35,404 nucleotides of DNA from Frigoribacterium sp. (lineage in GTDB: Bacteria; Actinomycetota; Actinomycetes; Actinomycetales; Microbacteriaceae), in contig JANYIZ010000011.1 in assembly GCA_025408445.1 (NCBI GenBank), positions 1 through 35,404 on the forward strand. Reading direction: 5' to 3'. The stretch's first letter is position 1. Every line of letters begins with the position of its first letter. The notes beneath the pieces are model-generated. The model was given only the letters and a program-made list of their open reading frames with translations. It had not been told where the DNA came from and ran no database searches. Positions 1-35,404 of the stretch are shown in pieces. A program made the translations under genes and the position numbers.

Positions 1-1
1 G

Positions 2-154
2 GATGAGAGCTGGCGCGAGGCCGAGGACACGATCGACGCGGTGACCGCACGCTTTGGTCGAGGGATGCTTCGGCCGGCGTCACTACTGAAGGTCGATGCT
101 CCGCGGGGTGACGCGCAGAACGCGCATCGGATTGACTACGAGCCGCCAGCGTAA
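2..154 (+). CDS. dinB: DNA polymerase IV (Y-family), C-terminal fragment
   Basis: The open frame from the window edge encodes about 50 residues ending in a TAA. It contains a WREAEDTIDAVTARFG segment followed by RPASLL, the pattern typical of the C-terminal little-finger end of DinB polymerases, which do error-prone translesion synthesis in the cytoplasm. Only the last part of the gene is inside the window, so catalytic residues cannot be checked. The gene converges on the exporter gene that follows. Other Y-family proteins such as ImuB share this general fold, but the short tail fits DinB better. Confidence 0.72.
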   Translation, partial: DESWREAEDTIDAVTARFGRGMLRPASLLKVDAPRGDAQNAHRIDYEPPA

Positions 155-216
155 CCTCGCCTTTGGTGTTGTGCTGCTCGGTGAACGCCGGTCGCGGATA
201 CCGTTAGTGGCCTGAT

Positions 217-540
217 TCAGTGACTTCCGTCGACGAGCTTGAGCCCGATGACACAGCCGATGAGCCCGAGCAGTAAAACGATCTTCAGCCAGGACACGCT
301 GGTGTCCCCACTGAGCATCGACCAGGTCACAGTGAGAGCGGCGCCGATTCCCACCCAGACGGCATAGGCCGTTCCGATCGGGATTTCGCGCATGGCCCAG
401 GCAAGGCCAGCCATGCTGAGAGCCAGCGCGCCGCCAAAGATGATGCTTGGCCAGAGCTTGGTGAAGCCTTCCGATTTTCCGAGCGCCGTGGCCCAGACCG
501 CTTCAAGAACCCCGGAGGCAATAAGGATGATCCATGACAA
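217..540 (-). CDS. sugE: SMR-family guanidinium exporter (SugE/Gdx type)
   Basis: This is a 107-residue protein with four hydrophobic segments, the normal size for small multidrug resistance transporters, which work as dual-topology dimers in the inner membrane. The conserved membrane-embedded glutamate is in the first helix (LEAVWATALG, about residue 13), and the GTAYAVWVGIGA stretch in helix 3 is the Gdx/SugE signature. Members with this signature export guanidinium by proton exchange. The start is a TTG, chosen because a GAGGAG ribosome site lies 9 bases upstream and because the protein begins MSWIIL as in relatives. A guanidine-III riboswitch sits immediately upstream, which supports guanidinium rather than general drugs as the natural substrate. 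Confidence 0.9.
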   Translation of the reverse strand: MSWIILIASGVLEAVWATALGKSEGFTKLWPSIIFGGALALSMAGLAWAMREIPIGTAYAVWVGIGAALTVTWSMLSGDTSVSWLKIVLLLGLIGCVIGLKLVDGSH

Positions 541-555
541 GGCTGTTCACTCCTC

Positions 556-598
556 GGCCAGTCTTGTCGCATTCCGGGTACTGAACCGTCGTCCGGGG
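556..598 (-). promoter_or_regulatory. Guanidine-III riboswitch (ykkC-III)
   Basis: Read on the minus strand, the leader carries CCGGACGA, then GGTTCAGT, ACCCGG, GACAAG and ACTGGCC, in the order of the ykkC-III consensus. CCGG at the start can pair with CCGG in ACCCGG, and GGTTCAGT can pair with ACTGGCC across it, giving the pseudoknot of this class. The GAGGAG ribosome site begins at the next base (555-550), so control of translation initiation is the likely mechanism. Identified by eye from the consensus; a covariance-model search was not run. Confidence 0.85.
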
Positions 599-620
599 CC
601 GCGTTGAGCAACCTGTTTCC

Positions 621-626
621 ATTGTA
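621..626 (-). promoter_or_regulatory. Likely -10 box for the guanidine riboswitch transcript
   Basis: TACAAT on the minus strand matches a sigma-70 -10 box in 5 of 6 positions. It would start the transcript about 15 bases before the riboswitch, giving a leader of roughly 75 bases. No convincing -35 box was found at normal spacing. Confidence 0.5.
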
Positions 627-965
627 GGCAAGAGAGGATGAAGCCGGTGTAATTTGGTCGGCTCACATCATGCTCGAGCAGATCAATGTGCGCGGAAACT
701 GGGTATTCGCACTATTCGGAGACGGCGTGGGGCAGAGCACCAATGTGCGGCTTGGCACACCATCGATTGACCCCGTAGAAAATTCATCACGGACTGCTGT
801 CCAGCCGCTCCATAGAGAGGTCGAAAATCACGCAGTACGGCACCGATTAGGCCGACCATAATCCACCACCTGGCGTCGTCCCTTGCTCTTTCAATCCCCG
901 AAATGGCGGATGCCGCAGGCCCCGCAGAGCGCTACACCGGTGAATTGCGCTGACATTACGGTCGG
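627..965. other. Intergenic stretch without recognised gene
   Basis: A 63-codon open frame (670-861, plus strand) exists but has no clear ribosome site and no recognisable family. The opposite strand has only similar short frames. I see no RNA gene, transposon end or long repeat here. Confidence 0.5.
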
Positions 966-1562
966 CTACCTGAAAATCGACCCCCGTGTTCCCGGATTTC
1001 GGGCAATCGGCCGTTCCGGTCTCAGCTGACTCGGCGAGGCAGGCACGACGAGCGTGAATGGGGTGCCGTAGTCGCCCTCGTAGCCATAGTCGACACTCCT
1101 CAAGGTCGCTACTTCGGGGTTTGTTTCAGCGATTTGTACCGTGATCGGATCGTCGCGACCGTCGATCGTCAGCAGCCACCGCTCGGCAAGATAGCTCAGC
1201 CCCAGCGAGTCGAGCAGGTGTTGAGCGATCGTCTCGTCGCCCGCTTTTCCCAGGGGAAATCCGAAAAGAGTTCGTGCCTGGAACCGGCCATCGAGTTCGT
1301 CGATGTAGCCGAGCAATTCGTTATCGTCATCACGGCGGTGCTCACGCCAGCTGTCAGGAATCATGACCCAACGGTAGAGCCTCGCGAGCAAGCCGGAGTG
1401 TCGGCGCGCAGGTTCTCCGGCGGGTCGGTCGTTGGCCGCAGCAAAGAATTCGGCACGCTTTCGCAATGGTGTCGGTGACGAGATCGTCCTCCATGCACTG
1501 ATCAACGAGGGCGCATTCAGCGCCCAACCAGGTCCGTGCCCAGGCGCACAATTGGCACTCAC
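966..1562 (-). CDS. Hypothetical protein
   Basis: Not recognised. From residue 56 onward it looks like a genuine soluble alpha/beta protein: SGLLARLYRWVMIPDSW, then NELLGYIDELDGRFQARTLFG, then SYLAERWLLTIDGRDD, ending in an Arg/Pro-rich tail. The first 50 residues from the GTG start look less natural. An overlapping frame (up to 1581) is Cys-rich (CRCGCECQLC) and also open, so the true N-terminus may lie in that frame with a frameshift, or the gene may begin at the internal ATG at 1364. No membrane segment or signal peptide is evident. It stands alone between longer intergenic regions, so its context gives no clue to function. Confidence 0.5.
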   Translation of the reverse strand: MSANCAPGHGPGWALNAPSLISAWRTISSPTPLRKRAEFFAAANDRPAGEPARRHSGLLARLYRWVMIPDSWREHRRDDDNELLGYIDELDGRFQARTLFGFPLGKAGDETIAQHLLDSLGLSYLAERWLLTIDGRDDPITVQIAETNPEVATLRSVDYGYEGDYGTPFTLVVPASPSQLRPERPIARNPGTRGSIFR

Positions 1563-1990
1563 AACCGCACCGGCAATTCACGCAGGCATGGCGGGAGAGA
1601 GAGCGCCAGCGACCGCAGTGTCTTCCTACGAGGTGTTACTGGGCGGCGACGAGTTGCTCGGTAAAAAGTTCGCCGTCTACTTTCGCGTCTAGGCATTTGC
1701 GCGGCACCGATCTTCAGTGACTCCTCAGCCGCAGAAAATGCTGGCACGCGCTCATCCACCTCCCACACCGCGAGTCCCGCACACGGACGGCCATCCGGCC
1801 GGGCATTCGGTGATCTCTGTGTCGCCGCCCGGACGTCCCCTCCCGGACGTCCCCTCCCGGACAGACCGACGACTTTGCACGGGACCACCCGTGAGCGCAC
1901 GGGATGCGTCCATCGCCTCGGCTGCGCTGGCCCCGAATTGGGGCGCCGAGCGTTGTGGCAATGAACCGCCAACCCGGGAAGGCTATGAAC
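1563..1990. other. Intergenic stretch with short direct repeat
   Basis: About 430 bases upstream of the SUKH-domain gene with no recognised coding sequence. Open frames on both strands are Arg/Pro-rich, as expected of shadow frames in GC-rich DNA. The only visible structure is the direct repeat at 1828-1862. Confidence 0.5.
1828..1862. repeat. Short tandem direct repeat, 14-bp unit
   Basis: The unit CCCGGACGTCCCCT occurs twice in direct succession, followed by a partial third copy (CCCGGAC). It is non-coding and lies about 130 bases upstream of the next gene. It may be replication slippage only. Confidence 0.7.
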
Positions 1991-2911
1991 ATGACGTTTC
2001 ACCAGGAACTAGTCCGTTTCGATGCTGTGGTTGCTCAGGTCGTACCCGAGGCAGTCCCGTCCATGGGTTCTGGGCTGAATGATGAGGGAATCAGCGCACT
2101 TCGAACCATGGTCGCTCCTTTGGACCTGGGTGAGGAGATCGAGCAGTTGTACCGATGGCACGACGGGAGCGCCCTGTCTGTTTTCGGCGGCAAGCGTCTG
2201 TTGTCGGCCGCGGAGATTATCCGGGATCGAGAATTCCAGCTTCATGCGCTGGAACGTCCACCCGCCTGGCTGCAATTCACGGATGGCCCCGAATACTATT
2301 TCGCGACCCTTGATGTACCGGGCTGTGAGACTGATCCGACAGTGTGGAGCGGCGACACACACGATGTCTGGCTGTGTCGCATGCACGATTCCCTTGAGTC
2401 GATGATTGGATCGCTCAGTGACGCCGGTGTCGACCCCTCCGTATCGCTTTCGCAGCGCAGGGAGCAGCTTCTCGGTAGCCTGCGTTACGGCGGCAACTAC
2501 CGGCTGGAGCGCAGCCCCGGATCCTTTACGTTCCCGGATCCGCCGCGGGGGACCTACCTCACGCTGTTCGATGAAGGAACGCCGGAGCCCTGGCTTCGTT
2601 CGTTGGGTACATCATCGAGCGACCTGTTGCCGCTCGGTGCGACGACGACAATCGCTGAACTGCGCTCGGCCGCACCCCGAGGCGAAGCGTCCGGAACAAT
2701 CCAGGGCCGCACAACACACCTCGCCGGCCCCATCACCGGCATCGGGTTCACGATTGACGATGGAACCGGAACGGTGAGACTCGTCGCACATGATCAGGTC
2801 ACCCATCTCGGCCCGATTTCTGGGACCTTCGTCGAGGCAGACGTGAGCATGGCGCCAGACGGTAGCTGTCAACTGCTCGCACTTCGCCGTTTGCCAGAAT
2901 GGATACAGTGA
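1991..2911 (+). CDS. SUKH (SMI1/KNR4) domain protein with C-terminal OB-fold-like domain
   Basis: The protein has about 306 residues. Residues 1 to about 150 carry the SMI1/KNR4 hallmarks: EEIEQLYRWHDGSA, followed by a GGKRLLSAAEI segment and aromatic beta strands. Residues from about 230 to the end read as a small beta-barrel: GEASGTIQGRTTHL, then GFTIDDGTGTVRLVAHD, a pattern common in OB-fold nucleic-acid-binding domains. SUKH domains are found in toxin immunity proteins and also as free-standing proteins of unknown role. The second ATG was chosen as the start because GGGAAGG lies 8 bases before it; the frame is open further upstream (to 1904) without a better site. No toxin gene is adjacent, so an immunity role is not supported by context. 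Confidence 0.65.
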   Translation: MTFHQELVRFDAVVAQVVPEAVPSMGSGLNDEGISALRTMVAPLDLGEEIEQLYRWHDGSALSVFGGKRLLSAAEIIRDREFQLHALERPPAWLQFTDGPEYYFATLDVPGCETDPTVWSGDTHDVWLCRMHDSLESMIGSLSDAGVDPSVSLSQRREQLLGSLRYGGNYRLERSPGSFTFPDPPRGTYLTLFDEGTPEPWLRSLGTSSSDLLPLGATTTIAELRSAAPRGEASGTIQGRTTHLAGPITGIGFTIDDGTGTVRLVAHDQVTHLGPISGTFVEADVSMAPDGSCQLLALRRLPEWIQ

Positions 2912-2954
2912 CGGTCGAGACCAGCACCTTGTGAAAAGGGCCATCGCGTCGGCG

Positions 2955-3251
2955 TCACTTACCTCGCTTTAACATCCCTAACTCGTTGATCGGTTGATCG
3001 TTAACCGGTGCTGGCTTGTGGGGCGCCGGGCAGTTGAGAACCGTGTTTGCGGCCGAATGATCGATGCTGTGTTCGGTCAGCGCTGTGCCGCACACCGGGC
3101 ACATCGCGTCACCCACTTTTTCCAGGACCGCATCGTACGGGCCCAAATCCGGCGGACCAATCACGGGGATCAATCTGTGATTCAGCCAGTCGATAAAACG
3201 GACGAATTTTTCCCCTGCACGACGTTCGTCGACGCCAGTTTTCTCATCCAT
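2955..3251 (-). CDS. Small conserved hypothetical protein with CPVC motif
   Basis: This is a 98-residue protein starting at MDEKTGVDERRAGEKFVRF. It contains an amphipathic N-terminal segment (FIDWLNHRLIPVIGPPDLGPYD), then a possible zinc knuckle made of CPVCG, HSIDH and a later C (NCPAPH). I know of similar short proteins in related actinobacteria but no function. The frame is open 42 codons further upstream, but that part is Cys/Ala-rich and unconvincing, and a GAGGAAG lies about 14 bases before the chosen ATG, which is longer than ideal. It follows the SUKH gene in the opposite orientation. Confidence 0.6.
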   Translation of the reverse strand: MDEKTGVDERRAGEKFVRFIDWLNHRLIPVIGPPDLGPYDAVLEKVGDAMCPVCGTALTEHSIDHSAANTVLNCPAPHKPAPVNDQPINELGMLKRGK

Positions 3252-3492
3252 GGCGACAGCGTACGCTTCCTCAGGTCGCTGCAGCCAAAAGATTGAGCAG
3301 GCACTGGGCGCGCACGCGTTCCCGGTTGCACAACGGGTTTTTGCGGGCGGATATTTGGAGAAATACCCTGCTGGCAACTGCCGATGGATTACCTACGCCC
3401 TGACCACAAGTGACGGGTCCGGAAGCGAAAGCGGGCAGGGCGACAACGGCACCACCGGGTTTCCCAATCGCTGGCGCGCGGCACGCCTCAGC

Positions 3493-5241
3493 TCAGCAGG
3501 CGAGAATCGCCGCCGCACGCGCGCCGAGCAGGATCTCCGTGGATGACGCCGCCACGGTATCCGTGGTCGCCAGCAGCACCGTGCCGCCGTAGGGCAGCGC
3601 GACCGGAAAGTCGGCGAAGTTCACGATGATGCTGGTGCCGCCACCGGTCGAATCCTTGCGGTGCAGCGCAAACCATTTCGCGTCGTCGTCGAACTCGGCC
3701 GAGAGCCGTGACATCCGCGGATCGGTCAGGTCGGCGCGGTTACGGCGAAGAGCCGCGAGCGACCGATAGAGAGCAAGGAGGTCGGAGTGGCCGGCATCCG
3801 TCGCCTCGTCCCAGTTCAGCTTGGACCGCAGGAAGGTCTCGGGATCCTGGGGGTCTGGCACGACCGTCGGATCCCAGCCCATTTTCGCGAACTCGGCGAT
3901 GCGACCTTCGGCGGTCGCCCTGCCGAGCTCGGGCTCGGGATGCGAGGTGAAGAACTGCCAGGGAGTGCTGGCGCCCCACTCCTCGCCCATGAAGAGCATC
4001 GGAGTGAACGGACCGGCGAGGGTGAGCACTGCAGCAATCGCGAGTTGGCCGTGGTCGAGCTTGGCCGAAAGCCGGTCACCAACGGCCCGATTGCCGATCT
4101 GGTCGTGATTCTGGTTGGCGACGACGAGGCGCCAGGACGGCATGTGCTCCGTGTCGATCGGATGCCCGTGGTCACGCTCGCGAAACGACGAGTAGCTGCC
4201 GTCGTGGAAGAAGCCACGGGTGACCACCTTGGCGAGCGAGTCAAGGTGGGCGAAGTCGGCGTAGTAGCCGCTGGTTTCGCCGGTGAGGGCCACGTGCAGT
4301 GCATGGTGGAAGTCGTCACTCCATTGGGCTTGGAGGCCGTAGCCTCCGCTGCCGCCCTCGCGCGGCGTGATGAGTTTCGGATCGTTGAGATCGGACTCGG
4401 CGATGAGGGTGAGTGGGCGTCCGAGGAAGGCCGAGAGGCTGTCGGTGCGCTCGGAGAGCTCCTGCAGGAGGTGCTTCGGCGAGTTATCCACGAGAGCGTG
4501 CACGGCATCGAGGCGCAGGCCGTCGACGTGGAAATCGCGCAACCACATCAGCGCGTTTTCGATCACGTACGACCGTACGGCGGGCTCGTCGAGGTTGACG
4601 GAGGAACCCCAGGTGTTCGAGCCCTCGGCGTGCAGGTATGGACCGAAGCGCGGAAGGTAGTTTCCACTCGGGCCGAGGTGGTTGTAGACCACGTCCTGGA
4701 TCACGCCGAGACCGCGCGCGTGCGCGGCATCCACGAACCGTTCGTAGGCGGCGGGCCCGCCGTAGGTCTCATCGACGGTGTACCAGAGCACCCCGTCGTA
4801 GCCCCAGTTGTGGTCGCCGTTGAACCCGTTTACCGGCAGCAGTTCCACAAAATCGACCCCGATGGAGACGAGATGGTCGAGCTTGTCGATCGCCGAGTCG
4901 AGCGTTCCCTCCGGCGTGAAGGTGCCGAGGTGCAGCTCGTAGATCACGCCGCCGGCGAGCTGGCGACCGGTCCAGGCAGTGTCGGTCCACTCGAACTCGC
5001 TGGTGAAGGTGCGAGAGAGTCCATGAACAGACTCGGGCTGGCGCCTGCTGCGTGGATCGGGCAGCGGCGTCTCGTCGCCATCCACGAGGTAGCCGTAGTC
5101 GGTGCCGGAGACGCCCTTTGGTGCCGTCCACCAGCCGCCGCTGGCCGCCGTCATCTCGTGACGCTCGCCGTCGAGCAGTAGCGTGAGGGTCGAGGCCGCG
5201 GGGGCCCAGATGTCGAAGTTCAGTGCGTCAGCAATCATCAT
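3493..5241 (-). CDS. treZ: Malto-oligosyltrehalose trehalohydrolase
   Basis: A 582-residue GH13 enzyme that cleaves trehalose from the maltooligosyl-trehalose made by TreY. An N-terminal beta-sandwich ([17 protein letters not shown]) precedes the barrel. Barrel motifs are visible: DVVYNHLG near 183-190, nucleophile Asp245 in DGLRLDAV, acid/base Glu282 in LIAESD, and Asp380 in [11 protein letters not shown], the TreZ form of the fourth conserved region. Length is normal for the family. It starts 7 bases after the treY stop with two ATG codons in tandem, so it is the last gene of the treX-treY-treZ operon and probably translationally coupled. It acts in the cytoplasm, releasing free trehalose as a stress protectant or storage sugar. 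Confidence 0.96.
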
Positions 5242-5248
5242 CGTTCGC

Positions 5249-7561
5249 CTACTCGCTCGGGATCAGCAGTGCGACAGGGTATCGCTCAAGCACCTCGGAG
5301 ATCAGCAGGGTGCCGCCCTCGAATGTGCGACCGGTGAAGACATCGGTGAGAGGACGCCCGGCGGCGATCACCGTGGTGTCCCCCCAACCGCCCGCTCTCG
5401 CAAGGCCAACCGGTAGGCGTGTGGCCACGGTGAGCGCCGCTCCGCGGTCGAAGGCCACGACATGCTTCGCCGCAGATCCGTAGGCTTCGATTGCGGCATA
5501 GCGGCTGAACAGCTCGGGCCGGTCCCGCCGAAGCCGAAGCGCCCGGGAGGTGACGAGCAGCTTCGCAGCGCCCGACTCGTCGATCGGCGGGTGGGCTCCG
5601 GCGTCGATGGCGGCGAGGTACAACCGTCGCTCGTCGAAGTCGACCGGGCGGCGGTTGTCGGGGTCGACGAGCGAGGTCTCCCAGAGCTCGCTGCCCTGAT
5701 AGACATCCGGAACGCCCGGCGCGGTGAGTTGGATGACCTTAGCCGCCAGCGAATTCGACCAGCCCGGCTGGCGCACGGCGTCGAGCACACGCTCGAGGAT
5801 GCCGACCACGTGCTCGTCGTCGAAGGCGGAGTCGACGAGCCTGTGCATGCGCGCCTCGAATTCTTCGCTCGGTGCGGTCCATTTCGTGGAGTTGCCGGCC
5901 TCGCGCGCTGCCTTCTCAGCATAGGAGTGCAACCGCTCGCGGCTGGCCGGCCAGGCACCGATGATCGCCTCCCAGAGCAGCGACTCGAGCGGACCGTCAC
6001 CGAGCGGCACCGCGTCGCGCAGCTCGCCGAGCGCAGCCGCCCACTCCGTCGGAATCTCGGCGAGCACAGTGATGCGAGCCCGCACGTCTTCGCCCCGCTT
6101 GGTGTCATGGGTGGACAGAGTCGTGAGAGACAACGGGAAGCTCGCTTGGCGCAGCTGCTGGCGGCGGTGGAATTCTCCGATACCGATGGAGAACTCCGAG
6201 GGATCCGCCCCCACTTCGGTGAGCGAGCCGAGCCGGGTGTAGCGGTAGAACGCGGTATCCTCGACGCCCTTCGCCATCACCATGCCGGAAGTCTGCTGGA
6301 AGCGGATCGCCGCCGGATGGCTCGAATCACTCAGCGTCGGAAGCAGTTCGTCGATGCGTTTCGCGAGCCCCGGACGATACTCCTTCGCCAGTCTCACCGC
6401 TTCGTGCAGATGCTCGATGCCGAGAGGAAGGTAGGAGCGATAGACCGGGAAGCAGGCAAGGAGCTCGGCAAGGGCATCCGCCGTTTGTTCGTCAGGCTCA
6501 GTCTGGTGAGGCTCAGTGCGGCCAAGCTCGCGTTCGAGCCGCAACACCTCCGAGCGCAGGATGCCATCGGCGATCGCTCGCTTCGTGCCGTGGATGAGGC
6601 GGGTCCAGGAGATCGGCTCGGTCGAGTCGCGCAGGGCAGAGTCCAGCGCGTCGAGTGCCAGCCGACCGGCCGGATCCACGAGCACCCGGTCGACATCCGC
6701 GAGGGCGTCATAGCCCGTCGTTCCCGAGGTGGCCCACGAGGTGGGCAGCTGTTCGTCTCCTTCGAGGATCTTTTCGACGAGCACATAAGCACCGTCGGTA
6801 GCCGCCGCGAGTGCGTCGAGGTACCCGGTCGGGTCGGCGAGCCCGTCGGGATGGTCAACTCGCAGGCCGTCGGCGAGGCCAGAGGTGATCCAGCGGATGA
6901 TTTCCGCATGCGACTCGTCGAACACCCAGGGCGTTTCGACGCGGATGCCGGCCAACGTGTTCACGGCGAAGAATCTGCGGTAATTGAGCTCGGCATCCGC
7001 CCGGCGCCAGTTCATCAGCTCGTAGTTCTGGCGGGAGTGCACCTCGGCAGCCGAGGCCCCGTCGTCTGCAGTGCCCGGTGCAATCGGGAAGCGATTGTCG
7101 TAGTAGGCGAGCTGTCCGTCGATGATCTGCAACTCGGGATCTGGCTCGTCACCGAGCACCGGGATGCGCACCCGGCCGCCGCCGAACTCCCAGTCGACGT
7201 CGAATGCCTCCGCGTAGCGAGACTGTCGCCCGTGGGCGAGCAGGTCCCACCACCAGACGCTCTGCTTCGGAGTGGCCATCCCGACGTGGTTCGGAACGAT
7301 GTCGACGAGCACGCCGAGCCCGAGCGTCCGGGCGGCGGCGGAGGCGGCATCCAAACCCTCCCGACCACCGCGGGCCGGATCGACGAGCGAATGATCGACC
7401 ACGTCGTAGCCATGGTCGGAGCCCTCCTCCGCCTTAAGAATGGGGGAGAGGTAGAGCCAGTCGGCCCCGAGATCGTGAATGTAGCCCGCGATACGCGCCG
7501 CGGCGTTTAACTCGAAAGACTCGCGAATCTGCAGTCGATAGGTGGAGGCGGGAATCCTCAT
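5249..7561 (-). CDS. treY: Malto-oligosyltrehalose synthase
   Basis: A 770-residue GH13 enzyme that isomerises the reducing-end alpha-1,4 bond of maltodextrins to the alpha-1,1 bond of trehalose. The start [11 protein letters not shown] is typical of TreY. It is set by overlap with the treX stop in a TGATG junction, which rejects the longer Arg/Gly-rich upstream frame. Motifs: [20 protein letters not shown] near 37-56, DIVPNHVG near 87, nucleophile Asp236 in [11 protein letters not shown], and acid/base Glu263 in LVEKIL. The long inserted region before the C-terminal motif [13 protein letters not shown] is also normal for TreY. Product passes to TreZ, encoded next. Confidence 0.96.
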
Positions 7562-9759
7562 CAGTGTGCCTCGGGGATGCGTGGAGCGGCCGCCTGGGTG
7601 CCGGCCTGAGCGCTCAGGGAAGCCGCGACCGAATGGTCGATCTCCACCTCTGGAGCGACCCAGGCGCGCAGCACGACAAGCGACTTCGCCACGACCGGAA
7701 GCACATCCGTCGCCCTGCGAGGCTCGGTGTCGGCCAGCTCGCCCGAAGTATCGATCACGATCTCCCACGAACCGGAGAACTCCTCGGAGGGCAGGGTGAA
7801 GTCCACTGGATCGTCACCGGCGTTGAAAAAGATGGCGAAGTTGAGGTCGGTGATTCGCTGGCCGCGAAGGTCACGCCCCTGAATGCCGTTGCCGTTGAGG
7901 AATACGCCGATGGCTCGGCCGAAGCCGGAGTCCCAGTTATCCGGCTCCATCTCCTCGCCACCGGGGGTCAGCCAGACGATGTCCGCGAGCGGTTCGCCCG
8001 CTCCTCGCTTCACCGGGCGGCCGTCGAAGAAGCTCTTGCGGCGGAAAGTGGGGTGGTCTTTACGCAGCCGGGTGAGGGCGGCCACGAACTCGGTGAGCGG
8101 AGCATCCGCCGCATCCCAGTGCACCCACGAGATCTCGGAGTCCTGGGCGTAGGTGTTGTTGTTGCCCCGCTGCGTGCGTCCGAGTTCGTCGCCATGCAGG
8201 ATCATCGGCACCCCCTGCGAGAGCAGCAGCGTCGCGAGGAAGTTGCGCTGCTGTCTGGCGCGAAGGCCGAGCACGGCCGGATCATCCGTCGGGCCCTCCA
8301 CACCGGAGTTCCAGGACCGGTTTTCCGACTCCCCGTCGTGGTTCCCCTCGCCGTTCGCGTCATTGTGCTTCTGGTTGTACGACACGAGGTCGGCCAGGGT
8401 GAAGCCGTCGTGCGCGGTCACGAAGTTGATGGATGCCACGGGGCGTCGCCCATCGCCCTCGTAGAGGTCTGCCGAACCGGTGAGGCGCGCCGCGAACTCG
8501 CCGAGAGTAGAGGGTTCACCGCGCCAAAAGTCGCGCACGGTGTCGCGGTACTTGCCGTTCCACTCCGTCCACTGCGGCGGGAAGTTGCCCACCTGGTAGC
8601 CGCCGGGCCCAACGTCCCAGGGCTCGGCGATGAGCTTCACCTGCGAGACGATCGGGTCCTGCTGCACGAGCTCGAAGAAGGTGGAGAGCTTATCGACGTC
8701 GTAGAACTCTCGGGCGAGGGTGGAGGCGAGGTCGAATCGGAATCCGTCGACGTGCATCTCGGTGACCCAGTAGCGCAGGCTGTCCATGATGAGCTGCAGC
8801 GAGTGCGGGTGGCGCACGTTGAACGAGTTTCCGGTGCCGGTGTAGTCCATGTAGAACTGCTCGTCGTTATCGACTAGACGGTAGTACGCCCTGTTGTCGA
8901 TTCCCTTGAACGAGATGGTCGGGCCGAGGTGGTTGCCCTCCGCCGTGTGGTTGTAGACCACGTCGAGTACGACCTCGATGCCGGCGTCGTGCATCGAGCG
9001 CACCATGCCCTTGAATTCCTGTACCTGCTGTCCGCGATCCCCGGCGGAGGAGTAGCTGCTCTGCGGCGCAAAGAATCCGATGGTGTTGTAGCCCCAGTAA
9101 TTGCGAAGTCCCTTGTCGAGCAGGGTCGAATCCTGCACGAACTGGTGAACAGGCATGAGCTCGAGGGTGGTAATGCCGAGCTTCTTCAGGTGCTCGATCA
9201 CGGCCGGATGAGCGAGTCCGGAATAGGTGCCGCGCTGCTCGACCGGGATGTCGGGGTGCAACTGCGTGAGTCCCTTAACATGGGCCTCGTAGATCACGGT
9301 GTCGTTGTAGGGCACTCGCGGGTGACGATCGCCGGCCCAGCCGAAGAAGGGGTTGATGACGATGCCCATCATCGTGTGGCTGGCCGAGTCTTCGTCGTTG
9401 CGCGAGAGCGGGTCGCCGAAGTTGTAGGCGAACAGGCACGGATCCCAGTCGAAGTCACCGCTGGTGGCCTTGGCATAGGGGTCGAGGAGCAGTTTGTTGG
9501 GGTTGCAGCGCTTACCCGACTCCGGATCGTATTCGCCAGAGACGCGGTAGCCATAGCGCTGCCCGGGCTGCACCTGCGGAAGGTAGGCATGCCAGACGTA
9601 GGCGTCGATCTCGAGCAGTTCGACCCTGGTCTCGACACCGTTGTCATCGAACAGGCACAGCTCGATCTTCTCAGCGACCTCACTGAACAGGGCGAAGTTG
9701 GTGCCGCTGCCGTCGAAAGTCGCGCCGAGTGGATACGCGGATCCGGGCCAGGTTTCCAT
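7561..9759 (-). CDS. treX: Glycogen debranching enzyme GlgX/TreX
   Basis: A 732-residue GH13 isoamylase-type enzyme that hydrolyses alpha-1,6 branches of glycogen or maltodextrin and so supplies linear chains to TreY. An N-terminal CBM48-like domain ([29 protein letters not shown]) precedes the barrel. The conserved regions are [10 protein letters not shown] at 266-275, nucleophile Asp343 in DGFRFDLAS, acid Glu379 in LIAEPWD, and Asp451 in [13 protein letters not shown]. Length is usual for GlgX. The start [12 protein letters not shown] is typical; the upstream ribosome site is weak (GAGAAAA). It is first in the operon, overlapping treY by one base, and this arrangement favours a trehalose-forming role over simple glycogen breakdown. 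Confidence 0.95.
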
Positions 9760-9984
9760 GGGGTTTTCTCAATTCGGTCAGGCAGGTTCTTAGGGCTTTT
9801 TACCGTATCGTGCGCGTGCTGAGAAGGTCGAACCGAGAGGGAGCCTTGACAAGTCGGCAAGAAGGTTTAGCGCGGCGGGCGACATCGCAATCAGGCTGAA
9901 TCCAGGTGCGTCGAGTGTGCCAACCAGCGTCACACCAGTTCTGTTTCCGCATCCCCGTGCTCCTTCCCGCCCCGTACCCGATCG

Positions 9985-10050
9985 ACTTGGTAGTTGTTGC
10001 GGGTAAATCCGCGGTTAGGTCGCAACGTCTACCAAGTGGATTGCGGATTT
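9985..10050. repeat. Long inverted repeat with a second, interlocked repeat
   Basis: ACTTGGTAGTTGTTGCG (9985-10001) and CGCAACGTCTACCAAGT (10021-10037) are complementary in 15 of 17 positions across a 19-base loop. The loop contains AAATCCGC (10005-10012), which is the exact complement of GCGGATTT at 10043-10050, beyond the first stem. As RNA this could form a pseudoknot or switch between two folds; as DNA it could be a large dyad for a regulator. It has no U-run and so is not an ordinary terminator. Function unknown. Confidence 0.7.
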
Positions 10051-10188
10051 GGCCGCGTGAAGCCGCATGAAGGGGGCACCGCACCTCCCGCATCGGTCGC
10101 TACGCCTGGCTTTATCCCCGCAGGCCTTCCTGATGACTCCGGCAATTTTCTGGCGGTCGAGGCCACACTCCCGAAAGTGCGGGTGCGG

Positions 10189-10194
10189 TATGCT
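10189..10194 (+). promoter_or_regulatory. Possible -10 box of the ykoEDC operon
   Basis: TATGCT sits 6 bases before the first paired part of the TPP riboswitch, where a transcription start is expected. No good -35 match is seen 16-18 bases upstream, so the call rests mainly on position. Confidence 0.4.
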
Positions 10195-10199
10195 CTCAA

Positions 10200-10291
10200 C
10201 GAACACGGGAGTCCGGTGATGCCGGGCTGAGAGGGAGCTTCTCCAAGCTCCGACCGTCGAACCTGACCTGGATCATGCCAGCGCAGGGAGG
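10200..10291 (+). promoter_or_regulatory. TPP riboswitch (THI element)
   Basis: The invariant parts are all present in order: GGGAGTCC near the 5' end, GCTGAGAGGGAGC in the pyrimidine-sensing arm, CCGTCGAACCTGACCTGG, and ATCATGCCAGCGCAGGGAGGC closing the aptamer. TPP binding to this class normally lowers expression of thiamine synthesis or uptake genes. Here it precedes ykoE by about 70 bases, in line with repression of precursor uptake when TPP is plentiful. Confidence 0.95.
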
Positions 10292-10334
10292 CAAATTTTC
10301 TCTCCGGGTCGTCGCAACCGCGGCGATCCACACC

Positions 10335-10361
10335 CGTGCCCTCACTACCGACAGGGGCACG
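10335..10361 (+). promoter_or_regulatory. Hairpin covering the ykoE ribosome site (riboswitch expression platform)
   Basis: CGTGCCCT (10335-10342) can pair with GGGGCACG (10354-10361) through 8 pairs, one of them G-U. The 3' arm includes most of the AGGGG ribosome site of ykoE, whose ATG is at 10365. This suggests that TPP control acts at translation initiation. The competing fold that would free this stem was not identified, so the mechanism is inferred. Confidence 0.6.
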
Positions 10362-10364
10362 ACC

Positions 10365-10985
10365 ATGCACGCAACCGCAACATCTTCCCGACCGATCGTT
10401 CGCGGTATCGATGCGCGCTGGCGGGTGGTGGATATCGTGGTCGCGAGCGTGCTCGGCGTCGCCAGCGCACTAGTGTTCTTTGCCTGGAATCAGATCTATG
10501 CGCCGGTGACCGCCCCGCTCGAGGCGCTGCTTCCCGGGTCGCAGGCCCTGATGTACGGCATCTGGCTCTTCGCCGGCGTGCTCGGAGGTCTCGTGATCCG
10601 CAAGCCGGGTGCCGCGCTCTTCACCGAGCTCGTGGCCGCCGTCGTTTCTGCCCTTCTCGGCGCCCAGTGGGGTGGTTTTCTGACTATCGAGGCCGGGCTT
10701 GTGCAGGGCCTCGGGGCGGAGCTCATCTTTCTGCTCTTTCTCTACCACCGCGGGAACGTGGTGGTCGCAATGCTCGCCGGTGCCGCGGCTGGCCTGGCCA
10801 TGGCCATCAATGACATCATCGGGTACTACCTGGCTTCCGGATCCGCCTTTCAAGCGATCTATACCGTTTCAGGCATCCTCTCCGGTGCGGTCATCGCCGG
10901 TCTCGGATCGTGGTTCATCGTTCGAGGACTCGCCCGCACCGGCGCCCTCAGCCGCTTCGCCTCCGGCCGGCTTAGCGCGCGCTGA
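10365..10985 (+). CDS. ykoE: ECF-type transporter substrate-binding component for the thiamine precursor HMP
   Basis: A 206-residue membrane protein of the YkoE family, the substrate-capture component for hydroxymethylpyrimidine or related thiamine precursors. The N-terminus (RWRVVDIVVASVLGVASALVFFAWN) begins the first helix, and about six hydrophobic segments follow, with the GIWLFAGVLGGLVIRKPGAAL motif typical of the family. The start was set at the ATG preceded by AGGGG at 8 bases; the frame continues upstream into the riboswitch and is not translated there. It is followed at once by the ATPase and permease genes ykoD and ykoC. Confidence 0.92.
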   Translation: MHATATSSRPIVRGIDARWRVVDIVVASVLGVASALVFFAWNQIYAPVTAPLEALLPGSQALMYGIWLFAGVLGGLVIRKPGAALFTELVAAVVSALLGAQWGGFLTIEAGLVQGLGAELIFLLFLYHRGNVVVAMLAGAAAGLAMAINDIIGYYLASGSAFQAIYTVSGILSGAVIAGLGSWFIVRGLARTGALSRFASGRLSAR

Positions 10986-10996
10986 GCGGATGATCA

Positions 10997-12478
10997 ATGT
11001 CGTTTATCTCCCCCACCCGCGCGACGCCGCTGTCCGTCGACGCGCACGGGTGGGGATGGCGGCATGCCGGCCGCTCGGGCTGGGCGCTGCGCGGGCTCGA
11101 CCTGCGCATCGAGCCGGGCGAAAGGGTGCTCCTGCTCGGGGCATCCGGAGCAGGCAAATCCACTCTTGTGCACGCGCTCGCGGGTGTCCTCGGTGGTGAC
11201 GAAGAGGGTGAATCGGAGGGGCGACTTCGGGTCGGAGACACCGATGCCGCTCGCGCTCGCGGCCAGGTCGGTCTCGTGCTTCAGGATCCGGATTCGCAGG
11301 TCGTGCTGGCCCGCGTCGGCGACGATGTGGCATTCGGCTGCGAGAACATGGGTGTCCCGCGCGAGGAGACCTGGCACCGCGTCACGCAGTCGCTGCGCGC
11401 GGTCGGCCTCGACCTCCCCCTTCGGCACCCCACCAGCGCGCTCTCCGGTGGTCAAAAGCAACGACTCGCCCTCGCCGGCGTGCTCGCCATGCAGCCGGGC
11501 CTGCTGCTGCTCGACGAACCGACGGCCAACCTCGATCCGGACGGCGTGATCGAGGTACGGGATGCCGTGGCGCGCGTACTCGAGGTCTCTGGCAGCACGC
11601 TCCTAGTGGTGGAGCACCGTGTCGACGTGTGGTGGCCACTGGTTGATCGGGTAATCGTGCTCGCTCCCGGCGGGGGAGTCCTGGCGGATGGAGCGCCGGA
11701 TGACGTGCTGCGCGGCGAGGGCGCGGCCCTCGCCGCCTCGGGAGTCTGGGTTCCGGGGCATCCTCCGCGGCATCCATCCCGGCTGCACCGGCCGGGTGGA
11801 GTGCAACTGCACACCGAGGCCCTCGCCATCGGGCGCTCGACGTCCCTTCACTCCGACATCGACCTAGTCGCGCGAGCGGGGGAGTGCATCGCCCTCACCG
11901 GTCCGAACGGGGTGGGAAAGACCACCCTCGGTCTCACGCTCGGCGGGTTGTTGCCGGCGATCGGCGGTCGGGTGGTTGCCAGTGGGCTGTCTCGTGGGCT
12001 CGGTGCCGATCCCCTCCGCTGGAAGTCGCGCGAGCTTGTCACCCGCATCGGAAGTGTCTTCCAGGATCCCGAGCACCAGTTCGTGAGCGGCACCGTCGCC
12101 GGTGAACTCGCGATTGGAGCGCGGGCGACCAAGCTGTCCAGGGATGAGACGACCAGACGCATCGATCCGCTGCTCGAGCGTCTTCGACTCGGCCACCTCA
12201 CCGAGGCGAATCCCTTCACTCTTTCGGGCGGCGAGAAGCGTCGGCTTTCCGTCGCGACCGTGCTCGTCACTCGGCCCCCGCTCCTGGTGTTGGATGAACC
12301 GACCTTCGGACAGGACTCCCGCACCTGGGCCGAACTCGTGGCATTCCTCGCCGAGCTTCTGGACGAGGGCAGCAGCGTCATTGCGGTCACTCACGATACC
12401 CACCTCGTTGACGCCCTTGCCGACACCGAACTGCGGATGTCGCGAGCCGGCCACCGCCTCGAGTCGAGGGTTCCGTGA
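10997..12478 (+). CDS. ykoD: Thiamine-precursor ECF transporter ATPase (two ABC domains)
   Basis: A 493-residue protein with two fused ABC ATPase domains that powers uptake through YkoE and YkoC. First domain: Walker A GASGAGKS at 48-55, LSGGQ at 149-153, Walker B ending DEPTANLD at 173-180. Second domain: Walker A GPNGVGKT at 302-309, LSGGEK at 409-414, Walker B ending DEPTFGQD at 433-440. Both sites look intact. The protein has the length and layout of YkoD. Its start is 11 bases after ykoE and its end overlaps ykoC in a TGATG junction, so the three genes are one operon under the TPP riboswitch. Confidence 0.93.
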   Translation: MSFISPTRATPLSVDAHGWGWRHAGRSGWALRGLDLRIEPGERVLLLGASGAGKSTLVHALAGVLGGDEEGESEGRLRVGDTDAARARGQVGLVLQDPDSQVVLARVGDDVAFGCENMGVPREETWHRVTQSLRAVGLDLPLRHPTSALSGGQKQRLALAGVLAMQPGLLLLDEPTANLDPDGVIEVRDAVARVLEVSGSTLLVVEHRVDVWWPLVDRVIVLAPGGGVLADGAPDDVLRGEGAALAASGVWVPGHPPRHPSRLHRPGGVQLHTEALAIGRSTSLHSDIDLVARAGECIALTGPNGVGKTTLGLTLGGLLPAIGGRVVASGLSRGLGADPLRWKSRELVTRIGSVFQDPEHQFVSGTVAGELAIGARATKLSRDETTRRIDPLLERLRLGHLTEANPFTLSGGEKRRLSVATVLVTRPPLLVLDEPTFGQDSRTWAELVAFLAELLDEGSSVIAVTHDTHLVDALADTELRMSRAGHRLESRVP

Positions 12479-13272
12479 TGGCGACCGCCGATATCCTCAC
12501 GCCGACCGCCGGAACCGGGGCGATCTACCGCATCAACCCGGTGGCCAAGCTCGCGGCGACCGCGGTCATCGGCATCGCGCTCGTGCTCTCGATCGACTGG
12601 GTATCGGCGTCCGTCGCCCTCGCCGGTGAGGCCGTGCTATTTCTCTTCGCCGGGCTCGGCCCGCGCCGGTTCGTGCGTCGAACCCTTCCGGTGGCGATGG
12701 CAGCGGTCTTCGCGGCCGCCACAATTCTGCTCTATGGCCGGGCATCCGGGGCGAGCCATTGGCGGTTCCTGCTGGTGAACGTCACCGACGGATCGATCGA
12801 GCTCTCCATCGCCACGCTGCTGCGGGTTTTAGCGATCGGGCTTCCCGCTGTCGTGTTGTTCGTGACTGTCGACCCGACCGATCTCGCTGACGGGCTCGCC
12901 CAGGTGTTGCGGTTGCCCTCCCGGTTCGTGCTCGGCGCACTCGGCGGCCTTCGCCTCGTCGGACTGTTCGCGGAGGACTGGAAGTCGCTCGAACTCGCCC
13001 GTCGAGCCAGGGGAATCGCCGACAGCGGACGCCTGCGCCGCTTCGCCGGGCAAGCCTTTGCGCTCCTCGTGCTGTCGATCCGCCGCGGTAGCAAGCTGGC
13101 GACCGCGATGGAAGCCCGCGGCTTCGGCTCGTCGATACCGCGAAGCTGGGCGCGGGAGTCCCGCTTCGGTGGCAAGGAGTGGATGCTCGTTGCCATGTCG
13201 TTCGCAGTCGCACTCGCGGCGGTCGGTACCTCTGTGCTCACCGGTCACTGGAACTTCCTTGCCGGGGCCTGA
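12478..13272 (+). CDS. ykoC: Thiamine-precursor ECF transporter transmembrane component
   Basis: A 264-residue integral membrane protein of the CbiQ/EcfT type that couples ATP hydrolysis by YkoD to transport. The conserved cytoplasmic coupling helices appear as LARRARGIADSG and, later, ATAMEARGFGSS, both with the Ala-Arg-Gly signature. Five or six hydrophobic segments are visible. The ATG at 12478 is preferred to the GTG three bases earlier because GAGGG lies 7 bases from it. It overlaps the ykoD stop, and its own end overlaps the next gene. Confidence 0.9.
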   Translation: MATADILTPTAGTGAIYRINPVAKLAATAVIGIALVLSIDWVSASVALAGEAVLFLFAGLGPRRFVRRTLPVAMAAVFAAATILLYGRASGASHWRFLLVNVTDGSIELSIATLLRVLAIGLPAVVLFVTVDPTDLADGLAQVLRLPSRFVLGALGGLRLVGLFAEDWKSLELARRARGIADSGRLRRFAGQAFALLVLSIRRGSKLATAMEARGFGSSIPRSWARESRFGGKEWMLVAMSFAVALAAVGTSVLTGHWNFLAGA

Positions 13273-13810
13273 CGCGCTCGACCTGCTCGCGCGCCTCGGC
13301 CTCGCATCCCGCCCGGTCGTACTCATCGACGGCGGCTCTGGCTCGGGCAAGACCACCCTCGCGGCAGCTCTCGCGCCGGCTCTCGCCGCCCAGCTGGTGC
13401 GGCTCGACGACTTCTATCCGGGATGGGACGGGCTCGAATCCGCGAGCGCGGCGGTGAGCGACGACGTCCTTTCCCCGGTGAGTCCGGGGTGGAGACGCTG
13501 GGACTGGACGACTAAGACCACCGCGGAATGGCACGAGATCGATCCCTCGCTCCCGCTCGTCATTGAGGGCTCCGGATGCCTCAGCCGGGCCAATCGAGCG
13601 CGCGCGACTTTTGGCGTCTGGGTCGAGCTCGATGCGCCGACCCGCAAGCAGCGTGCCCTCGCCAGGGACGGCGAGGCCTACGCTCCACACTGGGATCGCT
13701 GGGCGGGCCAGGAGCGGGCGTTCGGTGAGCGTGAGCGACCGTGGGAGATCGCCGACTTGATTCTGACCGATGACGATGTCACCGGGCTGATCGACGGGCT
13801 AGCGTCGTGA
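13259..13810 (+). CDS. P-loop nucleoside/uridine kinase-like protein
   Basis: About 183 residues with an intact Walker A (DGGSGSGKTTLA), a lid-adjacent LVRLDDFYPGWDGL segment as in uridine-kinase-like proteins, a VIEGSGCLS strand where the Walker B region is expected, and WVELDAPTRKQRALARDG near the end. The family transfers phosphate to small molecules, but the substrate cannot be read from the sequence. The TTG start overlaps the ykoC 3' end by 14 bases and lacks a strong ribosome site; the frame stays open upstream inside ykoC, so the exact start is uncertain. Being joined to the thiamine operon, it could act on a salvaged precursor, though this is inference. Confidence 0.7.
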   Translation: MPGPDALDLLARLGLASRPVVLIDGGSGSGKTTLAAALAPALAAQLVRLDDFYPGWDGLESASAAVSDDVLSPVSPGWRRWDWTTKTTAEWHEIDPSLPLVIEGSGCLSRANRARATFGVWVELDAPTRKQRALARDGEAYAPHWDRWAGQERAFGERERPWEIADLILTDDDVTGLIDGLAS

Positions 13811-13812
13811 GG

Positions 13813-14676
13813 ATGAGCTCCCCTTTCATCACCGTCACCGAACTTGCTTCCCTCCTTTCCGCGGCCGCCGCCCCGATTGTGCTCGATGCCAGTTGCGTGC
13901 TTCACCCCGCGAAGTTCGACGGAGACTACCGCCGTGACTCGGGTCGCCCGCGCTGGCTGGAAGCGCACATTCCCGGATCTCAACATGTTGACGTACCGAC
14001 TCAGTTCTCCGATGGCACCGCAGCATTGCACTACACCCATCCCACATCCCCGGCGATTGCGGATGAGCTCGCTCGAATCGGCATCGGAGAAACGGATACC
14101 GTGGTGGTCTACGACACCACCGGTGGACTGTTTGCGGCCAGGCTCTGGTATCTGCTCCGCTGGATCGGCGTCGATGTGCGGGTGCTCGACGGCGGACTTT
14201 CGACCTGGATCGCGGCCGGCTCGCCGGTATCGATCGGCGATGAGCCCGCGGCTATCCCGGTCGCACCCTGGACGGTTTCGGTGGAACACGATGCCTGGAT
14301 CACGAAAGACGAGCTGCTAAAACGCTCCGAATCGGATGCCCGCCCTCTGGTCTGCGGACTGCCCGCTGGCAGCTTCACCGGCGCTGCCCCCTCCCGGTAC
14401 GCCCGTCGTGGCCGCATCCCCGGCAGCGTCAATGTCTCCTCGCGCGAGTTGTTCGACTCCGACGGCACGGTGAGGGACGACGAGTTCCTGCGTGCGGCCT
14501 ACGCCGCGGAGGGGGTCACCGGCGCCGAGGAGGTGCTGCTCTATTGCGGCGGAGGCATCTCGGCATCCGCCAACGCCCTCACGCTTGTCGAGCTCGGCGT
14601 GACCGCCGTGCGCATTTACGACGGCTCGCTTGAGGAGTGGTCGGCCGAGGAATCGCTGCCGCTCGAGCTCGGCTGA
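13813..14676 (+). CDS. Rhodanese-type sulfurtransferase (thiosulfate/3-mercaptopyruvate)
   Basis: A 287-residue protein with two rhodanese domains. The N-terminal inactive domain has VLDASCVLHP and the RPRWLEAHIPGSQHVDV motif. The C-terminal domain carries GRIPGSVNV and the active loop YCGGGISASANAL, whose Cys (about residue 237) would hold the persulfide. The loop CGGGIS is closer to mercaptopyruvate than to thiosulfate enzymes, but the donor cannot be decided by eye. A GTG at 13807 overlaps the preceding kinase stop and is an alternative start. Position as last gene after ykoEDC and the kinase suggests co-transcription, perhaps linked to sulfur supply for thiamine; this is unproven. Confidence 0.85.
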   Translation: MSSPFITVTELASLLSAAAAPIVLDASCVLHPAKFDGDYRRDSGRPRWLEAHIPGSQHVDVPTQFSDGTAALHYTHPTSPAIADELARIGIGETDTVVVYDTTGGLFAARLWYLLRWIGVDVRVLDGGLSTWIAAGSPVSIGDEPAAIPVAPWTVSVEHDAWITKDELLKRSESDARPLVCGLPAGSFTGAAPSRYARRGRIPGSVNVSSRELFDSDGTVRDDEFLRAAYAAEGVTGAEEVLLYCGGGISASANALTLVELGVTAVRIYDGSLEEWSAEESLPLELG

Positions 14677-14722
14677 CCCGTTTCGCTCCCCGCTGGCGAC
14701 CGCCCCGCCCCCCGACTCACCC

Positions 14723-14799
14723 AAAACGCAGGAGATCCGCCTCGATCCGACCCCATCCGGCGCGAATCTGGCCGTTTCGTGGCGAATCTCCTGCGTTTT
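14723..14799. repeat. 77-bp palindromic element, copy 1
   Basis: AAAACGCAGGAGATCCGCC (14723-14741) is the inverted complement of 14781-14799 in 18 of 19 positions, with a 39-base loop. The same arms, total length and layout recur at 32685-32761 with an unrelated loop. Each strand ends in a T-run after the stem (TGCGTTTTT), so it could stop transcription in both directions, and it lies between converging genes. Confidence 0.88.
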
Positions 14800-14845
14800 T
14801 GAAAAAAGGACGATGGGGATGGGGAGGGGGATGAGGGAGAGGGGG

Positions 14846-15592
14846 TCAGGGGCCGGACTGTTTCAGGGCCGACTCGAGCAGTTCGAGGTCGATCTTGGCG
14901 TGCTCGCGGCCAATGACGCTCGCCTGCTCCGCGTGACCGGACGAAATCGCCTCTACGAGGTTGATGTGGTCGGCGAGCGCGCGCATCTCCATCGCCCTCA
15001 TGCCACCGGGGGAGCCCCAGAGATGAGCCGGAGCGCTGATGCTGATACGAGATTCGAGTTCGAACACCACGTCCCGGAGCGTGACGTTTCCCGCGGCATC
15101 AATGATGGCAAGGTGCAGGAGTTCGTCCGCTCTCTGGGACGGCATGCCGGAGTCAGCCCGGCGGAACGCCTCGAGCCGTTCGCGCAGCAGCACGACATCC
15201 GCATCGCTGCGGTTCTCCGCCGCAGCACCTGAAATCACGCCGTAGAGGCGAGACAGTGCGTCGCTGGTGTCGCGGAGAGACTCCCAGCGCGCCGTCAGTA
15301 TTCGGTGCACCGAGGCGCTTGAGGATGCGGGCCACTGTTCGCGCACGAAGGATCCGCCCTCTCGTCCGCGCTGGGTTTCGAGCAATCCACGGTCAACCAG
15401 ACGGGCGAGAGCTGCCCGCACGGTCATTCGACCCACCCGGAGGGAATCGGCGAGGGTTCGTTCGGAAGGCAGCCGCGACCCCGGGAGGTATTCGCCGATG
15501 GCAATGGCTGTGACCAACCGGTCGGTGATCTCGTCAACCCGGGAGGGGGTCGCGAGTGGCCGCTGAAGTGCACCTGCTATTTCGACTCCCAC
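14846..15592 (-). CDS. FadR/GntR-family transcriptional regulator with FCD domain
   Basis: A 248-residue repressor-type protein. Residues 18-82 form the GntR winged helix (EITDRLVTAIAIGEYLPGS, RLPSERTLADSLRVGRMTV, then RAALARLVDRGLLETQ). The remainder is an all-helical FCD effector domain, with His and Asp residues (DELLHLAIIDAAGN, SSGHAEQASVIGREHA) where this family usually binds a metal and an organic acid or related ligand. The start is a GTG behind GGTGGGG. It is transcribed away from the hydrolase-permease-amidase genes, which makes it their likely regulator. The ligand is not predictable, although an amino acid or amide product is reasonable. Confidence 0.88.
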   Translation of the reverse strand: MGVEIAGALQRPLATPSRVDEITDRLVTAIAIGEYLPGSRLPSERTLADSLRVGRMTVRAALARLVDRGLLETQRGREGGSFVREQWPASSSASVHRILTARWESLRDTSDALSRLYGVISGAAAENRSDADVVLLRERLEAFRRADSGMPSQRADELLHLAIIDAAGNVTLRDVVFELESRISISAPAHLWGSPGGMRAMEMRALADHINLVEAISSGHAEQASVIGREHAKIDLELLESALKQSGP

Positions 15593-15674
15593 AACCCCAC
15601 CGTATCGCCGATCCGACCGACTCTCGATGTACCGGTCGCGGTGCCTCGTGTTACGAAATCATTAACTCCTCCTG

Positions 15675-15697
15675 AATGGTCTTTTCCCGAGACCATT
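15675..15697. promoter_or_regulatory. Perfect dyad, candidate operator of the FadR-type regulator
   Basis: AATGGTCT and AGACCATT form a perfect inverted repeat separated by 7 bases. It lies between the divergent regulator and hydrolase genes, about 80 bases before the hydrolase start. The placement and TGGTC/GACCA core fit a GntR-family site, but no protein-DNA evidence exists here. Confidence 0.6.
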
Positions 15698-15778
15698 AGG
15701 CGAGCACACTGGGCACAGCTTTCTCGCATTAGCCCCGACATCACCTCTGCTTCTTTATTTTTCGCAAGGAGTTTCTCA

Positions 15779-16708
15779 ATGGCGACGGTATCTACCCAGT
15801 CCATTCCGTTTCGAGAATGGGAGACCTGGGTTCAGGTAACCACTCCGGATGAGGCTCGACCGGGTGCCATTCCTCTTGTTGTGCTGCACGGTGGGCCGGG
15901 CATGGCGCATAACTACGTCCGGAATATTGCTGGGCTCGCCGAGACGGGGCGCACAGTCATCCACTACGACCAGCTTGGCTGCGGCCTGAGCACCCATTTG
16001 CCCGACGCTCCAGCGGAACTCTGGACTCCTCAGCTCTTCGTTGACGAGTTTGAAAACCTCGTGCGCCGCCTCGGCTTCGACAGGGTGCACGTGCTTGGGC
16101 AGTCCTGGGGCGGGATGCTCGGTGCGGAGATCGCGGTGCGACAGATTCCCCAACTGCAGAGCCTCGCCATCTGCAATTCGCCGGCCTCAATGCAGCTCTG
16201 GGTCGAGGGCGCCGCCGAACTGCGGTCACGACTGCCCGCGAAGGTGCAGGACGCACTCGATCGTCACGAGGCGGATGACACGCTAACGGACCCGGAATAC
16301 CTGGAGGCGACGAAGGTCTTCTACGCGCGGCACGTCTGCCGGGTCGCTCCGACTCCCCAGGATCTCGTCGACAGCGAGAACCAGATGGAAGCGGAGCCGA
16401 CGGTTTATCACACGATGAATGGGCCGAACGAATTTCACGTGATCGGCACACTGCGCGAGTGGAGCCTCATCGACCGACTGCCCGCCGTCGCGGTGCCGAC
16501 CCTTGTGGTGGCCGGCGAATTCGACGAGGCCACACCCGCCACCTGGCAGCCATTCCTCGACCTCATCCCCGGCGCTGTCGCGCATGTCTTCACGGGGGCG
16601 AGCCATTGCACCCATCTCGAACAGCCCGAACAGTTCCGGGCGATCATCGCCCACTTTTTGGACCAGAACGACCTGGACCAGAACGACCTGGACCAGAACG
16701 AGCAGTAA
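15779..16708 (+). CDS. Proline iminopeptidase-family alpha/beta hydrolase
   Basis: A 309-residue serine hydrolase. HGGPG (about residues 39-43) is the oxyanion signature of prolyl aminopeptidases, DQLGCGLS follows, the nucleophile Ser is in GQSWGG, and the acidic residue and His are in EFDEATP and GASHCTH. The group includes proline iminopeptidases and L-amino acid amidases. AAGGAG lies 8 bases before the ATG, so the earlier in-frame start is rejected. It is followed by an amino-acid permease and an acetamidase-like protein, which points to use of peptides or amino-acid amides. The C-terminus ends in three DQN(D/E) repeats from a 15-bp tandem array. Confidence 0.88.
   Translation: MATVSTQSIPFREWETWVQVTTPDEARPGAIPLVVLHGGPGMAHNYVRNIAGLAETGRTVIHYDQLGCGLSTHLPDAPAELWTPQLFVDEFENLVRRLGFDRVHVLGQSWGGMLGAEIAVRQIPQLQSLAICNSPASMQLWVEGAAELRSRLPAKVQDALDRHEADDTLTDPEYLEATKVFYARHVCRVAPTPQDLVDSENQMEAEPTVYHTMNGPNEFHVIGTLREWSLIDRLPAVAVPTLVVAGEFDEATPATWQPFLDLIPGAVAHVFTGASHCTHLEQPEQFRAIIAHFLDQNDLDQNDLDQNEQ
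16661..16705 (+). repeat. In-frame 15-bp tandem repeat at the end of the hydrolase gene
   Basis: GACCAGAACGACCTG occurs twice exactly, followed by a third copy with two changes just before the stop. It encodes DQNDL-DQNDL-DQNEQ, a hydrophilic tail outside the hydrolase fold. Probably slippage-generated and neutral. Confidence 0.85.
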
Positions 16709-16763
16709 CGCCACCTCATCCGAAGTTCCCTGTCCTGCCCCCTTTCCAGAAAGAGAGTCCGTC

Positions 16764-18203
16764 GTGACTATCCGCAGTGATTCCCCGGGCTCTGCCGAGC
16801 TCAGCTCGCAGGAGAAGCTCGAGTCCTATGGCTACAAGCAGGAACTCAAACGATCCGTCTCCACGACGGACCTTCTCATCTACGGCCTCATCTTCATGGT
16901 GCCAATCGCGCCCTGGGCTATCTTCGGCACTGTCTACAACGCATCCGCCGGGATGGTGCCGCTGGTCTACATCATCGGTCTCGTGGCCATGATCTTCACC
17001 GCCCTCGCCTACGCCCAGATGGCCAAGTCCATCCCGCTCGCCGGATCCGTTTTCTCCTATGTGGGACGCGGCATCAACCCAACCTTCGGATTCTTCGCGG
17101 GCTGGGCAATTCTGCTCGATTACCTGCTGGTGCCGACTCTGCTCTACGTCTTCGCGGCCGAGTCGATGATCGGTATCTTCCCCGGATCCGCACGCTGGAT
17201 CTGGGCGCTTATCTTCGTGGCCATCAATACCGTCGTGAACCTCCTCGGAATCTCGTCGCTCAAGATACTCAACCGAATCTTTCTGGCCATCGAGGTCGTG
17301 TTCATCGTGATCTTCGTGATCATCGCGGTCATCGCCCTCAACAACGGCACCATCCCCGGCGCCGAATTCAGTACCGCTTCCGTCTGGGACTCGAGCAAGG
17401 TCACCGGCCCGCTCATCGCCTCAGCCCTCTCGATTGCCGTGCTCAGTTTTCTCGGCTTCGACGGAATTTCCACTCTCGCTGAGGAATCAACCGGCCGCCG
17501 CAATTCGGCCGGCAAGGCCATGATTATCGCCCTGTTCATCGTGGCCTTCTTCTTCGTGCTTGAGACCTGGTTGGCGAGTGCCCTCGCTGCCGGGCGCACC
17601 TCTTTCCCCGACAACGAGGTGGGCAATGCCTTCTTCGATCTCGTGAGGGCCGCGTCCAACAGCGGCTGGGCCACGGCATTCTTCGTGGTCAACGTGCTTG
17701 CCGTCGGAATCGCCAACGCCATGGCGGCGCAGGCGGCGACTTCGCGCTTGCTGTACTCGATGAGTCGGGACCGCCAACTACCGAAATTCCTCAGCACGAT
17801 CAACAGCCGCCAGGTTCCGCAGGCCGCGATCCTCACCGTCTCGGTGCTGTCCGCCATCCTGGTGCTGTTCTTCGTCGGGCAGATCGATCTGATTTCGTCC
17901 CTCGTGAACTTCGGCGCCCTGTTCGGATTCATGCTGCTGCACGTCTCGGTGATCGTGCACTACATCGTGCGCAAGAAGTCGAAGAACTACCTCCTGCACC
18001 TCGTTGTGCCTGTCGTCGGATTTCTCATCATCGGCTATGTGTTGTTGAACGCCAATGACGCCGCAAAAATCGGCGGAATCGTCTGGCTGGTCGTCGGCCT
18101 GGGGGTGTACCTGTACTACCGCTGGTCGGGCCGCACGACGCCTACTCTCGGCGAAGAAGCCGCAGAGGCTGTGCCCGCCATGGGCGAGCGGGGCGAGCTG
18201 TAG
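16764..18203 (+). CDS. APC-family amino acid permease
   Basis: A 479-residue membrane protein with about 12 hydrophobic segments. The N-terminus has the pattern LKRSVSTTDLLIYGLIFMVPIAPWAIFG, and helix 1 is followed by AGMVPLVYIIG and the LAYAQMAKSIPLAGSVFSYVGRGI segment, conserved in amino acid-polyamine-organocation permeases. GFDGISTLAEES in the middle is also typical. The start is a GTG about 6 bases after AAAGAGAG. It lies 55 bases after the hydrolase stop and 3 bases before the acetamidase gene, so it probably imports the amino acid, amide or peptide-derived substrate handled by these enzymes. Exact substrate unknown. Confidence 0.9.
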   Translation: MTIRSDSPGSAELSSQEKLESYGYKQELKRSVSTTDLLIYGLIFMVPIAPWAIFGTVYNASAGMVPLVYIIGLVAMIFTALAYAQMAKSIPLAGSVFSYVGRGINPTFGFFAGWAILLDYLLVPTLLYVFAAESMIGIFPGSARWIWALIFVAINTVVNLLGISSLKILNRIFLAIEVVFIVIFVIIAVIALNNGTIPGAEFSTASVWDSSKVTGPLIASALSIAVLSFLGFDGISTLAEESTGRRNSAGKAMIIALFIVAFFFVLETWLASALAAGRTSFPDNEVGNAFFDLVRAASNSGWATAFFVVNVLAVGIANAMAAQAATSRLLYSMSRDRQLPKFLSTINSRQVPQAAILTVSVLSAILVLFFVGQIDLISSLVNFGALFGFMLLHVSVIVHYIVRKKSKNYLLHLVVPVVGFLIIGYVLLNANDAAKIGGIVWLVVGLGVYLYYRWSGRTTPTLGEEAAEAVPAMGERGEL

Positions 18204-18206
18204 ACC

Positions 18207-19127
18207 ATGGAGCACTTTCTCGATAAGAGTCACGGTCAACCGGGCTTCTCGGCATCCGCATCACCCGTGCTGCGCATCACACCGGGTACGGGGGAGCGAA
18301 TCGGTTTCGAGACGAGCGATGCCGTCTACGCGGAACTCCATGAGCACCACGACATGTCCAGTTTGACGGCGCAAATCAACCCGGTGACCGGACCGGTATG
18401 GGTCGAGGGCGCGAAACCCGGGGACGCGCTCAAGGTCACCATTCATGAGATTCGGCTCAAAGACTACGGCTGGTCGGTCAGCATCCCGGGGTCCGGGGCC
18501 CTGCAGCATGTGATGGGCGAGGAGATGTTCACCCGGAAGGTACCGATCGACGCCGAAGGGATTCACGTGACCGACCGTCACGTGTTTACGCCGCTTCCCA
18601 TGATCGGATGCATCGGCACGGCGCCGGCAGAGGGCTCGAACTCCACCCTCATGCCCTCCTACCCGCAGGGCGGAAACATGGACGTCACGGAGGTGCGCCC
18701 CGGTTCGATCGTCTACCTTCCGGTTATGACCGAGGGTGGCCTGCTGTCAATCGGCGATATTCACGCGATCATGGCGGAGGGGGAATCGTCGTTCGTGGCG
18801 ATCGAAGCCGAGGGAATCGCGGTGGTCAGCATCGAGCTGGTAACCGGAATGGCGCTTCGTGCACCGCGCATCGAGACCGCGGACGAATGGATCTTCGTCG
18901 GCCTCGGGGAGCCGGTGCAGGAGAGCATCCGTCGCGGGTATGAGGACCTCTTCGGCTTTCTCGTCGATGATCAACACTGGGAACGGGGCGACGCCTATGC
19001 CGTCCTGAGCGCGGTGGGTCACTCCCGGCTTGGCGGGCCAACGGGCGCAGTGGCGCCGGATCCGCTGCATCCGTTCGACGCCGTCGGCGCGGTGACGCTG
19101 CACCGACTTCCGAAGAGCGTGCTCTGA
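18207..19127 (+). CDS. Acetamidase/formamidase-family protein
   Basis: A 306-residue member of the FmdA/AmdA family, which hydrolyses short amides to ammonia and acid in the cytoplasm. Matching features are PVTGPVWVEGAKPGDALKVTI near the N-terminus, the RHVFTPLPMIGCIGTAP segment, the GGNMDVTEVRPGSIVYLPV stretch, and LLSIGDIHAIMAEGE, a conserved signature. Length is typical of the shorter bacterial members. It starts 3 bases after the permease stop, so the two are likely translated from one mRNA. Annotated FmdA homologues vary in true substrate, and the peptidase and permease beside it hint at amino-acid amides instead. Confidence 0.88.
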   Translation: MEHFLDKSHGQPGFSASASPVLRITPGTGERIGFETSDAVYAELHEHHDMSSLTAQINPVTGPVWVEGAKPGDALKVTIHEIRLKDYGWSVSIPGSGALQHVMGEEMFTRKVPIDAEGIHVTDRHVFTPLPMIGCIGTAPAEGSNSTLMPSYPQGGNMDVTEVRPGSIVYLPVMTEGGLLSIGDIHAIMAEGESSFVAIEAEGIAVVSIELVTGMALRAPRIETADEWIFVGLGEPVQESIRRGYEDLFGFLVDDQHWERGDAYAVLSAVGHSRLGGPTGAVAPDPLHPFDAVGAVTLHRLPKSVL

Positions 19128-19131
19128 GGCG

Positions 19132-19482
19132 TCAGCCCCAGCCCAGGTCGTGCAGCTCGTCGTCGTCGATTCCGTAGAAGTGGGCGATCTCGTGCACGAG
19201 GGTCACGTGGATCTGGTCCTTCAGATCCCCAAGATCGGTGGCGACAGCGAGCAGCGGCTCTCGGTACAGGATGATGCGGTCCGGCAGTTCCCCGAAACCA
19301 TAGTTGCCTCGACGGGTGAGGTCGACGCCGTCGTAGAGGCCGAGAAGGTCGAGTGAGCCGTCTTCGGGGCGGTCCTCGGTGACAAAAACCACATTCTCGA
19401 GCCCGTCGACCATCTCGTCGGGCAGGAGATCGAGCTCGTCGACCACCAGCTTCTCGAACTCCGCTGCGTCCAGCGAGTGCAT
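19132..19482 (-). CDS. Minimal zincin metallopeptidase-family protein
   Basis: A 116-residue protein with one clear motif near the C-terminus: HEIAHFYGIDDDELHDLGWG, matching the HExxH zinc site plus third ligand of the small DUF1025/Zincin_1 family. The rest (MVDGLENVVFVTEDRP, then LDLLGLYDGVDLT, then GELPDRIILYREPL) is the normal minimal-zincin body. Its physiological substrate is unknown to me. The ATG is chosen because it overlaps the DUF2017 stop as TGATG; a TTG five codons upstream is less likely. It is the last gene of a three-gene unit headed by clpS and ends 4 bases from the convergent amidase gene. Confidence 0.9.
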   Translation of the reverse strand: MHSLDAAEFEKLVVDELDLLPDEMVDGLENVVFVTEDRPEDGSLDLLGLYDGVDLTRRGNYGFGELPDRIILYREPLLAVATDLGDLKDQIHVTLVHEIAHFYGIDDDELHDLGWG

Positions 19483-19961
19483 CAGCGATCGAGGCAATCG
19501 ACGAGCGAACCCTGCACGAAGCCGAGCCAGTCGTAGAGGTCGACGAGCGCCGAGTCTCCCGACCCGAGATCGTCATCGGTCTCGATACCCAGTCGCGCCG
19601 CGATCGTCAGGCGGATGTCGGTCAGCGACCGCAGCCAAGCCTCTGCCGCCTGCGCGTCCACCTTCACCGTCGTGGCCGAGCTCGCTCCGGCGGCTGTTGC
19701 GAGGTCGGCGACGATCCGGCGGGCGTTGGACGCCTTGCGAGACGCGAGGTCATCGGCGGTGAAGCGGCGGAACTCCGCGGAGGCTTCTGCGTCATCCGGA
19801 TAGGCATCGGGGAGCAATCGCAGCAGCGCGGGATCTGAATCGTGGGAGCCGCGATCGTCGAGCAGGGCAATGACCTGGGATGCGAGAATCGACAGGGTGC
19901 CGGCTTCGTCCGGATCGAAGACCGCGACGAACTGGTGCCGGGAGCGTCGGAAGGCCTTCAT
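19482..19961 (-). CDS. DUF2017-family protein
   Basis: A 159-residue, Asp/Ala-rich protein that starts MKAFRRSRHQFVAVFDPDEAGTLSILASQVIALL and contains DLASRKASNARRI, then AWLRSLTDIRLTIAARLGI, then DLYDWLGFVQGSLV near the C-terminus, as in DUF2017. It is predicted helical and soluble. Members are found next to clpS in actinobacteria but have no established function. Its start overlaps the clpS stop as ATGA, and its stop overlaps the metallopeptidase start, so all three are likely translated together. A link to ClpS-dependent proteolysis is plausible from this layout alone. Confidence 0.88.
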   Translation of the reverse strand: MKAFRRSRHQFVAVFDPDEAGTLSILASQVIALLDDRGSHDSDPALLRLLPDAYPDDAEASAEFRRFTADDLASRKASNARRIVADLATAAGASSATTVKVDAQAAEAWLRSLTDIRLTIAARLGIETDDDLGSGDSALVDLYDWLGFVQGSLVDCLDR

Positions 19962-20242
19962 TCGCCGGCCTTGGCCAGAGTGGCCCACAGGCCGAAGTCG
20001 TGCATTGCCTCCACGTGCCGCTCCATCTCCTCGCGGCTGCCGGTGGCAACCACGGAACGTCCGTCGTGATGCACCTGCAGCATCCGCACGTTTGCCTCTG
20101 CTCTCGAGAACCCGAAGTAGCTCCGGAACACCCACGACACGTAGTTCATGAGGTTGACCGGGTCGTTCCAGACGATGGTCACCCAGGGAGAATCGAGCAC
20201 CGTCGACTCGATGAGCTCCGTTTGCTCGAGAACATCACTCAT
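19958..20242 (-). CDS. clpS: ATP-dependent Clp protease adaptor
   Basis: A 94-residue adaptor that delivers N-degron substrates to the ClpA/ClpC-ClpP protease. The hallmark WNDPVNLMNYVSWVFRSYFGFSR is present, with the Asn-Asp pair and Met/Tyr pocket residues that read the N-terminal residue of the substrate. Further on, AEANVRMLQVHHDGRSVVATGSREEMERHVEAM matches the second half of the ClpS core. The extended N-terminus (SDVLEQTELIESTV) is short. It is first in the clpS-DUF2017-zincin unit; the tRNA-His terminator lies just upstream of its leader. Confidence 0.95.
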   Translation of the reverse strand: MSDVLEQTELIESTVLDSPWVTIVWNDPVNLMNYVSWVFRSYFGFSRAEANVRMLQVHHDGRSVVATGSREEMERHVEAMHDFGLWATLAKAGE

Positions 20243-20276
20243 GGCTCAACCTCGTATCTGAAGAATGGCACCGATG

Positions 20277-20307
20277 AAAAATGGCCCCGCGTGAGCACGA
20301 GGCCATT
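20277..20307 (-). terminator. Rho-independent terminator of tRNA-His
   Basis: On the minus strand AATGGCC pairs with GGCCATT (7 bp), enclosing a smaller GTG/CAC stem, and the hairpin is followed by a run of five T. It lies about 28 bases after the 3' end of tRNA-His and before clpS, so it ends the tRNA transcript. Confidence 0.85.
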
Positions 20308-20335
20308 CTTCGGCTGCAATTACTGCAGTTCCCTG

Positions 20336-20408
20336 GGTGACCGACGGGGCTCGAACCCGCGACATCCGGCTCCACAAGCCAGCGCTCTACCAACTGAGCT
20401 ACGACCAC
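20336..20408 (-). tRNA. tRNA-His (anticodon GTG)
   Basis: The cloverleaf folds well: acceptor GTGGTCG/CGGTCAC, D-arm GCTC/GAGC, anticodon stem CTGGC/GCCGG around TTGTGGA, and T-arm GCGGG/CCCGT around TTCGAGC. The base before G1 is G and the discriminator is C, giving the G-1:C73 pair specific to histidine tRNAs. The 3' CCA is not encoded. Confidence 0.96.
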
Positions 20409-20425
20409 CATGCGTGCCGCCCACG

Positions 20426-20453
20426 ATTATTCACGACCGACACAACTCCGCAA
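20426..20453 (-). promoter_or_regulatory. Promoter of tRNA-His
   Basis: On the minus strand TTGCGG (20453-20448) and AATAAT (20431-20426) are separated by 16 bases and lie about 17 bases upstream of the tRNA 5' end, a suitable distance for a short leader. Confidence 0.6.
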
Positions 20454-20458
20454 GCTTA

Positions 20459-21115
20459 TTACAGTCGCGGAGGGATTTCAGCCGTCCGCGTCGGGGAGAG
20501 GTGCGGCAGGAACTTCTCGACCACGGAGGCGGAGATCGCCTGCACGTCCTCGGTGGTCGGTCCGGGTTCCGCAACGAACACCGCTGAGCGGTAATAGTCC
20601 AGTTCGCGGATCGACTCCAGGATGTCTGCAAGGGCCCGATGCCCGCCGTTCTTGGCTGGCGCGTTGAAGTACACGCGCGGAAACCAGCGTCGCGAGAGCT
20701 CTTTAATCGACGAGACATCCACGTTGCGGTAATGCAGGTGGTTGTCGACGCGCGGCATGTATTTGGCCAGGAAGGTACGGTCGGTGCCGATCGTGTTTCC
20801 GGCCAAGGGGGCATGCTGCTCCGCGGGGATGAACCGCAAAATGTACTCGATCACCGCGAATTCGGCGTCGGCCAGGCTCACGCCGTCGGGGATCGCCTCG
20901 ATGAGACCGGACTTCGTGTGCATATCCCGTACGAATTCGCCCATGTTGTCCCACGCGGCCTGGTCGGGCTTGATCACGATGTCAAAGCCCGGGTCGATGA
21001 GATTGAGATCGAAGTCGGTGATGACAACCGCGACCTCGACGAGCTCGTCGATGCTGACATCGAGCCCCGTCATTTCGCAGTCGATCCAGACGAGGCGGTC
21101 GATGTTTGCTGGCAT
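20459..21115 (-). CDS. orn: Oligoribonuclease
   Basis: A 218-residue DEDDh 3'-5' exonuclease that degrades dinucleotides left from RNA turnover, including pGpG from cyclic-di-GMP. All catalytic residues are visible: Asp12 and Glu14 in WIDCEMTGLD, Asp112 in GNTIGTDRTFL, Asp133 in the YRNVDVSSIKEL motif, His159 in GGHRALADI and Asp164 in the same segment. It is slightly longer at the C-terminus than gammaproteobacterial Orn, which is usual in actinobacteria. Orientation is the same as clpS, but tRNA-His with its own promoter and terminator lies between them, so they are separate transcripts. Confidence 0.96.
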   Translation of the reverse strand: MPANIDRLVWIDCEMTGLDVSIDELVEVAVVITDFDLNLIDPGFDIVIKPDQAAWDNMGEFVRDMHTKSGLIEAIPDGVSLADAEFAVIEYILRFIPAEQHAPLAGNTIGTDRTFLAKYMPRVDNHLHYRNVDVSSIKELSRRWFPRVYFNAPAKNGGHRALADILESIRELDYYRSAVFVAEPGPTTEDVQAISASVVEKFLPHLSPTRTAEIPPRL

Positions 21116-21185
21116 TCGTGAATTCTATCGCTGGGCACCGATGCCGACGGCTCGAGGCCGGGCCGGCACCGGCGGTGGGAGGGGT

Positions 21186-22433
21186 TTAGGCGAGTTCGCC
21201 GACGCCGATGGATTCGGCCTCTTCGAGGAGCGGCTCAGGACCGTTGTTCACCCGGCCGAGGAAGCGGACGCCGGAGAGGACGAGGATTGCGGCAATGAGC
21301 ACCGATCCGCCGGCGACGTAGTACGGCACGGACGGGGTAAACCAGAGCGCGAGTTGGGCGGCGAGCGGGGGAGCGGCGGCGCCCCCGAGGAAACGAACAC
21401 CCGAATAGGCGGATGACGCTACCGAGCGTGGCAACTCGGTCGCCTCCATCACGGATTCGGTCAGCACCGTGTTGAGGATGCCGAGCAGCAGGCCGCCCAG
21501 GATTACGCAGGCAATCAGCCCGAGCCGGCTGCTCGCGAAGACGCCAGCGGCGACGAGGTCGAGGGTGAGTAGCGGTAGCACGATGACCAGTACCGTCGTG
21601 CGGGGGAATCGAGCCGTCAGTAGGGGAGCTATCCAGACGGATGCGACCGCCACGCAGAGTCCCCATCCGAAGAAGATGAGGCCGAGCTGGATGGCCGCGC
21701 TCTCCTTCGGCAGATCGAGGGCGAACGGGGTCCAGGCCAGCAGGGTGAAGAACCCGATGTTGTAAAACAGTGCCGCCGCCGCGAGGATCGCCAGCGCGGG
21801 GTTGCCAAGCGCTCGGAACGGCGCCGAGAATTTCGTCGCGACTCGCGTCGACCTGTCATCCGCGTCGAGCAGCACCACGATCGCCACGAAGGCGATCGCC
21901 ATCAGGGCCGCGGTTCCGAAGAACGGCCCGCGCCAACTCACACTGCCGAGAAGGCCGCCGAGCAGTGGTCCGACGGCGATGCCGAGACCGAGAGCCGCTT
22001 CATAGAGGATGATCGCCGATGACGTGCCGCCGCTCGCGGCTCCCACTATGGTCGCGAGCGCCGTCGAGATGAACAGCGCGTTGCCGAGACCCCAGCCAGC
22101 GCGGAATCCGATGACCGACTCGACACTGCCGCTGAGCGCGGCAAGCAGCGCAAAAACGACGATGAAGGCCAGGCCGATCATCAGCGTTTTCTTGGCGCCG
22201 ATACGGCTCGAGATCCAGCTGGTGACAAACATCATCACCCCGGTGATCAGCAGGTAGCTCGTGAAGAGCAGTTCGGTCTGGGCCGCGGTTGCGGAGAGCT
22301 CGTGGGCGATGGCGGGCAGGATCGGATCGACAAGGCCGATGCCCATGAATGCGACGACGCAGGCGAACGCGACCGCCCAGACCTCCGTTGGCTGCTTCAG
22401 GACGCTCGCTCCGGCGGATTTTTTGTTTGCCAC
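21186..22433 (-). CDS. MFS transporter, probable drug exporter
   Basis: A 415-residue inner-membrane protein with 12 hydrophobic segments of the major facilitator superfamily. AFMGIGLVDPILPAIAHEL in helix 1 and ISSRIGAKKTLMIG in the 2-3 loop are typical of drug:H+ antiporters. The start is given as the GTG at 22433 (VANKKSAG), which overlaps nothing and lies one base past the MarR stop; an ATG at 22487 inside the marR gene would add 18 residues. The upstream MarR gene overlaps its leader and is probably its regulator. Substrate cannot be predicted; removal of a toxic compound is a reasonable role. Confidence 0.88.
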   Translation of the reverse strand: MANKKSAGASVLKQPTEVWAVAFACVVAFMGIGLVDPILPAIAHELSATAAQTELLFTSYLLITGVMMFVTSWISSRIGAKKTLMIGLAFIVVFALLAALSGSVESVIGFRAGWGLGNALFISTALATIVGAASGGTSSAIILYEAALGLGIAVGPLLGGLLGSVSWRGPFFGTAALMAIAFVAIVVLLDADDRSTRVATKFSAPFRALGNPALAILAAAALFYNIGFFTLLAWTPFALDLPKESAAIQLGLIFFGWGLCVAVASVWIAPLLTARFPRTTVLVIVLPLLTLDLVAAGVFASSRLGLIACVILGGLLLGILNTVLTESVMEATELPRSVASSAYSGVRFLGGAAAPPLAAQLALWFTPSVPYYVAGGSVLIAAILVLSGVRFLGRVNNGPEPLLEEAESIGVGELA

Positions 22434-22434
22434 C

Positions 22435-22872
22435 TCAGGCCACTTTCCGAGGGGTATTGGTTCGAGACTCGAGGATGGCGACGGCACGCTCGAGGATGTC
22501 TATCTCGTCGGCGTTCAGGTCCGAGAACATCGGCTGAAGTGCCTCGCCGAGTTCCGTACGCCAGGTATCGAGGGCCTTCGTGCCCGTGTCGGTGATCGCA
22601 ATCAGCCAGGCACGGGAGTCCGCGACATCCGCGATCCGGTAGATGAGTTCATCTTCGGCGAGGTTCTGGATGAGTTTCGTCATGGTCGGCTGCGTCACTC
22701 GGCTGGCCTTGGCGAGGTCTCCGATGCGATATGAGCCATCGCTCGCGAGAATCGAGAGGGTTCGCCATACTGCGGCTGGTGTGGTGCTTCCCGTCGCCTG
22801 CGCGGCGACACGGGTGAGGCGATTGGCTTCGACGATAAGTTTCTCGACGAGGGGGCGCTCTGTTTTTGGCAT
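22435..22872 (-). CDS. MarR-family transcriptional regulator
   Basis: A 145-residue winged-helix repressor. The DNA-binding part is visible as YRIGDLAKASRVTQPTMTKLIQNLAEDELIYRI, followed by the wing (ADVADSRAWLIAITDTG). N- and C-terminal helices for dimerisation flank it. The ATG has no ribosome site: a TATGAT box lies 6 bases upstream, so the transcript is probably leaderless. The -10 box is inside an AT-rich palindrome that is likely its own operator. The MFS exporter follows directly, giving the common marR-efflux pump arrangement with autorepression. Confidence 0.9.
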   Translation of the reverse strand: MPKTERPLVEKLIVEANRLTRVAAQATGSTTPAAVWRTLSILASDGSYRIGDLAKASRVTQPTMTKLIQNLAEDELIYRIADVADSRAWLIAITDTGTKALDTWRTELGEALQPMFSDLNADEIDILERAVAILESRTNTPRKVA

Positions 22873-22881
22873 ACCACAATC

Positions 22882-22898
22882 ATATAGTAAAACTATAT
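22882..22898. promoter_or_regulatory. AT-rich palindrome, candidate MarR operator
   Basis: ATATAGT and ACTATAT flank a 3-base centre as a perfect inverted repeat in an otherwise GC-rich genome. It overlaps the probable -10 box of the marR-MFS transcript, so a bound repressor would block the promoter. Confidence 0.65.
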
Positions 22899-23049
22899 AG
22901 TTTAGCTATGATTACGCAAACCGCTAAACATTCGCGATTTGAGCAGGTCAGGCGTGTGCGCAGGCCAGGCATTTGCACAGGCCGGACACTCAGGCGTTCA
23001 CCCGAGAAGCTACTCGAGCACACCGCATCCCAAACGTAGGCTGGAGCAC

Positions 23050-23262
23050 GTGACTCTCGCCCTAGCCATCCTGCTTCTCGTCAATGCCGCCTTCACCGTG
23101 GTCGTCTGGCCCACCTTCTATCGACGGGTCGCCGCTGACAGCCGGGCACGGGATGCCGCGGGCGCGGCCACCCGATTTCTCACCGTCCATCGCGTGATCG
23201 TGGGTATCGCGTACCTGATTGCCGCAGCATCGGCGATTGTCGCGATTGTCTCGTTCTTCTGA
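23050..23262 (+). CDS. Small membrane protein (SCO4848-like)
   Basis: A 70-residue protein with two hydrophobic helices: TLALAILLLVNAAFTVVVWPTFYRRV near the N-terminus and HRVIVGIAYLIAAASAIVAIVSFF at the end. The loop between (DSRARDAAGAATRFLTVH) resembles the SCO4848 family of short actinobacterial membrane proteins, whose function is unknown. The GTG start preceded by GGAG is chosen; the open frame upstream from 22939 is Ala/Gly/His-rich and unconvincing. It heads a run of three small plus-strand genes that ends at the second MarR regulator. Confidence 0.62.
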   Translation: MTLALAILLLVNAAFTVVVWPTFYRRVAADSRARDAAGAATRFLTVHRVIVGIAYLIAAASAIVAIVSFF

Positions 23263-23294
23263 GGTTGCCCGCTCGGTCGTGGTAGTAATGGAGC

Positions 23295-23573
23295 ATGACT
23301 GACGCGCACCCGACCCTCGCTCACGGCGACGAATACATCGCCATCTACCAGGGCGGCCCCAATGATGGGCAGATCGATACCCGCATCTCTACGGACGGCG
23401 GGTTCGACACCGAGATCACCGTGCTCACCGCGGTCGGTGGCAAAGAGACTCTTACCGATTACAACCTCGTCGACTTCACCGAGGTGGGCGGCAAGTATCA
23501 CGTGAACTACGCCTACGACGCGAAGGACAGCGAGCCGTTCGACGATCCGGAAGACCGGGGCGATCGCCAGTAG
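23295..23573 (+). CDS. Small acidic conserved hypothetical protein
   Basis: A 92-residue acidic protein (MTDAHPTLAHGDEYIAIYQGGPNDGQIDTRI at the start, ending in a run of Asp/Glu). The body has a repeating beta pattern, for example DTEITVLTAVGGKETLTDYNL and then FTEVGGKYHVNYAYD, suggesting a small beta-rich fold. No catalytic motif, signal peptide or membrane segment. Not recognised beyond short hypothetical proteins of related actinobacteria. It lies 32 bases after the membrane protein and 18 bases before the thioredoxin-like gene, so the three may be co-transcribed. Confidence 0.6.
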   Translation: MTDAHPTLAHGDEYIAIYQGGPNDGQIDTRISTDGGFDTEITVLTAVGGKETLTDYNLVDFTEVGGKYHVNYAYDAKDSEPFDDPEDRGDRQ

Positions 23574-23591
23574 CCGAACCGCGTCGGCGTC

Positions 23592-23852
23592 GTGCAGCTC
23601 CTCTTCTTCTCCTCGGCGTTCTGTGATCCGTGCATCCAGACGCGCGCCGTGCTCGATCAGGCGTCGAAGCTGGTTCCCGCGTTGAAGATCGCGGACCTGG
23701 ATGTCGCGGCCCACGCCGACGAGGCCGAGCGGGCCGGCATCCGCTCGACTCCGACCGTGATCGTGCTTGACGACAAGGGCGCGGAAGTGTTCCGCGCAGA
23801 GGGTGCTCCGAGCCTCGACCAGGTGCTGGTGGCCCTGGCGAAAGCGATCTGA
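23592..23852 (+). CDS. Thioredoxin-family mini protein
   Basis: An 86-residue protein with the thioredoxin core reduced to its minimum. The redox motif CDPC lies near residue 11 (FFSSAFCDPCIQTRAVLDQ), and the cis-proline loop RSTPTVIVLDDKG follows at about residue 55. The short N-terminus lacks the first strand and helix of classical thioredoxin. Such small versions can act as disulfide reductases in the cytoplasm, but the partner is unknown. The start is a GTG without a strong ribosome site, so coupling to the gene before it is possible. Confidence 0.82.
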   Translation: MQLLFFSSAFCDPCIQTRAVLDQASKLVPALKIADLDVAAHADEAERAGIRSTPTVIVLDDKGAEVFRAEGAPSLDQVLVALAKAI

Positions 23853-23867
23853 GGCGAGCCGCTCGAG

Positions 23868-24344
23868 TCAGTTGCGCGCCGGGATGGCCGCGCTGTAGAC
23901 GGCGATCACATCGGCGAGGAACCGCTCCACGGTCTCACGATCGCTTTCCGAGAGGCGTGAGGCGACTCCCGAGATGCCCGCGAGCATGGGGATGAGTGTC
24001 TCAAACGCGGCCTGCGCGGAGGCCGGGCTCGGCACGACCACAACTTTACGTCGATCGTGTGCGTGCGGTTCGCGATGAACGTGACCGAGCGCGGCGAGGC
24101 GATCGACCACCACTGTCGTAGCGGCGGTGGAGATTTCGAGGTGTCGCGCCAGATCGCTCGGGCTGAGCGGCCCCTCCTTCATGAGATGTTCCATTGCGGA
24201 CAGGTCGGTGTCGTTCACCGAAAGCGACCTGCCGACGTGCTTCTGGAACAGGTTGGAGAGAGTTGAGATCTCGCGCAGTTGCTCACCGATGCCGCCCGTA
24301 TCGGGGAGCGGTGCCGACTTGCGCAATTCGTCCATAAGATACAT
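23868..24344 (-). CDS. MarR-family transcriptional regulator
   Basis: A 158-residue winged-helix protein. The DNA-binding region is clear: LSPSDLARHLEISTAATTVVVDRLAALGHVHREPHAHDRRKVVVVP, with the DRRKV wing typical of MarR. The N-terminus has TLSNLFQKHVGRSLSVNDTDLSAMEHLM, a normal first helix. A second ATG three codons on is also possible. It is divergent from an MMPL exporter gene with only 53 bases between them, holding a palindrome, which suggests it represses both. The effector would then be a substrate of the pump. Confidence 0.9.
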   Translation of the reverse strand: MYLMDELRKSAPLPDTGGIGEQLREISTLSNLFQKHVGRSLSVNDTDLSAMEHLMKEGPLSPSDLARHLEISTAATTVVVDRLAALGHVHREPHAHDRRKVVVVPSPASAQAAFETLIPMLAGISGVASRLSESDRETVERFLADVIAVYSAAIPARN

Positions 24345-24375
24345 GCTAGACGATTAGATAGCTAAAGGATCTAGC
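24345..24375. promoter_or_regulatory. Candidate operator between MarR and MMPL genes
   Basis: GCTAGA (24345-24350) and TCTAGC (24370-24375) are inverted repeats, with a second inner pair, TTAG and CTAA (24354-24365). The region is AT-rich and lies against the start of the marR gene, which has no ribosome site. A bound repressor here could control both divergent genes. Confidence 0.5.
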
Positions 24376-24397
24376 AATCAAATTAATTGGAGGAATT

Positions 24398-26512
24398 GTG
24401 ACGGCGATCTGGAGATTCATCAGCGGTCGGCGAACGGCGTGGATCGTGCTCGTCGGCACCATCGTGGCGGTCGGTCTGCTGTTCTCCCTCCTGCCGAAGA
24501 GTGCCGGCAACGACTTCCCAAGCACCGGACTGCCCACCTCGAGCCAGGCCGCACAGGTGGATGCTGCGCTCGCCAAGTTCCCCTCGGCGGAGCAGACGGC
24601 GGCGATCCTCGTCTGGAGTCGGGGCGACGCGAAGCTCACCACCGCCGACCGCACCGCCATCACCGAACGGGCCACTGCCCTCGGCGAGCTGTCGACCGCG
24701 TCTCGCGCCACGGCGCCGAAGTTCAGCGGCGACGGCACCGCCGCCCTCTCGGTGGTGCCCCTTGGCACGAAGGCCGTCGATAAAAACGTTGCGGGCACCG
24801 CCGACTCCCTTCGCGCGGCCGCGGCGAAGAACCTGCCCTCTGGACTCCACAGTTACCTCACCGGCGGCGTCGGATTCCAGGCCGACATCAGCAACGCCTT
24901 CGCTGGCGCCGACTTCAAGCTTCTGCTCGTCACGGTGATTGTCGTCGCCGTTCTGCTGATCATCACCTACCGCAGTCCGGTGCTCTGGATTGTGCCGCTC
25001 GCGGTCGTCGGCACGGCGGATGGTCTCGCCGGTGCAGTGGTCTCGGCCCTCGCGAAACCCTTCGGAATCATCCTGGATGCCTCGGTCAGCGGCATTCTCT
25101 CGGTGCTGGTCTTCGGGGCCGGCACGAACTATGCGCTGCTGCTCGTCGCGCGCTATCGAGAGGAATTGCAGAAGGTCGAGGACCGCTCCCTCGCGATGCT
25201 CACCGCGGTGAAGAGCGCGGGACCAGCGATCGCCGCGAGCGGCGGAACGGTCGCGCTCAGCCTCATCACCCTGCTCTTCGCGCAGTTGGCCGGCAACCGA
25301 GCTCTCGGCTTCGCCTGCGCGATCGGAGTGGTCGTGGCCATACTCTTCGCCCTCATCGTGCTGCCGGCAGCGCTCGTCGTGTGCGGCCGGGGACTCTTCT
25401 GGCCCTTCGTGCCGCGTGTGCACGAGGCATCCGCTGTAGCCAAGGACGGCTTCTGGGCTCGTCTCGGACGCGGAGTCTCCCGGCGCCCGGTACTCATCAC
25501 CGTGCTCTCCGTGGCCAGCGTCGGGGTGCTGACCCTCGGGCTGTCCGGCTTCTCCGTCGGTCTTTCCCAGACGGAGCAACTGCTTGGCAACCCCGAGTCT
25601 GTGGTGGCCCAGAAGATTGTCGACAGGTCCTTCTCGGCGGGGCTCACCAGCCAGACCACAGTGCTCACTCCGAAGGATGCCGCGGCAGACGCCACGACGA
25701 TTGCGCAGAACACCAGGGGTGTCGACTCCGTCACCCCGGGGGAGAGCGCCAACGGTCTTGCCCAGCTCACCGTCTCGCTCACCGACGCTCCCGGCAGCGA
25801 CGCGGCATTCACGACGATCACGACGTTGCGCTCGGCCTATGCCGACAAATCCGGAGCCGTCGGCACGACGATCGTGGGGGGTCGGGATGCCACTGCCCTC
25901 GATACCCGTACCCTCTCGCAGCACGACCAGGACCTCATCATCCCGATCATCCTTGCGATCGTATTCGCCATCCTCGCGATTCTTCTCCGCTCACTCATCG
26001 CACCCGTTCTGCTGATCGCGAGCGTGCTGGCGACCTTCTTCGCGAGCCTGGGGGCTGGCAACTGGATTTTCACCCACCTGCTCGGATTTCCCGCCTTCAA
26101 CACCAATGTGATCCTGTTTGCTTTCCTGTTCCTCGTGGCACTTGGAGTGGACTACAACATCTTCCTCACCACTCGAGCACGAGAGGAACGGAGGCTGCAC
26201 GGCACATCAGAGGGCATGATCCGCGCCCTATCCTCGACGGGCGCGGTAATCACTAGTGCCGGCATCCTGCTGGCAGCCGTGTTTGCTGTGCTCGGCGTGC
26301 TGCCCGTGGTCGCGCTCACGCAGATCGGCGTGATCGTGTGCATCGGAGTGCTCTTCGATACCCTGGTGATTCGCACGGTGCTGGTGCCGGCGATGGTGTT
26401 CATCACGAAGGACTTCTTCTGGTGGCCCTCTCACCGCCTCGCCCACAAACACATGATCGCGCGGGACTCCGACAGCGCGTCGGAGTCTATGGTCGAGGCG
26501 GCACGGCACTGA
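24398..26512 (+). CDS. MMPL-family RND-type transporter
   Basis: A 704-residue membrane protein with two repeats, each of a helix, an extracellular domain and a bundle of further helices. N-terminal helix (GRRTAWIVLVGTIVAVGLLFSLLP), then a soluble region, then the segment AGTNYALLLVARYREELQ, which is the MMPL signature. The second half ends with VDYNIFLTTRAREERRLHGTSEGMIRALSSTG, the matching signature. MMPL proteins use proton flow to export lipids, siderophores or drugs; this one is shorter than mycobacterial lipid exporters and closer to general drug efflux. The GTG start follows GGAGG at a close distance. Regulation by the divergent MarR gene is likely. Confidence 0.9.
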   Translation: MTAIWRFISGRRTAWIVLVGTIVAVGLLFSLLPKSAGNDFPSTGLPTSSQAAQVDAALAKFPSAEQTAAILVWSRGDAKLTTADRTAITERATALGELSTASRATAPKFSGDGTAALSVVPLGTKAVDKNVAGTADSLRAAAAKNLPSGLHSYLTGGVGFQADISNAFAGADFKLLLVTVIVVAVLLIITYRSPVLWIVPLAVVGTADGLAGAVVSALAKPFGIILDASVSGILSVLVFGAGTNYALLLVARYREELQKVEDRSLAMLTAVKSAGPAIAASGGTVALSLITLLFAQLAGNRALGFACAIGVVVAILFALIVLPAALVVCGRGLFWPFVPRVHEASAVAKDGFWARLGRGVSRRPVLITVLSVASVGVLTLGLSGFSVGLSQTEQLLGNPESVVAQKIVDRSFSAGLTSQTTVLTPKDAAADATTIAQNTRGVDSVTPGESANGLAQLTVSLTDAPGSDAAFTTITTLRSAYADKSGAVGTTIVGGRDATALDTRTLSQHDQDLIIPIILAIVFAILAILLRSLIAPVLLIASVLATFFASLGAGNWIFTHLLGFPAFNTNVILFAFLFLVALGVDYNIFLTTRAREERRLHGTSEGMIRALSSTGAVITSAGILLAAVFAVLGVLPVVALTQIGVIVCIGVLFDTLVIRTVLVPAMVFITKDFFWWPSHRLAHKHMIARDSDSASESMVEAARH

Positions 26513-28997
26513 GCTGGTCGTCGATACTGATCTGGCCGTCGATACTGATCTGGCCGTTGCCACTGTGCTGGTCGTCAATCCGGCGCTGTCGGGACACCCA
26601 CCGGAAGATGATCTCGATGGCGACACATCCGATCGCTGCCGCCCCGAATGTGGCGATAGCCAGCTGTCCGGAGGGGAGCGCGAAGTCGAGGAAGTCCCGG
26701 ACCACTGGCACCACGAAACACCCCGCCAGCACGATGATCATGGTGAACAGCAGGAGAACTCTCCCGCGTGTCACCGGGCGAGACGTGACGAGGAGTACCC
26801 AGAATCCAAGAATCGATAGTGCGATCGCGGCCGCCGTCGCACTCTCGCGTGCCGGGTACGTTCCCGAAAGTCGGGCATAAGCGAGCACCCCAACGAGCAC
26901 CATCGCGGTCACCACTCCCGCGGGGATCGAGAATCTCAGCGATCGGCGAAGAAGGCCTGGTCGATAGGGTCGCTGCTCGACGGCCAGGGCGAGGAACAGC
27001 GCCGGAATACCGATGGTGAGACCGTCGGTCGGGGCGAACTGACGCGGTAGAAAAGGAAATTTCCAGAGCAGTACTCCGACCGCAACCGACAGGAGGATCG
27101 CGTAGACCGACTTTGTGAGAAACAGGTTCGACACTCGCTCGATGTTGACGATCACACGTCTGCCCTCGGTAACCACCTTCGGCAGCCGAGAGAACTGCCC
27201 GTCGAGCAGCACCATCCGAGCCACAGACTTTGTGGCTGCGGCGCCCGAGCCCATAGCGATTCCGATGTCTGCGGCCTTGACGGCGAGGGCATCATTGACA
27301 CCGTCGCCCGTCATCGCCACCACATGCCCGCGCTGCTGCAGTGCGCGCACCATTTGCCGTTTTTGAATGGGTGTCACCCGCCCGAAAACCGAATGCGTTT
27401 CGAGAATTTGGCCCATTTCGTCGAGGTCAGTGGGCAGTTCACGAGCGTCGTAGCCCGCGCCGTCGAAGACCAGGCCCACTTGCCGGGCGATCGTGGCGGC
27501 GGTCTGCGGGTTGTCGCCGGAGATCACCCGCAACGAAACGCCCTGCTCGCGAAAATAGGCGACGGTGTCGGCCGCATCAGGCCTGATCTTCTCGGCGAAG
27601 GTGACGAGCGCAATCGGCTGAAGCAGCCCAGGCAACCGGTGAGCGGATACCTCGGTCTCCGTCAGCTCCTCATCGCTGTGAGCGAGGACGAGCGTCCGTA
27701 GCCCGAGTCGGATCAAGCGGGCGAGTTCCCTCTCCAGGACGGGATGTGCTTCGCCACCCGCGAGAACAATTTCCGGTGCGCCGAAAACCCAGGTTCCGAT
27801 AGTGGGCCCCTGGTGGATGCTCAGGGCACTCCACTTTCGGTCCGACGAAAAGGGCACGGAAGAACTCGGTTTCAGGGCGCCCGCGGAGAAGGCATCCCGC
27901 AGGCAGCGTGCGGTGGCGTTCGCGTCGTCGTCGGCACCGAAGCAGCCCAGCACTGCCTGCCAGCCTGGCGGAGGTGAATCGCAGACGCTGTGCACGGCAT
28001 CGAACGCAATGGCGCCGTCGGTGAGGGTGCCCGTCTTATCAAAACAGATCGTGTCTACCCGAGCGAGAATTTCGATGGCTGCGATCTCCTGCACGAGCAC
28101 TTCTGATCGCGCCAACTTCGCCGCAGCCAGTGCGAATGAGATGCTGATCATGAGGATGAGCCCCTGCGGGATCACGCTCGCCGCGCTCGCCACCGTGCCG
28201 ATCAAAACCTCTCGCCAACGACCGGACTGGAGCATGGCATCCCATCCGCCCGCGGCCTGCATCTGCGCATTGAGGACCAGAATAATGAGGGGAGCGAGCC
28301 CCCAACTGACCCACCGCACGATGCGATTGGCAGCGTTGCGCAGTTCGGAATTGACCAGGGAGAAGCGTTTCGCCTCGGCAGTGAGGCGGCTCGAATAGGA
28401 ATCGGCCCCGACCTGCGTCACCCGGGCGGTTCCGTGCCCGGCGGCCACGGCTGATCCGGAAAGCACGCTGGTCCGCACTGCTTTGCCGACCGGGTCCGTC
28501 TCCCCGGTCAGCAGCGACTCATCGATTTCGAGGTCGACGTCGCTCACGATGATTGCGTCGGCAGGAACCTGGTCTCCGACGCGGAGCACGAGCAGATCGT
28601 CGATGACAACCTGATCGGTGGGGATCTGCGTGGTCATTCCATCTCGCATGACTCGCGCCGGGGTCGCGCTGAGAAGGGCGAGCGAATCGAGCAGGCGCTT
28701 AGCGCGGAATTCCTGCAGCACTCCGATCAACACGTTCGCCAGGGCCGTGAGTCCGAACAGGCCGTCCTGCCAATCGCCGAACAGGAGAAGCACGACAGTG
28801 CTGGCCCCTACGACAGCATTGAATAGGGTGAACAGGTTGGCCCGAAGGATATGCCAGAAGCTCCGGCTCGATCCGCGAGAACTGACGTTGGTGAAGCCGG
28901 CACGAACTCGAGCCGCCACCTCGTGCTGATCCAGTCCGCGAACGGCCAATTCTGCATCATTCAGAGGGGGGAGCGAAGAGTAGCCGGGAGTGGGCAC
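26487..28997 (-). CDS. CtpE-like P-type cation-transporting ATPase
   Basis: An 836-residue inner-membrane pump. Catalytic landmarks: LLTGET at 162-167 in the actuator domain, phosphorylated Asp320 in CFDKTGTLTDG, KWSALS-type nucleotide-binding segment near 388, and MTGDGVNDALA near 562-572. The membrane part after it has the long NLFLTKSVYAILLSVAVGV run of CtpE-like pumps, a group linked to calcium uptake in mycobacteria. The transmembrane-4 motif reads PQGL (277-280) where many calcium pumps have PEGL. The start is a GTG with a weak ribosome site. The tail carries three hexapeptide repeats, and its 3' end overlaps the convergent MMPL gene by 26 bases. Confidence 0.88.
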   Translation of the reverse strand: MPTPGYSSLPPLNDAELAVRGLDQHEVAARVRAGFTNVSSRGSSRSFWHILRANLFTLFNAVVGASTVVLLLFGDWQDGLFGLTALANVLIGVLQEFRAKRLLDSLALLSATPARVMRDGMTTQIPTDQVVIDDLLVLRVGDQVPADAIIVSDVDLEIDESLLTGETDPVGKAVRTSVLSGSAVAAGHGTARVTQVGADSYSSRLTAEAKRFSLVNSELRNAANRIVRWVSWGLAPLIILVLNAQMQAAGGWDAMLQSGRWREVLIGTVASAASVIPQGLILMISISFALAAAKLARSEVLVQEIAAIEILARVDTICFDKTGTLTDGAIAFDAVHSVCDSPPPGWQAVLGCFGADDDANATARCLRDAFSAGALKPSSSVPFSSDRKWSALSIHQGPTIGTWVFGAPEIVLAGGEAHPVLERELARLIRLGLRTLVLAHSDEELTETEVSAHRLPGLLQPIALVTFAEKIRPDAADTVAYFREQGVSLRVISGDNPQTAATIARQVGLVFDGAGYDARELPTDLDEMGQILETHSVFGRVTPIQKRQMVRALQQRGHVVAMTGDGVNDALAVKAADIGIAMGSGAAATKSVARMVLLDGQFSRLPKVVTEGRRVIVNIERVSNLFLTKSVYAILLSVAVGVLLWKFPFLPRQFAPTDGLTIGIPALFLALAVEQRPYRPGLLRRSLRFSIPAGVVTAMVLVGVLAYARLSGTYPARESATAAAIALSILGFWVLLVTSRPVTRGRVLLLFTMIIVLAGCFVVPVVRDFLDFALPSGQLAIATFGAAAIGCVAIEIIFRWVSRQRRIDDQHSGNGQISIDGQISIDDQLSAVPPRP
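26514..26567 (-). repeat. In-frame 18-bp tandem repeat at the end of the ATPase gene
   Basis: Three 18-bp units starting CTGG(T/C)CGT on the plus strand, the first two almost identical, then a degenerate fourth unit. On the coding strand they give GQISID-type hexapeptides in the cytoplasmic tail, outside the pump domains. Confidence 0.8.
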
Positions 28998-29277
28998 CGG
29001 GTCCGTGCCCGACGGTAACTGCGGTGAGGGAATGATCGCCTCAATCTAGTCGACAGGCGGTAGTCGACAGTCGGCTTCTCGCTCGGCTCGTCATCGATCG
29101 CCCCTGATTCGCTGTCGGCACTAGCGAACTGCGGCCGTCAGGAGCAGAATTATGGCTAGGAAGACTGCAGCACTGCGGACGTGGCCTCAGACCTGTCGGG
29201 CAAGGGTCAGGCGAGAACTGGTGCGTGGTGCTGCAGCACAGGCAGTGCGAGCCGCGTAGTACTCTGGGGACCGTCCT

Positions 29278-29349
29278 CCCCCCGTAGCTCAGCGGAAGAG
29301 CGTGTGGTTTCTACCCACTTGGCCGGGGGTTCGAATCCCTCCGGGGGGA
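29278..29349 (+). tRNA. tRNA-Arg (anticodon TCT)
   Basis: Acceptor CCCCCCG/CGGGGGG, D-arm GCTC/GAGC, anticodon loop TTTCTAC giving TCT, T-arm GGGGG/CCCTC around TTCGAAT, and discriminator A. The anticodon stem has four good pairs (GTGG/CCAC) and a T-T mismatch at its base. It reads AGA codons, rare in this GC-rich sequence. The 3' CCA is not encoded. Confidence 0.92.
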
Positions 29350-29440
29350 CTCTGCCAGCCGGGGATTTGCGCGCCAGTCCCCAGCGACTGAGCGACGTAG
29401 CGCCTTTCGAATCAGCGTTTTACAAGGTGCCCGGTTCGGG

Positions 29441-30586
29441 TCAGCCGCGCCACTCATCGTGTTGGTGTTCGTCGTGGTTGTCGTGGTTGTCGTGGTTGTC
29501 GTGGCCGTGATGATCATCGTGGTCGTGATTTTCGGGAGCTGAACCTTCTGACCGCGGCTCCTGGTGCGTCTCCGACTGGACGATCTCACCCTCGATGATC
29601 TCGGATTCTGACGACTGCGGCTCGGTGTCAGGTTCTGCGTGAACAGGTTCTGCGTGAACTGGTTCTGCGTGTTCGGGTTCGACCTTCTCGGGCTCGACCA
29701 CTTTCGGCGGCGGGTTGGCAGCGAAGATTGATGCCTCCGACACGTCGTGTGATGAGGTGTCGGCTGGCTCGACCAGGGGATGAGGCCCGTCGCCGACGGG
29801 CCCGGTGGCCTCGGGCGAGCCCGGTTCGACGCGTGCGGCGGCAGTGGCCCCCGGAGGGCCCATCTCCAGCGCAACAGTCTCGGCGGCGGGGGCCGCGGCG
29901 GACGCGAGGCTGGCCGCGAGGCCGGCGGCAGCAACGGCCGAAGTTGTCTCGGTGAGCGGCGCATCGATCGGCGCAAGCGCCCGGGGGCGGGTCAACGGGG
30001 TGGTCGTCACCGTGGGGATCGGGCCGGTCTCCGTCACCTGTTGGGCAGCCCACTTCTGTTGCTGGTGTACGAGCTCCTGCTCACTCGCCGAAGACTCGTA
30101 TGCCCAGGAGTCGATGTCGTTCTTGAAGAGCTTCTTGGCCCGGCTCGGGCGACCCTGCCACTCGATCAGTCGATCGCGGAAAACGAGAAGGGACTGCTCG
30201 GCCTGGAAGCTGAAGGAGATGGCGTTGCGCTTCATTCCTGCGATCTCGTGGCTGGCCCAGTCCGCAGCGAGACCGGTACCCGCGATCGGAAGCAGGCGCA
30301 GGCGAATTTCGGCGTCTCCAATGAGATGGTCTATGTGCTGCTGCTCCGGTGCCGGCAGTGTGTTCCAGACGGCCGCCTTGCGGGCAGCGCTGATGAGGGC
30401 GGTGACGGCGGATGCGCGCACCTCACGCTCGCTCAGTTCGATCACCTTGCGCGCCGAAGCGCGCCCGATCGCGGCGGCGACGATACCCGCGACGACGATC
30501 GCCACGAAGGGGATAACCGCCGTCGAGATGATGCGCCAGCCGTTGTCGGAGTTGAGCCAGTCGAGAAAGTCGGTCCACCATTGCAT
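29441..30586 (-). CDS. Membrane-anchored hypothetical protein with His/Asp-rich C-terminus
   Basis: A 381-residue protein of unknown function. One transmembrane helix near the N-terminus (IISTAVIPFVAIVVAGIVAAAIG, about 20-42). Then a helical, charged domain to about residue 180 (EREVRASAVTALISAARKAAVW, then EQQHIDHLIGDAEIRLRLLP). From about 200 on it is low-complexity: Ala/Pro/Thr-rich, then three EPVHA repeats, then a closing tail rich in His and Asp that holds HDNHDNHDNHDEHQHD. Such tails can bind divalent metals, for example zinc or nickel, but no transporter or metal regulator is beside it. The orientation of the tail relative to the membrane is uncertain. It follows tRNA-Arg in opposite orientation. 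Confidence 0.7.
   Translation of the reverse strand: MQWWTDFLDWLNSDNGWRIISTAVIPFVAIVVAGIVAAAIGRASARKVIELSEREVRASAVTALISAARKAAVWNTLPAPEQQHIDHLIGDAEIRLRLLPIAGTGLAADWASHEIAGMKRNAISFSFQAEQSLLVFRDRLIEWQGRPSRAKKLFKNDIDSWAYESSASEQELVHQQQKWAAQQVTETGPIPTVTTTPLTRPRALAPIDAPLTETTSAVAAAGLAASLASAAAPAAETVALEMGPPGATAAARVEPGSPEATGPVGDGPHPLVEPADTSSHDVSEASIFAANPPPKVVEPEKVEPEHAEPVHAEPVHAEPDTEPQSSESEIIEGEIVQSETHQEPRSEGSAPENHDHDDHHGHDNHDNHDNHDEHQHDEWRG
29631..29675 (-). repeat. In-frame 15-bp tandem repeat encoding EPVHA units
   Basis: GGTTCTGCGTGAACA (plus strand) recurs three times with small changes. It encodes successive Glu-Pro-Val-His-Ala units. A 9-bp repeat of GTTGTCGTG (29477-29503, three units) nearby encodes the His-Asp-Asn tail. 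Confidence 0.82.
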
Positions 30587-30693
30587 GCCCGAACTTTAAC
30601 CCGGGTCTTGGCGAGTTTCAGCGACCGCCTGTGGCGAGTCTCCAACTGCTTTCGGCCCCGGGCATCGGCCGGTATACCGGCCGGGAGCCCGCC

Positions 30694-30939
30694 TCAGAAG
30701 CCGAAACAATCGATCGCGTCATCCATGCTCCAGAATTCGCCCATCTCAACGAATCGGCGCTGGCACGCAATGAATCTTTTCGCGCGGAATCGAAGACCCG
30801 CGCGCACCCGAAACTGCTCAACGTAGCCAAGCACGTCGCCGGACGGTCGCGTCACCCTCCACAGCTCGTCGTGCAACTGCACAAGATGGAGTCCGGGACG
30901 AGCGACGGCCTGGGTGCTGGTGAAAGCAAGAGTGGTCAT
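30694..30939 (-). CDS. Small conserved hypothetical protein
   Basis: An 81-residue protein with the segments LHLVQLHDELWRVTRPSGDVLGYVEQF, then RFRAKRFIACQRRFVEMGEFWSMDDAIDCF. The middle looks like a compact beta-hairpin fold with a basic patch, and I have seen this pattern only in short hypothetical proteins of related actinobacteria. No signal peptide or membrane helix. The ATG is preceded by AAGGA at 6 bases, so the further upstream frame is rejected. It sits between the His-rich protein gene and the aldo/keto reductase gene, all on the minus strand. Confidence 0.68.
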   Translation of the reverse strand: MTTLAFTSTQAVARPGLHLVQLHDELWRVTRPSGDVLGYVEQFRVRAGLRFRAKRFIACQRRFVEMGEFWSMDDAIDCFGF

Positions 30940-31014
30940 GCGGATTCCTTGATTCAGCCGGCCCGGTTGTCTGTGTGGTGTCACTGTAGGTCGGGCCACC
31001 GACATCCGCGCCGC

Positions 31015-32022
31015 TTATCGGTCGGTAGTGCCATCCACCGCAAGGGGCTCGATCGCGGCGATCTCCGCTTCGGTGAGTGGTGCGCTCTCGAGAGCGGCAA
31101 CGTTGTTTTCTAGCTGCGCGACACTCGATGCCCCGATCAGGGCCGAAGTGACCTGCGGATGGCGCAGCACCCAGGTCAGCGCGAGCTGCGCGAGACTCTG
31201 GTCGCGGCCCTTCGCGATTTCGTTGAGGGCATTGGCGCGCTCGAGATAGGTCTCGCTGATGTTGTCGGAGTTGATCCAGCGGCCCTCGGCGGCACGGGAA
31301 TCCGCTGGGATGCCCTTCAGGTAGCGGTCCGTGAGCATGCCCTGGGCGAGCGGAGAAAAGACGATGCTGCCCATTCCGATCTCCTCAAGCACCGGAAGGA
31401 GGCCTTCGGTCTCGATGTGGCGGTCGAACATGTTGAAGCGCGGCTGGTGGATGAGCAGCGGGATCTTGTACTCGGCGAGAGCCTGATGCGCCGCCACAGT
31501 CTGCTCGGTGCTGTAGTTCGAGATTCCGGCGTACAGGGCGCGGCCAGTGGTTACGGCGGTTGCGAGCGCGCCCATGGTCTCCTCAATGGGAGTCTCCGGG
31601 TCCGGGCGGTGGGAGTAGAAGATGTCGACATAGTCCAAGCCCATTCGGCCGAGACTCTGATCGAGCGACGACAGCATGTACTTGCGCGATCCCCATTCGC
31701 CGTACGGGCCGTCCCACATGTCGTAGCCCGCCTTCGTGGAGATGATGAGCTCGTCGCGGTACGGGCGGAAATCATCCGCGAAGATGCGCCCAAAGTTGGT
31801 CTCGGCGCTTCCCGCAGGCGGACCGTAGTTGTTCGCCAGGTCGAAGTGAGTGACACCGAGGTCGAAAGCACGGCGAAGGATAGCTCGCTGGGTCTCGATC
31901 GGGCGGTCGAACCCGAAGTTGTTCCACAGGCCGAGCGAGACGGCGGGGAGCTTCAGGCCGCTGCGGCCGACACGGTTGTAATCGATGGTCTGGTAGCGGT
32001 CTGCATTCGAGACATAGGTCAT
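31015..32022 (-). CDS. Aldo/keto reductase (YghZ/Gpr type)
   Basis: A 335-residue NADPH-dependent oxidoreductase with a TIM-barrel fold. The N-terminus YNRVGRSGLKLPAVSLGLW is typical of the YghZ subgroup. The catalytic tetrad is visible: Asp and Tyr in THFDLANNYGPPAGSAE, Lys in LIISTKAGYD, His in IFYSHRPDPETP. Nucleotide-binding residues are expected in LIGASSVAQLENN near the C-terminus. Members reduce small aldehydes such as L-glyceraldehyde 3-phosphate or methylglyoxal. It is divergent from msrA with about 110 bases between, so a shared oxidative-stress role is possible but only inferred. Confidence 0.92.
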   Translation of the reverse strand: MTYVSNADRYQTIDYNRVGRSGLKLPAVSLGLWNNFGFDRPIETQRAILRRAFDLGVTHFDLANNYGPPAGSAETNFGRIFADDFRPYRDELIISTKAGYDMWDGPYGEWGSRKYMLSSLDQSLGRMGLDYVDIFYSHRPDPETPIEETMGALATAVTTGRALYAGISNYSTEQTVAAHQALAEYKIPLLIHQPRFNMFDRHIETEGLLPVLEEIGMGSIVFSPLAQGMLTDRYLKGIPADSRAAEGRWINSDNISETYLERANALNEIAKGRDQSLAQLALTWVLRHPQVTSALIGASSVAQLENNVAALESAPLTEAEIAAIEPLAVDGTTDR

Positions 32023-32131
32023 GCTCTAACCCTAAAGGCGGCTGTGAACGCGGAATTGCGCCGAGGGCGATGGTGTTGTGGAGAGAGGCAGCGTAACTGC
32101 CACCCCCACAAGCGGAAAGTAGGCTCCTCGA

Positions 32132-32659
32132 ATGAACACATTCGTTCTCGCCGGCGGCTGCTTCTGGTGTCTCGACGCGGTCTACCGCACCCTTCGTGGT
32201 GTGAGCGATGTCGTATCGGGCTACACCGGAGGCGACACCAAGAACCCCGACTACGACGCCGTCTGCACCGGGAGGACGGGCCACGCGGAGGCCGTCGCGG
32301 TCACCTTCGACCCCGAGATCATCCCCGTCGATGTGATACTCGACGTCTTCTTTTCCCTGCACGACCCGCGCCAGCTCAACCGCCAGGGCAATGACGTCGG
32401 TTCGCAATACCGCTCCGCCATGTTCTATGCGGATGACGCGCAGAAAGCGCAGTTCGAGACGGCCCGCGACCGCGCATCCGAGTACTGGGACGGCGGGCTC
32501 GTCACCGAAATCTCACCGCTCGGCATCTGGTACGAGGCTGAGGGATATCACCAGGACTTCTTCGCGAAGAACCCGGGCCAGGGCTACTGCATGGCGGTCG
32601 CTGTGCCCAAGGTGAACAAAATCCGCAAGTCCTTCGCGGAGTACGTGCTCGCCTCCTAA
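32132..32659 (+). CDS. msrA: Peptide-methionine (S)-S-oxide reductase
   Basis: A 175-residue cytoplasmic enzyme that repairs oxidised methionine in proteins using thioredoxin. The catalytic motif GGCFWC is at 8-13 with Cys10 as the attacking residue. Other conserved parts are GYTGGDTKNPDY, GHAEAVAVTFDP, QYRSAMFY and YHQDFFAKNPGQGYC, with the recycling Cys at about 153. Full length and intact. No strong ribosome site is seen before the ATG. The 77-bp palindrome that follows probably ends its transcript. Confidence 0.95.
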   Translation: MNTFVLAGGCFWCLDAVYRTLRGVSDVVSGYTGGDTKNPDYDAVCTGRTGHAEAVAVTFDPEIIPVDVILDVFFSLHDPRQLNRQGNDVGSQYRSAMFYADDAQKAQFETARDRASEYWDGGLVTEISPLGIWYEAEGYHQDFFAKNPGQGYCMAVAVPKVNKIRKSFAEYVLAS

Positions 32660-32684
32660 TCCGTCCCCGCGCCTGGCTGTACTC

Positions 32685-32761
32685 AAAACGCAGGAGATTC
32701 GCCATCGGAAGCACGCGTACGTCGCCAAAGTGCCTTCCTGGTGGTGAATCTCCTGCGTTTT
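32685..32761. repeat. 77-bp palindromic element, copy 2
   Basis: AAAACGCAGGAGATTCGCCA (32685-32704) is the inverted complement of 32742-32761 in 19 of 20 positions, with a 37-base loop. Arm sequence and total length match the copy at 14723-14799, but the loops are unrelated. It lies between the converging msrA and LLM-oxidoreductase genes. Confidence 0.88.
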
Positions 32762-32793
32762 CGGCAGGGGAGTGGGTGCTCGCCGCCGTGTTG

Positions 32794-33846
32794 CTAGCTC
32801 AGGATGGCGCGGAGAGCCTCAAGTTGTTCGACGCGATCCGCGAGTGACCGTGCCAGGGGCTTCACCGAAATCGTGGTCACACCGGAAGCGAGCAGAGCGT
32901 CCACGCGGCCGCGTACCTCGGCTTCGGTGCCGATCAGGGCTGTGCCCCGCACGAGTTGGTCCGGCACGGCAGCGGTCGCCTCATCCTTGCGCCCGGTGAG
33001 ATATAACTCCTGCACCAGCGCCGCTTCATCGGCAAATCCGTATCCCACGGCGAGATCGTTGTAGAAATTTGCCCCGCGCGCCCCCATGCCGCCGACGTAG
33101 AGCGCCACGTTCTGCCGGTATGCCTCGGCAGCCTGGTCCGCGTGATCCCCGAGGTAAAACGGCACCTGCGCAATCACGTCGAGCGCTCCAAGATCGGGGG
33201 AGCGCCTCGCTCCGCCCGCGGCGAGGGACGCGCCCCATGCAGCATCCGCCTTCTCTGGCAGATAGAACAGCGGCAGCCAGCCATCCGCGATTTCGGCGGC
33301 CTGCGCCACGGCCTTCGGGGTGAGAGCGGCGATCGAGATCGGGATGGTGTCGCGCACTGGCTGATTGATGATCTTGAGCGGCTTGCCGAGGCCGCGGCCC
33401 TGGTCGGCGGGTAGTGGGATCGTGTAATGCACGCCCGTGAACTCCAGGCGTTCACGTCGCCAGATCGCACGGCAGATCTTCACGTTCTCCCGGATGCGGC
33501 CGAGCGGTGCGCTGAACGGCACGCCGTGGAATCCCTCGATCACCTGTGCTCCGGATGATCCAATACCGAGTTCGAACCGGCCGCGGGAGACCGAATCGAG
33601 CCCCGCCGCCGTCATCGCGAGGAGCGTCGGCGTGCGCGAGAAGATCGGCAGGATGCCCGACGCGAGAGTCATTGTCGTGGTGATCGCGGCGAGATAGCCG
33701 AGCTGGCTCACCGCATCAAAGGAATAGGCTTCCGCCACCGAGACGAGGTCCACCCCAACCCGCTCGAATTCGGTAACCTCTGCAGCGTTGGTGGTGAAGT
33801 CGTCGGCGTAGTCGAATACGACTCCGAGGCGCGTAGTGGACGGCAT
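32794..33846 (-). CDS. LLM-class flavin/F420-dependent oxidoreductase
   Basis: A 350-residue TIM-barrel enzyme of the luciferase-like monooxygenase class. Matching segments are LVSVAEAYSFDAVSQLGYLAAIT, then GRFELGIGSSGAQVIEGFHGVPFSAPLGRIRENVKICRAIWR, and the C-terminal AAEIADGWLPLFYLPEKA. In actinobacteria these use F420 or FMN; the sequence alone does not settle which. The start is the ATG preceded by GGGAGA at 6 bases; an ATG seven codons upstream has no such site. Substrate unknown. Confidence 0.88.
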   Translation of the reverse strand: MPSTTRLGVVFDYADDFTTNAAEVTEFERVGVDLVSVAEAYSFDAVSQLGYLAAITTTMTLASGILPIFSRTPTLLAMTAAGLDSVSRGRFELGIGSSGAQVIEGFHGVPFSAPLGRIRENVKICRAIWRRERLEFTGVHYTIPLPADQGRGLGKPLKIINQPVRDTIPISIAALTPKAVAQAAEIADGWLPLFYLPEKADAAWGASLAAGGARRSPDLGALDVIAQVPFYLGDHADQAAEAYRQNVALYVGGMGARGANFYNDLAVGYGFADEAALVQELYLTGRKDEATAAVPDQLVRGTALIGTEAEVRGRVDALLASGVTTISVKPLARSLADRVEQLEALRAILS

Positions 33847-33959
33847 CAGTGTTCTCCCGGAGTTCATCAGATTATCGGTACCAGCTCGTGTCGATGGCGG
33901 TGTACGGACTTAGGCTATTGCTGCCAGCATGATTCGGCAGGTACGAACAAAGGAGCTCA

Positions 33960-34214
33960 ATGATGAGCAACACAATGCAGTCAATGTCTGATTCCCACGT
34001 TTCTAATGAACACCGCCTGACGGGTCACCGCTGGGTGGCGATGGGGCCGGCTGGAGCGCTCGGCTCCGTGCACAGCGTCGAGGGCGGCTTCACCTTCAAG
34101 CTTCTGACGGATGACGGCTATCGCGGTGTCTATCCGACCCTGGATGTCGCGCAAAGCGCGCTCTACGCTGCACTGCTGCCGGGCTCGGAGTGGCCGGAGT
34201 TTCGCGAGCACTGA
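33960..34214 (+). CDS. Small conserved hypothetical protein
   Basis: An 84-residue protein. After a polar N-terminus, the core runs GHRWVAMGPAGALGSVHSVEGGFTFKLLTDDGYRGVYPTLDVAQSALYAALLPGSEWPEFREH. It looks like one short beta-sheet followed by a helix, similar to short hypothetical proteins of related actinobacteria, function unknown. AAGGAG lies 5 bases before the ATG. The next gene, 88 bases on, has its own LexA-controlled start. Confidence 0.75.
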   Translation: MMSNTMQSMSDSHVSNEHRLTGHRWVAMGPAGALGSVHSVEGGFTFKLLTDDGYRGVYPTLDVAQSALYAALLPGSEWPEFREH

Positions 34215-34268
34215 CCGATCAGGCCGCTACGTTTGGCGTGTCGTGACCATGGCGTCTACAGTCGACTA

Positions 34269-34284
34269 TCGAACAAACGTTCGA
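34269..34284. promoter_or_regulatory. LexA-binding SOS box
   Basis: TCGAACAAACGTTCGA is a perfect inverted repeat that matches the Gram-positive/actinobacterial LexA consensus CGAAC-N4-GTTCG, with the inner bases AAAC fitting the preferred R-N-R-Y. It ends 18 bases before the ATG of the next gene and so lies in its promoter or leader. LexA binding would silence this gene until DNA damage. Confidence 0.85.
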
Positions 34285-34302
34285 ATGTCGGAGGTGGTAA
34301 AA

Positions 34303-34563
34303 ATGACCCTTGTTGGCGCGACCGTGACCGTCTGGACCGGAGCCAGGGGCATACCAGAGCGGTTCGTCTGGGCGAGCAGTCGCTATCGAGTCACCGACAC
34401 GCCGACACCGCTGGATGTCGACTATGCGGCGATCACCCATCCGGGTTCGATGCCGCTCGGCTGGCGCTTCCAGGGTACGTCCGACAGCGGGGACACTCGC
34501 ATGTTCGACGTGCTCTATGACGCTTCCCGGGGCGAATGGCAACTCCTCCACACCTACGTGTGA
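34303..34563 (+). CDS. DUF6504-like small protein, predicted SOS-controlled
   Basis: An 86-residue soluble protein: VTVWTGARGIPERFVWASSRYRV at the start, then PLGWRFQGTSDSGDTRMFDVLYDASRGEWQLLHTYV. The pattern of an RFVW...RYRV block followed by a W-x-F block and a closing RGEWQLLH-Y matches my memory of DUF6504, a family seen beside ImuB/DnaE2 translesion genes in actinobacteria. No such polymerase genes lie next to it here; a DinB end is at the far side of the window. GGAGG lies 8 bases before the ATG. The perfect LexA box makes DNA-damage induction likely. Family match is by eye and moderate. Confidence 0.65.
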   Translation: MTLVGATVTVWTGARGIPERFVWASSRYRVTDTPTPLDVDYAAITHPGSMPLGWRFQGTSDSGDTRMFDVLYDASRGEWQLLHTYV

Positions 34564-34630
34564 AGGGCGGTTCTCCCCGGTTTCGGTGCCGCCAAGTGCG
34601 GGAGTCTTGGACGGGTCTCACACTGGCCAC

Positions 34631-35188
34631 ATGACCGACACCATCACACTCACCGGCTTTGTGGCCACCGTCCCGAATCACTTCGTCACCGGCGAAGGGC
34701 TTCCCATCACCAGCTTCAGGCTGGCCTCTACCCAACGTCGTTTCGACCGCTCTCGCAACTTGTGGGTCGACAACGGCACCAACTGGTACACCGTCACCTC
34801 GTTCCGGCAGCTCGCGATGAACACCAACAGCTCGATCAGGAAGGGCGAGCGGGTGATCGTAACCGGCCGCCTGCGCATCCGGGACTGGACCGCTGGAGAT
34901 AAGGTCGGCACGTCAATCGAGATCGATGCGGACTCCATCGGCCACGACCTCACTTGGGGTACTGCGTCGTTTACCCGCAGCATGTCGAGCGCGGCGATCG
35001 ACGCGTCTACGCGGGCAGAGGCGGATGCCGCCGCCCCCGAGTCGTCCGCAGTGACAGCCGCCACCTCCGCTGGCGACGGCTGGCCGACCGCAACACCTGG
35101 CGCGCCGGATGGCCCCGATGATTCACCTTCGGCCGGAGACGATGAACTCGTCGGCGCTGCAGTAGACGGCGCGGCCGTACCGTTCTAG
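34631..35188 (+). CDS. Single-stranded DNA-binding protein paralogue
   Basis: A 185-residue protein with one OB fold of the SSB type: ITLTGFVATVPNHF at the start, the WYTVTSFRQLAMNTNSSIRKGERVIVTGRLRIRDW segment with the conserved ssDNA-contact aromatics, and TSIEIDADSIGHDL. The C-terminal third is Ala/Pro/Asp-rich and ends VPF in place of the usual DDDIPF tip, so partner binding may differ. Actinobacteria often carry a second SSB for transformation or stress, and this one may be that paralogue. No ribosome site is clear before the ATG. Its stop overlaps the end of the converging gene by 4 bases. Confidence 0.85.
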   Translation: MTDTITLTGFVATVPNHFVTGEGLPITSFRLASTQRRFDRSRNLWVDNGTNWYTVTSFRQLAMNTNSSIRKGERVIVTGRLRIRDWTAGDKVGTSIEIDADSIGHDLTWGTASFTRSMSSAAIDASTRAEADAAAPESSAVTAATSAGDGWPTATPGAPDGPDDSPSAGDDELVGAAVDGAAVPF

Positions 35189-35404
35189 GAGCTGGGCCAC
35201 TGCAGGCCGCCTCGGTCAGCCGCTGTGAGTTGCTCGTTGGTGAGTGGCACCACGGTGGCGAGCAACATGTCGCGAGGGACTTGTGCCTCGTCCGCAGCTG
35301 GCCGATCCGCAACTGGCCGGTCGGCAACTGGCCGGTCGACAACTGGCCGGTCGGCAACTGACCGGTCGGCACCTGACCGGTCGGCAACTGGCCGGTCGAC
35401 AACT
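35185..35404 (-). CDS. Unrecognised protein, C-terminal part with pentapeptide repeats
   Basis: The frame runs off the right edge, so only the last 72 residues are seen. It begins in the window with DRPVA-type pentapeptides (from a 15-bp array), then [35 protein letters not shown] and a stop. The non-repeat end looks like natural coding, but I recognise no family. Acidic-basic repeats of this kind are usually flexible linkers. Convergent to the SSB gene with 4 bases shared. Confidence 0.6.
35295..35404 (-). repeat. 15-bp tandem repeat array reaching the window edge
   Basis: Seven full units of CAACTGGCCGGTCGG (plus strand, some with one or two changes) and the start of an eighth, cut by the edge. 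The array stays in frame with the partial gene and encodes repeated Asp-Arg-Pro/Ser-Val-Ala. No spacers, so not CRISPR. Confidence 0.9.

Follow-up and report, generated by a model that had tools for sequence, protein, structure and literature searches.

What does a gene of 86 codons contribute to the SOS response, if it stands behind a LexA box and its product resembles no described protein family at first sight? This question is raised by the end of a contig of Frigoribacterium sp. (JANYIZ010000011.1, positions 1 to 35,404; the window hereafter means this whole stretch of 35,404 nucleotides), where the gene for P0003 is located. An earlier note on this DNA had described the box and proposed a DNA-damage role for a DUF6504-like protein. 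The analyses reported below suggest that P0003 is a free-standing form of ImuB-C, a domain usually found at the end of ImuB, which assists an error-prone DNA polymerase. P0003 would thus probably add a further component to the damage-induced mutation machinery.

The LexA box in front of the gene

The features of the locus are listed in Table 1. The box TCGAACAAACGTTCGA fits CGAACRNRYGTTYG, which we take to be the Gram-positive LexA consensus, and it ends 18 bases ahead of the ATG at 34303, with a good ribosome-binding site, all as the earlier note had read them. The description of the box as a 16-base perfect palindrome is valid for its two complementary 6-base arms only, because the four central bases, AAAC, break the symmetry. 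The box lies just downstream of a putative -10 element and would therefore cover, or be next to, the presumed transcription start.

Table 1. Features of the P0003 locus, with positions in the window
Feature	Position	Strand	Evidence
Conserved promoter element TTGGCGTGTCG, contains TGTCG	34233..34243	+	conserved in homologous loci
Putative -10 element TACAGT	34257..34262	+	fixed spacing to TTGGCGTGTCG
LexA (SOS) box TCGAACAAACGTTCGA	34269..34284	.	consensus match, genome scan, conservation, shuffles
Ribosome-binding site GGAGGT	34290..34295	+	sequence
P0003, probable 86-residue stand-alone protein of the ImuB-C / DUF6504 superfamily	34303..34563	+	profiles, tree, predicted structure
SSB paralogue	34631-35188	same strand as P0003 gene	PF00436, E 2.9e-17

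The exact box is the single site in the window at up to one mismatch. Shuffled versions of the window contained 0.22 such sites on average, and 20 of 100 contained at least one, so that the window count alone is weak evidence for the box. In our judgement, its conservation across homologous loci is decisive for its reality. We collected 84 loci, namely the best 30 of 36 matches in genomes of the family and 54 loci in named genomes, 72 of which were non-identical around the start. A box was counted when at least 10 of the 12 arm positions matched between -120 and +20 of the estimated start. Such boxes were found in 69 of the 72 loci (12/12 in 23, 11/12 in 31 and 10/12 in 15) versus 12 of 1205 random 140-base stretches from the same loci; the loci are related and hence not independent, with protein identities that reach down to 36%. 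A distance of 18 bases to the start is the commonest among homologous loci, and the three loci lacking a box (L117, L127 and L129) are matches without the N-terminal part of the protein. Two plasmid-borne homologues have boxes as well (11/12 and 10/12). Judged by this conservation, the P0003 gene is almost certainly under LexA control, and the proposal of a LexA box with a probable DNA-damage role appears to have been right. In five Microbacterium loci (L110, L121, L124, L125 and L201) the box reads TAGAAC-N4-GTTCTA, not TCGAAC-N4-GTTCGA, hinting that LexA specificity has shifted in part of Microbacterium.

The genome to which the window belongs (3,049,879 bases in 220 contigs, 89% complete) encodes LexA (LexA_DNA_bind, E 2.2e-22) and RecA, the match of the latter being split across two contigs. 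A genome scan, which the earlier note had named as a check, bore out the box: exact TCGAAC-N4-GTTCGA occurs twice, in front of P0003 and at position 1947 of contig C196, and 417 sites were found at up to two mismatches versus 154 for a reversed control. The second exact box precedes a 93-codon DUF6504-like gene, P0004, which is followed by a dnaE2-type polymerase gene. On contig C60, an 11/12 box precedes imuA (NCBIfam ImuA', above the cut-off), with imuB behind it. The boxes upstream of lexA (two sites) and recA score 10/12 and are weaker than that of P0003. In addition, an 11/12 box, TTGAACATACGTTCGA, is found on contig C172 (position 7863, locus L017), 17 bases ahead of an open reading frame whose 125 available residues gave no Pfam match, and which we take to resemble a DUF222/13E12-type HNH protein.

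Relationship of P0003 to DUF6504 and ImuB-C

As a single sequence, P0003 matched nothing in either Pfam or NCBIfam at E <=1, and the name DUF6504-like thus found no direct backing in a Pfam profile search; it gained backing at the level of the family. Seven of the 30 members of the P0003 family alignment (A1) match PF20114 at E <=0.01 (best 1.7e-4), and, relative to the cut-off of 24.2 bits, clade member L070 lies above (26.7) and L072 just below (23.3). Comparison of A1 with an alignment of DUF6504 matches (A4) by hhalign gave 97.9% (E 5.9e-13) over 87 columns, that is, the full length, versus 0.1% for the unrelated neighbour P0002 used as a control. A4 comprised 19 of 27 DUF6504 loci, with L053, L054, L056, L070 and L072-L075 omitted. 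Meanwhile, PF20114 matches residues 428-501 of the 504 residues of Rhizobium etli ImuB (24.6 versus the cut-off of 24.2 bits). DUF6504 therefore covers what the literature calls ImuB-C, of which P0003 would be a stand-alone relative. On the strength of these profiles, P0003 very probably belongs to the ImuB-C superfamily. ImuB-C has been typed as mainly beta with a conserved C-terminal Trp (PMC3765255), and P0003 has both characters; its C-terminal W79 is conserved in at least 90% of A1 and is invariant in A6.

In the phylogenetic tree, 32 P0003-type rows are split from 20 other DUF6504 rows with support of 100/98, on 98 columns, which are few for 52 rows, and with a bootstrap that had not settled. 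P0004, the other copy in the same genome, is placed among the other DUF6504 rows on a long branch. All 19 rows of A4 share a WW motif that is absent from P0003. P0003-type proteins are mostly without it and have RYRVTDTPT and WRFQ in its place, but WW has been kept in three members of the clade (L070, L072 and L040). The profile similarity between the A1 family and the C-termini of actinobacterial ImuB (A5; 25 of 33 collected C-termini) is weak (25%, E 7.6e-4, 32 columns), that between these C-termini and DUF6504 is 22.6%, and none of the 25 C-termini matches PF20114. Pooling the P0003 and DUF6504 families to raise the similarity brought no gain (8.8%).

The AlphaFold model of P0003 is mainly beta with six strands (pLDDT 83.9, pTM 0.73), and the model of the C-terminus of ImuB from the same genome also has six strands (pLDDT 87.3), the order of which was compared with P0003 by eye. 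Foldseek searches returned nothing at E <=0.001 in the PDB or in a viral library (best viral match, a 94-residue protein at E 4.9e-3), and sequence profiles found no relative in the PDB below E 0.27. Known folds were rejected for both models, as the best VIA-align scores, Z 5.5 for P0003 (monellin, 3.1 A over 71 residues) and Z 6.3 for the ImuB C-terminus (2.1 A over 47 residues), are in the range of common arrangements. That neither model has a clear match in the PDB is in line with the statement in PMC12926913 that ImuB-C is seemingly a new fold.

Known stand-alone ImuB-C proteins

The earlier note held that few had described a DNA-damage role for such proteins outside imuB/dnaE2 clusters. 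This has to be corrected, since stand-alone ImuB-C proteins were tied to SOS operons in papers of 2013 (PMC3765255), 2019 (PMC6511836), 2021 (PMC8072749) and 2026 (PMC12926913). Known cases include Geobacter GSU0042, the Deinococcus operon lexA-imuY-imuB-C-dnaE2, and actinobacterial DnaE2B with ImuB-C. P0003 is like them in its size (about 80-100 residues), beta structure, homology over the full length and SOS context with LexA boxes. However, its clade is separate and mostly without WW, with VTDTPT...WRFQ in its place, is usually not beside dnaE2, and coexists with imuA-imuB. With the C-terminal domain of ImuB, P0003 shares the DUF6504 relationship, by way of the R. etli protein, and the six strands of the models, whereas it lacks the fusion to a Y-family polymerase domain and has weak direct profile similarity to the actinobacterial ImuB C-termini.

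The stand-alone kind of ImuB-C and its link to DUF6504 are already known, under the name ImuB-C. What appears to be new is a separate clade, mostly of Microbacteriaceae, whose genes are usually away from imuA, imuB and dnaE2 in genomes that mostly have imuA. The open-licence literature searched contained no account of a free ImuB-C that works alongside a complete ImuA-ImuB-DnaE2 system, and no paper on DUF6504 by that name. According to the passages cited, the stand-alone ImuB-C operons studied occur only in genomes without imuA (PMC6511836), and so does DnaE2B (PMC12926913). Our data suggest that this rule has exceptions as far as stand-alone ImuB-C is concerned. The Frigoribacterium genome has both imuA-imuB and a stand-alone ImuB-C, and therefore departs from these surveys; its second polymerase is of the DnaE2 type and may belong to the DnaE2B group.

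Distribution of the gene and its linkage to imuA, imuB and dnaE2

A search with the single protein (E <=0.01) found homologues of P0003 in 36 of 99 related genomes, its own included, all in its own family. A protein search of named genomes found 54 loci, in Lacisediminihabitans, Frigoribacterium, Galbitalea, Leifsonia, Salinibacterium, Microbacterium and others. An order-wide profile search added a broader view, with matches in 33 of 396 genomes, 15 of them in the same family and 18, with weaker scores (best 5e-17), in other families. The P0003 clade is separate and mainly found in Microbacteriaceae. Within the genus, P0003-type genes are present in 12 of 13 genomes, the exception being 64% complete, and P0004-type genes occur sporadically, in just two of the 13. 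An origin of the gene from phages or plasmids received no support from the searches: none of 50,697 phage records matched, and the two homologues found on plasmids (E 7e-6 and 1e-8) were both from Microbacteriaceae. Neither plasmid homologue has a polymerase gene annotated within 5 kb in the incomplete gene table. One of them, L200 on a plasmid of Gryllotalpicola protaetiae, is near an SRAP gene and has an 11/12 LexA box.

In 51 of the 54 named loci, no match to imuA, imuB or dnaE2 was found near the gene (flanks of up to 6 kb, some short). In the other three, Leifsonia loci L088, L089 and L094, imuA, imuB and dnaE2 follow downstream on the same strand, beginning at about 1.4-1.7 kb, and imuA has its own 12/12 box. 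In genome G040 imuA follows the homologue on the same strand, about 1.5 kb downstream of it, and L072 is directly ahead of a dnaE2-like frame, as judged by eye. The gene in the window is not beside dnaE2 or imuAB, on a contig that ends 0.84 kb past it; imuA-imuB and both polymerases are on other contigs. C60 (L016) carries imuA-imuB and then, at the contig end, the start of an error-prone polymerase. C196 (L018) carries P0004 and the second polymerase, which shows 26% identity to the first within the part that they share and has an error-prone polymerase model as its best NCBIfam match, below the cut-off.

The gene and imuA tend to occur in the same genomes. Within the family, imuA is present in 29 of 33 gene-bearing genomes versus 13 of the 27 others (Fisher p 0.0015, phylogeny ignored), which leaves four genomes with the gene alone and 14 with neither. 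Counted by genus, the figures are 19 of 22 versus 13 of 26 (p 0.013; 19, 3, 13 and 13 for the four classes). The cross-table kept 33 of the 36 gene matches; the three dropped ones, all in genomes with imuA, were counted as gene-less (G045, at 6e-4 inside a 2436-codon frame; G048, with internal stops; and G057, at 0.0076).

A PafBC-like promoter element upstream of the box

The 11-mer TTGGCGTGTCG is exact in 26 of the 69 boxed loci and present in 32 when one mismatch is allowed, with a control of 0/635. Among the 33 loci with at least 9 of its 11 bases, TANNNT follows 13 bases later in 30 and 12 bases later in one, and is missing in two. The element is mostly missing from the Microbacterium loci. 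The combination TTGGCGTGTCG-N13-TANNNT occurs once each in six of 60 family genomes (control 0), and all six sites precede P0003 homologues, the sixth (G461) as recognised by eye from the translation. In the Frigoribacterium genome, TTTGGCGTGTCG occurs exactly once, and 15 sites at up to one mismatch compare with 17 in the control; the element therefore looks gene-specific and not like part of a larger regulon.

The published PafBC (RecA-NDp) motif is TGTCGG-N10-TA-N3-T, with the variants TGTCAG and TGTCAC (PMC8151990). In the P0003-type promoters, the spacer between TGTCNN and TANNNT is 12 bases in 25 of the 69 loci, 10 in three, 11 in two and 7 in one (control 3/3226). The window promoter, TGTCNN-N12-TANNNT, belongs to the first group and so falls outside the published TGTCNN-N10-TANNNT. 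The promoters of other DUF6504 genes in Micrococcales have TGTCNN-N10-TANNNT in 15 of 23 cases, versus 0 of 1031 control stretches, and none has the half-site at another spacing between 6 and 15. Eleven of the 15 read TGTCGG or TGTCAG, and four differ at the fifth or sixth base. This set represents 23 of 27 loci, from which the clade relatives L070, L073 and L074, and L075 with its stop codons, had been omitted beforehand; L072, which the tree places in the P0003 clade, was kept and carries the motif. The 15 promoters with the motif (from L049-L072) combine it with a LexA box, and several of them lead a dnaE2-like gene. In the Frigoribacterium genome itself, the promoters of P0004, recA and imuA show, by eye, imperfect versions of the spacing-10 motif only, the imperfections being TGTG for TGTC, TGTC within the box itself, and CATATT for TANNNT.

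From these patterns we infer that LexA repression may often be combined with PafBC-type activation at ImuB-C genes here. The P0003 clade may have a shifted version of the PafBC-type promoter with a putative activator. Like the PafBC/RecA-NDp promoter, the P0003 clade has a TGTCG half upstream of the -10 element and the LexA box; it differs in a spacer two bases longer and in the extra, fixed extension TTGGCG. Dual control by PafBC and LexA as such is already known (PMC8223512).

Function of P0003

The starting points for a function are the box and its conservation, the full-length relatedness to DUF6504, and the match of DUF6504 to the C-terminus of ImuB; in addition, the same genome holds imuA-imuB and another ImuB-C gene, which is next to a dnaE2-type polymerase gene. 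We propose that LexA, bound to the box at the transcription start, would keep the P0003 gene off, and that DNA damage would lead to RecA-driven cleavage of LexA and transcription of the gene, to which a PafBC-like activator might contribute from the TGTCG element further upstream. LexA repression and damage induction via such boxes are established, for example, in Streptomyces venezuelae (PMC9380542). The product would be a free-standing, beta-structured ImuB-C (DUF6504) domain, which, by analogy with the ImuB-C of ImuB, would most likely bind DnaE2 at its PHP domain, ImuA, or both. Such binding would support or tune translesion synthesis, with a predicted effect on mutagenesis. The reading that we favour, at a probability of roughly 0.68, is that of an SOS gene for a stand-alone ImuB-C that is most likely an accessory of DnaE2 translesion synthesis.

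A paper of 2019 singled out ImuB-C as the module of the DnaE2 mutasome that had been characterised least (PMC6511836). An AlphaFold model has since placed it in contact with the PHP domain of DnaE2 (PMC12926913), and published modelling more generally gives it contacts with both this domain and ImuA (PMC12926913, PMC11791113); in an experiment, mycobacterial ImuB without ImuB-C still bound ImuA' (PMC11791113). In favour of a role with DnaE2 we counted the co-occurrence with imuA and the five cases of linkage to imuA-imuB-dnaE2, imuA or dnaE2. Against it we counted the 51 of 54 named loci with none of these genes found in flanks of up to 6 kb, the four of 33 gene-bearing genomes without detectable imuA, the 13 imuA genomes without the gene, the missing WW motif and the weak profile match to actinobacterial ImuB C-termini. 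With these points included, the analogy makes a role with DnaE2 somewhat better than an even chance.

P0003 could instead bind damaged DNA itself and recruit repair proteins independently of DnaE2, in line with the ImuB-C proposal of Aravind et al. in 2013 (PMC3765255). Such a role would suit the 51 of 54 named loci with no imuA, imuB or dnaE2 found in flanks of up to 6 kb, the four of 33 genomes that have the gene and lack imuA, and the two plasmid homologues without an annotated polymerase within 5 kb (table incomplete), one of them near an SRAP gene. We nevertheless consider it unlikely, as there are five cases of linkage to imuA-imuB-dnaE2, imuA or dnaE2, and published modelling places ImuB-C on DnaE2 (PMC12926913).

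The second alternative, which is compatible with the DnaE2-accessory reading, is an SOS-induced operon of ImuB-C and SSB. The gene behind P0003 is indeed SSB-like, although it scores below the cut-offs of every NCBIfam SSB model that it matched, and the gap from stop to start is 67 bases, not 68 as previously given. No terminator-like site was found in this gap, so a read-through transcript into SSB is possible at the window locus, and the same gene order is present in the close relative L076. As a general feature, the shared transcript suggested in the earlier note was rejected: a downstream SSB homologue on the same strand was found in just three of the 54 named loci (flanks of up to 6 kb), in two of which it is about 0.7-1.0 kb further off than in the window, and SSB is kept near the gene in the closest relatives only. 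An operon of this kind is distinctly unlikely. Two other features were seen in this part of the window. Upstream, an 84-codon gene (33960-34214) has no Pfam or NCBIfam match, and a homologue of it is present upstream in three of the 54 named loci; further downstream, a 15-base tandem repeat (35290-35404, consensus GTCGGCAACTGGCCG) of at least 7.7 copies runs to the window end.

A third possibility is attenuation, in which free ImuB-C and the C-terminus of ImuB compete for DnaE2 or ImuA, and SOS induction would restrain the mutasome, not help it. It would fit the coexistence with full-length ImuB in the same genome and the separate promoter of the P0003 gene, and the loss of WW could permit one contact and not another. 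However, four genomes have the gene without imuA, and we rate this hypothetical competition as improbable. Finally, it is highly improbable that the box arose by chance or is a relic, with the gene outside SOS control. Its presence in 69 of 72 loci versus 12 of 1205 control stretches, at protein identities as low as 36%, outweighs the occurrence of at least one site at up to one mismatch in 20 of 100 window shuffles.

The P0003 family provides an 86-residue, separately controlled ImuB-C in environmental bacteria that mostly also have imuA-imuB. Because the gene is small and separately controlled, its effect would be testable by deleting one small gene. Meanwhile, the frequent coupling of a LexA box with a PafBC-type motif in the DUF6504 promoters of Micrococcales suggests a design for the control of the damage response in which ImuB-C genes may take part.
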